From Flavobacteriales bacterium (GTDB taxonomy: Bacteria; Bacteroidota; Bacteroidia; Flavobacteriales_G; Salibacteraceae): 64,000 nucleotides of DNA. Both the position numbers and the translations under genes were made by a program. Location: positions 124,001 to 188,000 of the forward strand of contig JABMOM010000020.1 of NCBI GenBank assembly GCA_013204105.1. Reading direction: 5' to 3'. The first letter of the stretch is position 1, and the number at the start of each line of letters is the position of its first letter. The notes beneath the pieces were generated by a model. That model did no database searches, was not told where the DNA came from, and worked only from the letters and a program-made list of their open reading frames with translations. Shown here one piece after another: positions 1 to 64,000 of this stretch.

Positions 1-233
1 TTAATCAAGCGGCCATTGAACACCTTCCAAAAGGAGGCATTCTCTTTACGTTTTCTTGTTCTCAGGTAGTGGATCGGCACATGTTTGACAACATGCTACT
101 AAGTGCCGCTGTGAATGCAGGTAAACGCATTCAGATATTACATAAGCTGCGACAACCTGCAGACCACCCCGTAAATCTAGCCCACCCTGAAGGCGAATAT
201 TTGAAAGGTCTTGCGGTTAGGGTGATGGATTGA
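1..233 (+). CDS. Class I SAM-dependent rRNA methyltransferase, RlmI-like (3' part only)
   Basis: The reading frame is open from base 3 to the stop at 231-233 and is cut by the left window edge. The 76 visible residues contain the catalytic-cysteine motif FTFSCSQ, then an ending typical of the RlmI family (QPADHPV, HPEGEYLKGL). RlmI methylates a cytosine of 23S rRNA at C5, and related enzymes share this C-terminus. The N-terminal PUA domain and the SAM-binding loop lie outside the window, so the exact target base cannot be assigned. The call rests on the C-terminal motif string, which I consider distinctive. Confidence 0.85.
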   Translation, partial: NQAAIEHLPKGGILFTFSCSQVVDRHMFDNMLLSAAVNAGKRIQILHKLRQPADHPVNLAHPEGEYLKGLAVRVMD

Positions 234-313
234 AGCTGTTCATTGTCAGTAATTTGCTGTTGATTTACGCATAGACCAAACGTTTTATTTAACATTTTCG
301 TAGTCTACCTACG

Positions 314-682
314 ATGCAAACGAAGAAGCGACTTTCGCGCCGGGACCCAAGCTACTATGTTCCGCTCCCTTATGCCATGGCCATCAAGCGCTGTTTGGAT
401 GAAGATGTGTTTGATCTGCACTTGTTCAATGGAATGCAGCTGGGGTTGAAAATGGAGGGAATCATTAATACTACCATCGCCATCACGGCATATTTCGATC
501 AACAAGATCGTGTCATAGGTTACATACCGAAGGGCATGGTCTCGAGGATCGAAGGACTCGTTGAACATGAAGAGCGCATAGTTGTGACCATGGAGCGCAT
601 GCGATGTGATCGATTGAGAAATTCTTTTTGGATATGCTTTGATGAATTGCATGACGTGAAAGATTTGGGCATAATCCTATAG
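314..682 (+). CDS. Unrecognised small protein, 122 aa
   Basis: The product starts basic (MQTKKRLSRRD), is soluble and has no signal peptide or membrane segment. The middle (about residues 55-85) reads TAYFDQQDRVIGYIPKGM followed by alternating strands. This is vaguely like the second half of a HIRAN domain, which has a GYIP-like core, but the match is too weak for an assignment. Another frame on the minus strand is open over the same bases. I prefer the plus strand because the composition is that of a folded protein and the gene is codirectional with both neighbours. No function is proposed. Confidence 0.55.
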   Translation: MQTKKRLSRRDPSYYVPLPYAMAIKRCLDEDVFDLHLFNGMQLGLKMEGIINTTIAITAYFDQQDRVIGYIPKGMVSRIEGLVEHEERIVVTMERMRCDRLRNSFWICFDELHDVKDLGIIL

Positions 683-810
683 CTTATACTCTGATTCTAC
701 TCGTTTCATCGATTCATTATTCTGGTTGGACGAAAAAGCCTTTCCAATGAGCATCCTTCCTTGCATGCGTATGTCCTTTGGGTAGCTTTAACCTACTCTA
801 ACACGCTACC

Positions 811-1623
811 TTGGAACAGTTATCCGCTCTACTTTCAATTCAAGATAATGAGGATATATTCCTCAAATTTGAACTTGCAGCCCATGACCTCATCAACAAT
901 TGGGTCGTGCAGCGAAAAGACAAACAATACCAGATCTTGGAACTTGAGTTTTTTCTCCGTTCCGAAAAACTCAATCACCTCGATCCCTTTATTGACGGTC
1001 ATCCCGTGCAATTAACCTTTGGTCGTTGGATGCTACTGATGTCCGGTGTTGAATTGACAATCGGAGAAAAAAACAGGTATGCAAGCGTACGATTGAGGTC
1101 TGTGCGCGATGTGTCGAACGGAAAGCTGATTAACGGTACCCAACGTGTGTTTAAAGAATTGTTTGAAGATGCAGGAAATGCGTTGGCACCAGATAATTAC
1201 ACACACATACGTCGGGTTTCGAAAGAAGGGGCAGAGACGATCATCGCCGTTCCAAGGGTTGGTGTAAATTTTACGGAGTTTTCTGACAATTTGGAAGAAC
1301 GAATGAAATACCTGTTGAGGCCTTATCGCTTCGTGAGTATGTCTGTGGTTGACTTCACGGATAAATACGTCGCCCTGCTGTATTTGGATAAAATCGGGGG
1401 AAATTCTGGGCTTGTGAATTCTGAAAACACGATTTTTAAAAAATACCTAAAGGCCTTTGACCTTGGCTATAGTATGAGGAATCTCGATGTTGTTTGGGAA
1501 GAACGTTCAAAATCACTGCGAATAGCCCGTTTAATGGGATATATGAACCGTCATAGCGAGTTGATTGTGCCGGAATTGTCCAGCGCCGATGTCACAGCGG
1601 CAGAAGTATCGAAGATCCTTTAG
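811..1623 (+). CDS. Unrecognised protein, 270 aa
   Basis: The frame is bounded upstream by a stop at 799-801 and has no early ATG, so TTG at 811 is the likely start. The protein is soluble and mixed alpha/beta, with a Trp-Met rich segment around residues 70-80 (FGRWMLLMSGVEL) and a C-terminus ending SSADVTAAEVSKIL. I do not recognise the family. Its stop codon (1621-1623) interlocks with the stop of the convergent SGNH hydrolase gene (TAA on the minus strand at 1620-1622), which leaves no room for a terminator between them. Confidence 0.6.
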   Translation: MEQLSALLSIQDNEDIFLKFELAAHDLINNWVVQRKDKQYQILELEFFLRSEKLNHLDPFIDGHPVQLTFGRWMLLMSGVELTIGEKNRYASVRLRSVRDVSNGKLINGTQRVFKELFEDAGNALAPDNYTHIRRVSKEGAETIIAVPRVGVNFTEFSDNLEERMKYLLRPYRFVSMSVVDFTDKYVALLYLDKIGGNSGLVNSENTIFKKYLKAFDLGYSMRNLDVVWEERSKSLRIARLMGYMNRHSELIVPELSSADVTAAEVSKIL

Positions 1624-2279
1624 GACTTCTTAAAAACCACTTGTTCTAAGATTAGCTTTACCCATGCGGCATATTGATCGGCCGAAGGGTGCAGTCCATC
1701 CGAGGCGAACATCTGCGCTTCGCTCGTGCGCGATGAAGGAGTGATGTCTACAAAGGGTACCTTCAATTGTCTAGCTTTTGCCGCCATGTAGGCGTTATAA
1801 GCATCTAGTTCATCTGATATTTTTTGTCTCTCCAGTTTAGATCCAAAAGGAGAGTAGGCGTAATCTGGGATGCTCACGAAGAAGAGGGCCGTAGTGTCGT
1901 TGCCACATCGCTCCAAAGCGAGGGCGATGATGGTATCCAATGCTTGTTCGAACTGAATAAATGCTTTCCCTTGGTATTGATTGTTGACCCCGATGAGGAT
2001 GCTCACTTTGTCGTACCCACCGTCTTTTGGAAATGCCTTGATGGCTTTAATCAAATCGTCGGTACGCCAGCCTGTAGTCGCAATGATGTCGACTTTGCTA
2101 GCGATGCCTTTTTCACGGAGTGTCTCAACTAGTTGATTAGGCCAATTCTTTTCTGAAGGAACAGACTCGCCGATAGTATAGGAATCACCGAGGGTCAGAA
2201 TTCTTAGAACGGATTCTTGAGCCATGCAAAACGATGAAGCGATGCACAGGCCAATAATCGTGAGGTAGTTCGCAAACAT
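1620..2279 (-). CDS. Exported SGNH/GDSL hydrolase, TesA/arylesterase type
   Basis: This is a 219-residue secreted esterase of the SGNH family. A signal peptide covers about residues 1-20 and ends CMAQ. The nucleophile motif GDSYTIGE places Ser at about 33, the block III motif is GVNNQ, and the catalytic DGLH places Asp at about 194 and His at 197. Related enzymes hydrolyse acyl esters such as lysophospholipids or acetylated sugars in the periplasm; the substrate here is unknown. The frame also contains a TTG one codon upstream (2282), but ATG at 2279 is preferred. The motif TACATTCG (2285-2292, minus strand) ends 5 nt before it. Confidence 0.85.
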   Translation of the reverse strand: MFANYLTIIGLCIASSFCMAQESVLRILTLGDSYTIGESVPSEKNWPNQLVETLREKGIASKVDIIATTGWRTDDLIKAIKAFPKDGGYDKVSILIGVNNQYQGKAFIQFEQALDTIIALALERCGNDTTALFFVSIPDYAYSPFGSKLERQKISDELDAYNAYMAAKARQLKVPFVDITPSSRTSEAQMFASDGLHPSADQYAAWVKLILEQVVFKKS

Positions 2280-2284
2280 CAAGG

Positions 2285-2292
2285 CGAATGTA
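2285..2292 (-). promoter_or_regulatory. Promoter -7 element TACATTCG for the SGNH hydrolase gene
   Basis: It reads CGAATGTA on the plus strand. It matches the Bacteroidota -7 element TAnnTTTG with C in place of the third T, and its last base is 5 nt from ATG 2279, which suggests a very short or absent leader. Confidence 0.55.
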
Positions 2293-2294
2293 GT

Positions 2295-2792
2295 TTAGAA
2301 GAGGCGAAGTTGAGGTTGCTGTATGGCCCCTTCGTGATGCAATAACCACTCCTTGCTGCGCAAGCCTCCAGCGTAGCCTGTTAAGGCTCCATCGCTTCCG
2401 ATCACGCGGTGGCAGGGGATAAGGAGCAACAGAGGGTTGGCTCCGATCGCTGTGCCAACGGGTCGTGCACGCTCCGGACCTCCTAGCTCCTGTGCCAATG
2501 CTGAATAGGTTTTCGTGGTTCCTTTGGGAATGTGAAGCACGCGTTTCCAAACCGCTTGCTGAAATTCAGTCCCTCGAGGCAAGAGAGGTAGGCTGAATGA
2601 GTCGCGTTTTCCTTGAAAGTATTCTCGCAATTGGTCTTCTGCCATGCGCTTCCAGGGAACAATCCCTCCACCATTGCCGACAACAGCATCTTCTTCAGCG
2701 ATCCAGTGGGCCTCCAGAATAGCAGATTTACTTCCCATCATGTTGAACCAACCCAGCGGTGTATCTACGATATGTTGGAATGTCTCGTTCAT
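2295..2792 (-). CDS. ogt: Methylated-DNA--protein-cysteine S-methyltransferase
   Basis: This 165-residue suicide repair enzyme moves the methyl group from O6-methylguanine in DNA onto its own cysteine. The active-site motif is IPCHRVI with the acceptor Cys127, preceded by the helix-turn-helix region (TKTYSALAQELGGPERARPVG) and followed by GYAGGL, which lines the binding pocket. Length fits the Ogt/AGT family without an Ada N-terminal domain. It is a lone gene whose 3' end is 15 bp from the start of the neighbouring hydrolase on the same strand, so the two may be transcribed together, although the hydrolase also has its own promoter motif. Confidence 0.93.
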   Translation of the reverse strand: MNETFQHIVDTPLGWFNMMGSKSAILEAHWIAEEDAVVGNGGGIVPWKRMAEDQLREYFQGKRDSFSLPLLPRGTEFQQAVWKRVLHIPKGTTKTYSALAQELGGPERARPVGTAIGANPLLLLIPCHRVIGSDGALTGYAGGLRSKEWLLHHEGAIQQPQLRLF

Positions 2793-2881
2793 TTCTAAAA
2801 CGAAGAACGGGCTTGCATTTTCAGCTGCGTAGACGTCTGCCTAAACTTTTCAATATCTTACAGTTAGTCGTTTAATAACCA

Positions 2882-2889
2882 TACCTTTG
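2882..2889 (+). promoter_or_regulatory. Promoter -7 element TACCTTTG for the DEAD-box helicase gene
   Basis: This is a perfect match to the Bacteroidota consensus TAnnTTTG. It overlaps the in-frame TTG at 2887, so translation cannot begin there if this promoter is used; TTG 2911 lies 21 nt downstream. Confidence 0.6.
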
Positions 2890-2910
2890 CACCGAATTTT
2901 ACTTATTGAT

Positions 2911-4578
2911 TTGCAGACATTTGAATCTCTTGGGCTTGATGCTCGCATCGTAAAGGCCCTCCAGGAACTCTCCATCGTTGAACCCACGCTGATCCAAGCT
3001 CAGGCCATCCCGCTTCTTTTAGCAGGAGCCATTGACTTCATTGGGCTTGCGCAGACCGGTACAGGCAAGACTGCCGCTTTTGGTCTTCCGTTGATCGAAC
3101 ACATCGATCCGAATATTCGTGCTGTTCAAGCCGTCGTTCTTTCTCCTACACGAGAATTAGCACAACAGATTGAGCAACAACTTACGCGGTTTGCAAAATA
3201 CATTGATGGCGTTTCTGTCACGGTGGTATATGGTGGAGCACCGATCACGAATCAGATCAAGGAGATCCAACGCAATCGCCCACAAGTGATTGTGGCGACT
3301 CCCGGAAGGATGCTAGACTTGATTGAACGAAAAGTATTGAACCTATCCAATGTGCGTTTCGCCGTCCTTGATGAGGCGGATGAGATGTTGAATATGGGAT
3401 TCAAAGAAGACATCGATACGATCCTGTCGTTCACACAACACGACAAAAATACCTGGCTCTTTTCGGCAACCATGCCGAAGGAAATCCGCAACATCGTACA
3501 CAAGTACATGGTAGACCCAGCAGAGGTTTCCATTCAATCGGAGAGCAAGGTAAACGTCAATATTTCACACGAGTATACCCTTGTACGTCGTCAAGACAAA
3601 CAACCTGGATTGCAACGCATCATGGATGCTGCCAGTGATATGTATTGCTTAGTGTTCTGTCGTACCAAAGCGGAAACCCAGCGCTTGGCTACTAGTATGG
3701 CCGAAGCGGGGTATGCCATGGACGCATTGCACGGCGATATGTCTCAAGCACAGCGCAATCAAGTAATGCGCAAGTTCAAGTCTGGACATCTTCGGATGTT
3801 GGCTGCTACCGATGTGGCGGCTCGCGGAATCGACGTGGACAATTTGACGCATGTGATTCACTATGACCTCCCGGACGACTTATCCTTCTACACGCACAGG
3901 AGTGGTAGAACTGCTCGAGCAGGAAAGAAAGGAATTGCCATCTCGATGGTAACGCCCGCCGAACAGTATAAAATCCGCAATCTCGAGCGGCAATTGGCGA
4001 TCACCTTTAGAAAGATTCAGATTCCTACCATAGAAGAGGTAAAGACGATGCACATTCAATCTCGTTTGGATGAACTGCTTTCAGTTGAGGCCTCCGACGA
4101 AGCTAAAATCTGGGTGCATGGATTGATGGAGCAACTGGAGTTTCTTTCTAAGGAAGAAATTTTGGCCAAGTACATCACCAAGGCATTCGATCAGATTTCT
4201 ATGGATCAAGGTGCTGACTTGAATGCGTCAGAACGCAAATCAGCCAAGGACGGAAAGTCTGACCGAGGTGGAGATCGAGATCGAGATCGAGGTGGAGATC
4301 GAGAAAAAGGAAAGAAGGGAAAACGCGATGACCGTGGCCGAGAAGAAGGCATGGACACCTTCGAGATCAACCTTGGAAAAGGCGATCAAATAGAGAAGGG
4401 CGACCTCCTTAAAATCATTTGCGACATTAGCGGTGTTCGAAGCAAATTCATCGGGAGGATCTATATGGACAAGGAAGGGTCAAGGTTCGATATACAAAAT
4501 TCCAAGTCCAAAGGTGTTGCCAATGCTTTTCAGGGCCTTCGATTCAAAGGCAGGGCGATCAAGGTTGTTCAGAAGTAG
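2911..4578 (+). CDS. DEAD-box ATP-dependent RNA helicase with DbpA-type RNA-binding C-terminus
   Basis: This is a 555-residue RNA remodelling enzyme with all core motifs: Q motif near the start, motif I AQTGTGKT, motif II DEAD in VLDEADEML, motif III SAT in FSATMP and motif VI HRSGRTARAG. A low-complexity Arg/Asp/Gly linker (DRGGDRDRDRGGDRE) follows, then a DbpA/CsdA-type RRM-like domain of about 75 residues. Family members of this layout act in ribosome assembly and cold adaptation. The frame extends to a TTG at 2887, but that codon sits inside a promoter motif, so I choose TTG 2911 (reading MQTFESLGL), which matches where homologues begin. The last 20 bases overlap the convergent sulP gene. 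Confidence 0.93.
   Translation: MQTFESLGLDARIVKALQELSIVEPTLIQAQAIPLLLAGAIDFIGLAQTGTGKTAAFGLPLIEHIDPNIRAVQAVVLSPTRELAQQIEQQLTRFAKYIDGVSVTVVYGGAPITNQIKEIQRNRPQVIVATPGRMLDLIERKVLNLSNVRFAVLDEADEMLNMGFKEDIDTILSFTQHDKNTWLFSATMPKEIRNIVHKYMVDPAEVSIQSESKVNVNISHEYTLVRRQDKQPGLQRIMDAASDMYCLVFCRTKAETQRLATSMAEAGYAMDALHGDMSQAQRNQVMRKFKSGHLRMLAATDVAARGIDVDNLTHVIHYDLPDDLSFYTHRSGRTARAGKKGIAISMVTPAEQYKIRNLERQLAITFRKIQIPTIEEVKTMHIQSRLDELLSVEASDEAKIWVHGLMEQLEFLSKEEILAKYITKAFDQISMDQGADLNASERKSAKDGKSDRGGDRDRDRGGDREKGKKGKRDDRGREEGMDTFEINLGKGDQIEKGDLLKIICDISGVRSKFIGRIYMDKEGSRFDIQNSKSKGVANAFQGLRFKGRAIKVVQK
4264..4304 (+). repeat. Short in-frame repeat encoding the Arg/Asp/Gly linker of the helicase
   Basis: Units of GAGATC and GGTGGAGATCGAG are repeated head to tail. 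They encode alternating DR and DRGG dipeptides in the linker between the helicase core and the RNA-binding domain. Such a tract is prone to length change by slippage. Confidence 0.7.
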
Positions 4579-6793
4579 CCGACGTTTTTTCGTGCTTGGG
4601 CTGGCCTAAGTAGGAACACAAGGAATAAGCGAACAAGTAGATATCCTTTATCTCCTGGCTACTCAGCGGTTTGAGGTCGCCAAAAATGAGCAACTGATCG
4701 GTCGTTGCCTCCACGTGGTATTGCTGGTGGTCTAAGAGAAACTTACGCAAGGGTTCTGAGAACAAAGCGCGCACTAAGTGAGGGACTGTCCCACTCAAAA
4801 GCACCCTCCGCGAGAATTCCGGGTCTTCTGCGAAGTCAATGTCGTTAAAACTTGAATCTGAAAAGATCCGATCGTACAATTCCTCTCGGTCCACCACAAA
4901 CTCCGGAATGTGCATTCTCAGGTCAATCACCATCAACGTAGTATCGTACAATGTCTTGGCCTGCAGAGCACCCTCATCAAAGACTACGTCCATGACGCGG
5001 AAGAAGAGGTTGTAGTCTTCAACAAGGCCAGAAGAGACGTTGTGCACGTATTCAATCGGATGCTTTCGGAAGAATTCAAAGCGCTTGATATCAGAAAATC
5101 CATATTCCTTTCCGATCGCAAACTGCCACCCGAAATAGGCCGCGGTTTTCATCAGTTCTCGCTGGTGCTGGTTCATCCACCTTGGGCTGTGCTGGTGCTG
5201 TGGTGATAGCGTGCGCATGCTGTTCGGATGACTAGAGGTCGTCTCATGGATATCCATTTCTGCAATCTCCCATTCGCCACCTTTCTCTTGGTATTGCTTT
5301 CCGAACTCATTGAGGTATTCCATTACCGTAAAGTCCACAAGAATGGCTTCTCCTATATTGATCTCAACGCGTTCGTTACTAGGGGCCGAGCGCACTGCAC
5401 TCTTGACCTTCAAGAGGTTGAGGAAGTTGAATACGCCACTCAGCTTTACCTCATACTTATCGTGCAATTGTTGCGTGTTGAGCTTTGGACGAAAAATGGC
5501 CATGACAAAAGCCCGCATGTTCATGCGCGACTTGATCCACTGCACTAAGAAACTGGCGCAAAGTCCGAGGAAGATCCCCCATAGCAAGCCGTAAATCAAC
5601 ACGGAAAGCAGAGTGGAGGCCATCACCAGTAACTGTTCTTCACCGCGATCATAGGCATCTGCAAACTCCCGTGGCGATGCCAATCGATACCCCGTGTAAA
5701 CCAAGATGGCTGCTAATGCGGCCATAGGGACTTCTTCTAACACTGGCCGCAGGGCCACGACGAAGAAGAGCACGATCAGTCCGTGGAAGAAATTTGCATT
5801 GGAGGTCTTGCCATTGTTCGAAATATTTACCGAGCTACGAACGATTACCGTAATTACCGGTAATCCGCCGATGGCTCCAGAAACGATGGTGCTCAAGCCT
5901 ACACCGATCAGGTCTTTGTTGAGGTTGGTCTTGCGTTGCTCTGGATCGAGGTTGTCTACTGCCTTGGTGCTGATAAGACTTTCGATCGTCGTTACAATCA
6001 TGATGCTGAAAACAACCAGCCAAAAGCCCAATGTACCCACCTTACCGAAATTAGGAAAAAGCAATCCAGACCAGAGATCCGAAGGGAAAGAGATCAACTG
6101 ACTTTCAGGATAGCTGAGGGCAGCTGAGGTAATGCCCAATAGGTCTGTGATCCAATTTCGGTAAATGAATACTAACGGAATCGTGATGACCAATATCCAG
6201 ACGGAAGACGGAATGAAGTGGATCAGCTTGTTCTTGATGCGAGGATGAAAAACAGCAATGACCAGCCCCGTAAGTGTAACCAAGGTGATCAAGGGGTGGA
6301 GGTTGAAGATGGATACTGGCAATTCGAAGATGCTGTCCATCGCCGAATCCGCAATGCTGTGGTGGCCGAGGCCGACGTGCAGTTGTTTGACCAATATAAT
6401 CACGCCAATCGCAGCAAGCATTCCGTGCACAACCGAACTCGGCACTACCTCGCCAAGCCTGCCAAGCTTCAATAAACCCATCACCACCTGCAGTGCGCCA
6501 GCGATGCAAATGGCGGCAAGTACATAGGGAAATCCGCTTTGCCCTGGGTCCGCTAGCATGTGGTTTCCGGTCAATATGACCACAATGGCTCCAGCACCGG
6601 GCCCGTTGATGGCCAATTTACTTCCACGGATGAAGGTGGTCACCAATCCGCCGACGATTGCTGAAATGAGTCCAGAAATGGGCGGAGCCTCAGATGCAAT
6701 GGCTATACCCAATCCTAACGGAAGGGCAACCAATGAGACGCTGATGGCCGCAACTAGATCATTCTTCCAATATTTTTTAAGGTCTTGGAGCAT
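4559..6793 (-). CDS. SulP family inorganic anion transporter with STAS domain and long C-terminal extension
   Basis: The 744-residue protein has a SulP membrane domain of about 10-14 segments (residues 1-425). The family signature is in the first helices (SLVALPLGLGIAIASEAPP) and the NGPGAGAIVVIL segment. A STAS-like domain follows at about residues 445-530. SulP proteins carry bicarbonate, sulfate or other anions across the inner membrane, often with Na+ or H+. After the STAS domain comes a His-rich stretch (PQHQHSPRWMNQHQ) and about 200 more residues that I do not recognise; many bacterial SulP proteins end after STAS. It overlaps the convergent helicase gene by 20 bp. The substrate is not predictable from sequence. 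Confidence 0.88.
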   Translation of the reverse strand: MLQDLKKYWKNDLVAAISVSLVALPLGLGIAIASEAPPISGLISAIVGGLVTTFIRGSKLAINGPGAGAIVVILTGNHMLADPGQSGFPYVLAAICIAGALQVVMGLLKLGRLGEVVPSSVVHGMLAAIGVIILVKQLHVGLGHHSIADSAMDSIFELPVSIFNLHPLITLVTLTGLVIAVFHPRIKNKLIHFIPSSVWILVITIPLVFIYRNWITDLLGITSAALSYPESQLISFPSDLWSGLLFPNFGKVGTLGFWLVVFSIMIVTTIESLISTKAVDNLDPEQRKTNLNKDLIGVGLSTIVSGAIGGLPVITVIVRSSVNISNNGKTSNANFFHGLIVLFFVVALRPVLEEVPMAALAAILVYTGYRLASPREFADAYDRGEEQLLVMASTLLSVLIYGLLWGIFLGLCASFLVQWIKSRMNMRAFVMAIFRPKLNTQQLHDKYEVKLSGVFNFLNLLKVKSAVRSAPSNERVEINIGEAILVDFTVMEYLNEFGKQYQEKGGEWEIAEMDIHETTSSHPNSMRTLSPQHQHSPRWMNQHQRELMKTAAYFGWQFAIGKEYGFSDIKRFEFFRKHPIEYVHNVSSGLVEDYNLFFRVMDVVFDEGALQAKTLYDTTLMVIDLRMHIPEFVVDREELYDRIFSDSSFNDIDFAEDPEFSRRVLLSGTVPHLVRALFSEPLRKFLLDHQQYHVEATTDQLLIFGDLKPLSSQEIKDIYLFAYSLCSYLGQPKHEKTSATSEQP

Positions 6794-6862
6794 TCGTCAG
6801 GGTAGAAGGTGTGTCAGGTAATTAGGGCGATAATATACGGCTTTCAGATCATCCTAGGTACC

Positions 6863-7777
6863 TCAGAGTTGGAAGGTATCACCTCTTTTGGCGACGTGCA
6901 TCCCTTCTTTTTTGATTCGATTGCTTGCTTCACTGCCAGGAAGAAAGAGCGGATTCGTATGGTTCAGATGAATGAAATGCACCTTTTCCTTTTCTGTACC
7001 TTCTAAGGGTGAAAGGGCGGAAATGGATTCGGTGACGAAGGGATGTGGGATCTCTATCATATTTCTTCCCGGCAATTCGTCTCCATCAAAGAATGTCCCA
7101 TCCAGCAGCGTATAGGTGGACGATTTAACCAGATCAACGATAGATTGACTCCAGTGCTCCCATTTGTCGATGTCGGGGATAAAAACAAGGGAAGCGTTTT
7201 TCGTAGTGAGTCTAAAACCAACAGTCTCCGAGTATTCATCACGATGGGGGACAAGCATCGGAGTAACGCGGAGGGTTTGAAGTTGCACCTCTTTGTTTTC
7301 AGAAAGCGGAATCAACTCGATGTTGTTCAATTTGACGAGTTGGTCCCATGGGCCATTTTTTACAAGGAACTTTCTCATTCTTGGCATTACATATACGGGG
7401 ACATTCTGACCCGACATGGCTTCTCGGCCCAGATACATCAACCCAGTGTAGTGTCCAATATGTGCATGGGTTAGAAATATTCCTCCGAGCTGCTGCTCCC
7501 TGAAGTGCTCCTTCGCCATTTGGAGTTGCTCCACAAAATCAGGCGTAGCGTCAATCAAATAAAACTTTTCCCCATCCGAAAAGGCGAGTGAAGTAACCCG
7601 ATGCTGTTGGCTGGCATCGTGGAATGCACGTTTGCAGCAGTCCTTTTCGCAATTCACTTGAGGGTGACCGGCATCCTGAGCGGTACCCAAAACCAAAACT
7701 TCGACCGACTGAGCGTGTAATTCACCGAAGAATATTCCGCATTGAGCAATAAAAACAAAAAATAATACCGACCTCAT
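6863..7777 (-). CDS. Exported MBL-fold metallohydrolase, PqqB-like
   Basis: This is a 304-residue protein with a signal peptide (about residues 1-23, ending ELHAQ) and a metallo-beta-lactamase fold. The metal motif is THAHIGHY with His104, His106 and His109; the usual Asp before the last His is Gly here. An early cysteine cluster NCEKDCC (Cys43, 47, 48) could bind a second metal ion, as in PqqB relatives. No pqqA, pqqC, pqqD or pqqE gene is nearby, so a role in making the cofactor PQQ is unlikely. A periplasmic hydrolase of phosphoester or similar substrates is a reasonable but unproven guess. Confidence 0.78.
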   Translation of the reverse strand: MRSVLFFVFIAQCGIFFGELHAQSVEVLVLGTAQDAGHPQVNCEKDCCKRAFHDASQQHRVTSLAFSDGEKFYLIDATPDFVEQLQMAKEHFREQQLGGIFLTHAHIGHYTGLMYLGREAMSGQNVPVYVMPRMRKFLVKNGPWDQLVKLNNIELIPLSENKEVQLQTLRVTPMLVPHRDEYSETVGFRLTTKNASLVFIPDIDKWEHWSQSIVDLVKSSTYTLLDGTFFDGDELPGRNMIEIPHPFVTESISALSPLEGTEKEKVHFIHLNHTNPLFLPGSEASNRIKKEGMHVAKRGDTFQL

Positions 7778-7857
7778 GCAACTCTTTTCAAGGATTAGGG
7801 GTCTAACATAACAATAACCTCACTAACACTCCTCCAGGTTATTCAATTGCATTATCA

Positions 7858-7865
7858 TAAGTTCG
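7858..7865 (+). promoter_or_regulatory. Promoter -7 element TAAGTTCG for the SprB-repeat gene
   Basis: It matches TAnnTTYG and ends 14 nt before ATG 7880. It lies inside the longer open frame that begins at 7847, which supports the later start. Confidence 0.5.
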
Positions 7866-7879
7866 CTTTAGAACCTAGT

Positions 7880-10800
7880 ATGAGATATTGGATATGTATA
7901 GTAGTGTTAGTTGTGCTGTCTGCGATGAATACGCAAGCGCAATTCCAATGTGGTTCAAACACTCCCACCTTTATTGTTGATCTTTCAGGCGACCCGAACA
8001 GCAGTTGGTCGAGTCCAGATACAAATCGCGCTGATACCTGTTGTGGAGCTTCTTCACCAGATAAGTGCGTAGGCTTTGAGGTCACATTGAACCCAAATGC
8101 GGAAGGAATCATTTTTGAAATTTGCGATGGTGCGATACCGCCAGGGGCCATTTACTATCAAGTTGACTGCGGGTCACCCACTGCTGTAGGAGAGGCTTTG
8201 TGTCTGACCGGGGTAGGGCCACATTACATTACCTTTTGTAAGCCAGGAAACAATTCGAATATCTATTGCATTACCTCTATCGCCGAGCCAGCTCCTGGCC
8301 CTGATATATCCGTTAATGACGGCTGTTCGGGATATATGTATGTTGAGGGATACGATCCTGACTCCGTCACGTGGACTTCGGTTTATCCAGGTGCAATAGG
8401 CGCCTACAATAGTTACTTGGATTGCACGTCTGGGTGCGACTCTGTCAATGTAATGGGCCAGGCAAATGCGCCAGACACAGTCTTGTATCAAGTTTGCGGA
8501 CCGCTGCTCGGCGACTGTGATACTCTTTCTTACTGTGATACGATTGCGGCCTATTTCTTCAGTACGCTTGCCGCGGTTATATCTCCTGAGGAACCAATGG
8601 TGTGTTATGGCGCCGCCGGCACTTGGATCTATGCATCCGGTACAGGAGGGTCTCCGCCCTACAATTACACATGGAACACCGGTTCCACGGCTGATTCAAT
8701 TTTCGTTGGTGTGGGAACCTACACCTTGGAAGTGGGTGACACATCTGGATGCCCCCCCGCTTACGATACCGTCTTTGTAGATTCCTTTAGTCTTCCTATT
8801 GTGGCCAACGCAGGCAATGACACAACGGTATGCAGCAGCTTTTGGCCGATCACATTAAATGGTTCCGTTCAATCTGCCAGTGGTGGATATTGGATCGGTG
8901 GAGATGGTACATTTAGCCCTGATTCTGCTACTTTAAATGCCCAATATCAGCCCGGAATCAACGACTCCACCTCGGGTAGTGTGGAATTGTACTTGATCAC
9001 CACAGGAAACTTAGGGTGTCCACCTGACACAGATACGGTCCTCATCACCTTACATGTATACTCCTCTGCAGTCGAGTTTGGTACCCTATCCGTCCTTTGT
9101 GCGGGCGAAAATAACGGGTCAGCTTGGGTGCAATTTGCACCAGGAACATCACAGTTGGTCTTTGAGTGGCTAACAACCCCACCTCAGATCGGCGACAGTA
9201 TTACGGGCCTTGGCGCAGGCACCTACCAAGTCATTATTTCCGACCCTTTTGGCTGCGATAGTCTTTCAACGATCACCGTGATAGAACCCGATACCTTAGA
9301 AATGAGCCTCGTCAGTCTTGACGATGCCTCTTGCGGCGGATATACAGACGGAGCCATCGAAGTATCGAGTGCTGGAGGGGTCATTCCCTATTCTTATACT
9401 TGGAACACTGGGGATACGACTGCAGCCATCACTGGACTGGGTGCCGGCTCGTATTTGGTTACCGTCACCGACTCGAATGGATGCGAGGATACCCTCAACT
9501 TTACTGTCACGGAGCCACCTGGAATCAACATTGCCATGACGGGCGTTGACGTGGATTGCTTTGGAGATAATACAGGTGCGGCAACTGCCGCAGCCACTGG
9601 GCCGTATGGTTCCTTCGCTTACAATTGGAATACAGGTTCAGGAGCGCCGATCATATTTAACCTCACGGCCGGGACCTATATCGTTACCGTAACTTATGGG
9701 GCGGGATGCTTGGACAGCGATACCGTAATCATTACCCAACCCGATTCTTTGGAGCTTTATCTTGCCCCAATAGACATTACATGTTACGGTGCGCAAAATG
9801 GATCGATCTCCTCTAGCGTAATAGGAGGGGTTATTCCATACGGCTATGCTTGGTCAACCACGGAAACTACCGTTCAGATAGCTGGATTGGCAGCCGGAAC
9901 GTACACGCTTACGGTCACAGATGACAATGCCTGTGAAGTGATCGTGGATGCCACGATTGTAGAACCGGATTCGCTTGAAACGACGGAGAGCATACTCAAT
10001 GTTTCTTGTTTTGGATTTGCGGATGGAAGCATCAGTTCCACCCCAAGCGGTGGAACATCACCCTATACCTATAATTGGAATACGTCTGCTACCACTTCGA
10101 GCATTACCAACCTGAGCGCTGGTACGTACTCTCTGGTGGTCACAGATTCGAATAATTGCACGGACACCAGTGTTTATACCATCGTAGAGCCTTTGCTGCT
10201 TCAAGTCAGCTTGAGCGCTCAAGACATTACATGCAACGGCGGGAGTGACGGTACGATAGGAACAGCGGTGAGCGGTGGTACTGCTCCTTATAGCTATAAC
10301 TGGAGTTCAGGAGGCACAGCCTCCTCGGATATCGGACTAAGCGCAGGTTTGCATTCTGTTACGGTTACAGACTTCAACGGCTGTGAATTGATCCTTGATA
10401 CCACATTGACCGAACCTACTCCCATTCAGGTTCAAATGAGCAACAACGTCACCATATGCTTGTACGACAACGCCGTCATTTTTGCGGCTGCATCCGGTGG
10501 TAACGGAGGCTACTCCTATACCTGGAGTGATTCCCTTGGAAATAACGACAGCCATGTAGTGGACCCTCTGGTGACAACGACTTACTCCGTTTCTGTCACC
10601 GATACCTTCGGATGTCCAGCCGCGATTGGCACCGTTAAGGTGACAGTAAAACCAGTAGTGTTTGATGCGATCACGGTATCGTCTGATCCTATACAAATCT
10701 GTTTGGGTAAATCGGCCAAGGTGACCGGACAATACGGTGGTAGTCTCTCCGAATATTCGGTGACTTGGGCTCCAAACCTTGGAAGTAATGTCGGATCATA

Positions 10801-11701
10801 CACAGTTTCGCCAGAAGTAACGTCCACCTACGTCATGCGCGTCACAGACGCATGTGGGTTTTATGAGGAAGATTCCGTAACCGTTGTCGTAAACCCCGTT
10901 CCAATCCTGGACTTTCCTGATTTGATTGCGGATGGGTGCGCCCCCCTTGAGGTAACCTTTAATTCTGGCATCAGTGGAATATCCATCGCCGAGTACAAGT
11001 GGAAGTTTGGCAACGGCCAATCGAGTACGAAAGCGATTCCTACCATGATTTACTTCAACCCGGGAACCTATGACGTTGAATTCTCTGCCATGACGGACCA
11101 AGGCTGCCCATCAGAAGGAGATGGCACAGGGCAAGTGGAAGTATATCCTAGCCCAGCTGCGGGATTCTATGTAACCCCAGACAAAGTCACTACGGATGAT
11201 CCTTTGGTGGAAACGGTGGATGAAAGCGAAGATGCTGTCACCTATGATTGGGAAGTGTCGGATGGGGCAACCTACGATGGATCCTCCATCAGCCATCGCT
11301 TCCAGGAGTGGGGAGAATACAGTATCACGCAGATCGTGCAAAACATGTTTGGGTGCGTTGACACAAGTATCCAATATGTTTACGTTGAGCCAGTTCTTGT
11401 GCTTGAGGCCCCAACTGCCTTTACGCCAAACAGGTTTGATCAAAGCGATGCTAGCTATGATCCCTCGGCGATGAACAACGATGTATTCTATCTCATCACC
11501 CGATACGTTAAGATTTTTCACCTAGTGATTTACAACCGATGGGGTGAGACCGTATTTGAAACATTTGACGCCTCTAAGGGATGGAATGGCTATTACAAAG
11601 GGGAACTAGCCCCTATGTCCACCTATGTGTGGAGGGCTGATATTGTATTTGTCGACGATCATGAAGCAACAAAAACAGGACATGTCACGCTACTGCGCTA
11701 A
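7880..11701 (+). CDS. Large secreted adhesin-like protein with SprB repeats and T9SS type B sorting domain
   Basis: This is a 1273-residue secreted protein. A signal peptide (start MRYWICIVVL, ending NTQAQ) leads a cysteine-rich N-terminal part. From about base 9060 to 10440 come SprB-type repeats of roughly 75-80 residues, each with the pattern CxG...DGSI....GG..PY.Y.WNT.....I..L.AGTY...VTD...C. Ig/PKD-like modules follow. The last 90 or so residues (AFTPN..., NRWGETVFE, WNGYYKGE) are the gliding-motility-associated type B domain that directs export by the T9SS. Proteins of this class act on the cell surface in gliding or adhesion. The frame opens at 7847, but ATG 7880 gives the signal peptide and follows a promoter motif. 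It overlaps the next gene, a PorP/SprF homologue, by 20 bp, a standard pairing for type B cargo. Confidence 0.92.
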   Translation: MRYWICIVVLVVLSAMNTQAQFQCGSNTPTFIVDLSGDPNSSWSSPDTNRADTCCGASSPDKCVGFEVTLNPNAEGIIFEICDGAIPPGAIYYQVDCGSPTAVGEALCLTGVGPHYITFCKPGNNSNIYCITSIAEPAPGPDISVNDGCSGYMYVEGYDPDSVTWTSVYPGAIGAYNSYLDCTSGCDSVNVMGQANAPDTVLYQVCGPLLGDCDTLSYCDTIAAYFFSTLAAVISPEEPMVCYGAAGTWIYASGTGGSPPYNYTWNTGSTADSIFVGVGTYTLEVGDTSGCPPAYDTVFVDSFSLPIVANAGNDTTVCSSFWPITLNGSVQSASGGYWIGGDGTFSPDSATLNAQYQPGINDSTSGSVELYLITTGNLGCPPDTDTVLITLHVYSSAVEFGTLSVLCAGENNGSAWVQFAPGTSQLVFEWLTTPPQIGDSITGLGAGTYQVIISDPFGCDSLSTITVIEPDTLEMSLVSLDDASCGGYTDGAIEVSSAGGVIPYSYTWNTGDTTAAITGLGAGSYLVTVTDSNGCEDTLNFTVTEPPGINIAMTGVDVDCFGDNTGAATAAATGPYGSFAYNWNTGSGAPIIFNLTAGTYIVTVTYGAGCLDSDTVIITQPDSLELYLAPIDITCYGAQNGSISSSVIGGVIPYGYAWSTTETTVQIAGLAAGTYTLTVTDDNACEVIVDATIVEPDSLETTESILNVSCFGFADGSISSTPSGGTSPYTYNWNTSATTSSITNLSAGTYSLVVTDSNNCTDTSVYTIVEPLLLQVSLSAQDITCNGGSDGTIGTAVSGGTAPYSYNWSSGGTASSDIGLSAGLHSVTVTDFNGCELILDTTLTEPTPIQVQMSNNVTICLYDNAVIFAAASGGNGGYSYTWSDSLGNNDSHVVDPLVTTTYSVSVTDTFGCPAAIGTVKVTVKPVVFDAITVSSDPIQICLGKSAKVTGQYGGSLSEYSVTWAPNLGSNVGSYTVSPEVTSTYVMRVTDACGFYEEDSVTVVVNPVPILDFPDLIADGCAPLEVTFNSGISGISIAEYKWKFGNGQSSTKAIPTMIYFNPGTYDVEFSAMTDQGCPSEGDGTGQVEVYPSPAAGFYVTPDKVTTDDPLVETVDESEDAVTYDWEVSDGATYDGSSISHRFQEWGEYSITQIVQNMFGCVDTSIQYVYVEPVLVLEAPTAFTPNRFDQSDASYDPSAMNNDVFYLITRYVKIFHLVIYNRWGETVFETFDASKGWNGYYKGELAPMSTYVWRADIVFVDDHEATKTGHVTLLR
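9060..10440 (+). repeat. SprB-type repeat array inside the large adhesin gene
   Basis: Successive units of about 75-80 codons share the core P-Y-x-Y-x-W, an AGTY/VTVTD strand pair and a unit-end motif resembling EPD-x-L. The units have diverged at the DNA level, so this is an old array and not a recent tandem expansion. Confidence 0.75.
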
Positions 11702-12725
11702 CATATCGATATCAATGGCATTGTTGGCGAGCCTGCTTTTTTTCGGTGGAAAAGAGTTGACGGCACAAGATGCTCAGTTCTCGCAATTCTTTGCGACACG
11801 GATCTATATGAATCCAGCCTTTGCAGGCAATACACATTTTGGCAGGTTCAGCACGCACATACGTCGACAATGGCCTGCGCTCCAAGGCTACACTTCTACA
11901 GGGATGTATTATGATCAGAGCCTCCCATCTTTCAACAGTGGAATAGGTGTAAGCCTCTTTCAAGATCGACATGGCGCAGGAGGGGTGGTTTATAATAAGT
12001 ACGCGGGATACTATTCTTACCGTTTCAATCCGACGCGAAAACTAGCGGTCAAATTCGGAATTTCAGGATCTTACAATTCCTTTAACGTAGATCTCAGCCG
12101 CTTCACATTTACGGACCAATTGCTCAGCGGATCCTCAGCAACTACCGATGAATTCCGTTTTGACAAACTGCAATATTTTGATGTGAACACTGGTTTGGTC
12201 GCATTTACCGAACGCTACTGGGGAGGAGTTTCCGTTTCGAACATCAACAACCTTAGAGGTGGCCTCACCAATCCATTCCCCACAAAGCTATCCGTGCACG
12301 GAGGGGTGCTGATCCCTATCAATAAGGACATTAAAGGTGAGTTTCTTCGGAATTTAACCATCGCTGCCCAATATAAAGCCCAACAGGACTACGACCAATT
12401 TGATATCGGGGCTTATTATGGCTACTCAGTGGTTTTAGTAGGTGTTTGGTACCGAGGTTTACTGGGGTTGAAAGACAATGAAACGACCATTACGAACCAA
12501 GATGCTTTCATTCTGGTGGCCGGTCTTCAATACGAGGCGTATCGATTGAGCTACAGTTATGACATTTCTGCATCGACACTTCATGGTTATTCCAACGGAG
12601 CGCACGAAATGTCTCTTCAGATCGAGCTTTGGAGGAATTATAAGTACAAAAGGCGCCGCTCAAGCGACCGCAATGTTCCCTGTCCCAACTTTGGCGGACC
12701 GGGATGGCAGATCGATAAGGATTAA
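11682..12725 (+). CDS. PorP/SprF family type IX secretion outer membrane protein
   Basis: This 347-residue protein begins with a signal peptide (MSRYCANISI..., ending ELTAQ), followed by the family hallmark QDAQFSQFF....YMNPAFAG and a beta-barrel-like series of alternating strands. SprF is needed for secretion of the SprB adhesin in gliding Flavobacterium, and PorP family members anchor T9SS type B cargo. The position directly after a type B cargo gene, with a 20-bp overlap, suggests that it serves that adhesin specifically. A start 21 bases earlier (ATG 11661) is also possible; I chose 11682 because the bases before it are A-rich and the signal peptide is compact. Confidence 0.92.
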   Translation: MSRYCANISISMALLASLLFFGGKELTAQDAQFSQFFATRIYMNPAFAGNTHFGRFSTHIRRQWPALQGYTSTGMYYDQSLPSFNSGIGVSLFQDRHGAGGVVYNKYAGYYSYRFNPTRKLAVKFGISGSYNSFNVDLSRFTFTDQLLSGSSATTDEFRFDKLQYFDVNTGLVAFTERYWGGVSVSNINNLRGGLTNPFPTKLSVHGGVLIPINKDIKGEFLRNLTIAAQYKAQQDYDQFDIGAYYGYSVVLVGVWYRGLLGLKDNETTITNQDAFILVAGLQYEAYRLSYSYDISASTLHGYSNGAHEMSLQIELWRNYKYKRRRSSDRNVPCPNFGGPGWQIDKD

Positions 12726-12728
12726 TCA

Positions 12729-12764
12729 CCCTTCACACCACTTAACACTTCTGAAGGGCTTTTA
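12729..12764 (+). terminator. Possible terminator after the PorP/SprF gene
   Basis: CCCTTC (12729-12734) can pair with GAAGGG (12753-12758) across an 18-nt loop, followed by CTTTTAACTTTT. The stem is short, so the call is weak. Confidence 0.4.
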
Positions 12765-12789
12765 ACTTTTCATGCATGCACGATTGGTT

Positions 12790-12797
12790 TACGTTTG
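12790..12797 (+). promoter_or_regulatory. Promoter -7 element TACGTTTG for the PDZ protein gene
   Basis: This is a perfect TAnnTTTG match ending 22 nt before ATG 12820 and lying inside the longer frame that opens at 12772, which supports the later start. Confidence 0.55.
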
Positions 12798-12819
12798 GTC
12801 AAATCAAAACCGTTTAGTT

Positions 12820-14349
12820 ATGAACTACCTCACCCATCACCTCGCCAAAGAACTGGCGTTCGTTGCAATTTTGCTCATGGGCATTATTGCTATTGCACAT
12901 GCTCAAGACTCCGAAAAACAAAAGAAAGTAAAGGTTCAAATCGAAGTCACCGAAGATGGCAAGACCACGACGTCCATACAAGAAATCGAACTTGACTTAG
13001 AAAACCTCGAACGACAGATGGACGATATGCTCGAAGAGATCGAAATGGTCTTAGAAGAAGCGGTTGGAGATTTAGAAGCGGCAGATATCGAAGTGATCAT
13101 CAATAAGCGAAGGGCAGAGGAGTCTGAATTCTATGCGCCTCACTATCGACAGCACATGCGTTCGGTGCGTGCGCCAAGACCTCCCAGGCCTCCACGAGCC
13201 CACGGATACGCGTATCATTTTGAAACCGAAGGAGAACCACGCGCCTTTTTAGGGGTAGTAACCGTTCAAACCGAGAACAGCGAGGATGCTTCTACATCAG
13301 AGCCAGGCGCTCGCATTACGCGTGTAGTAGAGGGGTCAGCCGCAGAAGAAGCGGGTCTCCAAGATGGCGATGTGATCCTTGAGATCGATGGTGAAAAGGT
13401 GTCGAATCACAAGGAGGTTGCCGCAGCCATCAAAGCGCATCAGATCGATGAAGAGATTTCCATTCGGTACCAAAGAGGAGAGAAGAAAGAAAAGACTAGA
13501 GCAACACTTCGCTCATATGAAGCGATGGATGTATTCGAACGCATGGGTGATGGAGATGATGTCCAGTTCTTCGGCCCCAAAAAGATGCACAAAGCCATGA
13601 AGTGGACGACCGACTTAGAGGAACGCAAGGTCTTTTTGGGTATTGAAGGCGCATCTGGAGAAGAAGGCGGTGTAAGGATCAGCAAAGTCTTTGAGGCATC
13701 CACGGCAGAGTCGATCGGTTTGGCCGAAGGAGATGTGGTTCGAACCGTAAATGGTGCAAGCATCAATGACATAAGTGAATTGGTAAGTGTATTAAATGAA
13801 ATGGAAGCGGGAGAAGTAGTCGAAGTGACCTTCGAGCGAGAAGGAGCACAACAAGAGGCTAGCGGTGAGATCAAGTCTTTCCCCGAAGAGATGAAACGTG
13901 AATTCCACATGGAGTTTGACGATTTGGATGAGATGGAAGAGCTCGAAGCCTTGGAGTCGATCTTCGTTTCCGATCACCTCAGGGACATCGAGAAGAGCTT
14001 TGTCTTCCGTTTTGAGATGGAGGATGTGGAGCCTCAAGAGATTCGTGCTTTGAACAAAAAGTCTGGTGCCTCATTGGATGAAAACAATTCTCTTGCATTG
14101 GATAGGTTCATGATTTCACCAAATCCAAGCGATGGACTCTTCGTAATCGATGGGTTGCCACAAAGTGATGATGACGTTCATATTACCGTCTTAGACGCCA
14201 ATGGCGGACAGGTATTGGAGAAGAGTTTGAAGATTGGAGCAGAGGGGCTTTTGACGAGAATTGACTTGACAGATCAAGCGTCGGGCATTTACTTCATTTC
14301 GGTACAACAAAATGGAAAAGGCAAAGTGAGTAGGGTAGTGAAGCAGTGA
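12820..14349 (+). CDS. Secreted protein with two PDZ domains and T9SS type A sorting domain
   Basis: This 509-residue protein has a signal peptide (to about residue 28, ending IAHAQ). An acidic helical region (ENLERQMDDMLEEIEM) and a Pro/Arg-rich linker (RPPRPPRAH) follow. Two PDZ domains come next, the first around GSAAEEAGLQDGDVILEI and the second around STAESIGLAEGDVVRTV. The end is a type A sorting domain (SPNPSDGLFVIDG ... GIYFISVQ). PDZ domains bind protein C-termini, usually as parts of proteases such as DegP, but no Ser-protease or other catalytic domain is visible. It is therefore probably a surface scaffold or binding protein. Its own promoter and the hairpin before it suggest a separate transcript from the SprB/SprF pair. 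Confidence 0.85.
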   Translation: MNYLTHHLAKELAFVAILLMGIIAIAHAQDSEKQKKVKVQIEVTEDGKTTTSIQEIELDLENLERQMDDMLEEIEMVLEEAVGDLEAADIEVIINKRRAEESEFYAPHYRQHMRSVRAPRPPRPPRAHGYAYHFETEGEPRAFLGVVTVQTENSEDASTSEPGARITRVVEGSAAEEAGLQDGDVILEIDGEKVSNHKEVAAAIKAHQIDEEISIRYQRGEKKEKTRATLRSYEAMDVFERMGDGDDVQFFGPKKMHKAMKWTTDLEERKVFLGIEGASGEEGGVRISKVFEASTAESIGLAEGDVVRTVNGASINDISELVSVLNEMEAGEVVEVTFEREGAQQEASGEIKSFPEEMKREFHMEFDDLDEMEELEALESIFVSDHLRDIEKSFVFRFEMEDVEPQEIRALNKKSGASLDENNSLALDRFMISPNPSDGLFVIDGLPQSDDDVHITVLDANGGQVLEKSLKIGAEGLLTRIDLTDQASGIYFISVQQNGKGKVSRVVKQ

Positions 14350-14370
14350 CCAGTATGAAAACAATACGTA

Positions 14371-14399
14371 GAGCCTTCCCTTATGGGAGGGCTTTTTTT
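14371..14399 (+). terminator. Intrinsic terminator after the PDZ protein gene
   Basis: AGCCTTCCC and GGGAGGGCT form a 9-bp stem with one imperfect pair and a TTAT loop, followed by a run of seven T. The T run reaches the stop codon of the convergent fmt gene. Confidence 0.85.
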
Positions 14400-15342
14400 A
14401 TTGGCAGAGGAGGGATGAAACGGTTCCTCGGTACCCGTTTAGGAATTCAACTGCGCTGAGCTTTTTCTTTCCGGGAGGTTGGATCAGGAGGATTTCTAGC
14501 TCCTTGTCACCCGTTCCTATAAAGAGTTGGGATCCTTCTGTCCTAAATTGCCCTGGGGCGTTCGAGAAGAGGGAGGTCATCTTCGTCTGTCCAATCTTCC
14601 AGGGCTCTAGGCCGTCTTCGTTTTTGACCAGCGTGAATGCTCCAGGAAAAGGGTTCATTCCTCGTATGAAGTCGTGTACCTGCTGGGCTGGAAGGTTCCA
14701 GTTGATCTTGCAATCCTCCTTTTGGATTTTAGGCGCGTGCTTGGAGACTTGGTCGGGTTGAGGCGTAAGCTTGGCCGTGCCACTGGCGATGAGTTCGATC
14801 GACTCAACCAATAGTTTTGCCCCCAGATCCATGAGTCTCATGTATACATCACCCGCATTTTCATTCGGCCCTATGGGAGTGGATTGCTGCAGGAGAAGGT
14901 TGCCTGTATCGATTTCGTGTTGCAATTTGAAGCTGGTTACGCCCGTTTCGCGCTCGCCATTGATGATGGCCCAGTTGATCGGTGCTGCTCCACGATAGTC
15001 GGGGAGAAGGGACCCATGTACGTTGTAGGTTCCCAGTACAGGCATGTCCCAAACTACTTCTGGAAGCATGCGAAAGGCGACAACCACTTGGATATCAGCA
15101 TGGCATTTTTGCAATGCTTCCATGAAATCCTCTGACTTCAAATTGGTGGGTTGGAGGACTTGAATTCCATGTTGTAATGCGCACTCCTTCACTGGTGACG
15201 CTCTTTCTTGCTGTCCTCGACCGGATGGTTTGTCAGGTGCCGTAACCACGGCGACCACCTCATGGGTCGTGCCGAGCAAGGCATCTAAACTAGCTACCGC
15301 AAAATCAGGTGTTCCAAAGAATACAATCCGTAAACCTTCCAT
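14398..15342 (-). CDS. fmt: Methionyl-tRNA formyltransferase
   Basis: This 314-residue enzyme formylates the methionine on initiator tRNA, using 10-formyltetrahydrofolate. It begins with the Rossmann strand RIVFFGTPDFAV and has the formyltransferase signature HGSLLPDYRGAAPINWAI, which contains the catalytic His and nearby Asn. The C-terminal OB-like domain begins around INWNLPAQQVHDFIRGMNPFPGAF. The frame extends to an ATG at 15375, but that region holds the promoter motif TATCTTCG (15350-15357), so the start is ATG 15342 (MEGLRIVFFG), as in homologues. Confidence 0.96.
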   Translation of the reverse strand: MEGLRIVFFGTPDFAVASLDALLGTTHEVVAVVTAPDKPSGRGQQERASPVKECALQHGIQVLQPTNLKSEDFMEALQKCHADIQVVVAFRMLPEVVWDMPVLGTYNVHGSLLPDYRGAAPINWAIINGERETGVTSFKLQHEIDTGNLLLQQSTPIGPNENAGDVYMRLMDLGAKLLVESIELIASGTAKLTPQPDQVSKHAPKIQKEDCKINWNLPAQQVHDFIRGMNPFPGAFTLVKNEDGLEPWKIGQTKMTSLFSNAPGQFRTEGSQLFIGTGDKELEILLIQPPGKKKLSAVEFLNGYRGTVSSLLCQ

Positions 15343-15349
15343 TCTTACA

Positions 15350-15357
15350 CGAAGATA
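15350..15357 (-). promoter_or_regulatory. Promoter -7 element TATCTTCG for fmt
   Basis: It reads CGAAGATA on the plus strand and ends 7 nt before ATG 15342. It excludes the upstream in-frame ATG at 15375 as the start. Confidence 0.55.
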
Positions 15358-15385
15358 CTTGGCTATATGGATCAAGCGGATTGAT

Positions 15386-15393
15386 TAGTTTTG
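15386..15393 (+). promoter_or_regulatory. Promoter -7 element TAGTTTTG for the DUF6265 lipoprotein gene
   Basis: This is a perfect TAnnTTTG match whose last base is 5 nt from ATG 15399. It faces away from the fmt promoter, about 30 bp away. Confidence 0.55.
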
Positions 15394-15398
15394 ATTGG

Positions 15399-15872
15399 AT
15401 GACGAAACTGTTCAACATATTGCTTGTCGCCTTCATGGCCTCATTGCTTTGCATTGGATGCAGCGAAAAGGACAATGCTTTTCGGGATCAATTTCGTTGG
15501 CTTTCAGGGAAATGGGAAGGTTCAAATGAGGGCACTGAATTGATAGAGCAGTGGATCTGGAATAAGACTCGCTTTGAAGGAAAGGCATTTGAGATAAAGG
15601 ATGGGGACACACTGTTGATAGAAGAGCTCTTTCTTGATGAGTACAACGGTGTTCCTGGATATGCCGCCATCGTCAATGGAGACGGCCCCTTCATGTTTGT
15701 TTTTAAGGGCGAGGACAATGGTGTATTTGAATTTCAAAATGAAGACCACGACTTCCCCTCCATCATACGCTATAAGTACGATTCCGATTCTTCGATCACT
15801 ATTTCGTTGATGAGCAGAGAAAGCCCTAATGAGGCCAATCTGTCCTACCAATTGAAACGCATCCAGCGATGA
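15399..15872 (+). CDS. DUF6265 family lipoprotein
   Basis: This 157-residue protein has a lipoprotein signal (LLCIGCSEKD, lipid-modified Cys about residue 21). The domain after it shows the DUF6265 pattern: WLSGKWEG near the start, a central E..W..N...FEG and the ending FENxxHDFP-like string FQNEDHDFPSIIRY. The family is a small beta-barrel of unknown function, common in Bacteroidota. The frame opens earlier at 15309, inside the fmt gene on the other strand, but ATG 15399 follows a promoter motif and gives the lipoprotein signal. Its last 4 bases overlap the next gene (ATGA), so the two are probably cotranscribed. Confidence 0.8.
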   Translation: MTKLFNILLVAFMASLLCIGCSEKDNAFRDQFRWLSGKWEGSNEGTELIEQWIWNKTRFEGKAFEIKDGDTLLIEELFLDEYNGVPGYAAIVNGDGPFMFVFKGEDNGVFEFQNEDHDFPSIIRYKYDSDSSITISLMSRESPNEANLSYQLKRIQR

Positions 15873-16570
15873 ATCGCTTCAGCAAGTGGATCAATGACCA
15901 CCTCGGTGAAATCGTTTACGGAGGCATAGATGGTTGCGTAACCACATTTGCGGTAGTAGCAGGCGCCGAAGGGGCAGGGCTTTCCAGTTCTATCGTAATC
16001 ATATTAGGATTCGCCAACCTCATTGCTGATGGTTTCTCGATGTCAGTGGGAGCCTACCTGAGCAGTAAAAGTGAAAAGCAACGCTATCACAAGGAAAAGC
16101 GCAAAGAATATCGAGAGATTGAGGAAGTGCCGGAAGATGAAATCGAGGAAGTGCGCGAGATTTTTACCGATTTGGGCTTTGAAGGAAAACTCTTGGAAGA
16201 GGTGGTCCTGAAGATCACAGAAAATGAAGATCGATGGGTCGACGTCATGATGAAACATGAATTGGAGATGATCGAAGAGAAGAAGGCGTCCTCGTTGATC
16301 GGTTTGAGCACATTCGTCAGCTTTATAACCTTCGGAGTGATTCCGCTATTGACGTACGTCTATTCCATGGCATGGGAAGTGGAAATCGACCGATTCCTGA
16401 TATCGTCACTACTAACCGCCTTGGCCTTTGTGTCAATAGGCTGGATGAAGAGCTACGTCACTAAAACCAGTCATTTTCAAGGCATGCTTGAAACGTTGGG
16501 ATTGGGAGCGTTGGCAGCCCTGCTGGCCTATTTTGCTGGGGATATACTTGAGCAGATCCTTTTGACTTGA
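15869..16570 (+). CDS. VIT1/CCC1 family transporter
   Basis: This 233-residue membrane protein of the VIT1/CCC1 family moves Fe2+ or Mn2+ out of the cytoplasm in characterised members. Helix 1 carries GEIVYGGIDGCVTTFAVVAG and helix 2 GFANLIADGFSMSVGAYLSS. Between helices 2 and 3 is the charged cytoplasmic segment (about residues 65-140, rich in Glu, including VMMKHELEM) that binds metal in plant VIT1. Three further membrane segments follow. It overlaps the DUF6265 lipoprotein gene by 4 bp. Confidence 0.9.
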   Translation: MNRFSKWINDHLGEIVYGGIDGCVTTFAVVAGAEGAGLSSSIVIILGFANLIADGFSMSVGAYLSSKSEKQRYHKEKRKEYREIEEVPEDEIEEVREIFTDLGFEGKLLEEVVLKITENEDRWVDVMMKHELEMIEEKKASSLIGLSTFVSFITFGVIPLLTYVYSMAWEVEIDRFLISSLLTALAFVSIGWMKSYVTKTSHFQGMLETLGLGALAALLAYFAGDILEQILLT

Positions 16571-16597
16571 TCTGCATTCAGAATTGAGTTCAATGCT

Positions 16598-16605
16598 TAG
16601 TTTCG
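16598..16605 (+). promoter_or_regulatory. Promoter -7 element TAGTTTCG for the nucleoid-associated protein gene
   Basis: It matches TAnnTTYG and ends 25 nt before ATG 16631. Confidence 0.45.
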
Positions 16606-16630
16606 TGCTCCTTCATTCAGACCAAAGACC

Positions 16631-17677
16631 ATGCACGACCTTTCAGCAGTTTCCATTAAAAAGATCGCCATCCACAAAGTAGGCAACAAGGCCCACGAGG
16701 AAAAACTTGCGCTCAGTGAGGACCATTTACGATCACTGGCGGTAGAAGAAGAAGAAATCCTTCTTAGGTATTTCCTCAAATCATTTCAGCATGAGGAGTA
16801 CTGCACTTTCACCCATCATACCGACTTGGAATTGAATGAGGCATACAGCTTTATCAACGAACTCTACTTCACATCTATAAACTTCATGGAGGCATCACAA
16901 CGGCTTGCTAAGCATTTGTATGCGCACTCGATTCATCCCAAGGTCAAGGGAGGTGAGTTTTACGCCGTTTACTTTGAGGGTGCGGTCATCGACGGAGAAG
17001 AGGTGGATGCGCTGGGCTTGTTCAAGAGCGAACAGAAAAGCATGTTCATGAACATCCAGCCTAAATCTTCCAATTTCGACCTGTCCTTTGAGAAAGGAAT
17101 CGACATCAAGAAATTAGACAAGGGATGCATTGTGTTCAATACCAAAGGGGCAGAAGGCTATCGCGTATTGATCCACGATGCCGTCAGCAAGGGGGACGAA
17201 GCCGCCTACTGGAAAGACGATTTCTTAGGGGTGGAAGTCATGAGTACCGAATTCACAAAGACACGCGACTACATGGAGTTAACGCGCTCCTTTGTCATGG
17301 AAGAAATGCCCCAAGCTTTTGACGTGGATCGAACGATGCAAATTCAAATGATGAATCGGTCTTCAGGATATTTCACGGAGAACGACGCGATTGATACCGA
17401 AGAATTTACGCAAACTGTGCTAGAACAACCGGAGGTTATCCAGACGTTCACGGCCTACAAGGAGCGTTACGCATCGGAAAACAACATTGAGATAGAAGAC
17501 CACTTCGATAGCTCAAAGAGCGCTGTGAAGCAAGGAAAGAAGTTCTTCAAGAGTGTTCTAAAGCTGGACAAGAACTTCCATATCTACGTGCACGGTAGTC
17601 CGGATAACATTGAACAAGGCTACGACGCCGAGAAAGGAATGAAGTTTTATAAGGTCTTCTACAACGAGGAAAAGTGA
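16631..17677 (+). CDS. Nucleoid-associated protein, NdpA/YejK family
   Basis: This 348-residue cytoplasmic protein matches the 37-kDa nucleoid-associated family. The start SIKKIAIHKVGNKAHEEKL, the middle VDALGLFKSEQKSMFM and the ending FHIYVHGSPDNIEQGYDAEKGMKFYKVFYN are typical of the Bacteroidota branch. Family members bind the nucleoid; the exact role is not known. It stands alone with its own promoter. Its stop codon falls in a perfect inverted repeat (17668-17690). Confidence 0.88.
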   Translation: MHDLSAVSIKKIAIHKVGNKAHEEKLALSEDHLRSLAVEEEEILLRYFLKSFQHEEYCTFTHHTDLELNEAYSFINELYFTSINFMEASQRLAKHLYAHSIHPKVKGGEFYAVYFEGAVIDGEEVDALGLFKSEQKSMFMNIQPKSSNFDLSFEKGIDIKKLDKGCIVFNTKGAEGYRVLIHDAVSKGDEAAYWKDDFLGVEVMSTEFTKTRDYMELTRSFVMEEMPQAFDVDRTMQIQMMNRSSGYFTENDAIDTEEFTQTVLEQPEVIQTFTAYKERYASENNIEIEDHFDSSKSAVKQGKKFFKSVLKLDKNFHIYVHGSPDNIEQGYDAEKGMKFYKVFYNEEK

Positions 17678-17690
17678 TCTCAACTTTTCC
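17668..17690 (+). terminator. Inverted repeat, possible weak terminator between convergent genes
   Basis: GGAAAAGT (17668-17675) and ACTTTTCC (17683-17690) are perfect complements with a 7-nt loop. They overlap the stop codon of the nucleoid-associated protein gene. No long T run follows, so efficiency is doubtful. Confidence 0.35.
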
Positions 17691-17719
17691 TTGCATACGA
17701 CAGCACCAAATCGCCTGTC

Positions 17720-18697
17720 TTACCAGCCCAACAAGTATGCAAAGATCAAAGGTGCAACAATGGTAGCATCGCTCTCCACGATGTACTTAGGCGTGTCGAT
17801 GTCCAACTTCCCCCAAGTAATTTTTTCGTTCGGAACGGCGCCTGAGTAAGAACCATAGCTGGTTGTTGAATCACTGATCTGACAGAAGTAGCTCCAAAAG
17901 GGAATGTCGTGCATCTCCATGTCTTGGTATAGCATAGGTACAACGCAGATGGGGAAGTCCCCCGCGATACCCCCACCAATTTGGAAGAATCCAATACCCT
18001 CGGTGCCTGCATTCTTGCTGTAGTAGTCTGCCAACCACATCATGTATTCAATGCCTGACTTCATGGTAGACGCTTTCAACTCTCCCTTGATGCAGTAGGA
18101 TGCGAAGATGTTGCCCATGGTGCTGTCTTCCCATCCGGGAACGACGATTGGAATGTTCTTTTCTGCAGCAGCGAGCATCCAGCTATTTTCTGGTGGAATC
18201 TCATAGTACTGCTCTAATACACCGCTCTTTATCATCTTGTACATGAACTCATGCGGGAAGTAACGTTCGCCGTTTTCTTCGGCCTCTTTCCAAATCTTGA
18301 ACACGTGTTGCTGCAGTCTTCGGAATGCTTCTTCTTCTGGAATACAAGTATCCGTAACGCGGTTCAGGCCGCGTTCTAGCAAGGCCCATTCTTGCTTAGG
18401 CGTGAGGTCGCGGTAGTGAGGTACACGCTCGTAATGACTGTGTGCCACCAAATTCATCAAATCTTCTTCGAGGTTGGCTCCGGTGCATGAAATCAAGTGC
18501 ACCTTGTCTTGGCGGATCATTTCTGCGAACGATCTCCCCAGCTCGGCAGTGCTCATGGCGCCGGCAAGGCTTACCAACATCTTCTTCCCGTCGTTTAGGT
18601 GTTTTTCGTAGCCTTTTGCCGCGTCAACTAAGGCTGCCGCGTTAAAGTGCTTGTAGTGATTCTCAATGAATCCACTGATGGGTCCCTTGTTGCTCAT
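17720..18697 (-). CDS. Deoxyhypusine synthase-like protein, probable homospermidine or spermidine-forming enzyme
   Basis: This 325-residue protein belongs to the NAD-dependent deoxyhypusine synthase family. The catalytic lysine is kept at about Lys297 in the ITWGKLD motif (WGK in the eukaryotic enzyme), and the NAD-fold strands LVSLAGAMS and HLISCTGANLEED are clear. Bacteria lack eIF5A, so bacterial homologues transfer an aminobutyl group to a free polyamine instead. It is the third gene of an operon with arginine decarboxylase and agmatinase (each pair overlaps by 4 bp), which would supply putrescine. Homospermidine synthesis from putrescine is therefore the best inference; sym-homospermidine is a common polyamine of Flavobacteriia. 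The exact acceptor is not visible in the sequence. Confidence 0.85.
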   Translation of the reverse strand: MSNKGPISGFIENHYKHFNAAALVDAAKGYEKHLNDGKKMLVSLAGAMSTAELGRSFAEMIRQDKVHLISCTGANLEEDLMNLVAHSHYERVPHYRDLTPKQEWALLERGLNRVTDTCIPEEEAFRRLQQHVFKIWKEAEENGERYFPHEFMYKMIKSGVLEQYYEIPPENSWMLAAAEKNIPIVVPGWEDSTMGNIFASYCIKGELKASTMKSGIEYMMWLADYYSKNAGTEGIGFFQIGGGIAGDFPICVVPMLYQDMEMHDIPFWSYFCQISDSTTSYGSYSGAVPNEKITWGKLDIDTPKYIVESDATIVAPLIFAYLLGW

Positions 18698-19542
18698 GTA
18701 TTCAAGAATTTATAGCTCAGCATTTTATAATACAATTTAGCCGCTAAGAATTGGGGTGCCTTGAAGCCATCTATCGGCGCCAATTCTACGATGTCAAAGC
18801 CAACGACGTTCTTTTGGTCAAAGACTTTTCGCAGGTATCGGATCATGGTGTTCCAGTCCATACCTCCTGGTTCTGGTGTACCAGTGGATGGCATGATGGA
18901 ACCATCGAAGACATCCAAATCAATCGTTATGTAGACATCGTCGGTCATTTGTGCGATGGATGCATCCATCCAATCGGTTTGACTGTACATGTCTTCTGCG
19001 AAATAGACCTTCGTGCGGTCCATGTGGTCCTCTTCTTCGATGTCCATGCTGCGTATGCCGACTTGGAGGAGGTTGGTGTGCTTGCTGGCATCATACAAAG
19101 CGCAGGCATGATTGTAGGGAGTGCCGTGGTAATGAGGGCGTAGGTCTGCATGGGCGTCTAGCTGCAGCACAGATAAGTTTTCATGCTTCTCGTAAAAGGC
19201 TTTGATGATGCCAATACTGACACTGTGCTCCCCGCCAAAGAAGGTCAGGAACTTACCGGAGTGCAGCAATTCCTTGGTCTTCTCGTACACAGCATGAAAC
19301 ATCGCTTCTGCTGAGTCATCTTCTGTGATGGCTGGAAGGATGTGCACGCCTTTGTGATAGACTTCGCTGCGCGTTTCGATGTCGTACAGCTCCATGTTCT
19401 CAGAAGCGTCTAGAAAGGCCTCAAAGCCTCTGTCGGCACCCTTGCCCCATGTACTCGTGCCATCATAAGTAATCGATTGCAACAAGATGGCTGCGTTGTC
19501 TAATGTGCAGAGTTCTTCTGCGATACCTGCATAGTTGTTCAT
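18694..19542 (-). CDS. speB: Agmatinase
   Basis: This 282-residue enzyme of the ureohydrolase family hydrolyses agmatine to putrescine and urea. The two-manganese site motifs are present: GGEH (His106), LDAHADLR (Asp129, His131, Asp133) and DLDVFDGSIMP, followed by the substrate-loop GTPEPGGM. It overlaps the upstream decarboxylase gene and the downstream deoxyhypusine synthase-like gene by 4 bp each, so the three proteins should be made from one message. Arginase or guanidinobutyrase activity cannot be excluded on motifs alone, but the partner genes support agmatine as substrate. Confidence 0.92.
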   Translation of the reverse strand: MNNYAGIAEELCTLDNAAILLQSITYDGTSTWGKGADRGFEAFLDASENMELYDIETRSEVYHKGVHILPAITEDDSAEAMFHAVYEKTKELLHSGKFLTFFGGEHSVSIGIIKAFYEKHENLSVLQLDAHADLRPHYHGTPYNHACALYDASKHTNLLQVGIRSMDIEEEDHMDRTKVYFAEDMYSQTDWMDASIAQMTDDVYITIDLDVFDGSIMPSTGTPEPGGMDWNTMIRYLRKVFDQKNVVGFDIVELAPIDGFKAPQFLAAKLYYKMLSYKFLNT

Positions 19543-20966
19543 ACGTTGTCTTGAGAATAGCCCAACAGCCTGAACATTTCGTCGGCAGATTGCTCGTTGC
19601 GATAAACGTAGTCAATGATGTTGCCTTTGTCATCTCGATCGATGATGACATGTTTGGGTGACGGGATGAGGCAATGCTTTATGCCACCGTAGCCACTAAT
19701 CGCGTCCTGATAGGCTCCCGTGTGGAAGAAGCCCAAGTAAAGGGGTTCAGGATCATCCTCGGGATAAGTGGGAAGCAAAACCTCTTGGTTAAAGTCTTCG
19801 GAGTTGTAGTAATCGGAATGGTCACAGCTGATACCTCCTATGTTGGCCCTACGGTATTCGTTGTTCCATTTATTGATCGGGAGCAAAATGAACTTCTCGT
19901 GGATGGACCAGGCGTCGGGAATGGTATTCATCAAACTATTGTTAATGATGTACCAGCTCTCTGTATCGTTCTGCAGTTTCTGCTCGAGCACCTTGAAGAT
20001 GATCGCGCCACTTTCTCCGACGGTGTATTTTCCAAATTCCGTGAAGATGTGTGGCTCGCGCACTTTCTCCGCATCGCAAGTCTCCTTAATGTTCTTTACA
20101 ATTTCATTGATGATGTAATTGTAGTCGTATTCAAAACCTAAATTATTACGGATCGGAAAGCCACCTCCAAGGTTAAACGAATCCAGGTTCTTGCAATCCT
20201 TCTTTAGGTCGATGTACAACTTCAGAGCCTTCTGAAACTCCCCCCAGTAGTACAAACTATCCTTGATCCCAGAATCGACGAAGAAATGTAACATCTTGAA
20301 TTCAACGTGATCGTTGTCCTTGATGTGCGTATTGTAGAAGTCGATCATGTCCGCTGGACGAATGCCAAGCCTGGAAGTGTAGTAAGCGCTCTGGGGTTCC
20401 TCGTTGATCGCCATGCGCATACCAATCTTGATTCGCGGCTTCAATCCAAGTTGCTTCGCTATGTTCACCAATCGCTCGAGTTCTGATTTGCTATCGAGTA
20501 CTACCAAAACGTTCTTGAATCCACCCGCCATGAGACCCACGATCTTGGTGAGGTATTCCTCGGTTTTGTATCCATTGTTGACGATGATCCTGTCCTTATC
20601 GATCTTACCCTCCGCGAGCAAATTTAAAATGAGGTCAATGTCGAATGCCGATGAGGTCTCCAAGTGCACATTGTGCTTGAGCGCCTCTGAGATCACATGA
20701 GAAAAGTGGTTGCACTTTGTGCAATAGCAATAATGGTAATCCCCTCGGTAGCCGTGCTTTTTGATGGCCCGGTTAAAAAGGTTCCGCGCCTTCTTGATTT
20801 GGTCACCGATCTTCGGTAGGTAAATGAAGCGAAAAGGTGTGCCATACTTCTCTATCAAATGTTTCAAGGAAATGCCATGAAAGGTCAAGGAGTCGTCTCT
20901 GAGGTCGAAGCCTTCCTGTGGGAAGTAGTAGCTCTGGTCGATTAGGTTGAAATAGGTGTTCTTCAT
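19539..20966 (-). CDS. speA: Biosynthetic arginine decarboxylase, PLP fold III, short form
   Basis: This 475-residue PLP enzyme has the alanine-racemase-type barrel plus a C-terminal beta domain. The PLP lysine lies in YCYCTKCN (about Lys84), the barrel shows FNLGGGFPIRNNLG, and the phosphate and substrate region is around EFGKYTVGESG. It is shorter than the 630-residue SpeA of E. coli. It is the first gene of a three-gene operon whose next product is agmatinase, which points to arginine as the substrate rather than ornithine, lysine or diaminopimelate. The 310 bp upstream hold no clear promoter match; a region resembling TGAAATTCG lies just before the start on the minus strand. Confidence 0.88.
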   Translation of the reverse strand: MKNTYFNLIDQSYYFPQEGFDLRDDSLTFHGISLKHLIEKYGTPFRFIYLPKIGDQIKKARNLFNRAIKKHGYRGDYHYCYCTKCNHFSHVISEALKHNVHLETSSAFDIDLILNLLAEGKIDKDRIIVNNGYKTEEYLTKIVGLMAGGFKNVLVVLDSKSELERLVNIAKQLGLKPRIKIGMRMAINEEPQSAYYTSRLGIRPADMIDFYNTHIKDNDHVEFKMLHFFVDSGIKDSLYYWGEFQKALKLYIDLKKDCKNLDSFNLGGGFPIRNNLGFEYDYNYIINEIVKNIKETCDAEKVREPHIFTEFGKYTVGESGAIIFKVLEQKLQNDTESWYIINNSLMNTIPDAWSIHEKFILLPINKWNNEYRRANIGGISCDHSDYYNSEDFNQEVLLPTYPEDDPEPLYLGFFHTGAYQDAISGYGGIKHCLIPSPKHVIIDRDDKGNIIDYVYRNEQSADEMFRLLGYSQDNV

Positions 20967-21276
20967 GGACGCTTTGCGCGAATTTCAATTTTACTAGGGC
21001 GAACGAAGTTAACGGAACTGGCTTGGTTATCAATGAAAAAACTAAGCGGCGCCGGTTCGTATAATCATTTGTTTCTAAGCAAGTTAAATAAGGGCCGACG
21101 AAAAATCTTTAGACTTAAAATGCGTGATTGTCTATCCAAGATGTTCAAATGCACTACGAGTAGGGGTGGAAGCCATTTGGATTACATGATTCCATCGACC
21201 TGGTCAAGTTTGATGCAGGTATAAAATAAATAGGATGCCTTCACCTTTGGTGCCATCTTACCTGCATCTTCGCGCT
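20967..21276. other. Intergenic region between divergent speA and ABC-F genes
   Basis: These 310 bp must hold the control region of the polyamine operon. A 63-codon frame on the plus strand (21033-21224) has no recognisable product and I do not call it. I see no terminator, RNA gene or repeat. The right end holds a promoter-like CATCTTCG (21265-21272). Confidence 0.5.
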
Positions 21277-23154
21277 GTGAATTACCTATCAGTAGACCGT
21301 CTGGCAAAGCATCTGGGAGAACGTACCTTGTTTGAGGACATAAGCTTTGGTTTGGCCAAAGGAGATAAGGTTGCGTTGATTGCGAACAACGGTACCGGAA
21401 AGACTTCGTTGCTCAACATACTCGCAGGACAAGATGTGCCTGACGAAGGGGAATACAACTTCAGAAATGGCATTCGCGTGGCTTATTTAGAGCAGCAGCC
21501 AACACTGGACGAAGATCAAACGATCGAGGCCTATATCACCTCAGCGAACTCAGAGACCTTGATGCTCATCGAGGAATACAACGATAAACTAGCCAAATCC
21601 GCTGAAGGAGACGAAGGAGCGCTGAGGGAATTGGAAGAAGTACAGCAGCGAATGGACGCGCGAAAGGCATGGGATCATGATCGTCAGTTGCGCGCCATGC
21701 TCTCGCGATTTGGCGTTACAGATCTTCAAAAGCAAATCGCCGAATTGAGTGGAGGTCAAAAGAAGCGACTGGCGCTTGCGTTAACCCTCTTGGATCAGCC
21801 AGACCTGCTCATTTTGGATGAGCCTACCAACCACCTAGACATTGAGATGGTGGAATGGCTGGAGGACTTTCTTGGTCAATCGAACCTGACCTTGCTTATG
21901 GTTACCCACGACCGGTATTTCTTGGATCGTGTGTGCAATGTGATTTTAGAAATGCACCGAGGCAAGTTGTACAAGCACAACGGCAATTACAGCTATTTTC
22001 TTCAGAAACGCGCCGAGCGTGAAGAGGTGCTGCAAACCGAGATCGATAAGGCGGGGAAGCTCATGAAACGTGAGCTTGAATGGGTCCGGCGTCAACCAAA
22101 GGCTAGGACCACCAAAAGCAAAGCGAGATTGGACGCATACGACCATATCGAAGCCAAGGCAAAAAGTGGAGTGAAAGAGCAAGATTTGATCCTAGATGTA
22201 AAGATGTCGCGCGTCGGGGGTAAGATCCTCGAGTTGAAAAAGGTATACAATAGCTATGATGATATCGCTTTGATCTCGGGGTTTGATTACACCTTCAAGC
22301 GAGGAGAGCGAATTGGCATTATTGGAAAAAACGGGGTGGGGAAGAGCACCTTTCTCAACATCATTACCCAACAGCTGCAACCAGATTCAGGTAAGGTGAA
22401 TGTGGGAGATACGATAGTCTATGGCTACTACACCCAAGGAGGACTAAAGGTCAAAGAAGATAAACGCGTCATCGAGGTACTTAAAGACATCGCCGACGTC
22501 ATTCAATTAGCGGATGGCTCGAAATTGACGGCTTCTGCATTTCTGCAATACTTTCTGTTTCCGCCCGAAATGCAGTATACACAGGTCTCCAAGCTCAGTG
22601 GGGGAGAACGTCGGAGATTGCACCTGATGACGGTGCTCATGAAGAATCCAAATTTCCTCATATTGGATGAACCAACCAACGACCTGGACCTCCTTACCTT
22701 AACACGTCTTGAGGAATTTCTCGAGAATTTCGGAGGCTGTTTGTTGATCGTGTCCCACGACCGTTATTTCCTTGACAAGCTCGTAGATCACCTATTCATA
22801 TTCGAGGGAGAAGGCATTATCCGTGATTTTTGGGGATCCTACGCTAAGTTCAGAGCAGAAAAAAAGGAAAAGGAACGACAAGCAAGCTCCTCCAAGACGA
22901 AGCAAGCCATTGCCCCACCTCCTGTCAAGAGCGCAACCAAGAAGCGATTGAGCTTCAAGGATAAATACGAGTTGGAACAAATCGAAAAGGAACTGCCTGA
23001 ATTGGAAAAGCGAAAGGCTGCTTTGGAGGAATCGCTATCGAGTGGAACCTTGGATCACGCCCTGATCGAGAGCGTTTCGGTGGAACTACATGAACTGAGC
23101 GAACGTGCCGACGCTTTGACCATGCGCTGGATCGAGTTGGACGATATGGCTTAA
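21277..23154 (+). CDS. ABC-F family ATPase, Uup-like
   Basis: This 625-residue soluble protein has two ABC domains and no membrane segment. Domain 1 has Walker A NNGTGKTS, signature LSGGQKKR and Walker B ILDEPTNHLD. The linker contains the Lys/Arg-rich P-site tether (RRQPKARTTKSKARLDAY). Domain 2 has GKNGVGKST, LSGGERRR and ILDEPTNDLD. A C-terminal coiled coil (about the last 80 residues) is as in Uup. ABC-F proteins act on the ribosome. The frame opens at 21235, but I choose GTG 21277: it gives MNYLSVDRLAK, where relatives begin, and lies 4 nt after CATCTTCG. Confidence 0.93.
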   Translation: MNYLSVDRLAKHLGERTLFEDISFGLAKGDKVALIANNGTGKTSLLNILAGQDVPDEGEYNFRNGIRVAYLEQQPTLDEDQTIEAYITSANSETLMLIEEYNDKLAKSAEGDEGALRELEEVQQRMDARKAWDHDRQLRAMLSRFGVTDLQKQIAELSGGQKKRLALALTLLDQPDLLILDEPTNHLDIEMVEWLEDFLGQSNLTLLMVTHDRYFLDRVCNVILEMHRGKLYKHNGNYSYFLQKRAEREEVLQTEIDKAGKLMKRELEWVRRQPKARTTKSKARLDAYDHIEAKAKSGVKEQDLILDVKMSRVGGKILELKKVYNSYDDIALISGFDYTFKRGERIGIIGKNGVGKSTFLNIITQQLQPDSGKVNVGDTIVYGYYTQGGLKVKEDKRVIEVLKDIADVIQLADGSKLTASAFLQYFLFPPEMQYTQVSKLSGGERRRLHLMTVLMKNPNFLILDEPTNDLDLLTLTRLEEFLENFGGCLLIVSHDRYFLDKLVDHLFIFEGEGIIRDFWGSYAKFRAEKKEKERQASSSKTKQAIAPPPVKSATKKRLSFKDKYELEQIEKELPELEKRKAALEESLSSGTLDHALIESVSVELHELSERADALTMRWIELDDMA

Positions 23155-23284
23155 GCGTCTGTGCTTTACCGTTATTTTACCAATACGGCTCAAATTAATT
23201 TAACATCCTGTTTACAAGTAAATTATATGTTGACAACTCATATGTTAAATCCTTGTTTTTCGTTGGTGTTGGTTAGCGAGTTTC

Positions 23285-23292
23285 TAACTTTG
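23285..23292 (+). promoter_or_regulatory. Promoter -7 element TAACTTTG with upstream TTG, for a candidate small RNA
   Basis: This is a perfect TAnnTTTG match. A TTG at 23263-23265 lies 19 nt upstream, at the spacing expected for the Bacteroidota -33 element. Transcription would start near 23297-23299, well before the next gene, whose own promoter is at 23420. Confidence 0.55.
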
Positions 23293-23297
23293 AGTCA

Positions 23298-23410
23298 CTT
23301 TCTGTTTCTTAACGGAATAATTTAATACGTGCCCATAAGCTTAAGAGGGGGTCGAGGCGATTGGTTCGATAGGGTTAGAATTATTCATTGCTTCGTGCCT
23401 CCTCTTTTTT
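23298..23410 (+). ncRNA. Candidate small RNA of about 112 nt with its own promoter and terminator
   Basis: The region contains no open frame. It begins just after a perfect promoter element. It ends in a hairpin whose arms AAGAGGGGGT (23343-23352) and GCCTCCTCTT (23397-23406) pair over 10 positions with two G-T pairs, followed by an unbroken T run to 23410. The 44-nt apical region holds further self-complementary stretches such as GAATTATTC. The promoter of the next gene starts 10 bp after the T run, so this looks like an independent unit and not a leader. I could not match it to SRP RNA, 6S RNA, tmRNA or RNase P RNA. A long-looped attenuator is the alternative. Confidence 0.5.
23343..23410 (+). 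terminator. Terminator-like hairpin closing the candidate small RNA
   Basis: This is a ten-pair stem (23343-23352 with 23397-23406) closing a 44-nt region, followed by T at 23407-23410, with the last two stem bases also T. Confidence 0.55.
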
Positions 23411-23419
23411 AACTTCTGC

Positions 23420-23427
23420 TACATTCG
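23420..23427 (+). promoter_or_regulatory. Promoter -7 element TACATTCG for the DUF6155 gene
   Basis: It matches TAnnTTYG; its last base is 5 nt before ATG 23433, so the message may be leaderless. It supports ATG 23433 over the in-frame TTG/ATG codons from 23388, which lie upstream of this element. Confidence 0.55.
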
Positions 23428-23432
23428 TCCGC

Positions 23433-23939
23433 ATGGGACTCCGCGACGTACGCAAAGAGCTGGAATCGCTCGAAAAGCAAGCCATCATACATCATTTACT
23501 GGAAGTTTATAAACGCTTTCCTAAGGTCAAGGAATACTTCGACTTCTTCGTAAACCCTGATGAACAGGCACTTTTGGAGGAATACAAACGACGCGTGCAC
23601 GAAGGGTTTTATCCCGCTCGTGGCAAGCGACTCAAGCTATACCGGTCAAGAAAGGCGGTCAACGACTTCAAGAAACTCGCCATCTCACCAGAAGCTGTGG
23701 GGGCGCTCCTGTTATACTTCACGCAAGTGGCGGTGATGTGCGGAAGGGAGCGACATGTGAAGACGGAGGCGTTCTATACCCGCATTGAAACTAGTTTTCG
23801 TGCTGCCTTAGAATATTTGGAAAAGAACAACTTGCTTCTTCCTTTTTCCATGGACGTGGAAGATCTCATCGGACGATGTGAGCCTTTTCCATGGAATTGT
23901 CACGTCCACATGGAAACAATCAGAAGCGATTTCTACTGA
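23433..23939 (+). CDS. DUF6155 family protein
   Basis: This 168-residue soluble helical protein has the DUF6155 pattern: a start like MGLRDVRKELESLEKQAI, then LLEVYKRFPKVKEYFDFFVNP and a basic KLYRSRKAVNDFKK segment. The family is small, widespread in Bacteroidota and of unknown function. The end has an unusual aromatic and His-rich tail (FPWNCHVHMETIRSDFY). It lies directly after a candidate small RNA and has its own promoter motif. Confidence 0.8.
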   Translation: MGLRDVRKELESLEKQAIIHHLLEVYKRFPKVKEYFDFFVNPDEQALLEEYKRRVHEGFYPARGKRLKLYRSRKAVNDFKKLAISPEAVGALLLYFTQVAVMCGRERHVKTEAFYTRIETSFRAALEYLEKNNLLLPFSMDVEDLIGRCEPFPWNCHVHMETIRSDFY

Positions 23940-23998
23940 ATCCTACCTTTCCATTGAATGAGATATTCTTTATTTCTTTGATACTACAATCGAATTCT

Positions 23999-25282
23999 AT
24001 GCGGCACATTTCTATTGTTCGACTTCCATTGCCTTTCTTGTTCATTAGCCTTCTCACTCTGAGTAGCTGCTTCGACAAAGGATGCATAGATCCAATGGCT
24101 TCCAACTATGATTCATTAGCAGATCGCGATGACGGAAATTGTAAATATGCCTTCGCTACCGATGAGACCAAAGATGCCTTCGCTGAGAATTATGCCTTGA
24201 TCGCTCACGCGATGTACCAAGATGCCTATGCTCAAAGCGAAGCAATGCGCGAGCTGATCCATTCTTTTGTTGCCAATCCGACCATTCCTGGTCTTCAAGC
24301 GTGCAAGGATGCGTGGGTGATTGCCCATATTCCGTACAGTCAAGCGGAGGTTCTTCAGTTTCCGGGCTCTCCGGTAAGGTCTTCTGGGGGTGTGGTGCTG
24401 CACGAGCGTATCAACGCATGGAATTTCACGCCAGCGCACATCGATTACGTAAAAGACAGTTTGGAGGCAGGAATCATCAATCAAGCGGCTAAGTATCCGC
24501 AAATAGATGCGGCCTTGCTGCAAGGACTAAACAATACGGTGGATGGCAAACGGATAACCCTCGGATACCACGTGATTGAATTCTTGCTTTGGGGAGAGGA
24601 CAAGGAAGCGGTGGACGAATTGAGTTCAGGTAAACGAAGCTTCAAAGACTATGATACCTCCGATACCAATGTCGTGCACGCGGCTAGGCGTGGGCAATAC
24701 CTCAGTCTGAGTGCGGATCAACTGTCCAACGATCTAGCTTCGCTGGTGAATGGATGGTCGCCGTTGGGTGGTAGTAACTACCTGAAGACCTTTCAAGCGT
24801 ATAGCGCGAAGAAGCAGACCCGTCTTGCGATCACTGGAATGGTCTTATTCGGACAGTATGAGCTCGCCCAAAACCGATTGTTGACTACGCTGACCGGGCT
24901 AAACCCTGAGCGAGAAGAATCTACCTTCAGCGACAATACACAGCGAGATGTCTTCTTTAACGTGCTAGGGTTAAACTCCCTATTCAGAGGTAGATACGGG
25001 ATGTCAGATAGTACGTATATTGAGGGGGCTTCCTTATACGATGTAATCGCCGAACAAGATTCTAGCTCTGCGAATCAATTGGATGTCCTCATGCGCAAAG
25101 TGATGAAAGCATCCAAGGAAGTGATGTCTCCTTACGATTATCAGGTGAGTTTGGAGCAAGCCGCTGGTCTAGGCCCGATCACGGACTTAACGGTATCACT
25201 TGAAGCCTTTGGTGAGCGCCTCACGGAGGTTGCGGCTGAGTTGAACATGGGCATTCAAAAGGATTTACCACTTCAGGATTAG
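23999..25282 (+). CDS. Imelysin-family (M75-like) lipoprotein
   Basis: This 427-residue protein has a lipoprotein signal (LTLSSCFDKG, lipid-modified Cys about residue 24). A short segment resembling the calcium-binding-like DPMASNYDSLADRDDGNC follows, then an imelysin domain. The key GxHxxE motif is GYHVIEFLLWGED (Gly189, His191, Glu194), and AWVIAHIPYSQAEVL is the usual first-helix motif. Imelysins are periplasmic or outer membrane proteins tied to iron acquisition, and protease activity is doubtful in many members. No iron transport genes are adjacent here. The frame opens at 23891, but ATG 23999 gives the lipoprotein signal. Confidence 0.88.
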   Translation: MRHISIVRLPLPFLFISLLTLSSCFDKGCIDPMASNYDSLADRDDGNCKYAFATDETKDAFAENYALIAHAMYQDAYAQSEAMRELIHSFVANPTIPGLQACKDAWVIAHIPYSQAEVLQFPGSPVRSSGGVVLHERINAWNFTPAHIDYVKDSLEAGIINQAAKYPQIDAALLQGLNNTVDGKRITLGYHVIEFLLWGEDKEAVDELSSGKRSFKDYDTSDTNVVHAARRGQYLSLSADQLSNDLASLVNGWSPLGGSNYLKTFQAYSAKKQTRLAITGMVLFGQYELAQNRLLTTLTGLNPEREESTFSDNTQRDVFFNVLGLNSLFRGRYGMSDSTYIEGASLYDVIAEQDSSSANQLDVLMRKVMKASKEVMSPYDYQVSLEQAAGLGPITDLTVSLEAFGERLTEVAAELNMGIQKDLPLQD

Positions 25283-25287
25283 AAACT

Positions 25288-25336
25288 AGAAGGACTGCAT
25301 TCTTCTCTTCGTATTTCACATCTAGTATGTCCTTCT
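25288..25336. other. Inverted repeat between convergent imelysin and ABC permease genes
   Basis: AGAAGGAC (25288-25295) and GTCCTTCT (25329-25336) are perfect complements 33 nt apart, in the 92-bp gap between convergent genes. It may act as a two-way terminator, but it lacks a clear T run. Confidence 0.35.
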
Positions 25337-25374
25337 GAACTATTCTAGCTACAATCACTTCCAGCCTTTTGGCC

Positions 25375-26487
25375 CTATGAGGTTGTCTTACTGTAACTTC
25401 TGATCGCAACAAAGTTGAATCCGATCGCGAACAAGATGATGATGGCAAAGTGACCTCTAATATCTGTCCAACCGCTCCCTTTTAACATGACCATCCGCAT
25501 CACTTCCACGAAATACTTGATCGGGTTGAAGAAGTTGATTCCTTTAGCCCAAACCGGAATGTTGTCAGCAGGGGTAAAGAGTCCACTCAAAAGCAGGAAG
25601 ATGACCAAGAAGAACCAAGTGATGAACATGGCTTGCTGTTGCGTTTCTGTTACCGTACTTATCAGGATACCAAATCCAAGGATGGCTACCAGGTAGATCG
25701 ATACAAATCCAAAGAGAAGGAGCGTGCTGCCAGCGGTGGATATGCCGAAGAGTACATAGGCTACAACAAGGCCAAAGCCCATCAGCACCATGCCAATGAT
25801 CCAAAACGGGATGATCTTGCCCAGTATGAACTCAAACTTGGTGAGTGGTGAAACGTTCAATTGCTCGATGGTTCCCATTTCACGCTCCCGTATGATGTTG
25901 ATGCTACTCAGAAATGCCGTCAACATGGTAACAAGAATGGCGAGAATGCCAGGTACCATGAATATCTTGTAGTTGAGCTTCGGGTTGTACCAGTAGGCGC
26001 TGCTGATTTCTAATCCACCAGGCGCCGATCCGCCAAAGCGTTCAAAGAGCCGCTCTTGGTTGAAGAGCGCTAGGACTTGTTGGGAATATGTGTTGGCAAC
26101 TGAAGCTTTTTGGTTGTTTACTGCATTGATCAATAGCTGCACATTGCTGGGTTTCCCAGCGCGTAGGCTGCGCGAGAAGTCTTCGGGAATGGTCATGACA
26201 AGATCAGCTTCTTCTCGGTCAATGGCTTCTAGCGCTGCACCAACTTCTTGGAATTGTCCAACGTGGGTGAAGTAGCCTGAAGCAACAAAACGGTCTACCA
26301 GCGCACGCGACATCGGGTCTCTGTCGTGGTCGATTACCGCCAAGTTCAAGTTCTTGACTTCAAAATCGGCCGCATAGCTCAGCACTATCAATTGTACAAT
26401 GGGCATCACGAAGAGCAAAGGCAACATGATTTTGTTCCTGCTGATTTGACGGAACTCCTTTCGTATGACGTGTGGAAGCGATCTCAT
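25375..26487 (-). CDS. ABC-2 type permease, YbhR-like
   Basis: This 370-residue inner membrane protein has an N-terminal segment (MLPLLFVMPIVQLIVLSYAAD), a periplasmic domain of about 150 residues and five C-terminal helices, the ABC-2 permease plan. REREMGTIEQLNVSPL is the conserved cytoplasmic loop of the YbhS/YbhR group. It is the last gene of a seven-gene operon and overlaps the other permease gene by 4 bp, so the two probably form a heterodimer. Relatives export drugs or other hydrophobic compounds; the substrate here is unknown. Confidence 0.88.
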   Translation of the reverse strand: MRSLPHVIRKEFRQISRNKIMLPLLFVMPIVQLIVLSYAADFEVKNLNLAVIDHDRDPMSRALVDRFVASGYFTHVGQFQEVGAALEAIDREEADLVMTIPEDFSRSLRAGKPSNVQLLINAVNNQKASVANTYSQQVLALFNQERLFERFGGSAPGGLEISSAYWYNPKLNYKIFMVPGILAILVTMLTAFLSSINIIREREMGTIEQLNVSPLTKFEFILGKIIPFWIIGMVLMGFGLVVAYVLFGISTAGSTLLLFGFVSIYLVAILGFGILISTVTETQQQAMFITWFFLVIFLLLSGLFTPADNIPVWAKGINFFNPIKYFVEVMRMVMLKGSGWTDIRGHFAIIILFAIGFNFVAIRSYSKTTS

Positions 26488-27593
26488 GCGTCAAGTCTTG
26501 GTTTTACGCCTCTAATGGCAGCAACACTGAAGAATAAAGTGATTAGACCTAAAATTCCGAATGGCTTGAGTAGTATGCTAAGCCCTGCGCCTTGGATCAT
26601 GATGCCCTTGATGATGATGATGAACCAGCGGGCTGGAATGATGTGCGAAACACCGCGCAAGACGATGGGCATGTTTTCAATTGGAAAGATGAAGCCACTC
26701 AGTAAAATGGTCGGAAGTAAAAGGCCGAGCATAGAGATAAACATCGCCGTCATCTGCGAATTGGAGCGTGAACTGATGAATATGCCCAATGCCAGTGCGG
26801 TGAGACTGAAGAGCAAGCAAATCGCAATGAGCAGCGTGACAGAGCCGTTCAATGGCATATCAAACACGGTGATGCCAAGGATGATGATGATCATGGCATT
26901 GATAAAGCTCAATATCCAGTAGGGGGTGACCTTGCCAAAAATGATGTGGGTTGACCGCAAGGGCGATACAAGCAGTAATTCCATCGTCCCGAACTCCTTC
27001 TCCTTAGCGATGGTCAATGAGGTCATCATAGCGCTCACCAAGAGTAGGATGAACCCCATTACTCCAGGCACGAACATGTACACGGACTTGAGCTCAGGAT
27101 TGAAGATCATGCGGGGCTCTGCCGTTACCAGCGGCAATTCCATTTTTGCATCCACTTTACCCCGCGTGCCTTTCATGGTCACCGCAGTCATGTATGCCAC
27201 GAGCATTTGAGCTTCGTTCGGGTCTGATGCATCTGCAATCACCTTGAGGGTGGACTTCCTGCCATTGCGAAGGTCGTTTCCGAGCTCTCGGGGTATGATG
27301 ACCGCGAGCTTTGCGTTTCCTGCTTTGAAGCTTGCTTCGATCTCTTGTATAGAGTGCACTTGGGCTACTTCGTGAAAGTAGTTCGACGCATTGATCGTAG
27401 TCCTGAGTTGTTCGCTTTCGTAATCCCCAGACATGTCATACACCACTACACCAGCATCGCTCACTTCATTGTTTAATGCAAATCCGAAGATCAAGATTTG
27501 AGCAACGGGCATTCCGAACAGGATCAGCAGGGTCTTCTTATCTCGGAAGATGTGCCTAAACTCTTTTTTCACAAAGGCAAAGTACTTCTTCAT
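26484..27593 (-). CDS. ABC-2 type permease, YbhS-like
   Basis: This 369-residue permease has the same plan as its downstream neighbour: N-terminal helix (LLILFGMPVAQILIFGFAL), large periplasmic domain and C-terminal helices. Its conserved loop is AKEKEFGTMELLLVSPLR. It overlaps the ATPase gene upstream and the second permease gene downstream by 4 bp each. Sequence similarity between the two permeases in this loop supports an old duplication. Confidence 0.88.
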   Translation of the reverse strand: MKKYFAFVKKEFRHIFRDKKTLLILFGMPVAQILIFGFALNNEVSDAGVVVYDMSGDYESEQLRTTINASNYFHEVAQVHSIQEIEASFKAGNAKLAVIIPRELGNDLRNGRKSTLKVIADASDPNEAQMLVAYMTAVTMKGTRGKVDAKMELPLVTAEPRMIFNPELKSVYMFVPGVMGFILLLVSAMMTSLTIAKEKEFGTMELLLVSPLRSTHIIFGKVTPYWILSFINAMIIIILGITVFDMPLNGSVTLLIAICLLFSLTALALGIFISSRSNSQMTAMFISMLGLLLPTILLSGFIFPIENMPIVLRGVSHIIPARWFIIIIKGIMIQGAGLSILLKPFGILGLITLFFSVAAIRGVKPRLDA

Positions 27594-28333
27594 CCGGCTG
27601 CGTTTTTGGCTCCTCGAGCCAGTTGCCTGAACACCTCGTCCATGGTCTGGGCTTTGAATTCCTTGCGCAGATTTTCAGGACTATCCAAGGCGGAGATCCT
27701 GCCATCTACCATGATGCTGACGCGATCACAGTATTCTGCTTCATCCATGTAGTGGGTGGTGACGAAGATGGTAACCCCATCCGCGGCGGCTTCATAGATC
27801 ATTTCCCAAAATTGTCGACGGGTGATCGGATCCACCCCTCCCGTAGGTTCGTCTAGGAAGATGATGCCCGGTCTGTGCAACAAGGCCAAGGAAAAGCTGA
27901 GCTTTTGTTTCCAACCCAGCGGGATGTCGTGTACGAGGGTTTTTTCAATGTGATCAAGCCCCAATCGCGCTAACATCTCACCCAAGCGCTCTTTAATGGT
28001 TTTCTGACTGAGACGGTAGACCCCACCATAGAATTCAAAGTTTTCTTTTACCGTGAGGTCTTCGTACATGCTGAACTTCTGGCTCATGTACCCGATGTGC
28101 TTCTTGACCTCTTCTGCTTGTGTAAGCACATTGAAGCCCGCGACATCCGCATTTCCTTCCGTTGGGTCCAGAAGCCCGCAAAGCATCCGCATGGCAGTCG
28201 TCTTCCCAGCCCCATTTGCTCCTAAAAAACCAAAGATTTCTCCTCTCTTCACATCAAAGCTGATGTGATCCACTGCTGTGAAACTCCCGAACCTTTTGGT
28301 CAATCCATCTACATGAATTACGCGATCACTCAT
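27590..28333 (-). CDS. ABC ATPase, YbhF half with degenerate signature motif
   Basis: This 247-residue ATPase has Walker A GANGAGKTT, Q-loop region YMSQKFSMYEDLTV and Walker B IIFLDEPTGGVDP. The ABC signature, normally LSGG, reads LGWKQK (DIPLGWKQKLSFSLAL). The partner ATPase encoded just upstream has a canonical LSGGMKQK. In E. coli these two halves are fused in YbhF; here they are separate genes overlapping by 4 bp. A heterodimer with one altered signature implies one strong and one weak ATP site, if the family analogy holds. Confidence 0.9.
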   Translation of the reverse strand: MSDRVIHVDGLTKRFGSFTAVDHISFDVKRGEIFGFLGANGAGKTTAMRMLCGLLDPTEGNADVAGFNVLTQAEEVKKHIGYMSQKFSMYEDLTVKENFEFYGGVYRLSQKTIKERLGEMLARLGLDHIEKTLVHDIPLGWKQKLSFSLALLHRPGIIFLDEPTGGVDPITRRQFWEMIYEAAADGVTIFVTTHYMDEAEYCDRVSIMVDGRISALDSPENLRKEFKAQTMDEVFRQLARGAKNAAG

Positions 28334-29250
28334 GCGTCAGAGCGTTTGAGGAGTTGCATGAAAATATCTTCTACGCCGGCTTCAATGGGCTTTATTTCCA
28401 CCTTGGAAATCCCTTTCGTGCTCAAGGCTGATTGGACCATTTCCAAATTGGAAGTCTCAGGATCTATCGTAACATGCAGGCGTTCACCAAAAGAGTAACA
28501 GCTCATAACCCCGTCTAAGGATCTAGTCGTTTTTAAGAGGTGATACATGTCTTGAGATTTCAACGAAAGCAACTGTCCTTGATATTCGGTGCGGATGTTA
28601 GCAGGGGTGGAGGTAGTGAGGATCTCACCAGATTGAATCAATGCAACGCGATCGCACATGGCCGCTTCATCCATGTAGGGGGTGCTGACCAAAATGGTAA
28701 TGTTTTCAGTGTTGAGACGCTTTAGCATTTGCCAAAATTCCTGCCTACTCACGGGATCTACGCCCGTAGTGGGTTCGTCCAAGAGTAAGATTTCGGGTTT
28801 GTGGATCAGCGCGCAGCAAAGTGCCAGTTTCTGTTTCATACCGCCACTGAGGTTTCCGGCTTGGCGATCTTTGAACGGTTCTAACTGCACGTAGATCTCT
28901 TCGATCAGGTGGTAGTTTTCCTTTATGGTAGTGCCGAAGATGGTTGCAAAGAATTCGAGGTTCTCTTCAACCGTAAGGTCCTGGTAAAGCGAGAATCGAC
29001 CCGGCATGTAACCGAGGATCTGCCGCAGATGGCGATAGTCTTTTACAATATCGTAGCCGTTCAGCGATGCGGATCCTTCATCGGGCAATAGGAGGGTGGT
29101 GAGGATGCGATAGAGGGTGCTCTTACCCGCGCCATCAGGACCAATGAGTCCCATGATCTCTCCTTTACCAACGCGCAGATCAATTTGCTGTAGCGCTTGT
29201 ACATCGCCATAGCGCTTGGATATTCCCTCTATTTCTATCGCGTATTCCAT
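28330..29250 (-). CDS. ABC ATPase, YbhF half with canonical motifs
   Basis: This 306-residue ATPase has Walker A GPDGAGKST, signature LSGGMKQKLALCCAL, Walker B ILLLDEPTTGVDP and a C-terminal domain of about 75 residues typical of drug and Nod-factor exporter ATPases. It starts 2 bp after the adaptor gene ends and overlaps the second ATPase gene by 4 bp. It should drive the two-permease exporter encoded downstream. Confidence 0.92.
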   Translation of the reverse strand: MEYAIEIEGISKRYGDVQALQQIDLRVGKGEIMGLIGPDGAGKSTLYRILTTLLLPDEGSASLNGYDIVKDYRHLRQILGYMPGRFSLYQDLTVEENLEFFATIFGTTIKENYHLIEEIYVQLEPFKDRQAGNLSGGMKQKLALCCALIHKPEILLLDEPTTGVDPVSRQEFWQMLKRLNTENITILVSTPYMDEAAMCDRVALIQSGEILTTSTPANIRTEYQGQLLSLKSQDMYHLLKTTRSLDGVMSCYSFGERLHVTIDPETSNLEMVQSALSTKGISKVEIKPIEAGVEDIFMQLLKRSDA

Positions 29251-29252
29251 GC

Positions 29253-30164
29253 TCAGTTGAACCGAACTTCAGCAGGCATGCCCATTTTAAGACTCCCATC
29301 ATTCGGTACCAGTACCTTGAACGCATAGACGAGCGCAGTCCGCTCATCTTGTGTCTGGATTTGCTTCGGCGTAAACTCTGCCTGATCACTGATCCAAGAG
29401 ACGGTTCCGTTTGTAGATAGCATACCGTCTGGCCCATCGTAAAGAACCGTCACCTCATCACCTAGGTTGATCTCTGATAGTTGAGGTTCTCCGATATAAG
29501 CCTTCAAGGTGAGTGGGTCCATGTCTGCGATGGAAAAGATGGCACGACCAGGAGCAGCTAACTCTCCTTTTTTGAGGAAGGAATTTAATACAATGCCATC
29601 TACGGGTGAAGTAATGGTACAGGCATCCATTTGATCCAGGATCTGCAAGCGCTGGTATCTCAACGGTTCAATTTCTGAAAGCATGCCGCGCGTTTGTGTC
29701 GAAAGAGTGGAGGCTGTTGCTGTCCGTTGCCGATTTGCTACGGCCAATTCAGATGTTAGGTCATCGAATTGCTTGGACGGAGCGGCGTTTGCTTCAACCA
29801 GTTTCGAAACCCGCTGCAATTCTGTTTTTAGCTTTTCAATGCGTTCATCAAATACGGCGAGTTGCGATGCCTCGTTAGGGAGCTTTTGCTTTACAGCCGA
29901 GATCATAGCATCTACCTGTTTGCGCTTGAGATGCAGTTGCGTCGTGTCAATTTGCCCGACAATATCTCCCTCTTTTAGTTGTGCCCCTTCAGTGAGTGAG
30001 AGTTGCATTACCTCACCGGTAACCATGGAGCTGACGGTTATCTCGTCGGCTTCAAAATTGCCGTAAGCGTCCGATTCTCCTTCACTGGATGAGCATCCGC
30101 TCATGAGCAATAGCACTGCAGAGGCTATAGTAAAGGAGGTTAAATGGAAATAATTTGTTTTCAT
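29253..30164 (-). CDS. Periplasmic adaptor (HlyD/MFP family), YbhG-like lipoprotein
   Basis: This protein of about 303 residues has a lipoprotein signal (LLLMSGCSSSEG). A biotinyl-lipoyl domain (EVMQLSLTEGAQLKEGDIVGQID) is split around a long helical hairpin (residues about 85-170, with LKTELQRVSKLVEANA), followed by a beta-barrel domain. It links the inner membrane ABC permeases to the TolC-like channel encoded just upstream. A start two codons earlier (ATG 30170) is equally possible. Confidence 0.9.
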   Translation of the reverse strand: MKTNYFHLTSFTIASAVLLLMSGCSSSEGESDAYGNFEADEITVSSMVTGEVMQLSLTEGAQLKEGDIVGQIDTTQLHLKRKQVDAMISAVKQKLPNEASQLAVFDERIEKLKTELQRVSKLVEANAAPSKQFDDLTSELAVANRQRTATASTLSTQTRGMLSEIEPLRYQRLQILDQMDACTITSPVDGIVLNSFLKKGELAAPGRAIFSIADMDPLTLKAYIGEPQLSEINLGDEVTVLYDGPDGMLSTNGTVSWISDQAEFTPKQIQTQDERTALVYAFKVLVPNDGSLKMGMPAEVRFN

Positions 30165-30181
30165 GATCATTGAATTCTGGT

Positions 30182-31450
30182 CTAGTGGATGGTGCCGTTT
30201 TCGAATTGTACGAGTATATGTTGGAGCATGAGCTCAACCTGATTGATGCTGAGCTGTGTCAGAGCGCGTTGCTCAGCCAGGATTTCACGAAGCAAGTCTG
30301 TGCTCGTAATGTCGCCTTGCTCAAGCTGCTGCGTAGCCGTTTTGCGAAGTGCTGCTCGATTCTTCACCAAGGTGTTGTCGCGTTCTATGGCTCGTCCTAA
30401 TCGAGCGATGTCAGCGTCTATTTTGATGATGTTTGCATCAATCGCTTGGCGATGTTGATGTTCCTGCTCGCTCAGCATCGTCTGTCTCAAGTAGAGGTTG
30501 TCTTTGGATCGTTTTACATTTCCCCAGTCCCAAATCGACCAGCTGGCGCGCACACCGGCCATGTAATAGGGACTGAGTTCTTTGTTGAAGAAATTGTACG
30601 GATTAGGTGAACCAAAACCTCCTTGGGCAAAGGCGCTTACTCGAGGCCTTCGCTTTGCGTTCAAAAGCCCTTCCGATGAAGCGACCAGTTGTTGTTGGGA
30701 TCGGATCAATTTGATTTGTGGATGGTCTAAATAATCGCCTGTTGCTACGTCAGAATGGTTTTCTTCTGCGGATAGCTTTCTCCCTGAAATGTCAAGTCCA
30801 GTGAGGATAGCTAAGACCTCCGAACCAGAGGAGAGGGCGCTTTTTAACTCGTCCAGAACACCTTCTTGCTGAAGTCGCTCCGAAGCAATGCGCAGGATGT
30901 CATTTTCTGTGAGCACCCCGAGTGCCGTGGCATTCTTTACCGTTTCCTCTTGTTCCAGCAGCAATTCGATGGTCTTACCGACGATCGCCTCGCGCTCTTC
31001 CAACATCAGTATTTGAAAATAGACCTGGGCCACCTTTCTTTTTACTTCCAAGGCGGAAAGCTCAAGTCGGGCAAGGTCAAGTTCGGTTTCACTGCTTTCG
31101 ATGTTCTTCTTGGCTCGATTGACACCGGCGTCATAAATAGGTTGATAGACCTCGATGTAGGCCCGATATTGGGCTTTCGGAAGGTCGAGTCCAGGAAGGT
31201 TAGGTAAGGAGATTTCTGGAACATCTGATTGGTAGGTGGCTTGTCCGTTGAGGGTGACCATGGGGAGAAAGGCGTAATGAAAATCTTTCATTTTATTCTC
31301 CAAGCTCGCATTGATCAACCCCCTTTGTCGAAGGATCGGCATGTTTTCTTCTGTGGCCGTTAGGCATTCCTCCAAGGATAAGTCTTGGGACATCACCGTG
31401 GCTGATCGAAGTGCCAATAAGGCGAATAGGATAAGCGTCAGATTTTTCAT
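30182..31450 (-). CDS. TolC-like outer membrane efflux protein
   Basis: This 422-residue protein has a signal peptide (MKNLTLILFALLALRSATVMSQ) and two copies of the OEP repeat, each mostly long helix with short strands. KAQYRAYIEVYQPIYDAGVN and YYMAGVRASWSIWDWGNVKR are the matching strand-turn regions of the two halves. It would form the outer membrane channel of the exporter. E. coli ybh lacks an OEP gene in the same cluster, so its presence here makes the system self-contained. It overlaps the tetR gene by 4 bp (ATGA). Confidence 0.9.
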   Translation of the reverse strand: MKNLTLILFALLALRSATVMSQDLSLEECLTATEENMPILRQRGLINASLENKMKDFHYAFLPMVTLNGQATYQSDVPEISLPNLPGLDLPKAQYRAYIEVYQPIYDAGVNRAKKNIESSETELDLARLELSALEVKRKVAQVYFQILMLEEREAIVGKTIELLLEQEETVKNATALGVLTENDILRIASERLQQEGVLDELKSALSSGSEVLAILTGLDISGRKLSAEENHSDVATGDYLDHPQIKLIRSQQQLVASSEGLLNAKRRPRVSAFAQGGFGSPNPYNFFNKELSPYYMAGVRASWSIWDWGNVKRSKDNLYLRQTMLSEQEHQHRQAIDANIIKIDADIARLGRAIERDNTLVKNRAALRKTATQQLEQGDITSTDLLREILAEQRALTQLSINQVELMLQHILVQFENGTIH

Positions 31451-32052
31451 GATTGGGGGGGTGATAGAATATTCATAAACCATAGTTTGATGAGGCTTCT
31501 TCGTTGCTCCATCAAAACGTAGTACGCCTTGTCATCGGTGGACGTCATTGCTTGCACCATTGGCTTTGCGGCGAATGGGAACACGGTGAGAGAGAGTAGA
31601 TTCAAAAGCATGTGAATGGGGTGGACGCCTTCAGGGGAGCGTTGCTTCAATTCTTGAAAAAATGTGGATGAACCAATTCCTTTGGGCATGTCGATCCTGG
31701 CAAGGATGTTTTCGGGTGCCTGCCTTAATTCACTTAGCAAGAAAACCGGTAACTCCGGTTGATCCGTTAGCAGGTCAATGTAATTGCCAACGAGTAGATC
31801 TACCTTTTCTTCGAAAGGATGTTCGCTATTCATGACGCCTTTGATCTGTCCAAAGAATTCATCCATGGTTTCCAACATCACCGACTTGAACAGCTTCTCC
31901 TTGGTCCCGAAATAGTAATTGACCAACGCGAGATTCGTCCCGGCTTCACTGGCTATTTCGCGGGTGGTTGTTTCTTTAAAGCCTTTCTTCTTAAAGAGGC
32001 TTTTGGCCACTTCCTTGATTTTGGTTGCAGTTTGCTGATCTTTCTGCGTCAT
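31447..32052 (-). CDS. TetR family regulator of the efflux operon
   Basis: This 201-residue protein has an N-terminal helix-turn-helix (residues about 8-55: ATKIKEVAKSLFKKKGF ... TTTREIASEAGTNLALVNYYFGTKEKLF) and a variable ligand-binding domain. It is the first gene of the operon and comparable with CecR in E. coli. The frame opens at 32136, but MTQKD at 32052 matches the usual TetR start and lies 4 nt after a promoter-like CACCTTTG. A palindrome overlapping the predicted -33 region suggests that it represses its own operon. Confidence 0.92.
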   Translation of the reverse strand: MTQKDQQTATKIKEVAKSLFKKKGFKETTTREIASEAGTNLALVNYYFGTKEKLFKSVMLETMDEFFGQIKGVMNSEHPFEEKVDLLVGNYIDLLTDQPELPVFLLSELRQAPENILARIDMPKGIGSSTFFQELKQRSPEGVHPIHMLLNLLSLTVFPFAAKPMVQAMTSTDDKAYYVLMEQRRSLIKLWFMNILSPPQS

Positions 32053-32056
32053 GGTA

Positions 32057-32064
32057 CAAAGGTG
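32057..32064 (-). promoter_or_regulatory. Promoter -7 element CACCTTTG for the tetR-led efflux operon
   Basis: It reads CAAAGGTG on the plus strand and matches TAnnTTTG at 7 of 8 positions, counting the two free positions. It ends 4 nt before ATG 32052. A TTG that fits the -33 element lies about 21 nt upstream, inside the palindrome at 32081-32096. Confidence 0.4.
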
Positions 32065-32080
32065 TAATAAAACAGTTGAT

Positions 32081-32096
32081 TTAAACAAGTGTTTAA
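32081..32096. promoter_or_regulatory. Candidate TetR operator: TTAAACA-AG-TGTTTAA
   Basis: Two perfect 7-bp arms are separated by 2 bp. The palindrome covers the probable -33 element of the efflux operon promoter. A further arm CTTGTTTA (32110-32117) mirrors TAAACAAG (32082-32089), so two overlapping dyads are possible. TetR-type repressors commonly bind such sites. Confidence 0.6.
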
Positions 32097-32182
32097 TTAA
32101 ATTTCTTTGCTTGTTTACAAAATGCACATAGATCAAGGCTTGCGATACAATGAAAACCCTTGTCCTTGAAAATTCCCTAACC

Positions 32183-32190
32183 TATTTTTG
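32183..32190 (+). promoter_or_regulatory. Promoter -7 element TATTTTTG for the LiaF-like gene
   Basis: This is a perfect TAnnTTTG match ending 16 nt before ATG 32207. Confidence 0.5.
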
Positions 32191-32206
32191 GTGAAACACG
32201 AATAAC

Positions 32207-32989
32207 ATGCATCGCATAGACGAAGACGACAACGCTACAAAGGCAACAGACCGCAAAATGGGTGATGGAAGAGGGAAAAGGTTTCTCGCTGTTCTCTTGA
32301 TTGTGGCGGGTTCATACTGGCTGTTGAATCGACTCGGCGTACTCAACTTTCCTCATTGGTTGTTTCAATGGCCGGTAATCTTGTTGGTTATTGGTATTGT
32401 GAACTTGGTTGTGAATAGGTTCCAGAGCATCGGCGGATATGTCCTTATCTTGATCGGCGCGTACTTCTATATAGATCGAAATTTTGACATTCCATTTGAT
32501 GTGGCTTACTACTTCTGGCCTGTTGTATTAATCGGCGCAGGTGTCATAATACTTGTACGACCAAGTCGCCAGGAACGATTTAGTCGATGGCATCGAGAAG
32601 CGAACAATGACCGATCAACGATGATGGACAGCAAGGAAGTGAGCGATTCGTCGGACTTCATGGAAGAAACGGTTATCCTAGGTGGAATCAAAAAGGATTT
32701 TACCAGTCAGGCATTCCAGGGAGGCAGGCTGCGTTGTGTGATGGGTGGAGCAGAGATTTACCTTGGCGATTGCAAGCTCAGCGATAACGCCATCATTCAG
32801 GTCACTGGATTCATGTCTGGCGTGAGCATTGTCATTCCTAAAGAGTGGAATGTCAAGGTGAGTGCAAGCAGTTTAATGGGCGGCATCAGCGATGAGCGTC
32901 GCTCTGGACCGAACAATCCCACTACGGCGCCCACACTCACCATCACGGGAAGTGTATTCATGGCAGGATTAGAAATTAAATCTACCTGA
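32207..32989 (+). CDS. LiaF-like membrane protein
   Basis: This 260-residue protein has a charged N-terminus, four short hydrophobic segments between about residues 28 and 122 (DUF5668-like, with NFPHWLFQWPVILLVIGI and YYFWPVVLIGAGVIIL), a hydrophilic linker and a C-terminal beta domain. The domain (LGGIKKDF ... CVMGGAEIYLGDC ... PKEWNVKVSASSLMGGI) is that of cell-wall stress protein LiaF. In Firmicutes, LiaF restrains a two-component system. No sensor kinase gene is adjacent here, so the role may differ. It is divergent from the efflux operon and ends 6 bp from the convergent aminopeptidase fusion gene. Confidence 0.85.
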   Translation: MHRIDEDDNATKATDRKMGDGRGKRFLAVLLIVAGSYWLLNRLGVLNFPHWLFQWPVILLVIGIVNLVVNRFQSIGGYVLILIGAYFYIDRNFDIPFDVAYYFWPVVLIGAGVIILVRPSRQERFSRWHREANNDRSTMMDSKEVSDSSDFMEETVILGGIKKDFTSQAFQGGRLRCVMGGAEIYLGDCKLSDNAIIQVTGFMSGVSIVIPKEWNVKVSASSLMGGISDERRSGPNNPTTAPTLTITGSVFMAGLEIKST

Positions 32990-32995
32990 GTCTCG

Positions 32996-35900
32996 TCACT
33001 GTGTGGCTTCTTGAATGTTCCGAATGTTGTCCGAGTACAGTCGTTCAATCAGCACACGACGTGGGTCTATGGCTGCTTTGATGGGAAGGCTGTCCGAAAC
33101 TAACGTGAATGTCATATTAGGTTGGTCGATTTTTACCCTGCGTTCCGCCATCAATTGTTTTTCGTCCTCATCGGCAAAAAGTCCAATGTAGACCCAATCG
33201 TTCGGGTCGTGGCTTTCTTCGTTGCCCAGCGAATCTCCTTTGATCTTTTGCGCATACACGTCCATGGTCACTTCATATTTACCATCGTCACGTATGATGT
33301 AAGAAGCGGCTTCCAATCGGTGGTCGTACAAAGTGATCTCTTTAAACCAATCGTCGATCAGGTATGACAAACTATCTGGCACACGCTTTTCAAGATGTTC
33401 GAGAAAATCAAGTGACGTGGGATAGGGAGGTCCCTGATAAGCCCAGTCCATGAGAAAGTCGTGCATCACCGCATTTACTGAATCCTCCCCAACGTAATCT
33501 TGAAGCGCGTAAAGAATTACGCTTCCTTTTCCGTAGTGGATATGTGTTTGATTCTCCACTTTGTACAAGGGTCTTTCCACATCGCTTTCTCTGCTTCTTC
33601 CTTTGAGATAGCGCTCATGGTCGTATCGCAAGAATTCACGCATTTCCATGGGAGTAGAAATCTGCTTCATGACCATAAGTGAGGAGTATTCGGCGAAACT
33701 CTCGGTGAGCATGGTGCCTCCTTGAACCATTGCAGACATTTCTTGATGCGCCCACCATTGATGGGCCATTTCATGCGCCACTACGGCATCCACGATGTTA
33801 TTATCGTCATCATCTCTTAGATCCGCTATGAATCCGATGGCTTCTGAATAGGGCATCGTACCAGGAAAGGCCTGAGCGAACGACTGATACCTTGGAAACT
33901 CGATGATGCGAGCTTGGTTGTGAAAGTATGGACCAAAGTGCTCGGTGTAATATTCGAGCGAACGCTCAACGGCATCCAGCATCCTCTCCACGTTTTCAGG
34001 ATGGTCTTGGTCGTAATATACCTCGATGTCGACGCCTTTCCATTCTTTTCGCTTGATCTCGTACTGAGCTGACATGAACGAGTAGAAATTAAGCGAAGGG
34101 CGATCTACAACGTAGTGGTAGTAATTCCGTCCATCTTCATTCCATTTCTTCTTCAAACTTCCCGGAGCGATAGCTACCTGATCTCCAGAAGTGGAGATGA
34201 TTGTTTCGACTTCTACCCAATCGGAAGTGCCTTCGGTTAGGTAGTTCTTTTCACAAGGCACGCCGCAAGGATTCGTCAACTTAGGCATTCGAACTTTGGC
34301 AGGGAGTCCGAGGGATTTTCGGTCATTCTTATCGCTGATCTCGAATCGCTCGGAATAACCAATCGTAGGCATGAAGTCAGCATTATTGATGAAGGTGCCA
34401 TTCGTAGCTACGTTCAGTTTGCTCACCTCATTCTCGAAGCCTTCGGTGATGTATGAAGCTTCAATTTGTGCTACAATCTCTACCCCCGGGAGTAGGGGCT
34501 TGTCTAGGGTATACTTTCGATAGATTTTATCTCCGTCCTCAAATGTGAGTGCAGCACCGGGGAGATGGATGACCTGATTCCAATTCTCATCAACTGTGAA
34601 GTGAATTTCACGGATGGGAGAATCAGTAGTGTTCTTTAAGGTGGCCTCAGCCTTGATTAAAATATTCCGTTCAGCGGGAAAGATGTCGATTTGATAATTC
34701 ACAGCCGTGTATTTCGGCGTGGGCATATCCTGGAATTCCTTAAACGATTCTTCGTACCGCACTTGAATCGCTTCCATCTCTTCGGATGTGAGGTAAGAAT
34801 TCAGCGAATGGGTATTGTAATAAATAAATCCTGCGGTCAAAATCCAGATGGCGCTGAGTGTATAAAACACTGCACCTGATTTACTCCTTAAATGCTGCTT
34901 TGCAAGTACCCATCGTTCTGATAGTCGACTCACTTTTCCTCTGGACCACAAGAACGCAGACATGTAGAGAAGCATGGATCCAAACAGGAGCCAATACCAA
35001 GAGAACCAAGCAGTGGCAACCATGGCATCGCCAAATCCATTCATGTCTGAATAGGTCAGTCTAGGCTGTCCACCAATGTCGATGAGATTCGTCTCTACAT
35101 CAAAGATGAGCAAGAGAACATCCAACATGAAAATGAGTAGGATGGATGCGAAATAGGCGATGTAACGCTGATTGATCAGGACTTGTAAGAAGATTAATAC
35201 CATACTCCACACGATATAGCCTGGAAGACGATCGATCAGAAGGTGGCCAAAGTAGACAGTCGGCTCTATGCGGAAATAGCCATTGAGCACTTGGTAACCC
35301 ATGCCTAAGAGAATCATGAATACATCGATTGCAGTAGCCGCTGCTACTAGGGCAATCAACTTCCCAAAGAGGGCTCCAAAGCTATTGTGTGGTGTGGCGT
35401 CAACCACTTCGTTGATGTGATGCATGCGGTCGCGCCAAATCAGTTCTCCACTGAAAAAGACCAGGATGATCAAAATGAACAAACTCGATGCTTCTTGAAT
35501 GGCATCGTTCATTTTGTAAGTGACCGGATAGCTCTGTAAGCCAAAAGCTTCAAAACCTTGGAAAAGATCAACCAAATAGAGGAGGAGGCTGAAGAAGAAA
35601 AGTATCTTAAACGTCGGGTTCTTGACGATGCTTCTGAAGGCAGATAGAAAGAAGCTCCACAAGTGCATGCGTCGGGTCGTGAAGGTGAACAATTGCTGAA
35701 CCATAGGCCGATCCGAGCTGATTGTTTTCAATTCTGCATCCTCACTTTCTTTTCGCACCGCTTTGTTTTTCTGCTGAAATGAAAATCTCCAGAGAGAGCC
35801 TAAAAGCACTAGGGCACCAATTCCAATCCACAGCAAACGGTTCCAAAGCATCATTCCTTGCAACGAGAGAATTTCTGCATTGCGTTGAGCAGGAGTGAAG

Positions 35901-36577
35901 TACTTCGTTTCAATCGCATAGGTGCGAATTCCGAAGGCATCCAGCATTGAAGCAATGGTCTCATTGTCTAGGCCGGAGGTGAGCGTCCCAGACAGAATGT
36001 ACAATACAATGATGCCCATGGTCCCGGTGAAGGAAATGATCGTGTTCTTCCACTTAGTGGCGATCGCGAAAATGACCGCTCCTGCAAAGAACATGTTCGG
36101 CATTACCACAAAGAAGTAGGTGTTGATGAAGGCTTGATATGGTATAGCACCTAAGCGGTCCGGCTCGAGCCAACCTGCTGGTACCGCGATCCAGGATGCG
36201 AGTGTAAATCCGAGGTATATTCCAGTAATCGGAACCGTGGAAAGCATGAAGGCTCCAAGGAATCGCCCCATGAAGTAAGACGTTTTCTTGATTGGGGTCG
36301 AATACAAGATTTGATGAAAGTCGAATTCATGATCACGCAAGGCGGCGTTGTTGAAGAATGCAGTGGCAATCAAGAGACCAAGCAGGGATAAAATAAAGGT
36401 GTAATTGGCTAAAATATGCGGGGCGTTCTTGTGCACATTCCCGACCGTTCCACCAATGACCACATTGTCGCTGGAAACGGCACCAAACACCATGAGGGCC
36501 ATCACGAAAAAAAAGATGTAGACCATGGGCTGGCGGAAGCCACGCCTCAATTCTTGCAGGTAGAATTCTTGAAACAT
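32996..36577 (-). CDS. ABC-2 permease fused to an M1-type aminopeptidase
   Basis: This 1193-residue fusion has an N-terminal half (about 1-600) with roughly twelve membrane segments in two ABC-2-like groups. The C-terminal half is an M1 metallopeptidase-like domain facing the periplasm. The zinc motif is HEMAHQWW (His935, Glu936, His939), with the third ligand Glu959 in MLTESFAEYSS. The spacing is HExxH-x19-E, one residue longer than in classical M1 enzymes, and the GxMEN exopeptidase motif is not visible; the region before the zinc site reads MPYSEAIGFI. An ABC ATPase gene lies 10 bp upstream. The pair may couple export with peptide processing; activity is unproven. Confidence 0.92.
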   Translation of the reverse strand: MFQEFYLQELRRGFRQPMVYIFFFVMALMVFGAVSSDNVVIGGTVGNVHKNAPHILANYTFILSLLGLLIATAFFNNAALRDHEFDFHQILYSTPIKKTSYFMGRFLGAFMLSTVPITGIYLGFTLASWIAVPAGWLEPDRLGAIPYQAFINTYFFVVMPNMFFAGAVIFAIATKWKNTIISFTGTMGIIVLYILSGTLTSGLDNETIASMLDAFGIRTYAIETKYFTPAQRNAEILSLQGMMLWNRLLWIGIGALVLLGSLWRFSFQQKNKAVRKESEDAELKTISSDRPMVQQLFTFTTRRMHLWSFFLSAFRSIVKNPTFKILFFFSLLLYLVDLFQGFEAFGLQSYPVTYKMNDAIQEASSLFILIILVFFSGELIWRDRMHHINEVVDATPHNSFGALFGKLIALVAAATAIDVFMILLGMGYQVLNGYFRIEPTVYFGHLLIDRLPGYIVWSMVLIFLQVLINQRYIAYFASILLIFMLDVLLLIFDVETNLIDIGGQPRLTYSDMNGFGDAMVATAWFSWYWLLFGSMLLYMSAFLWSRGKVSRLSERWVLAKQHLRSKSGAVFYTLSAIWILTAGFIYYNTHSLNSYLTSEEMEAIQVRYEESFKEFQDMPTPKYTAVNYQIDIFPAERNILIKAEATLKNTTDSPIREIHFTVDENWNQVIHLPGAALTFEDGDKIYRKYTLDKPLLPGVEIVAQIEASYITEGFENEVSKLNVATNGTFINNADFMPTIGYSERFEISDKNDRKSLGLPAKVRMPKLTNPCGVPCEKNYLTEGTSDWVEVETIISTSGDQVAIAPGSLKKKWNEDGRNYYHYVVDRPSLNFYSFMSAQYEIKRKEWKGVDIEVYYDQDHPENVERMLDAVERSLEYYTEHFGPYFHNQARIIEFPRYQSFAQAFPGTMPYSEAIGFIADLRDDDDNNIVDAVVAHEMAHQWWAHQEMSAMVQGGTMLTESFAEYSSLMVMKQISTPMEMREFLRYDHERYLKGRSRESDVERPLYKVENQTHIHYGKGSVILYALQDYVGEDSVNAVMHDFLMDWAYQGPPYPTSLDFLEHLEKRVPDSLSYLIDDWFKEITLYDHRLEAASYIIRDDGKYEVTMDVYAQKIKGDSLGNEESHDPNDWVYIGLFADEDEKQLMAERRVKIDQPNMTFTLVSDSLPIKAAIDPRRVLIERLYSDNIRNIQEATQ

Positions 36578-36587
36578 AGGTTGTGGC

Positions 36588-37469
36588 TTAAGCGGTTGCT
36601 GTGGCTTGTGTCTTGGTGAAGAATACGTCTTCGAGGTTCGGTTTCACTTGTTCGAATTCAGTCGCGGGTTGCGTTTCGCTAAGCACGTGGATCTGAGGCT
36701 TTCCGGCTACCATTTTATCAGAAATGACCGAATAGCTGCTTTTGTAACGATCCATTTGATCACGTTCAATCGAAGTCTGCCAAACCATTCCTTCTAAAGC
36801 TTGCAATGCATTCTGGGGAGAGCCATTGTATACAATTTTCCCTTCATTCATGATGGCCATTTCGGTGCAGAGCTCCCTCACGTCGTCGACAATGTGGGTG
36901 GAAAGGATGACAATCACCTCTTGTCCGACATCAGCCAGTAGGTTATGGAAACGATTCCGCTCCCCAGGGTCCAGTCCAGCGGTCGGCTCATCTACGATGA
37001 TAAGCTTTGGGTCGCCGATCAAAGCTTGGGCAATGCCCACCCGCTGTTTCATTCCGCCGCTAAAGCCTTTCACGTTTTTCTTACGGACGTCATACAGGTT
37101 TACTTTCTGCAGTAAGTGAGCTACCAGTTCCTTCCGTTGTCCGCGATGAGAAACCCCTTTCAAAACGGCAATGTGGTCCAACAATTGTTCGGCCGTGAAT
37201 CGAGGGTATACTCCAAATTCTTGAGGAAGGTAGCCCAGTACTTTTCTAAGCTCAGCGGGTTCTTCCACAATGTCTAACTCATCCAAAAAGACGGTGCCAC
37301 CGTCTGCCTCTTGAAGGGAGGCGATGGTGCGCATAAGCGAGGACTTACCTGCCCCATTCGGTCCGAGCAATCCAAACATACCGTTCGAAATCTCAAGTGA
37401 AACATCATCAAGTGCCTTCACGCCATTGGCGTAGGTCTTGTTCAATCCTTTGATGGAAAGTGTAGGCAT
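36588..37469 (-). CDS. ABC ATPase partner of the permease/aminopeptidase fusion
   Basis: This 293-residue ATPase has Walker A GPNGAGKSS, signature FSGGMKQRVGIAQAL and Walker B LIIVDEPTAGLDP. A C-terminal extension (about 225-293) is typical of ABC-2 exporters. It is followed after 10 bp by the permease/M1 fusion gene, so the two form one transporter. The frame extends to an ATG at 37487, but a promoter motif (37485-37492) occupies that site, so ATG 37469 (MPTLSIKGL) is the start. Confidence 0.93.
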   Translation of the reverse strand: MPTLSIKGLNKTYANGVKALDDVSLEISNGMFGLLGPNGAGKSSLMRTIASLQEADGGTVFLDELDIVEEPAELRKVLGYLPQEFGVYPRFTAEQLLDHIAVLKGVSHRGQRKELVAHLLQKVNLYDVRKKNVKGFSGGMKQRVGIAQALIGDPKLIIVDEPTAGLDPGERNRFHNLLADVGQEVIVILSTHIVDDVRELCTEMAIMNEGKIVYNGSPQNALQALEGMVWQTSIERDQMDRYKSSYSVISDKMVAGKPQIHVLSETQPATEFEQVKPNLEDVFFTKTQATATA

Positions 37470-37484
37470 ATCATAGGTTTTAAT

Positions 37485-37492
37485 CAAAGCTA
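37485..37492 (-). promoter_or_regulatory. Promoter -7 element TAGCTTTG for the ABC ATPase / aminopeptidase fusion operon
   Basis: It reads CAAAGCTA on the plus strand, a perfect TAnnTTTG match ending 15 nt before ATG 37469, and rules out the upstream in-frame ATG at 37487. Confidence 0.55.
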
Positions 37493-37628
37493 AACTATGC
37501 CGTTGGACGGGCCAAAGCAGGGATTTGTTACAAGCGGTTCGTAAAGGAATTAAAAGGAGGGATAAAACGTGTACCTACATGCATATTAGATTTTGTTCCA
37601 TATTTGCCTCCATATCAAAACAACACGT

Positions 37629-38009
37629 ATGAAAATTGCACTTTGGATTGTACAGGGATTACTCGCAGTTGCCTTTTTGATGGCAGGCTCGATGAAGATG
37701 ATGACAGCTTACGATGAGTTAGCTGTGCAAATGGCATGGGTCGGACGTTGGTCTGAACAAATGGTCATGTTGATTGGCTTGGTAGAAGTTTTAGGCGCAT
37801 TGGGATTGATCTTACCTTCAGTTTTACGCATTCAACCTAAGCTCACTCCAATAGCCGCTATGGGCTTGGTGTTGGTTATGGGCCTTGCTATCATTGATCA
37901 CCTTAGGGCAGGAGAGACTGTCGATGCTTTTGCGCCGCTGATCCTGATGGCAATGGCTTTGTTCGTTGCTTGGGGACGCTGGAGTAAGCATCCGATTCAG
38001 CCCAAATAA
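37629..38009 (+). CDS. DoxX-like family membrane protein
   Basis: This is a 126-residue membrane protein with four predicted helices. The first has IVQGLLAVAFLMAGSMKM and the second LIGLVEVLGALGLILP, the pattern of DoxX/DoxX-like proteins. The function of these small proteins is poorly known; some are tied to redox balance. It is a single gene ended by a strong terminator. A near match to the promoter element (CATATTTG) lies about 25 nt upstream. Confidence 0.85.
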   Translation: MKIALWIVQGLLAVAFLMAGSMKMMTAYDELAVQMAWVGRWSEQMVMLIGLVEVLGALGLILPSVLRIQPKLTPIAAMGLVLVMGLAIIDHLRAGETVDAFAPLILMAMALFVAWGRWSKHPIQPK

Positions 38010-38041
38010 AAAAGCCCACCTCTTTATGAGGCAGGCTTTTC
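38008..38041. terminator. Two-way intrinsic terminator between doxX-like gene and pruA-like gene
   Basis: AAAAAGCCCACCTC and GAGGCAGGCTTTT pair with one mismatch pair region and a TTTAT loop. A runs on the left and T runs on the right let it serve both convergent genes. Confidence 0.9.
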
Positions 38042-38060
38042 AAGTCATTTGAGCGAAGTC

Positions 38061-39689
38061 TTATCCTAAGAAAGGATAGCGATAGTCGGTCGGCGTAACA
38101 AAGGTCTCCTTGATCGTACGTGGGCTTACCCATCGGATCAGGTTCCATTGTGAGCCGGCCTTATCGTTCGTTCCTGAGCCACGCGCTCCACCAAACGGCT
38201 GCTGGTTCACCACAGCTCCAGTCGGCTTGTCGTTGATGTAGAAGTTGCCAGCCGCATCTGAAAGCTTTTTGCAAGCCAGGTCAATCGCATAACGATCACC
38301 AGAGAAAATACTTCCTGTCAAGGCGTACGGTGAGGTTTCGTTGAGCACGTCCATGGTCTCTACGAACTTGTCATCTTCGTATACATAGATGGTCATGACC
38401 GGCCCGAAGATCTCTTCTTCCAGGGTGCGGAAATGAGGATTAGACGTCACCACTACGGTTGGCTCAATGAAGTAACCCTTGCTGCCGTCATAGTTTCCTC
38501 CCACGATAATTTCTGCATCGCTTTGCTGCTTCACGTAATCAATGTAGCCACTGATCTTGTCAAAGGCCGGTTTATCGATTACCGCATTGACAAAATTGCT
38601 CGCGTCTCGAGGTGTTCCCATTTTGAAGGACTTCACATCTGCAATCACATTGGCCTTTACCTCAGACCACATGCTGGAAGGAATGTAGGCACGGGAAGCA
38701 GCAGAACATTTCTGTCCCTGGAATTCAAATGCACCCCTTGAAATAGCAGTGGAAACTTCTTTTCGGCCTGCGCTTGGGTGCACCATGATGAAGTCCTTTC
38801 CACCGGTTTCTCCGACAATGCGTGGATAGGAGCGGTAGTTGCTGATGTTGTTTCCAATCTCTTTCCACAAGTGCTGGAATACCGCGGTAGAACCTGTAAA
38901 ATGCAGTCCAGCGAAATCTTTGTGCTTGAATACCACATCGCCGGCAACCGGTCCTTCCACGGAGATCAGATTAATAACTCCATCGGGAAGGCCCGCAGCC
39001 TTGAACAGATCCATGACCACTTGAGCGGAATACATCTGGCTTTCAGCTGGCTTCCAGACCACGGTGTTTCCCATCATCGCAGCAGAAGCCGGAAGGTTGG
39101 CCGCGATAGAAGTGAAGTTGAAAGGTGAAATCGCAAACACGAAGCCTTCCAACGGACGGTACTCCATGCGATTCCAAATACCGGGTTGTGAGTCTGGTTG
39201 ATCACTGTAGATCTCCTGCATGTAATGTACATTGAAGCGGAAGAAGTCGATCATCTCACAAGCTGCATCAATCTCTGCCTGGAATACATTCTTAGACTGC
39301 GCCAACATGGTCGCCGCATTCATACGGTCACGAAACGGACCAGCCAAGAGCTCTGCAGCCTTCATGAAGATGCTAGCACGGTGTTCCCAAGGCAAAGCAG
39401 CCCATTTGTCTTTAGCAGCCATAGCCGCAACAATAGCCGCATTGACGTGGGATGCATCTCCGTAATTGAAGTGTCCCAAGACCTTAGCATGCTCATGCGG
39501 CGGAGACATGGGACGTTTATCATTCGTACGCACCTCTTCACCTCCGATGTACATAGGCATGTCGATAGGGGCTTGGTTGTACATTTCATCGTACGTGGCC
39601 ATCAAAGAGGCTAATTCTGAACTACCAGGAGCGAAGCTGCTCACGGGCTCATTGTCAGGATAAGGGATTTGATAAATTCCTTTTGGCAT
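38061..39689 (-). CDS. pruA: L-glutamate gamma-semialdehyde dehydrogenase (1-pyrroline-5-carboxylate dehydrogenase)
   Basis: This 542-residue aldehyde dehydrogenase oxidises glutamate semialdehyde to glutamate with NAD+, the second step of proline breakdown. The catalytic Cys328 is in FEFQGQKCSAASR and Glu294 in VGETGGKDF. The coenzyme region AISPFNFTSIAANLP and WKPAES is clear. Length and motifs fit the single-domain enzyme of mitochondria and many Bacteroidota, not the PutA fusion. Proline dehydrogenase is not in the window. It ends at a strong two-way terminator. Confidence 0.93.
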   Translation of the reverse strand: MPKGIYQIPYPDNEPVSSFAPGSSELASLMATYDEMYNQAPIDMPMYIGGEEVRTNDKRPMSPPHEHAKVLGHFNYGDASHVNAAIVAAMAAKDKWAALPWEHRASIFMKAAELLAGPFRDRMNAATMLAQSKNVFQAEIDAACEMIDFFRFNVHYMQEIYSDQPDSQPGIWNRMEYRPLEGFVFAISPFNFTSIAANLPASAAMMGNTVVWKPAESQMYSAQVVMDLFKAAGLPDGVINLISVEGPVAGDVVFKHKDFAGLHFTGSTAVFQHLWKEIGNNISNYRSYPRIVGETGGKDFIMVHPSAGRKEVSTAISRGAFEFQGQKCSAASRAYIPSSMWSEVKANVIADVKSFKMGTPRDASNFVNAVIDKPAFDKISGYIDYVKQQSDAEIIVGGNYDGSKGYFIEPTVVVTSNPHFRTLEEEIFGPVMTIYVYEDDKFVETMDVLNETSPYALTGSIFSGDRYAIDLACKKLSDAAGNFYINDKPTGAVVNQQPFGGARGSGTNDKAGSQWNLIRWVSPRTIKETFVTPTDYRYPFLG

Positions 39690-39758
39690 TGTTTGTTGAT
39701 TTATGGTTTAAAAGGCATCCTAATACGGGATGATTCCTTTTGTTGGTTTTGTGATTGC

Positions 39759-40649
39759 TTAGTTCTTAAAGTTATCCGCCAGTACGAGCTCCTTCGTACC
39801 ATGGGTCCAATTGTAGAAACCTTCGCCGGATTTAACACCGCGCTTTCCAGCTGTTACCATGTTGACGAGCAGGGGACAGGGCGCATACTTTGGATTGCCA
39901 AATCCGTCGTGCAGTACATTGAGAATGCTCAGGCATACGTCAAGTCCAATGAAGTCCGCAAGCTGAAGAGGTCCCATAGGGTGTGCCATGCCCAGTTTCA
40001 TGACCGTGTCAATCTCCTCAACGCCGGCTACGCCTTCATAAAGGGTGATGATTGCTTCGTTGATCATGGGCATGAGGATCTTGTTGGCTACAAAACCTGG
40101 ATAGTCATTTACCTCAACCGGAACCTTTTTTAAGCTCTTGCTCGTTTCCATGATGGTCTTGGTAACGGCATCTGAAGTGGCGTATCCTCGAATGATCTCT
40201 ACCAACTTCATCACGGGCACAGGATTCATGAAGTGCATTCCGATCACTTGCTCAGGTCGTGATGTCACTGCAGCAATCTTCGTAATGCTGATAGAGGATG
40301 TATTGGAAGCCAATATGCACTCTCTAGGAGCACTGGCATCGAGGTCTTTGAAGATCTTTAGTTTGAGTTCTACGTTTTCAGTAGCTGCCTCCACAACGAG
40401 TTCACGGTCGCTAACGCCCTTTGCCATGTCAGTGGTAGTGACAATGCGGCTAAGAATAGCCGTTTTCTCTTCCTCGGTGATTTGCTCCTTCTTTACCTGG
40501 CGGTCCAAGTTTTTAGCAATGGCAGCCATGCCTCGATCGAGGTTACTATCACTGATGTCGATGAGGTTTACATCGTATCCAAACTGTGCGAATACGTGGG
40601 CAATTCCATTTCCCATGGTTCCTGCTCCGATCACTGCGATTCTATTCAT
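39759..40649 (-). CDS. 3-hydroxybutyryl-CoA dehydrogenase
   Basis: This 296-residue NAD-dependent dehydrogenase interconverts 3-hydroxyacyl-CoA and 3-oxoacyl-CoA. The N-terminal Rossmann motif is IGAGTMGNG (Gly8, Gly10, Gly13). The signature GMHFMNPVPVMKLVEIIRG holds the catalytic His, and the C-terminal helical domain has GFVANKILMPMINEAI and AHPMGPLQLADFIGLD. Its size without a hydratase domain fits the short Hbd/PaaH class. It lies 69 bp upstream of the pruA-like gene on the same strand and may share its transcript. Confidence 0.93.
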   Translation of the reverse strand: MNRIAVIGAGTMGNGIAHVFAQFGYDVNLIDISDSNLDRGMAAIAKNLDRQVKKEQITEEEKTAILSRIVTTTDMAKGVSDRELVVEAATENVELKLKIFKDLDASAPRECILASNTSSISITKIAAVTSRPEQVIGMHFMNPVPVMKLVEIIRGYATSDAVTKTIMETSKSLKKVPVEVNDYPGFVANKILMPMINEAIITLYEGVAGVEEIDTVMKLGMAHPMGPLQLADFIGLDVCLSILNVLHDGFGNPKYAPCPLLVNMVTAGKRGVKSGEGFYNWTHGTKELVLADNFKN

Positions 40650-40677
40650 GACTTGCGCTTGTTTTGAATTTGCGCTG

Positions 40678-40685
40678 CAAAAGTA
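40678..40685 (-). promoter_or_regulatory. Promoter -7 element TACTTTTG for the hydroxybutyryl-CoA dehydrogenase gene
   Basis: It reads CAAAAGTA on the plus strand; this is a perfect TAnnTTTG match ending 28 nt before ATG 40649. Confidence 0.5.
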
Positions 40686-40844
40686 GTAACCTCAGTAGGG
40701 TGCGCAAGCGATAGAAGTAAAGCTTGGGTACTACCTGTTGCCAGTTTGGCGAATACGCTGGGAAGGTGGATCGTTTCTTTGGGAAAGTACTCCAAACCTT
40801 GCGCATCATTTCAACGGATATTAGAGACATAAATCCAGGAAAAC

Positions 40845-41240
40845 ATGAAACAATTCATTGCCATCATAAGCTTGTTTGTAGTCGCTACAGCCGTTAAGGC
40901 TCAACCGCAATTCACGGATCTACCTGTGCTTGCTGGAGATGATATCGTTATCACTGTACTAGAGAGCACAGATGAGTGCGGAACGAAGCCAGGCATTTTT
41001 CAACTACACGAGAATGGCTATACCAAGATCGTTGATTTGGAACCAATGACGGCATCGGAGCCAAATCTGGTGTTAAAGAGAAACTCACAGCGCGTGCTAG
41101 AGGTGATTGGCTCGATCGGTAATGACAAGATGGAAGTTCGTGATTACAGAGAATTTTGGATCGACGAATGTTCAAAGCAAAGTCAATACGTACTGCACGA
41201 AAAGCCAAGCCTCGGCTACACGGTTTCTGTCCTTCATTGA
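40845..41240 (+). CDS. Small secreted protein of unknown function, 131 aa
   Basis: A signal peptide (MKQFIAIISLFVVATAVKAQ) leads a 110-residue mature protein with two cysteines (in DECGTKPG and DECSKQSQ), possibly a disulfide. The rest looks all-beta. I do not recognise the family. It converges on a T9SS protein gene, with 8 bp between the stop codons. No promoter match is clear in the 195 bp upstream, which it shares with the divergent dehydrogenase gene. Confidence 0.65.
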   Translation: MKQFIAIISLFVVATAVKAQPQFTDLPVLAGDDIVITVLESTDECGTKPGIFQLHENGYTKIVDLEPMTASEPNLVLKRNSQRVLEVIGSIGNDKMEVRDYREFWIDECSKQSQYVLHEKPSLGYTVSVLH

Positions 41241-41248
41241 GCGGCTGC

Positions 41249-43681
41249 TCATTGCACTATTACGATCTTCTTTGGCTCGGAATTCCCTACCCTAACATAG
41301 AAAACGCCTTGAACACCTTCCATGGGCATTTCCATCCGGTCGCTGCTCAAGCTTCCTTGATGAACCAACCTTCCCAAGGCATCATGAACGATTACCCTCG
41401 TTCCTTCATTTTGACCCGCTAGATGCAACATGCCGTTCGCATAATAAATCACACTGTTTTCAACTCCTCGGATCTCTTGTGTGCTTACTATCTGACACAA
41501 GGTCTTTTCCACAAAGAATGGATCGGTTAAGATGAGGCGAAACTGATCCACAATGTTGGAGTCGTTCTGAAGGGTGACTTGGCCATTCGCATTCAGCACG
41601 GGATAAAGCTCGCCGGACACAACATCGCGCACCACCAAACAGAGATTTTCAGCAGCTTCATTCACATCAAACTGCAATGTGATTTTTTCAGTAGGTGAGT
41701 GCAGGAGCAAGGGCAGGCTGTCTATTCCATTGGTAGGGAAGCTATTGATTCCGAAATCATTTTCTCCCAAGCGTGTATACACTTTGTAAGGGTCTTGAGC
41801 CACAGACAGGTGATAAGTGTCGAAGTCAGGGTCGAATGCTGTGGAAGCATCATCGGTCAGCCGCACAATCGTCTCTCTTAAACCTGGTGCATTGGCCAAT
41901 TTAACGCGCACTACAGGATCGTCGTTTCTCGGCCGCAAGAACGAAACCGCTGTTGCAGATTTGCAGTTCTCGGCGATGGATAAAGCTGGACTAGCTGCAT
42001 TTGCTTTGATATAAAAGGCTTGGCTCGATGCTATCAAATTGCTTCCCCCATTGACGCCCAAACCATTCACATAAGAAGCGTAAGACCCTGCATTTGTGTT
42101 CCACACATAGACGCCGTCATCCACGTTTGTCTTCGTCCAACTTAGAGCATCCCAATCGATCACACTTGCATATGGATTTGACACAAGGTTCCAGCAATCT
42201 GCGGTCAAGGCCGTATTGGCTGTGTAGGTAATTGGATAGTTGATTGTACCTGTATTCAAAGGACCTGCAATGTCAATAAGAAAAGAGGCCGTACCCGAGA
42301 GCTGATCTCCACAATAGACCCAATATCCACCCGTGGTTGGAATGGATTGACTAATGCCGGTAGGATTTACAAATCCGCTGTCTTGATGTCCGGCTATTGT
42401 TTCATCGTAGCCCTTGATCGATGAGAAATAAAAAGTGGGGAAGTCAGAACCTGGAAATCCTGCAGTAATGAAATCGTCGTTCCAGTCGGCCAAGGTGGCG
42501 CCGCTTACTGGAGCACTCATGAAACGCCAACCGGTAGCGCCCGCACCGATAAACCGATGCACGGTAACATCTCCACTGATGGAACCTAGCACGGGACCAA
42601 CATAGGCATCTCCTGCGGCATCCGATTCAATCAATAAAAACCCGTTTGCACTTACGGCTCCGGATTGGATGTTCAAACCTCCATGAATGGTGGATGTGTC
42701 TGCCGTAAACGAGACGCTCGGGCCCGAATTCTGAATAGTGAGGTCGTAAAAGTCGATGGCGCCACTTACAGACTGCGCAATGTTACCATTCAAAGTGACT
42801 TTAGATTGATTGGTCATCACATCCATCCCTGCATTGCTAGCCGCAAGAGTGATGCTGCCTCCGACATAGAGATTGGTATCTTGAACGAGCAAAGTAGTGG
42901 CGTTGATCTTAAGGTCATTGAGGATGGTATCCATCGTCGCCATCGTTTTTTGACTTGCTACATTATCTCCGTCGATGGACAAGTTAAAGTAACCGCCTAA
43001 GGCCTTTTTAACCACTTGTGCACTTGCACCCAGCCGGTTGTAGATCACGGTATTTTCATTTTCAGAAGCTACAAATATCCCTATGGTCAATACGGCACCC
43101 CCGGCGTCTAATATGGCACCGTTCTCATTCTTGAAGACCGAAGTGGCGAGGCCTACGATATCAGAAGCCAATAGGGTAAGAGTGCCACGATTAAACAAAG
43201 TGTCTAGATCCGGACATTGAATGTTGCCTCCTGATCGAGTTATGGAACTACCAGGCATAATCGTCCTAGGAAATTTGACGAAGAATAGCCCTGTATTCGT
43301 GATTGACCCTGATCCCGCAATCGTGTCACTTAAATTGAGCATCTCAATGGTCGAAATGCCGGAATGTATTCCGTTATTGATATATGTGCCCCGAATACCT
43401 ATGACATTGTTTGAAACGAGCTCGCCATTCGCTTCAATGACCAGTCGGGTAGGGCGTTGTTTTTTCGTGTGGGTTACAACCGTTCCTGAAGTAATGATCG
43501 CGTTGTCATTGTTCGCTGGGTAATCGGTTCCTTTTTGGCCCGGTGAATTGTTACCCCATGTCGCTCCATTCTCCCATGGTCCAGTCTGCACAGAGGTGAA
43601 AGTCTGAGCTACCGAAGCAAGGAAGGCAAACTGCAGCAAAACCACTGCAAATAGCACCTTGAGCGTTCTACATATACGCAT
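41249..43681 (-). CDS. Large secreted protein with T9SS type A sorting domain
   Basis: This 810-residue protein has a signal peptide (MRICRTLKVLF..., ending ASVAQ). The N-terminal module (GPWENGATWGNNSPG, TVVTHTKKQRPTRLVIEANGELV) resembles the beta-helix lead-in of G8-like or auto-surface proteins. A long beta-solenoid-like part and a segment WRFMSAPVSGATLADWNDDF, common in Bacteroidota T9SS cargo, follow. The C-terminal 75 residues (VIVHDALGRLVHQG ... GVFYVRVGN) are the type A sorting domain. It is probably attached to the cell surface or released. No catalytic motif is seen. A start three codons earlier (ATG 43690) is possible. Confidence 0.85.
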   Translation of the reverse strand: MRICRTLKVLFAVVLLQFAFLASVAQTFTSVQTGPWENGATWGNNSPGQKGTDYPANNDNAIITSGTVVTHTKKQRPTRLVIEANGELVSNNVIGIRGTYINNGIHSGISTIEMLNLSDTIAGSGSITNTGLFFVKFPRTIMPGSSITRSGGNIQCPDLDTLFNRGTLTLLASDIVGLATSVFKNENGAILDAGGAVLTIGIFVASENENTVIYNRLGASAQVVKKALGGYFNLSIDGDNVASQKTMATMDTILNDLKINATTLLVQDTNLYVGGSITLAASNAGMDVMTNQSKVTLNGNIAQSVSGAIDFYDLTIQNSGPSVSFTADTSTIHGGLNIQSGAVSANGFLLIESDAAGDAYVGPVLGSISGDVTVHRFIGAGATGWRFMSAPVSGATLADWNDDFITAGFPGSDFPTFYFSSIKGYDETIAGHQDSGFVNPTGISQSIPTTGGYWVYCGDQLSGTASFLIDIAGPLNTGTINYPITYTANTALTADCWNLVSNPYASVIDWDALSWTKTNVDDGVYVWNTNAGSYASYVNGLGVNGGSNLIASSQAFYIKANAASPALSIAENCKSATAVSFLRPRNDDPVVRVKLANAPGLRETIVRLTDDASTAFDPDFDTYHLSVAQDPYKVYTRLGENDFGINSFPTNGIDSLPLLLHSPTEKITLQFDVNEAAENLCLVVRDVVSGELYPVLNANGQVTLQNDSNIVDQFRLILTDPFFVEKTLCQIVSTQEIRGVENSVIYYANGMLHLAGQNEGTRVIVHDALGRLVHQGSLSSDRMEMPMEGVQGVFYVRVGNSEPKKIVIVQ

Positions 43682-43751
43682 GTCCTGCAAAGTAACGAGC
43701 CAATCAAACCCTAATACAGTACTATACGTTTCATCATCAATATTGTTCGGT

Positions 43752-44615
43752 TCAAAACTTCGTAATCTTCAACTCCACTCGCCGATTGGTTTGGCGGTCA
43801 TCTTCGGTACGCTCAGGAAATACTTTCGGATCCGAACTGCCCTTTCCGACGAAGGTCATACGTGTTTCAGAAATACCTTCTTGCACGAGGTACTTGTAGA
43901 CATATTTTGCTCGATTTTCAGAAAGGTTCATGGTGCCCGCATCCGAGTCCAAGCCATCGAAGGCCTCGTACTCGCAGCAGATGTGGCCTTGGATTTCAAT
44001 CTCGAGCTGAGGATACTTTTTCATGGTTTCCAGCAGCTTTTCTAAAACTGGAATGGACCTTTGTGTTGGGAAGTGTCTTCCTCCAATGAAGGACAAGCCG
44101 TCCAACACTACATTAGCCTTGCTCACCGTGTCGATTTCGAAGGCGTCTTCGGCTTTCGGAGGGGCGGGAGCTGTCGGTAAAGGCGGAGGAGGTATCGGCG
44201 TATTGGGCCCGGGAGAAGAAGCTTGAAATACTACGTCTACCCGCCTGTGCATGACCTGGCCTGGGCTGTTTGGGCGAGTCGGGGCAATTTCTCCGTCTCC
44301 TCTGACAATACTCAGATTGCGTTTGGACACGCCTTGACTCATCAAATAACGCGCAACTGATTCGGCGCGTCTGCTAGACAACGCCTCGTTGTAGGCCTCT
44401 GATCCAAGATGATCGGTGTGGCCGATGACCATGATCCCTTTGATCTGAATCAGATCTCCGCTCCGATCGTCGATGGGCTTGGCATCAAATAGGACGTCTT
44501 CGTCGTGATTGAAAAATACCGACAGCGTGTCTGTTTGTGCAATTGAAAGTACGCTAAGCCCCATCATTGCGAGGAAGATGAAAGCGGCTGTTTTGTTGAA
44601 TTCAGTATGACGCAT
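43752..44615 (-). CDS. Secreted protein with two OmpA-like peptidoglycan-binding domains
   Basis: This 287-residue protein starts MRHTEFNKTAAF with a signal peptide ending SIAQT. Two OmpA-C-like domains are joined by a Pro-rich linker (PNTPIPPPPLPTAPAPP). Domain 1 has GHTDHLGSEAYNEALSSRRAESV and domain 2 GHICCEYEAFDG ... LSENRAKYVYKYL. In each, the usual peptidoglycan-binding Asp and Arg positions can be found (NxxLSxxRA pattern). There is no beta-barrel, so it is more likely a periplasmic cell-wall linker than a porin. The frame opens at 44681, but the region before ATG 44615 holds the promoter space shared with the divergent pnuC gene. Confidence 0.8.
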   Translation of the reverse strand: MRHTEFNKTAAFIFLAMMGLSVLSIAQTDTLSVFFNHDEDVLFDAKPIDDRSGDLIQIKGIMVIGHTDHLGSEAYNEALSSRRAESVARYLMSQGVSKRNLSIVRGDGEIAPTRPNSPGQVMHRRVDVVFQASSPGPNTPIPPPPLPTAPAPPKAEDAFEIDTVSKANVVLDGLSFIGGRHFPTQRSIPVLEKLLETMKKYPQLEIEIQGHICCEYEAFDGLDSDAGTMNLSENRAKYVYKYLVQEGISETRMTFVGKGSSDPKVFPERTEDDRQTNRRVELKITKF

Positions 44616-44660
44616 GGTCCAATGATAACGCATTTCTGACTTATGGAGTGCACTGCACCA

Positions 44661-44668
44661 TACCTTCG
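44661..44668 (+). promoter_or_regulatory. Promoter -7 element TACCTTCG for the pnuC-sua5-MFS genes
   Basis: It matches TAnnTTYG and ends 31 nt before ATG 44700. A second, weaker candidate CATATTTG lies nearer the start. Confidence 0.4.
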
Positions 44669-44699
44669 TCATTCTGCCCATATTTGCCCGAATATTACC

Positions 44700-45272
44700 A
44701 TGTACCTCGCCCTTGAGATCATAGCAGTCGCGCTGAGCCTTGCATTTTTATTTCTCCTGATCAAGGAGGTGAAATGGTGCTGGCCCTTTGGGATCGCGTC
44801 TTCAGCATTGAGCATTGCGCTTTTCATAGAAGCACGCCTCTATTCTGAAGCTATTCTGTACTTGTTCTATGTAATCATCGGGTTTTATGGATGGTGGGTT
44901 TGGACGAGTAAGAGCAATCAGAAAGGGACTGCAATGCCCATACAGCGTCTATCACTAGGGAGGTCAATACTCCTTTTTGGCCTAGGAACGCTTGGAGCTT
45001 ATGCCTTGGGTGCTACCTTCGAGCGCTATACTGACGCCGCCAATCCTTTTGTTGATGCAACAACCACTTCCTTCAGCTTTGTCGCCAGCTTTCTGGAAGC
45101 CCATAAGGCAATTTCGGCTTGGCTCTATTGGGTGGTGATCAATGGCATCTCCATCTGGCTTTACTCAGATCGAGGATTGCCGATCTATAGCGCCCTGATG
45201 GTAGTGTACTTGGTGGTAAGTGTATACGGGTGGTTCGATTGGAAGAATAAATGGACGAAGGCAAGCGCATGA
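44700..45272 (+). CDS. pnuC: Nicotinamide riboside/mononucleotide transporter PnuC
   Basis: This 190-residue inner membrane protein has six to seven helices and the PnuC pattern: LALEIIAVALSLAFLFLLIKE at the start, WPFGIASSALSIALF, and the aromatic YLFYVIIGFYGWWVW and VVYLVVSVYGWFDW ends. PnuC proteins take up nicotinamide riboside by facilitated diffusion. The gene overlaps the next gene by 4 bp. The frame opens at 44643, but ATG 44700 is where family members start. Confidence 0.92.
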   Translation: MYLALEIIAVALSLAFLFLLIKEVKWCWPFGIASSALSIALFIEARLYSEAILYLFYVIIGFYGWWVWTSKSNQKGTAMPIQRLSLGRSILLFGLGTLGAYALGATFERYTDAANPFVDATTTSFSFVASFLEAHKAISAWLYWVVINGISIWLYSDRGLPIYSALMVVYLVVSVYGWFDWKNKWTKASA

Positions 45273-46240
45273 CGGAAAGATCAGCAGATATTGAGCACGC
45301 AGCAAGATTCCTCTCAAAAAGCGAATTGGTAGCCATCCCTACGGAGACCGTTTATGGCATGGCCGCAAATGCCTTTGACGAAGAAGCTGTCAAGGAGATA
45401 TTCAGGGTAAAGAACCGACCGTTCTACGACCCACTGATCTTGCATACCAACAGCATTGAAAAGATTGAGCATTGGGGCGTTGCGATTCCCCCAAGATTAC
45501 GGAGACTCGCGGAAACCTTTTGGCCAGGGCCTTTGACATTGCTGCTACCGCGATCAGAGAAGATTTCGGACAGCGTGACAGCTGGATTAGACCGGGTAGC
45601 CTTCCGGATTCCAAGTCATCCGCTTACACATCGATTGCTTGAGCAACTCGACTTTCCTGTAGCCGCTCCAAGTGCTAACCCGTTTGGCTACGTAAGTCCT
45701 ACCAGCGCGGAGCACGTATTAAAGCACTTTGATGATAAAATAGCCATGGTCTTGGATGGTGGAGCTTGTGACGTCGGAATAGAATCAACCATTGTAGGAG
45801 AGGAGGATGGTAAGATCATCGTTTATAGGTTAGGGGGGCTGTCTGTAGAACAAATCGAACGGGTCATCGGGAACATCGAGATCCGCACATCTTCTTCAAA
45901 ACCGACGGCGCCGGGAATGTTGGTGAGGCATTATTCCCCTCAAAAAGAGCTGATAGTAGTCGACACTCAAGAAGAAGTGGAGGAACACAGCGTCGAGAAA
46001 TCGGCCTATATCCTGTTTATGCTGGAAGCGCCAGAATTCAATCTGCCCAATGTCATTCATCTAACCCCAGGCGGTAACCATGAGAAGGCAGCTAGGCAAT
46101 TCTATCAAGCCTTGCGTGCGTGGGATGATGATGCCAGCATCAAACGAATCATCGTGGAGCGACTTCCGGACTTCGGCCTAGGAAGAGCGATCAACGATCG
46201 CCTCAAAAGAGCAGCAGGCGCTGAATCGAAAGAAAAGTGA
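45269..46240 (+). CDS. L-threonylcarbamoyladenylate synthase with Sua5 C-terminal domain
   Basis: This 323-residue enzyme makes threonylcarbamoyl-AMP from threonine, bicarbonate and ATP for the t6A37 modification of tRNA. The YrdC domain has [17 protein letters not shown] and [12 protein letters not shown], with [17 protein letters not shown] near its end. A Sua5 domain of about 120 residues follows, after the linker [12 protein letters not shown] choose ATG 45269 because it makes the ATGA overlap with pnuC; an ATG at 45251 is also in frame. It overlaps the next gene by GTGA. Confidence 0.94.
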
Positions 46241-47448
46241 AAAGCGGTAAGGCTGCAGTAAGCTTTATTTTCATTACGTTGATGCTGGACGTGACTGGCA
46301 TTGGAATCATCATTCCAGTGATGCCAAGCCTGATCATGGAGCTAACGGGAGAGGGCTTAAGTGCGGCTTCTAAATATGGCGGATGGCTTCTATTCGTCTA
46401 TGCCTTTTTTCAATTCTTATTTTCTCCGATCATCGGCGCATTGAGCGATCGCTTTGGCCGCAGACCCGTATTGTTGATTTCTCTTTTCGGCTTTGGTTTA
46501 GACTACATCGTTCTCGCCTTGGCGCCCACCATCGTTTGGCTGTTCCTTGCCCGTATTGTTTCGGGAATCATGGGTGCGAGTTTCACAACAGGCGCAGCCT
46601 ACATTGCAGATGTATCTCCTCCCGAAAAAAGGGCGCAGAATTTCGGTCTTATTGGCGCTGCGTTTGGACTTGGATTTATTGTGGGTCCAGTGATTGGAGG
46701 CCTGCTTGGTGAACTGGGACCAAGGGTTCCGTTTTACGCTGCTGCGGGGTTGTCGCTTCTCAATTGGTTGTACGGCTACTTTGTGCTGCCCGAATCACTA
46801 CCCTTGGATCGCAGGCGTCCATTCGAATGGAAAAGAGCGAATCCTGTAGGTAGCCTTGTAAACCTGAAGCGGTATCCGGTTATAGCAGGGTTAATATTTG
46901 CCTTAGTCTTCGTTTACATCGCTTCCCACGCGGTGCAGAGTACATGGTCTTATTTTACAATGTATGCCTTTGATTGGAGCGAGGCGGATGTAGGGTATTC
47001 CTTGGGTGCCGTAGGCGTCATGAGTGCCCTCGTACAAGGTGTTTTAATCCGGTGGCTCATTCCCAAAATTGGACAGAAAGCTGCAGTGTACGTGGGAATG
47101 TTCATGTACATGGCAGGTCTGCTAGCGCTAACGTTCATTACGAAAGGTTGGATGGTCTACCCAAGCATTGTCATGTATAGTCTTGGTGGCGTGGCCGGCC
47201 CTGCACTGCAAGGCATCATGAGCAATGAAGTACCAGGAAACGAACAGGGAGAGCTGCAAGGCGCACTTACCAGCATGATGAGCGCTACCGCAATCGTAGG
47301 CCCAGTAGTCATGACGAGCCTCTTCGCTTTCTTTACGGAGGAGAACGCTACCGTGATTTTCCCTGGCGCACCGTTCTTGTTAGGTACGATACTCGTACTT
47401 ATAGGTTGGTTCTTTGCTTGGCGTACACTAAGTACAAAGGTTCAATGA
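46237..47448 (+). CDS. MFS transporter, TetA-like
   Basis: This 403-residue protein with 12 membrane segments starts at GTG 46237, whose last two bases are shared with the sua5 stop. The MFS motif A is [14 protein letters not shown] between helices 2 and 3, and the helix 4-5 region [28 protein letters not shown] is characteristic of the TetA/TCR drug:H+ antiporters. Whether it confers tetracycline resistance cannot be told from the sequence. It overlaps the convergent TIGR02757 gene by 7 bp. Confidence 0.88.
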
Positions 47449-48209
47449 CCAAGCCTCGCATTGACACCCATTCCGAAAAGCGCTAGGTCGTACTTTACCG
47501 GGTCTTTGGCATCAAAGTCGCGCAACGAGCTGGTGAGCTCTTCAACTGCCTTCCAATCGTCCTGTTTTCGGGTTAGCAGGCCCAACTTTCGACCTACCGT
47601 AGAAGTATGGACGTCCAATGGCATCATGAGGTCCTTAGACTCGATTGAGCGCCATATCCCGAAATCGATGCCTTCCTGATCGGAACGGACCATCCAACGC
47701 AGGAACATATTCAAGCGCTTTGCAGAGGACCCCTTCATCGGATCACTCACGTGCTTTTCTGTCCGGGGCAGGTGCTCAATGCTGAAAAATTGATCTTTAA
47801 ATCCATGGATGCGCGCTTGCATCGTGGAGCCTTTCGCAGTCCCAAAAGCCTCTTCGAGTCCCTTTCCTGACCTATACATATGCTGCAAAGACTCCATGAA
47901 GTACATAGCGTCCACTTCAGAAAAGGTTCGGTGAACGAATCCTGTGAATCGTTTCCTGTCGCTTGCTTGGTGATTCATGACAAAATCAAAAGGAGCGTCA
48001 TCCATCAATTTGAGAAGGCGAGAAGCGTTGTTAATGATGGTAACACGCTGCCCCCAAGCGATGGTGGCTGCTAAAAAGCCTGCAATTTCAATGTCTTCCT
48101 TCTGACGAAAACGATGTGGAATCTGTATGGGGTCGTTTTCAATGAAGCTGGATCGAGCGAAGGACTTATAGGCTTCTTCTACGATCTCTTTGACCTTATC
48201 CTTTTGCAT
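47442..48209 (-). CDS. TIGR02757 (DUF2400) family protein
   Basis: This 255-residue cytoplasmic, mostly helical protein matches the TIGR02757 family: [22 protein letters not shown] near the start, and [23 protein letters not shown] and [16 protein letters not shown] towards the end. The C-terminal part resembles helix-hairpin-helix DNA-glycosylase folds ([13 protein letters not shown]). The function is unknown. Its 3' end overlaps the MFS gene. Confidence 0.88.
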
Positions 48210-48273
48210 GCCTGCGAAGGAAGCAAATCCTTTTCGTTTGCCTCATCACATAACAGACTCTTGAGGATTGGCG

Positions 48274-48281
48274 CATCTTCG
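48274..48281 (+). promoter_or_regulatory. Promoter-like CATCTTCG before the glycosyltransferase gene
   Basis: It differs from TAnnTTYG only at the first base and ends 5 nt before ATG 48287. The same octamer precedes the ABC-F gene. Confidence 0.35.
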
Positions 48282-48286
48282 CAGTC

Positions 48287-49294
48287 ATGGAGAAACCCCT
48301 CGTATCGATCATCATGGCCGCGAAGGATACGGCGCCCTACTTGAGGGAGTGCTTAGACTCCATTATAGCACAGACTTATTCCAACTGGGAGTTGATTGCC
48401 GTCAACGACCATTCAAGCGATGCAACCCCAGACATTCTGCAAGAATACGCCAACAAAGACCAACGGATCCAAGTGGTGCACAGCAAGCGGAGTCTGCTGA
48501 TACCAGCGTTGAAAGAAGGCTATGCCTTTGCAGCAGGTGAATTGATTAATCGCATGGACAGTGATGATCGAATGCCGCATGATAAAATCGAAGTCCTGGT
48601 GCGAGAATGGCTCAAAGTAGGGAAGGGGCACATCATTGCTGGGGGTACCGAACATTTCGTAGATGAAGGTGAAGTAGGCGGTGGGTTTTTACGTTACGAG
48701 CAATGGTTGAATCGAATCGCTCGGGAGCAGTTGCATTGGCAGGAAATCTATCGTGAATGTGTGATTCCATCGCATTGTTGGATCATACATCGAGACGACT
48801 TCGAAGCTTCAGACGGGTTCAATCCCGAAGTGTATCCTGAAGATTATGACTTGTGCTTCCGTTTTTACCGACAGAAGCTCCGCGTAATTGGGATCGACAA
48901 AGTGCTTCATCATTGGCGAGATAGGTCAGAGCGTATTTCACGCACTTGGGACGAGTACCAAGACAATCGATACTACGCTATGAAGTTGAGGTATTTCTTC
49001 GAACTCGATCGCGACGACAACCGCCCCCTTGTACTATGGGGAGCAGGCCGCAATGGAAAGGACTTGGCAAAACTCATGCTTGCACAGGAGCGCCACTTTC
49101 ATTGGGTGTGCGACAACCCGAAGAAGATAGGATTGGATGTTTATGACGTACGGATGCACGATTTCAGCAGTATCTTGGACCTCGAGTCACCCCAAATCGT
49201 CGTTGCCGTGGCGTCCCCGCAAGGCCAAGATGAAATCCTAGATTGGTTTGAAAAAGCCGATAAGCGACCTGGTGTTGACTATTGGTTCTTTTAA
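48287..49294 (+). CDS. Family 2 glycosyltransferase with C-terminal nucleotide-fold domain
   Basis: This 335-residue protein has a GT-A domain at residues 1-235 (VSIIMAAKDTAPYLRECLDS, DXD-type motif NRMDSDDRMPH, acceptor region PEDYDLCFRF). A domain of about 95 residues follows, starting RPLVLWGAGRNGKDLAKLM. The second domain has a Rossmann-like GAGRNG motif similar to that in PglD-type or nucleoside-diphosphate-sugar proteins. The sugar and acceptor are unknown. No polysaccharide locus surrounds it. It overlaps the convergent SOUL gene by 4 bp. Confidence 0.88.
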   Translation: MEKPLVSIIMAAKDTAPYLRECLDSIIAQTYSNWELIAVNDHSSDATPDILQEYANKDQRIQVVHSKRSLLIPALKEGYAFAAGELINRMDSDDRMPHDKIEVLVREWLKVGKGHIIAGGTEHFVDEGEVGGGFLRYEQWLNRIAREQLHWQEIYRECVIPSHCWIIHRDDFEASDGFNPEVYPEDYDLCFRFYRQKLRVIGIDKVLHHWRDRSERISRTWDEYQDNRYYAMKLRYFFELDRDDNRPLVLWGAGRNGKDLAKLMLAQERHFHWVCDNPKKIGLDVYDVRMHDFSSILDLESPQIVVAVASPQGQDEILDWFEKADKRPGVDYWFF

Positions 49295-49896
49295 CCCTCC
49301 GGATAGGTAATCTCAACCACAATCTCGTTTCGTCGATTGACAACTTCGTACGGCGGATTGTATCCCATGAACGTGATCTTGCCCGTGGCTTCAAAACCTT
49401 CGCGCTGCAGCGCTTCTATAAGCTTCGTTGAATAGGCGGTGATTTTCTCATCGTTTGCCCAACCACCAAATTGTATGGCGGCGAGTACCTTTTCAGGCTC
49501 CGTTCTAAAACCGATGCGTTGATCATTGGGTTTAGGGAGCTCTTCCGCTTTGAGATCAGATGGTACCATGAAGGACATGGTGACTGAATCGTCCATCTCC
49601 ATGGCCACTGGGCTTGTCATGGCGATTTTTTGGTTCTCAGCGTTTCCTCCAAAAATGTAACCAGCTAAGGTTCTAAACCCCTGACTGGACACTTCGCGAT
49701 AAGTCGCAGCATTCATCTTCACGTAACTAAAGGTGGCGGGTTCGTATCGACGGACCTCAAAGTCTTTGTACGATTCAATTACTTCATAGCCGTAGACTTC
49801 GATGCCTTTAGACGATCGCATGACAAAGGATTGGAAAACGACAAATAATACGACCAGAATCAGGATCGATATCAATAAGATGGTGGTGATTTTCAC
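49291..49896 (-). CDS. SOUL heme-binding family protein
   Basis: This 201-residue protein has an N-terminal membrane anchor (ILLISILILVVLFVVFQSFVM) and a SOUL/HEBP domain (YEVIESYKDFEVRRYEPATFSYV, GNAENQKIAMTSPVAMEMD, LQREGFEATGKITFMGYNPP). SOUL proteins bind heme or are structural relatives of AraC effector domains. The start is GTG 49896, since no ATG is in frame nearby. Confidence 0.9.
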   Translation of the reverse strand: MKITTILLISILILVVLFVVFQSFVMRSSKGIEVYGYEVIESYKDFEVRRYEPATFSYVKMNAATYREVSSQGFRTLAGYIFGGNAENQKIAMTSPVAMEMDDSVTMSFMVPSDLKAEELPKPNDQRIGFRTEPEKVLAAIQFGGWANDEKITAYSTKLIEALQREGFEATGKITFMGYNPPYEVVNRRNEIVVEITYPEG

Positions 49897-49949
49897 GATT
49901 GTTCATTTAAGGATGTAACAACCGAAACCCATTTATTGTTTCGCAGTAA

Positions 49950-50723
49950 TCAGCTTTCGAATACATACCCAAACACCCGTTTAAGGATGTCCGTCACCCT
50001 GTGGATCGGGTTCTCTCGAATCATTTTTTCCTCCTTAGCTACCTTGATAAACAGTCCGTTCAGGGCATTCTTCGTAGTGTGCTCAGACAAGGAGTTGTTT
50101 TTGATTTTATCCCAAAGCATCCCGTTCACGGAAGCCGTATTGTAGGTGTCGATCACCTTTTTGTAAGAGCTTTCCGCCGAAAGGTTTCCGACATACTTTT
50201 TCTCAAGAGATTGCTGGATCTTAGGCTTGAAGGCATTGTACAGTTGGTGGTAAGTCTTTTGCCGCAAATAGTGCGTGGCAGAGGTGTCTGCTCCGCGAAG
50301 AATCGACATGCCTTCCTGGATGGTCATTCCTTTGATCGCATTGAGGAAAATGGGTTTGGCTTCAGTGGCCGCATCCTCGGCAGCGCGGTTGATGCTCAAG
50401 ACGGCGTCGGATATCAAACCGTCAATGATCGGAACTTTCTCCAATCGATCATAAATAGGCTTTGCCTCTTTTGGAAGTAGAATTTTCAAAGCAGCATCCC
50501 CATAGAATCCATCCTTCACACTTAATCTAGCGACAGCCGAATCTGCACCGTGCACGAGCGCATCCTTGAGTCCGCGGATGATCTCATCATTGCTTAGAAC
50601 GTCTTTGACTTCGACTCCGCCGTTTTCTTCAACGTGCTTCAGTATGGCTTGCAGCTCAGCGCATGCCGAAATAGTGAACATCATGGCTAGTAGTAGGCAG
50701 ATGTAAAGGATTGCTTTTCTCAT
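49950..50723 (-). CDS. DUF4197 family lipoprotein
   Basis: This 257-residue protein has a lipoprotein signal (MMFTISACAEL, lipid-modified Cys about 21). DUF4197 covers most of the rest, seen in LSNDEIIRGLKDALVHGADSAVARLS, ILLPKEAKPIYDRLEK and ALNGLFIKVAKEEKMIRENPIHRVTDILKRVFG. The family is widespread in Gram-negative bacteria and of unknown function. It is encoded just downstream of the LolD-like gene (18 bp gap) and is probably in the same transcript. Confidence 0.9.
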   Translation of the reverse strand: MRKAILYICLLLAMMFTISACAELQAILKHVEENGGVEVKDVLSNDEIIRGLKDALVHGADSAVARLSVKDGFYGDAALKILLPKEAKPIYDRLEKVPIIDGLISDAVLSINRAAEDAATEAKPIFLNAIKGMTIQEGMSILRGADTSATHYLRQKTYHQLYNAFKPKIQQSLEKKYVGNLSAESSYKKVIDTYNTASVNGMLWDKIKNNSLSEHTTKNALNGLFIKVAKEEKMIRENPIHRVTDILKRVFGYVFES

Positions 50724-50741
50724 GTTGTTCGGTTAAATGCG

Positions 50742-51395
50742 TCACAAGTGGCCATCCACAATTTCAAGCTTGCGATCGGCCATGTCTGCGAGCGCTCGAT
50801 TGTGGGTCACAATAACAAAGGTCTGGCCAAATTGATCGCGTAGATCGAAGAAGAGCTTGTGCAGGTCGTCCGCATTCTTTGAATCTAAGTTGCCGCTGGG
50901 TTCATCCGCAAAAACTACGCTAGGATTATTGATCAATGCCCGAGCTACCGCCACGCGCTGCTGCTCTCCACCGCTGAGCTCATTCGGTTTGTGCTCCATG
51001 CGGTGATCTACTTTCAGAAACGCTAGTATCTCTTTTGCTCTCGTCTCAGCTTCTGTGCGCGTCTTTCCATTGATGAATGCGGGAAGGCATGCATTTTCTA
51101 AGGCCGAGAACTCCGGAAGCAGCTGGTGAAATTGAAAGATGAAGCCAATCTGCTCATTTCTAAACTTGGACATTTTTCGGTCGCTCAATGAAAAAACATC
51201 CGTTCCCGCAATGCTCATTTTTCCTTGGTCCGGACGGTCCAATGTACCCAAGATTTGAAGCAGCGTCGTCTTGCCTGCACCAGAAGCACCAACAATGCTG
51301 ACGATCTCCTTCTCGGCGATTGCGAGATCGATGCCCTTCAAGACCTTTAGTTCCCCGTAGCTTTTCTCCAGTCCCTTTGCTTCGATGATCGCCAT
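50742..51395 (-). CDS. ABC ATPase, LolD-like
   Basis: This 217-residue ATPase belongs to the LolD/MacB family: Walker [11 protein letters not shown]-loop [17 protein letters not shown], signature [15 protein letters not shown], Walker [13 protein letters not shown]. In E. coli LolD powers lipoprotein release to the outer membrane together with LolC and LolE. No permease is adjacent, so the partner is elsewhere in the genome. The frame opens at 51485, but MAIIEAKGL at 51395 is the usual start and lies 4 nt after a promoter motif. Confidence 0.92.
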
Positions 51396-51399
51396 GCGG

Positions 51400-51407
51400 C
51401 GAATGTA
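51400..51407 (-). promoter_or_regulatory. Promoter -7 element TACATTCG for the lolD-like gene
   Basis: It reads CGAATGTA on the plus strand and ends 4 nt before ATG 51395. It shows that the in-frame ATG at 51485 is not the start. Confidence 0.55.
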
Positions 51408-51453
51408 CGATATGCAGGCTATGGTTGCGTTCCAAGCGCTTACATTTGGCCCA

Positions 51454-53226
51454 ATGCGCTCATCCTGGCTTTTGATCATCACCATCGGTATCGTCGCCGT
51501 ATTCTACCTGTTCCGCTTCGACTTCTGGAAGAACGACCTGGTTATTCGTAGCGACGGATTCGCGTACTACGGATACATTCAAGGGGCATTGCTTCACCAC
51601 GACCCCATGAATACCTTTCACGGTGATCTTGAAGGATCTGCATTGAATCGATCATGGATGCACGAAGGACTGCCGGGTCGATACCTGCCAAAGATGACCA
51701 TGGGCTTGGCCTACGCTTGGGTGCCTGGATTCTATGCGGCAGATGCAGTAGCTGGCGTATTGGATTACCCCCAAGACGGTTGGAGCAGGCCTTATCAATT
51801 GGCGGTTGGCTTCACTGGAATTGCCTTCTTAATCATTGGCATGTTGGCCCTTTGGAAGGTGTTAATCCGCAGGTTTTCAAGCGCAGTGGTTGGGATCACC
51901 TTATTGACCCTTTATTTGGGAACGAATCTGTTGCAATATGCAAGCGTAGACAACAGCCTTTCACATGTCTATTCTTTTGGGCTTGGATCCTTGTTTTTAT
52001 TGTTTAGCGATAGATGGGTAAATCGTTGTAAAACAAGAGATTTACTCCTTTCAGCATTCTTTCTTGGGTGGCTAGTTTTAATACGTCCTACCAACATAGT
52101 GCTTGGACTTTATTTGCTCTTTGCACTCTACGAGAGAGAAGGCAGTCTGGGACGTGTATTCAGAATAGACACCCTTTGGGCTGCCTTAGTCGCCTTCCTT
52201 CCAATTGCGCCGCAGCTCCTCTTTTGGAAGCTGACAGCAGGGGAGTGGGTGCACTATTCCTATGAGCAGGAGGCGTTTTATTGGCTGAACCCACACATCA
52301 TGGAGGGATTGTTCAGTTATCGAAACGGATGGTTGGTCTATACGCCCATTATGGGATTTGCCTTGTTGGGTGTTTGGATGCTGCGAAAACAAAGCAAATG
52401 GCTAGTCATGGCCATCACGGGCATCACCATTCTTCACGTCTATGTCACCTTCAGTTGGTGGTGTTGGTATTACGGCGGCAGCCTTTCTATCCGCCCCATG
52501 ATCGACATATATCCACTCTTGGCGTTTGGACTTGCTGCCTTTGTAGCATGGACCCTTCGACGCCCGACATGGACTTGGTTAGTCATCGGCCCACTGATCT
52601 GCGTGCTTATCTGGAACAACCTGCTTCAGGTCAAGTACGCCAACTTGGGTGTGATCACGGATAGCACGATGACAAAAGAGGCGTTTTGGGCTACCTGGAT
52701 GAATCCAGAACAGCCCAAGTATTTGTCATTTGCGGGGGTGTACAGAGATCCTGACACCGAGCACTTGCGTCAAGGATTGGCCGAACGACTCGAGTTTGAC
52801 ACCACGTTCTATGCCCCCATTGCTAAACTAGACCTGGATCAGAGTGAGAAGGGACCTGAATTGAATGGGGAACGTGGATTCTCTGATATGCTTGGGATTA
52901 CTGGGGATTTATTGCCGAGTGACCCCAACGCCTTGATCATGATTAGGATGGGGGTTTCGTGCGGTGACCCTGACAGAAATGGCCTTCATGCAGTGGCTTC
53001 CTTTCAACATGATGATTTGAATTATCAATATCAGGCTGCAAACATGACTGACTTAGGGCTAGGAGTGGACGAGCGGACCGTGATCAAGTTGTTTACAAAG
53101 CGCCCTACTTACTTCCCAGATGAGGGCGTACTTCAAGTCTATGGTTACATGACGGGTAAAGGAAACAGCAAAGTGCATTCGATAGAAGTCATTCCGATCT
53201 CAGTAAAAAGAAAAGAGCTTCAGTAG
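51454..53226 (+). CDS. Integral membrane protein, probable GT-C type glycosyltransferase
   Basis: The protein has about 590 residues. The first helix is [17 protein letters not shown], and a periplasmic loop with [24 protein letters not shown] follows, similar in place to the acidic loop of GT-C enzymes such as ArnT/PMT. About nine more helices come next, then a soluble C-terminal domain (about residues 420-590). It may transfer a lipid-linked sugar at the outer face of the inner membrane, but the motif match is general. The start is uncertain: ATGs at 51412, 51421 and 51454 are in frame, and the last gives the tidiest N-terminus. It overlaps the convergent gene by 7 bp. Confidence 0.7.
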
Positions 53227-53894
53227 GCGAGGTCCTTGAGTTCCTTTTTGATCTTTTCCTGATCCTTCTTTGTCTTTTCGATCTGCTTCTCGCCATCTTC
53301 TCGGGCAATCTGACCCTTTGCAATCTCCTCGGTAACCTTGGCCAAATCTTCGTCCGTTTTTTGGAGATCCTCGTTCAACTTATCAATCTTCTTCTGCGCT
53401 TTTTCTTGTTCATCTCCAACGGCTTGAATGCGTTCCAAAGCCTTCACTTCATCGCTCGTTAAATCTTCTTCTTTCACAAGGAGTACGTGGTCATTGATCA
53501 TTTCAGCAGAGATGGTCATCTTGTCTACATCCTCAAAGACTCTATTGGCCATGTGATAAGGGGGGATGCCACCTGGATATTTCGCTTCCGACTTGATCAA
53601 TGTAACCTTGTGCTTGTTGTCGCCTTCGTCATGCACATTGTGGATGACGTGTGGAACATATCCTACTTTCTGTATCCAGATTTCGTAGACCCTTCCAGAT
53701 TCAAGTTCGAGCTTGACGTCGGAGTCTTTCACCTTTTCAGTGATGAAAGTCTTTCCGCGCTCCAGCGCTGTGACTATGGCACCATCCATGCTCATGTGAT
53801 CAACCGTTTCAAGTTGAAGTTTGAACTTGAAATCGTCGGCCTGCGCAAAGCTTGTGAACAGTGTAATAAAAAGTATGAAAAGTGTACGAATCAT
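53220..53894 (-). CDS. Secreted coiled-coil protein of unknown function
   Basis: This 224-residue protein has a signal peptide (MIRTLFILFITLFTSFAQA), a carboxypeptidase-regulatory-like beta domain (KLQLETVDHMSMDGAIVTAL ... VYEIWIQKVGYVPHVIHNV) and a highly charged C-terminal coiled coil rich in Lys and Glu (about residues 150-224). A similar layout of a beta domain plus charged helices occurs in the truncated gene at the right edge of the window. The frame opens at 54062, inside pyrD, but ATG 53894 gives the signal peptide. Confidence 0.7.
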   Translation of the reverse strand: MIRTLFILFITLFTSFAQADDFKFKLQLETVDHMSMDGAIVTALERGKTFITEKVKDSDVKLELESGRVYEIWIQKVGYVPHVIHNVHDEGDNKHKVTLIKSEAKYPGGIPPYHMANRVFEDVDKMTISAEMINDHVLLVKEEDLTSDEVKALERIQAVGDEQEKAQKKIDKLNEDLQKTDEDLAKVTEEIAKGQIAREDGEKQIEKTKKDQEKIKKELKDLAY

Positions 53895-53941
53895 CTTGAT
53901 TTGGTTTGTATCAAATGAATGAAAAAGAAACGAGATAAGGC

Positions 53942-53949
53942 TACATTCG
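53942..53949 (+). promoter_or_regulatory. Promoter -7 element TACATTCG for pyrD
   Basis: It matches TAnnTTYG, ends 5 nt before ATG 53955 and lies inside the longer frame that opens at 53919. Confidence 0.55.
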
Positions 53950-53954
53950 CACCG

Positions 53955-54977
53955 ATGTATAAGTCGATCATTCGCCCGCTGTTGTACAGCATGCCACCCG
54001 AACGAGCTCATTACTTCGTGACTGGCTGGCTGGAGAGGTTTTATCAACTTGGACTTCTGCAAAGTCCATTCACTCCTTCCTTCAAGGTCGAAGATGCACG
54101 CTTGGAGCGAAAGATTTTTGGTCTCACCTTCCCGAACCCAGTCGGGTTAGCAGCAGGCTTTGACAAGGACGCGAAATGGATAGATTCCTTGACAGAACTA
54201 GGCTTTGGTTTTTTGGAGATTGGAACCGTAACCCCGATAGGGCAGCCCGGCAACCCAAAACCACGGATGTATCGATTGGTGGAAGATGAAGCCTTGATCA
54301 ACCGCATGGGTTTCAACAATGATGGAGTCGATGCAGCAGTGGAGCGGATTAAAAAGGCTAAACGATCTATCCCAATTGGTGGGAACATAGGCAAGAATAA
54401 AGTCACCCCCAACGACCAAGCGGTGCGCGACTATGAGATATGCTTTGAGAAGCTCTATGATCATGTAGATTATTTTTCGGTTAATGTGAGTTCACCCAAT
54501 ACGCCAGGATTACGCGAATTGCAAGGGAAGGATGAGCTGAAGCGCATATTTGATGCGCTCTTCACCATCCGCTCAAAGCAAAGCAAGGAAAAGGCCGTAC
54601 TGCTCAAAATAGCCCCAGACCTCGAAAAGGCTCAATTGGATGATATCGTAGACCTCGTCAAGGAAAACGGGATTGACGGACTCATTGCCACCAACACAAC
54701 ATTGGATCGGTCGGGTTTACATTCACCAAAAGAGATTGTCAATCAAGCAGGGGGGTTGAGTGGCGTGCCGGTCAAAAACAAAAGCACCGAAGTGATCCGA
54801 CACATCCATCAAGCATCAGACGGAAGTATTCCCATTATTGGGGTTGGCGGTATTCATTCGGCTGACGATGCCTTGGAAAAGTTGAATGCGGGAGCGTCTC
54901 TTGTCCAATTGTACACGGGCTTTATCTACGAAGGCCCTTGGCTCATCAAGAACATTAATAAACGGCTGCTATCATGA
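53955..54977 (+). CDS. pyrD: Dihydroorotate dehydrogenase (quinone), class 2
   Basis: This 340-residue FMN enzyme of the inner membrane oxidises dihydroorotate to orotate in pyrimidine synthesis and passes electrons to quinone. The N-terminal amphipathic extension ([19 protein letters not shown]) marks class 2. FMN and substrate motifs include [19 protein letters not shown] and the catalytic-serine loop [12 protein letters not shown], with [11 protein letters not shown] near the end. ATG 53955 gives the standard start and follows a promoter motif. It overlaps the HMG-CoA lyase gene by 4 bp. Confidence 0.96.
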
Positions 54978-55828
54978 GCGTGAAGATCATCGAATGTCCT
55001 CGGGATGCGATGCAGGGCATCGAAGAATTCATTCCTACAGAGAAAAAAGCAAGGTATATCAATCAACTACTCGGCGTGGGATTTGACACCCTTGATTTTG
55101 GAAGCTTTGTGTCGCCGCAGGCCATTCCTCAACTCAGGGATACAGCTGAGGTTTTGGCGAAACTGGATCTATCCAATACTTCGACAAAGTTATTGGCCAT
55201 TGTTGCGAATAGAAGAGGAGCCGAGGACGCCTGTGCGTTTGAAGAAATTGATTTCCTTGGCTACCCTTTCAGCATTTCAGAGACATTCCAAAAACGGAAC
55301 ACGAACGCAACGATAGACCAATCGTTATCTCGCGTTGAGGAGATGCAAGCGCTAAGCGTAAAGTCCAACAAGAAGATGGTCGTTTACATCAGTATGGCGT
55401 TTGGGAATCCATACGGAGATCCATGGAGCGGGGAGCTAGCCGCTCAGTGGACGGAACGCTTAACTCGGGATGTTGGCATTGAAATCATTGCGCTTGCTGA
55501 TACGGTGGGTGTAAGTGATCAGTCCAATATCCGGGAACTTTTCGGAGCAATAGTGCCGGCTTTTCCATCGGTTGAGATCGGGGCGCATTTGCACTCACGA
55601 CCGGAAGATGCTGAGGAAAAAGTGCGAACGGCATACCAGGCGGGTTGCCGACGCTTTGATGCTGCAATCAAAGGATACGGCGGTTGTCCGATGGCAGAGG
55701 ATGAATTAGTAGGGAATCTTGCTACCGAACAATTGCTTTCAGTGCTTAGTGACCTAACGCCTTCAGGCGTCGATGAAAAGGCATTCGCAGAAGCACTATT
55801 CTTGTCGGGTGATACCTTCCCAATTTAA
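54974..55828 (+). CDS. Hydroxymethylglutaryl-CoA lyase
   Basis: This 284-residue TIM-barrel enzyme cleaves HMG-CoA to acetoacetate and acetyl-CoA in leucine breakdown. Its start has the catalytic Arg/Asp in [11 protein letters not shown], the substrate strand FGSFVSP, and the C-terminal cysteine loop [12 protein letters not shown]. Related 2-isopropylmalate synthases lack this short length and loop. Cotranscription with pyrD (ATGA overlap) has no obvious metabolic logic. Confidence 0.92.
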
Positions 55829-55878
55829 CGAGCAACGGTCGATTTTTTTCTCCGTCTCCAATGCAAAGTCATTTTCCG

Positions 55879-55886
55879 TAATTTTG
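55879..55886 (+). promoter_or_regulatory. Promoter -7 element TAATTTTG for the first flanking lipoprotein gene
   Basis: This is a perfect TAnnTTTG match ending 8 nt before ATG 55895. Confidence 0.55.
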
Positions 55887-55894
55887 AGCGCCAT

Positions 55895-56722
55895 ATGAGT
55901 CGTATATACAGAAATCTAGCTTTTGCCTCCGTATTCATGATCCTCGCTGGAGTGATTGTGTCTTCATGCGAGCGCGGTGTATCAGAAGGAGTGTTCGGAA
56001 ACCCACAAGAAGGGGAGTTCCCTGTCTTTGATACGTTCAACATTCCAACTGCGAACTACTTTTTCTACGGCAAATTCGATGGCCATTTTAAGAAGTGGCA
56101 AGATGGTAAACGATCCAAGTGGGATACCATTACGCGCAAAGACCCGAAGGATCCGGATTTTCCAGATTGGGGTTCTTGGCCCGTTTATACCGAAAACATC
56201 TACCGCAACATTCCTGAGCAGTACAATGATGAACCTTGTATTAGCGATTCCGGAAACATTTGGTTCGAGCACATCACGAGGTTCATTCGTCCGGAGATTC
56301 CTAATGAGCGGATCGAAATTTTCTTTTACGATTGCGTGAATGAGGCTGATCAAGACACCATCGATGCTCAAAATGGTTTTCACCCCGAGATTGTTACCTT
56401 CCTCGATATGTTCCGAAGCGAAACGGGAACAGGCATAGCACAGCCTTTTGCCACCACCGAATTCGGTCGACGAGGCGCGAAGTTGGTCTACACCGACGCC
56501 AATCGTGATCGTTGGGTAAGCAAGCCAGGCAGTGGTCAGTTGCTCGATAGTTATATCAGAATCACGGATCTGATAAAAAGGAACATCACTACGGATACCT
56601 TGGACACCCTGGGTATGTATATCGTGGAAGGAGAGTTTGCCGGCCGCCTCTTCAATGGCAGCCAGAACATCCCCATCACAGAAGCTAAGTTCCGTGCACG
56701 ATTGGTTCCGAGAGAGCCTTAA
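55895..56722 (+). CDS. Lipoprotein of unknown function, paralogue of the one at 61848-62693
   Basis: This 275-residue protein has a lipoprotein signal (GVIVSSCERG). The mature part has an N-terminal pattern NYFFYGKFDG and a C-terminal pattern YIVEGEFAGRLFNG ... TEAKFRARL. The lipoprotein at 61848-62693 has NYFYAQFTYG and DIIEGEFAVRLYNK ... RYGKFRMRL at matching places, so the two look homologous. I do not know the family. It lies just upstream of the cobalamin riboswitch but has its own promoter, so control by the riboswitch is not implied. Confidence 0.75.
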   Translation: MSRIYRNLAFASVFMILAGVIVSSCERGVSEGVFGNPQEGEFPVFDTFNIPTANYFFYGKFDGHFKKWQDGKRSKWDTITRKDPKDPDFPDWGSWPVYTENIYRNIPEQYNDEPCISDSGNIWFEHITRFIRPEIPNERIEIFFYDCVNEADQDTIDAQNGFHPEIVTFLDMFRSETGTGIAQPFATTEFGRRGAKLVYTDANRDRWVSKPGSGQLLDSYIRITDLIKRNITTDTLDTLGMYIVEGEFAGRLFNGSQNIPITEAKFRARLVPREP

Positions 56723-56736
56723 TCTCAATTCTTACT

Positions 56737-56744
56737 TATTTTCG
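56737..56744 (+). promoter_or_regulatory. Promoter -7 element TATTTTCG for the cobalamin-riboswitch operon
   Basis: It matches TAnnTTYG and sits directly before the riboswitch, so transcription would start near 56750. Confidence 0.55.
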
Positions 56745-56751
56745 CACTGCT

Positions 56752-56932
56752 TTTGGTTCGTGGTTGGCGCCACGATGAAAAGGGAATCCGGTGTAAGTCC
56801 GGAACTGTCCCCGCAGCTGTAAACCTTATCATGCTTAGGCGTGATGATGGCCTTGACATTAAAGCCACTGATGATGAACACTCATTGGGAAGGCGTCGAG
56901 ACCGGGTAAGTCAGAAGACCTGCCAGAAGTGA
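56752..56932 (+). promoter_or_regulatory. Cobalamin (adenosylcobalamin-type) riboswitch
   Basis: Conserved core elements occur in order: AAAAGGGAATCCGGTG with AAGTCCGGAACTGTCCCCGC (56778-56815), GCAGCTGTAA, a variable arm with AAAGCCACTG, GGGAAGGCG with CGAGACCGGG (56887-56906), and the B12 box GTCAGAAGACCTGCC (56910-56924). These form the standard P3-P6 junction and closing helix. High cobalamin should lower expression of the four genes downstream. The exact off-switch (terminator or masked start) in the 130 nt before ATG 57056 is not clear to me. Confidence 0.95.
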
Positions 56933-57055
56933 ATTTTTTGCGAAAAGCTTTCGGGAATAAAAGCTGATCGGATCTTGCTTCGCTTTTGGGGCATCTTCCT
57001 TTCTCTTATTCACTGAATGTTTCTCGTGTTGTTCATCTTTAAGCGCGAAAGCAAC

Positions 57056-58051
57056 ATGAAACATTTACTCTTTCTACTCTCTATTGGACTCGCTACATCC
57101 GCAGTAGCTCAATTCGGTTCAACCCTAACCTTCGAATCCTACGATTTAGACCTCGACACCTTTCTCAATGGTCAAGACACCAATGTGCTCAACGAAGAAT
57201 GCTTTCATTGGGAATGTGAATATGACACCTCGTTTGGGGGGTATTGGGCGAGTGGAGTCGCGGTTAGTACGATGCGCGACGACTCTACAGGACAGTTTAC
57301 CAATCTTTACAGCAGCAAGGCGGGGAGTGGCCGTCAAAGTGAAAGCTATGGCGTCGTTAGTGCTTCCACGGAGACCTTCCTCAACGTCAGTGAAAACTGC
57401 TACGGTTGGGAAGCTGGAATACGCTGGATGGGTGGCTATGTGTCAAATGCTTCCTACACCTACTACAGCATGCTAAACGGAGATCAGTTTGCAAAGAAGT
57501 TCGGAGGAGCAGCGGGCGATGATCCAGATTACCTCTTCATTCGTTTCAATTTCTATGATTACATGGGAGGAGAGAACAACAGCGCCGCTGACAGTCACTT
57601 CGACTTCTACTTGGCAGATTTTCGTTTTGAAGACAACAGCCAAGATTACATCCTTGATGATTGGACCTTTGTGGAACTCAATGATTTTCCGGCGTATGAG
57701 CATGGGGGACATCGGGTCTCTATGCAATTATTCTCCAGCGACACCGGAGCGTTTGGCATCAACACCCCGGCCTATTTCTGCCTTGACGACCTGATGTTTA
57801 GCTATGCTTCTGGGTTGATATCAGAGCGGGATGCTTCATCCATACAGATTGCCGTGAAGGATGACTCGTTTGAGATTACGTCGGAAATGCGCAGCTCCGC
57901 CGTCTTGATTTCCTTGGATGGCAACATCTTGACTAGTTCGAAGGACGATACCCATCACACCCTTCCAACGGCCTCGCTTCCTCAGGGAGTCTACATTGTA
58001 CAAATTACATCAGGTGATGCTGTCACCTCTCAAAAGGTCTTCAGATGGTGA
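57056..58051 (+). CDS. DUF4465 secreted protein with T9SS type A sorting domain, B12-regulated
   Basis: This 331-residue protein has a signal peptide (MKHLLFLLSIGLATSAVAQ) and a beta-sandwich DUF4465 domain (about residues 20-255: SGVAVSTMRDDSTGQF, FDFYLADFRFEDNSQDYILDDW, YFCLDDLMF). The last 70 residues (VLISLDGNILTSSKDD ... LPQGVYIVQITSG) are a type A sorting domain. It is the first gene after the riboswitch. Cell-surface proteins with this domain occur in B12 loci of Bacteroidota, so binding of cobalamin at the cell surface is a fair inference. The frame opens at 57017; ATG 57056 gives the signal peptide. Confidence 0.88.
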   Translation: MKHLLFLLSIGLATSAVAQFGSTLTFESYDLDLDTFLNGQDTNVLNEECFHWECEYDTSFGGYWASGVAVSTMRDDSTGQFTNLYSSKAGSGRQSESYGVVSASTETFLNVSENCYGWEAGIRWMGGYVSNASYTYYSMLNGDQFAKKFGGAAGDDPDYLFIRFNFYDYMGGENNSAADSHFDFYLADFRFEDNSQDYILDDWTFVELNDFPAYEHGGHRVSMQLFSSDTGAFGINTPAYFCLDDLMFSYASGLISERDASSIQIAVKDDSFEITSEMRSSAVLISLDGNILTSSKDDTHHTLPTASLPQGVYIVQITSGDAVTSQKVFRW

Positions 58052-58911
58052 AAATGGTGCTAGCCATAATGATTTCGCTGTCTTACCAGGGTTTTGCCCA
58101 AGGTTCCTTTGCTCCTCAAGCTGGCGAATTGGGCTCAACGGCAATTCCAAAAGACTCCGCCTGCTTTCGAGATTGGGCAATTTCTTGTTCGGTAGAGCGA
58201 GGGTTACGCCAAGCTGGAGTGCTTGACTCAGGCTATGCCAATGCCGGTGTGGCCGTGTATGCTACGGGACCTGCCGACGCTCCTTTAACGGTCAGTTTGG
58301 GGGATAGTGGGGTGGCTACCTTGATGTTTTCGGCACCTTTCTATGATGGAGAAGGCCCAGACTTTGCCGTATTTGAAAATGGGTTTGGAACCGGTTCAGA
58401 CGCGTTTCTGGAATTGGCTTTTGTAGAAGTGAGCTCCGATGGTGAACACTTCGTGCGTTTTCCCGCATTCTCTGAAATTCCGACAACCACCCAAAAAGCT
58501 TCCTTTGAAAATACAGATGCTACGCTGGTTCACAACTTGGCCGGTAAGTATATCGCCCACCACGGAGTGCCATTCGACCTTTCGGAATTGCCAAATACGA
58601 CCGTCTTAGACAAGCAACGCATCACCCATGTGAGGATAGTAGATGTGATTGGAAGCATCGACGCTGCCTATGCTACCTATGATAGTCAGGGGGGATTGAT
58701 CAACGATCCTTGGCCGACGAACTTTGGGCCGGGAGGATTTGACTTAGATGCGGTTGGCATTATCAACAGCAGCATCCCAATAGGTATACATTCAGTGGGT
58801 TCTAAAGAGGACAAAACGCTTTTCAGCATCGATCTATTGGGACGTGAGTCCGAAAGCGTCCATCTACTGCAATACGATGCAAAAGGGAATAAATACTTAA
58901 CGACGCCATGA
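58045..58911 (+). CDS. Secreted protein of the B12 operon, unknown fold
   Basis: This 288-residue protein has a signal peptide (MVKMVLAIMISLSYQGFAQG) and a beta-rich domain with GPDFAVFENGFG, LELAFVEVSSDGEHFVRFPAF, HHGVPFDLSELPN and DLDAVGIINS. These strings occur in a surface protein found beside BtuB-type receptors in Bacteroidota, but I cannot name a Pfam family. The last 30 residues (LFSIDLLGRESES) resemble a short sorting domain. It overlaps the DUF4465 gene by 7 bp and the receptor gene by 4 bp, so it must be part of the same operon. Starts at 58045 and 58054 are both possible. Confidence 0.75.
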   Translation: MVKMVLAIMISLSYQGFAQGSFAPQAGELGSTAIPKDSACFRDWAISCSVERGLRQAGVLDSGYANAGVAVYATGPADAPLTVSLGDSGVATLMFSAPFYDGEGPDFAVFENGFGTGSDAFLELAFVEVSSDGEHFVRFPAFSEIPTTTQKASFENTDATLVHNLAGKYIAHHGVPFDLSELPNTTVLDKQRITHVRIVDVIGSIDAAYATYDSQGGLINDPWPTNFGPGGFDLDAVGIINSSIPIGIHSVGSKEDKTLFSIDLLGRESESVHLLQYDAKGNKYLTTP

Positions 58912-60794
58912 CGCGAGGTGCGTGGATGTTATTCACGGGGCTACTACCCGGGCTGTATGCGAATGCTCAGGATACCTTGGAGTTGCGCGAGTTCCATATC
59001 ATCGACACCATGGTTCTGAAGTTGGGATCCTCCTATGAGCAGCGCTTTGATTCATTGAACGCTCCTTCATCGATGCCATCGTTAAACATAACGGAGGTAC
59101 TCCAATCGAAAGGCGGGATAGCCTTTAAAAACTATGGTCCTGGCTTGCTTTCTACCAGCACATTTCGAGGTGGAGATGCGAACCATACCCAGGTAATGTG
59201 GAGCGGAATGAAGCTCAATTCTCCCATGCTTGGGACGATGGATCTTTCCACACTTCCCGTTACCCAATTCGATGGTCTTTCGATCATGAGCGGAGTCTCT
59301 TCATCCCTTTATGCGACAGGCGGAATGGGTAGTTTGATCGCCATTCAGCAGTCTGCAGACGTACGCCATGAATCGGCTCGACTTCTTGTCGGAGGTGGCT
59401 CTTTTGGCGCCTTTCATTCCGCGGCCCAATTCAACCTACCGATCAAACTATGGGGTCGTCCTTCAGCCATTTCATTTTCGGCTGATTTACAAGACGTTGA
59501 AAACAATTATCCATTTGTGGATATCACAACTAATCCTTGGAAAACGGATGTTTTACAGGATGCGTCGTTTACGCGAAGCAATGTCTCCGTCTCCATCGTG
59601 AATCGCATCACCAAGAAAATAGAGGTAGAAGCCATTTGGTGGTTGAGCCAGACACAACGTAAGATCCCATCGACGATCAATTCACCTCACAGTTACAGCG
59701 ATCAGTCCGATGCTTCGCAAAAAGCCTTTGTACGCATGAGGAAGGAGGGAGGGAAGGTTGAATGGACCCTGCGTTCTATGTACGAACAAAACGACAATGC
59801 CTACGCGGATAAAGGATTGGACATCGACAACCTAAATCGCTATGAGAGCTTCCAGAATCAGTTCGAAACTTCTTATTCACTTACGTCTTGGCTTCGTCTC
59901 TTTGGTCGCGTTGGCTATGACCGCATAAAGGCTCAAAGTGGGAATTATGAACAGGCGCATGTCGCCGATCAGTGGAGTATGCTTGGGGTGTTTCGATCGT
60001 CTTTATTTCATGGTGCCCTTCAGCTTGACGGAGGTTCGAGGTATGAAAATTTTATGCAGAACAGCAGGATGCTTCCCTTTATTGGAATGCGACTTCGTCC
60101 CTTCAAAGAAATCCCGGTACAAGTCACTGCCTCGGCAGCAAATACGGTAAGGTTTCCAACCTTGAATGAGCTGTATTGGGTGCCCGGAGGCGAGACGACA
60201 TTGCAACCTGAAACAGGAAGCACGATCGAAGCAGGCGTGAAGTCAGACGTCAAACGATCGCGCATATCTCTTGTTGGTTACCATAGCCGTTACCGTGACA
60301 GAATTCGCTGGTTGCCACAAGGAGCGATCTTCTCTCCAGTCAACATCGATGAGGCCCTTATCAGAGGGGTTGACCTCAATGCTGGATATACCATCGGCAC
60401 TAGTGGTAAAAAGCTCGACTTGGACATTGCATATCACTTCGCGGATGCGCTGGGACGCAATAGTGGCGATGCGTTCCAGCCCCTAAGTTATGTACCATCG
60501 CACAGCATGTCCCTGAATTCAGCGATGGAATTGGCTGCGTTCACCCTCCACTTTCAATACCAATGGACCGCCAAGAGGTTCATCACCAATGATGCGTCGG
60601 CATTCATGCCTGCATATCACATTACCTCGACAGGTATGAGCTATGCCCATGAATTTTCGGACGATATGCAGATGAACCTTTCGATATGGGTAAACAACTT
60701 ATTTGACTGGCAATACCAAAACATGCCTTGGCGGCCAATGCCAGGGCGTAGCATCTATTTCAAAATAGACCTCCGATGGGCAAAGCGTTCATAG
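58908..60794 (+). CDS. TonB-dependent receptor, BtuB-like
   Basis: This 628-residue outer membrane receptor has a signal peptide (to about residue 21, ending YANAQ), a plug domain (SLNITEVLQSKGGIAFKNYGPGLLSTSTFRGG ... LPVTQFDGLSIM) and a 22-strand barrel ending in an aromatic-rich strand (RSIYFKIDLRWAK). Its position after a cobalamin riboswitch and between B12-type surface proteins indicates cobalamin or a precursor as cargo. The TonB box is not obvious; residues after the signal read DTLELREFHIIDT. It overlaps the next gene by 19 bp. Confidence 0.9.
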   Translation: MTRGAWMLFTGLLPGLYANAQDTLELREFHIIDTMVLKLGSSYEQRFDSLNAPSSMPSLNITEVLQSKGGIAFKNYGPGLLSTSTFRGGDANHTQVMWSGMKLNSPMLGTMDLSTLPVTQFDGLSIMSGVSSSLYATGGMGSLIAIQQSADVRHESARLLVGGGSFGAFHSAAQFNLPIKLWGRPSAISFSADLQDVENNYPFVDITTNPWKTDVLQDASFTRSNVSVSIVNRITKKIEVEAIWWLSQTQRKIPSTINSPHSYSDQSDASQKAFVRMRKEGGKVEWTLRSMYEQNDNAYADKGLDIDNLNRYESFQNQFETSYSLTSWLRLFGRVGYDRIKAQSGNYEQAHVADQWSMLGVFRSSLFHGALQLDGGSRYENFMQNSRMLPFIGMRLRPFKEIPVQVTASAANTVRFPTLNELYWVPGGETTLQPETGSTIEAGVKSDVKRSRISLVGYHSRYRDRIRWLPQGAIFSPVNIDEALIRGVDLNAGYTIGTSGKKLDLDIAYHFADALGRNSGDAFQPLSYVPSHSMSLNSAMELAAFTLHFQYQWTAKRFITNDASAFMPAYHITSTGMSYAHEFSDDMQMNLSIWVNNLFDWQYQNMPWRPMPGRSIYFKIDLRWAKRS

Positions 60795-61771
60795 GCCTCC
60801 TTTGTGCTGTGTGCTTATCGGCATGTCAAAAAGACCCTGCTATAGGTCCTGTAAGCAGCGATCCGTCTTTGAGTGACACCATTCAAGGTAGACGATTGCT
60901 GATTGGATGTGAAGGCAATTTTCAGTACAACAACGCTTCCATTACTGCTTATGGATTGGAAACCGGTGAAGTTGTGCAGAGGGTTTATGAAATAGAGAAC
61001 GACGCCTCGATTGGAGACATTTTACAATCGATCTATAGGAAGGGTGATTCATTGTTTGTGGTTATGAATAACTCTGGCCTGATAAGGATCCTGGCAGACA
61101 GTTCACTCAAACAAATTGGCATGATCGAGGGATTGAGTTCTCCGCGACATGTACATTTCATCGGATCAAATCTTATGTTGGTGAGTGACCTTTTCAGTCA
61201 ATTGATTTCAGTGGTGGACTTGAAATCTCTCCAGATCATACGGACCGTACCTGTTGGGCAGTGGGCGGAGATGTTTGGAGTGGCCGGAGGTAAGGTCATC
61301 ATAGCGGGCATGGGTGATAGTGTTTTACTCAGGCTCAACGAACAGCACAGCAGCATTGATTCCATCATTTCGCTAGAAATGGCGCCGGAACGGATCATTT
61401 CTTCAAAAGACAGCCTGTTAATCGCTGGAAATACTGAATATGGAAGCAAGTTGGCATGGTTGACGCCCAAAATGGAAGTAGTTTACACCGAATTAAGCTT
61501 CACGATTAATGGTTTGGCAATCCAAGGAAACTACGTTTACATTCTCGGAAAAAGCAGGGTGTTTGTGTACAATCTACAGCTCGTCCTAATAGGAGGGTGG
61601 AGGCATGATGCAAGCACTCCATACGCGCTATTCGCCAATGAGGACGGTGTTTTTATATCTGATGTTAAAGACTACATATCCAAAGGTGAAGTGCTCTACT
61701 TCGGACATGACCAAGAATTGATAGACCGAATCGAATGTGGGTACATTCCTCAGTCAATGATCTCCTTATGA
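60776..61771 (+). CDS. BtuG-like beta-propeller lipoprotein
   Basis: This 331-residue protein has a lipoprotein signal (LLCAVCLSACQKDP). Repeated blades follow with the pattern of YncE/DUF5074 propellers, such as RRLLIGCEGNFQYNNASITAYGL, IGDILQSIYRKGDSLFVVMNN and QLISVVDLKSLQIIRTVPVG. In Bacteroides the BtuG propeller caps BtuB and binds cobalamin very tightly at the cell surface. Gene order, lipoprotein anchor and riboswitch control all fit a BtuG role. The 19-bp overlap with the receptor gene suggests coupled translation. Confidence 0.82.
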   Translation: MGKAFIGLLCAVCLSACQKDPAIGPVSSDPSLSDTIQGRRLLIGCEGNFQYNNASITAYGLETGEVVQRVYEIENDASIGDILQSIYRKGDSLFVVMNNSGLIRILADSSLKQIGMIEGLSSPRHVHFIGSNLMLVSDLFSQLISVVDLKSLQIIRTVPVGQWAEMFGVAGGKVIIAGMGDSVLLRLNEQHSSIDSIISLEMAPERIISSKDSLLIAGNTEYGSKLAWLTPKMEVVYTELSFTINGLAIQGNYVYILGKSRVFVYNLQLVLIGGWRHDASTPYALFANEDGVFISDVKDYISKGEVLYFGHDQELIDRIECGYIPQSMISL

Positions 61772-61825
61772 ACATCGAATTGTGGCAATTATTCAACCCT
61801 TAATCCGTTGGTTACGTCTATTTCG

Positions 61826-61833
61826 TAAATTCG
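61826..61833 (+). promoter_or_regulatory. Promoter -7 element TAAATTCG for the second flanking lipoprotein gene
   Basis: It matches TAnnTTYG and ends 14 nt before ATG 61848. It lies inside the longer frame that opens at 61782, and it implies transcription apart from the B12 operon. Confidence 0.5.
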
Positions 61834-61847
61834 CTACCGCTTATCAT

Positions 61848-62693
61848 ATGCGCATGTTTAAGAACGTATCGATCATATTAGTTGTGTGTGGGCTGTTTGC
61901 GGCTTGCAAGGATCAGACGCCTATCGTGATTCAAAATCCGCCGCCGCCGCCTGTTCCATCTTCGCACATCATTGATAATTATTTCTACGCCCAATTTACT
62001 TACGGTAAGAAAGGGGACACGATGACCTATGAGGTGTTGGATGATAGCACTGCTTGGGGAGATTCCAATTTCGTCAACGTAGCCTTAGATATTCGAAACG
62101 AAGCTATTTTGGATACTACCGGAGCTTCTGAAGATCAGCTTGAGCCCCCTTACACTAAGCTAGGGTGGACATACGCACCGACAACTACCATGATCACTAA
62201 GCAGCTATATGACTATCGTTATGCGCCGCCTGGTGAAGAGCCTAGCTTGGAAGAATTGATTGATGCCACGCAGGACATCTTCAGTCTAAGCTTCCCATGG
62301 AGTACTGAGGACACATTGGCTGTATGGGATATTGATGACTACTTGAACCACCCGGTGGTAAAGGAAGGTCAGATCAAATGGGGTAGGATTGGTAACAACA
62401 CGTTTAACGATACCGTTTGGAACAATGATGCTCGAGAAGGTGTCGTGATTTCCTATATTGACACAGCTGGAATGGAATGGCGAAGTGATTTTTGGCCTAC
62501 GTTCCAACCCTATGGCTACTTCGTGATTGAGAAGCAACAAGCGAATCTGTCTGATGGCCAGTCCTATGACATCATTGAAGGTGAGTTCGCTGTAAGGCTG
62601 TACAATAAATTCCAGCAGTGGAAGGACATTCGTTACGGTAAATTTCGAATGCGTCTATACTCAGATATAGATTGGGGGCCTGAACCTCAATAA
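61848..62693 (+). CDS. Lipoprotein of unknown function, paralogue of the one at 55895-56722
   Basis: This 281-residue protein has a lipoprotein signal (LVVCGLFAACKDQ), followed by a Pro-rich stretch (QNPPPPPVPSS). Its NYFYAQFTYG start and its end DIIEGEFAVRLYNK ... GKFRMRL mirror the lipoprotein before the riboswitch, with a longer, divergent middle. No known family. It follows the BtuG-like gene by 76 bp and has its own promoter motif. The signal peptide decides the start: ATG 61848 or 61854. Confidence 0.75.
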   Translation: MRMFKNVSIILVVCGLFAACKDQTPIVIQNPPPPPVPSSHIIDNYFYAQFTYGKKGDTMTYEVLDDSTAWGDSNFVNVALDIRNEAILDTTGASEDQLEPPYTKLGWTYAPTTTMITKQLYDYRYAPPGEEPSLEELIDATQDIFSLSFPWSTEDTLAVWDIDDYLNHPVVKEGQIKWGRIGNNTFNDTVWNNDAREGVVISYIDTAGMEWRSDFWPTFQPYGYFVIEKQQANLSDGQSYDIIEGEFAVRLYNKFQQWKDIRYGKFRMRLYSDIDWGPEPQ

Positions 62694-62778
62694 TCAGCTA
62701 TATTCCTGCGTTTATTGCCTCCGTCGACGTGTTCAGCTAAATCAATGTTGCACAAGCCTGTAACATCTTGACATTGCT

Positions 62779-62786
62779 TAATTTCG
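62779..62786 (+). promoter_or_regulatory. Promoter -7 element TAATTTCG for the truncated gene at the right edge
   Basis: It matches TAnnTTYG and ends 18 nt before ATG 62805. Confidence 0.5.
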
Positions 62787-62804
62787 AGCGTCGCGCAGAC
62801 AGCC

Positions 62805-64000
62805 ATGATACGTCAGTTTTTCATTTTATTTCTTTTGAGCATTGGCTCAATGCAGCTTTTGGCGCAAGACCCAAACAACTTGGCTGTGGATGGAACCATC
62901 AAGGATGAGAATGGAGGTAGGATTACGGGAGCTGTCATTATCCTTATTCAAGACGGACAGGAACTCAAACGAGTTCAAACGGGAAAGAATGGCCGGTTTG
63001 ACCTTTACCTGGACTTTGGACACGAATTCCTCATCGAAATAACCAAGGCTACTTATGTAGCTAAGAAGCTCTATATCAATACGAATAATGTGCCCGATGA
63101 TGAACAAGCATGGGGTTATGAATTCGGGGGGTTTGTGGTAGACATGTTCAAGCGTATGGATGGGGTCGATTATTCCGTGCTTGAAAACCCGATCGGTAAG
63201 GTCTATTACGAGCCCAACGTAGAAAATTTTGTGGACGACCGTGTCTATACCCGCCAGATCAAACAAGAAATCGATCGCCTCGAAGACGCTCAGAAGGAAA
63301 GGGTCAAGCAGGAGGAAGAAAGGCTCAGGCGAATAGAAGAAGATTTTGACCTAGCTATCAAAGATGCCCAGCAGGCCATAAGTGATGGAGATTACCTGCT
63401 TGGTAAAGACAATGCGCTTGCTGCACAATCCATGAAGCCAGACTCAGAGATCCCGAAGCAATTGCTGCGGGAGGTTGAGGCAAGACTCGCGGATTCAGGT
63501 GCTAAAGATGACACCTACCAATCCATCCTTGCCTCAGCGGACCAGAGTTTTGGAAATAACTCGTTCAATGAAGCGATAGGATATTACAACCAAGCCTTAG
63601 GAGTAAAGCCAGATGAGACGTATCCAAAGCAGCGCATAGAGGAAAGCAGGAAACGACTTGAAGAGGAGCAGAACGCCAACGCCCAAGAATCCGCACTTGC
63701 TGCGAAGGAAAAGCAATATGCCAATTTGATTACCCAAGCAGATGGTGCGTTCGACCAGGATAAATTTCGTGACGCGAGAACGTACTATCAGCGTGCATTA
63801 GAACTAAAACAAGAGGAACACCCTAAACGACGATTGGCCCAAATCGACCAGAAAATTTCCGATGCCGCGAAAGCGCAGGAAGTTGCATTGAGCCAAGCAG
63901 TGATAGACGCTCAATACGCCGATAAAATTGACAAGGCGGATGCTACATTTAAGGCGGGTAACCTTGAAATGGCAAGAAGTCATTACCAATCAGCGTCAGA
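62805..64000 (+). CDS. Secreted carboxypeptidase-regulatory-like protein with charged TPR-like repeats (5' part)
   Basis: The frame is open from ATG 62805 to the window edge, giving 398 codons. A signal peptide (MIRQFFILFLLSIGSMQLLAQ) precedes a CarboxypepD_reg-like beta domain (about residues 28-95: VDGTIKDENGGRITGAVIILIQ ... KNGRFDLYLDFG). A Lys/Glu-rich helix follows, then repeats of about 60-70 residues of the form DQSFGNNSFNEAIGYYNQAL, DGAFDQDKFRDARTYYQRAL and DATFKAGNLEMARSHYQSA, which are TPR-like. Such proteins are common in Bacteroidota, probably in the periplasm, with unknown role. The 3' end is not in the window. Confidence 0.8.
   Translation, partial: MIRQFFILFLLSIGSMQLLAQDPNNLAVDGTIKDENGGRITGAVIILIQDGQELKRVQTGKNGRFDLYLDFGHEFLIEITKATYVAKKLYINTNNVPDDEQAWGYEFGGFVVDMFKRMDGVDYSVLENPIGKVYYEPNVENFVDDRVYTRQIKQEIDRLEDAQKERVKQEEERLRRIEEDFDLAIKDAQQAISDGDYLLGKDNALAAQSMKPDSEIPKQLLREVEARLADSGAKDDTYQSILASADQSFGNNSFNEAIGYYNQALGVKPDETYPKQRIEESRKRLEEEQNANAQESALAAKEKQYANLITQADGAFDQDKFRDARTYYQRALELKQEEHPKRRLAQIDQKISDAAKAQEVALSQAVIDAQYADKIDKADATFKAGNLEMARSHYQSAS

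Follow-up and report, generated by a model that had tools for sequence, protein, structure and literature searches.

In the genome of an uncultured flavobacterium, the gap between an ABC-F type ATPase gene and a DUF6155 gene harbors a predicted small RNA. Coordinates are those of the window, the whole 64-kb stretch of DNA that was analysed, and the features of the locus are as follows.

21280-23154: ABC-F type ATPase gene with two ABC_tran domains, upstream of the RNA
23263..23292, forward strand: putative promoter of the RNA, consisting of TTG, a 19-nt spacer and TAACTTTG (-7 box at 23285-23292), from sequence
23297..23410, forward strand: predicted small RNA of ~114 nt, start placed from the box and end at the T run; fold, conservation and context
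23302..23320, forward strand: weakly supported 5′ hairpin of the UCUGUU-loop-AACGGA type, predicted in genome G000
23343..23406, forward strand: long terminal hairpin whose outer stem (23343-23352/23397-23406) leads inward past a bulge; minimum free energy folds of seven homologues
23363..23382, forward strand: near-invariant tip GGTTCGATAGGGTTAGAATT with the open loop GATAGGGTTA at 23368-23377; identity across seven genomes
23405-23410, forward strand: T run (T6) of a putative intrinsic terminator, from sequence
23420-23427, forward strand: second -7-like box TACATTCG, from sequence, assigned to the DUF6155 gene and not to the RNA
23433-23939: DUF6155 gene, ATG at 23433
23999-25282: imelysin (peptidase M75) gene, after DUF6155

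The sequence GCGTCTGTGC lies at 23155-23164, directly 3′ of the ABC-F stop codon. It recurs, sometimes altered, between ABC-F and the RNA in genomes G009, G003, G007 and G005 and has diverged in G011; its distance to the RNA varies among genomes and it forms a conserved 3′ element. The sole Rfam match within the window is a cobalamin riboswitch (RF00174) at 56737-56941 on the forward strand, with 113.6 bits. No long open reading frame runs across the candidate RNA: a GTG frame (23161-23325) and a TTG frame (23388-23939) merely graze its edges, so that the original prediction of some 112 nt free of an open frame is upheld. The seven homologues described below have no open reading frame in common, the frames being short and different from copy to copy.

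The TAnnTTTG promoter consensus and the position of the box at -12 to -5 were mapped in Flavobacterium psychrophilum (PMC9723704). The element reported here earlier, with a TTG 19 nt upstream, is indeed present as TAACTTTG, and the start of the RNA near 23297 is set 5 nt past this box following the flavobacterial box position (PMC9723704). TAnnTTTG is not a common accident in the window, since it occurs 16 times on both strands against 34.6 expected from shuffles. This is about half the predicted frequency across the whole stretch, as if selection removed stray sigma-A boxes. Six of the seven genomes have a promoter-like box 70 to 78 nt ahead of the tip. The boxes are exact in four genomes spanning three lineages (G000, G009 and G005 have theirs at -78 relative to the loop motif, G003 at -75) and carry one mismatch in G007 (-75) and G001 (-70); G011 has no clear TAnnTTTG box ahead of the tip. 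The T run said to end the unit follows the stem directly as T6, and a terminator hairpin with a T-rich tract 3′ of the stem is found in all seven homologues.

A second promoter motif had been proposed ahead of DUF6155. The box TACATTCG is there, one letter short of the TAnnTTTG consensus, and its spacing to DUF6155 is alike in G009, G003, G007 and G011. A start from it would fall ~1 nt before the DUF6155 ATG. Because the box stands only ~5 nt upstream of this ATG, the DUF6155 mRNA is probably leaderless or near-leaderless.

Folding the transcript-sized stretch gives -36.1 kcal/mol (z = -3.66), a value that none of 200 shuffles equals. The 10-pair stem of the original prediction is exact and includes two G-U pairs. 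The 44-nt apical region, taken to be open, is on the other hand mostly paired and leaves an open loop of just 10 nt. The inner helix ends as the small hairpin GGUUC-GAUAGGGUUA-GAAUU, with apical pair probabilities of 0.94-0.99 in the window genome. The predicted fold is not uniform among the homologues. The 5′ hairpin is kept in G009 with an altered loop and 5′ structures differ in other lineages; G001 favours a fold other than the apical stem, and the G005 transcript as a whole folds no better than its shuffles (z = -0.33).

Lack of conservation in relatives, together with read-through into DUF6155, had been named as evidence against the RNA. Of the 13 genus genomes, seven keep it, each with exactly one strong copy, and six are without a detectable copy. 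The motif GGTTCRATAGGGTTAGAA occurs exactly once in each of G000, G001, G003, G005, G007, G009 and G011; matches elsewhere with two mismatches are about as frequent as those of a reversed control pattern, and one-mismatch matches in G001 and G010 were dismissed as coding or unstructured. By blastn there is one near-complete match, G009 at 81%, and several other genus members match around the tip alone. A covariance model built on the seven copies recovers the same seven with 68-92 bits (E 1e-16 to 1e-23); these copies also trained the model, and their first detection rests on the motif and blastn. The carriers comprise four lineages with deep ABC-F divergence (~60-70% identity), and the tree gives low branch support (41/33) on whether they form a single clade. 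The relatives that bear names are metagenome genomes of uncultured Flavobacteriales.

Conservation is centred on the 20-nt tip, with a mean identity of 97% over the seven genomes, against 61% and 64% for the arms (minimum 33%). Alignment cells of the stem are paired in 92.9% of cases; shifting the partner 1-3 columns along lowers this to 41-62%. Together this suggests that the stem may change provided that pairing holds and that the tip is fixed. The search for compensatory changes proposed with the original prediction gave a divided answer: pairing is kept and three pairs show two-sided change, but 37 of 500 shuffles of the seven sequences reach the same count, so that covariation alone is suggestive rather than proof.

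The order ABC-F, RNA, DUF6155, imelysin is found in five genomes. The G005 genome yielded no DUF6155 gene, and its RNA lies between ABC-F and imelysin. In G001, where DUF6155 is not found either and ABC-F is located elsewhere, the RNA is flanked by a divergent NADH/formate-dehydrogenase type gene on one side and a convergent SulP-type gene on the other, and imelysin follows 2.3 kb further on. The gene 3′ of the RNA is thus DUF6155 in five genomes, imelysin in one and a convergent gene in one, and among the seven carriers the RNA is tied to no single flanking gene. All seven carriers have the imelysin (M75) gene within ~2.4 kb on the downstream side of the RNA, including those whose locus lacks ABC-F or DUF6155 (L263:6043-9770), whereas it is located elsewhere in relatives devoid of the RNA; a functional link between the two is possible, or merely shared ancestry.

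These arrangements bear on two readings in which the hairpin belongs to a neighboring gene. As a cis-acting leader or attenuator it would stop or pass transcription into DUF6155, which does begin ~20-30 nt past the T run in five of the seven genomes. DUF6155 has its own -7-like box 3′ of the terminator, however, it is present in all six genus members without the RNA, and the RNA is retained in G005 and G001 without it, so that this role is very improbable. The RNA could also belong to the ABC-F gene, as nothing more than its intrinsic terminator or 3′ UTR or as an sRNA derived from that 3′ UTR; six of the seven genomes have it downstream of ABC-F, and its hairpin with a T run would fit. Yet it lies ~250 nt beyond the stop codon with a putative promoter box of its own, and a plain terminator would have no need of a 20-nt tip kept invariant while the stem changes; this origin is unlikely. 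In G001 the RNA is neither leader nor 3′ UTR because the upstream gene is divergent and the downstream gene convergent, and given the arrangements in G005 and G001 none of the three roles, as leader, attenuator or 3′ UTR, suits every genome. The ligand-binding element suggested for the apex fares no better, as a riboswitch reading is not supported when no constant gene lies downstream.

The candidate also matches no Rfam family. Rfam searches at gathering score and up to E = 10 return just chance microRNA and snoRNA matches, in agreement with the original prediction that it does not resemble SRP, 6S, tmRNA or RNase P RNA. The structured Bacteroidota non-coding RNAs 6S-Flavo (RF01685), Flavo-1 (RF01705) and Bacteroidales-1 (RF01693) (PMC2864571) likewise give no match at either threshold. 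The covariance search advised at the outset, with Rfam and then with a new model from relatives, therefore leaves Rfam empty and recovers the seven genus copies. Against 149 relatives and 42 order members this model (R1) finds the seven true copies and nothing comparable elsewhere; weak matches of at most 29 bits were rejected as ordinary hairpins or terminators without the full tip. Among the matches listed from a 16-mer pattern scan of genome contigs (at least 80 loci), two genus members alone scored. Genus members devoid of the RNA have no similar loop downstream of ABC-F, nor upstream of imelysin or DUF6155. Among the papers listed for the loop string, most concern telomeric RNA and none a bacterial sRNA. 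As far as searched, among the 149 relatives and 42 order members, the RNA appears restricted to one genus.

A diverged housekeeping RNA (6S-like, SRP, tmRNA or RNase P) might be expected to occur, as here, in one copy per genome, and its size is near that of 6S-Flavo (108 nt). 6S-Flavo itself goes undetected in the relatives, though the same search is also blank in all control genomes. The lack of any such Rfam match even at E = 10, the unpaired 5′ and 3′ ends of the predicted fold, which are paired in 6S, and the absence of the RNA from six genus members and every other genus searched leave this identity even less probable than a DUF6155 leader. In attC sites the hairpin ends are conserved and not the tip. 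A DNA-level recombination or attachment element (dif, attC) could resemble the hairpin in being a single-copy inverted repeat with a fixed core, but here it is the tip that is conserved, the order of putative promoter, hairpin and T run is kept, the locus lies at no GC-skew turn, and a dif site would be expected in all genus members. Searches of plasmids, phages and viral contigs gave no match to the RNA, and such an element is the least probable of these alternatives.

The reading preferred with reasonable confidence is a freestanding, terminator-ended small-RNA gene with the loop as its working part. The proposal of an independent sRNA gene is supported by conservation in seven of 13 genomes, the gene contexts of G005 and G001, the recurring promoter-like box and the lack of an Rfam family. 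A sigma-A type promoter would start the RNA near 23297 and transcription would stop at 23410, where the hairpin and T run lie. This hairpin would act as both terminator and scaffold, its stem variable while paired, and its tip would display the fixed loop GAUAGGGUUA closed by the fixed GGUUC/GAAUU stem. Because the loop is fixed while the stem changes, it is the likely working part and would probably act in trans.

The commonest known mode is to pair with mRNAs over less than 10 nt. Such pairing may apply here, at somewhat short of even chances; the main alternative, a sequence-specific protein site, is rated lower but is a serious candidate. Complement sites across the genus genomes include no conserved, perfect 10-nt antisense target of the loop, and such a target is unlikely. 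The loop complement CTAACCCTAT is scarce, being confined in G001 to the RNA gene itself, and orthologues share its sites just in the close pair G000/G009. For the complement TAACCCTATG, ~2-3 of the 19 sites of carriers coincide with clear gene starts (for example of FabH-like and lipoprotein-like genes in G005 and G007, respectively, named by eye from sequence) against none of the 11 inspected of 12 sites in non-carriers, an excess that is not significant, with no site shared among genomes. Complement sites at gene starts were consequently dropped as targets, being neither orthologous nor significant against the control search. Hfq (PF17209) was not found in any of the 13 genus genomes by a search that was positive in five control genomes. 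Bacteroidota sRNAs can use proteins other than Hfq, as illustrated by the Bacteroides protein RbpB, which binds sRNAs (PMC11697453).

The closest parallels are Rfp18 and other independent sRNAs of F. psychrophilum (PMC9723704), which like the candidate are flavobacterial, intergenic, structured and genus-conserved; they have TAnnTTTG promoters, as predicted here, and stem-loop pairing with mRNAs has been proposed for them (PMC9723704). The likeness to Rfp18 is to its description and not to its sequence. GibS and FopS of Bacteroides thetaiotaomicron also end in a Rho-independent terminator hairpin (PMC11697453). FopS, however, is a multicopy family whose conserved seed lies in an unpaired 5′ stretch (PMC11697453), whereas the candidate has one copy and a conserved terminator-hairpin tip; an active module placed in the terminator would be unlike the 5′-seed design of FopS and GibS.

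Judged from sequence, this is probably a real, previously undescribed small-RNA family, of the familiar terminator-ended bacterial kind rather than a new one. A fuller proposal, offered tentatively, is a genus-specific regulatory RNA whose terminator hairpin carries the active module, an invariant GGUUC-[RAUAGGGUUA]-GAAUU tip read by a dedicated protein or RNA partner in a lineage without detectable Hfq. To our knowledge, flavobacterial small RNAs are nearly unmapped outside a few cultured species. With a 20-nt tip that is constant across lineages and flanking stems that have been rewritten, the RNA presents a compact, testable case. A new Rfam family can be built from it, and it may reveal an RNA-binding partner or a seed used without Hfq.
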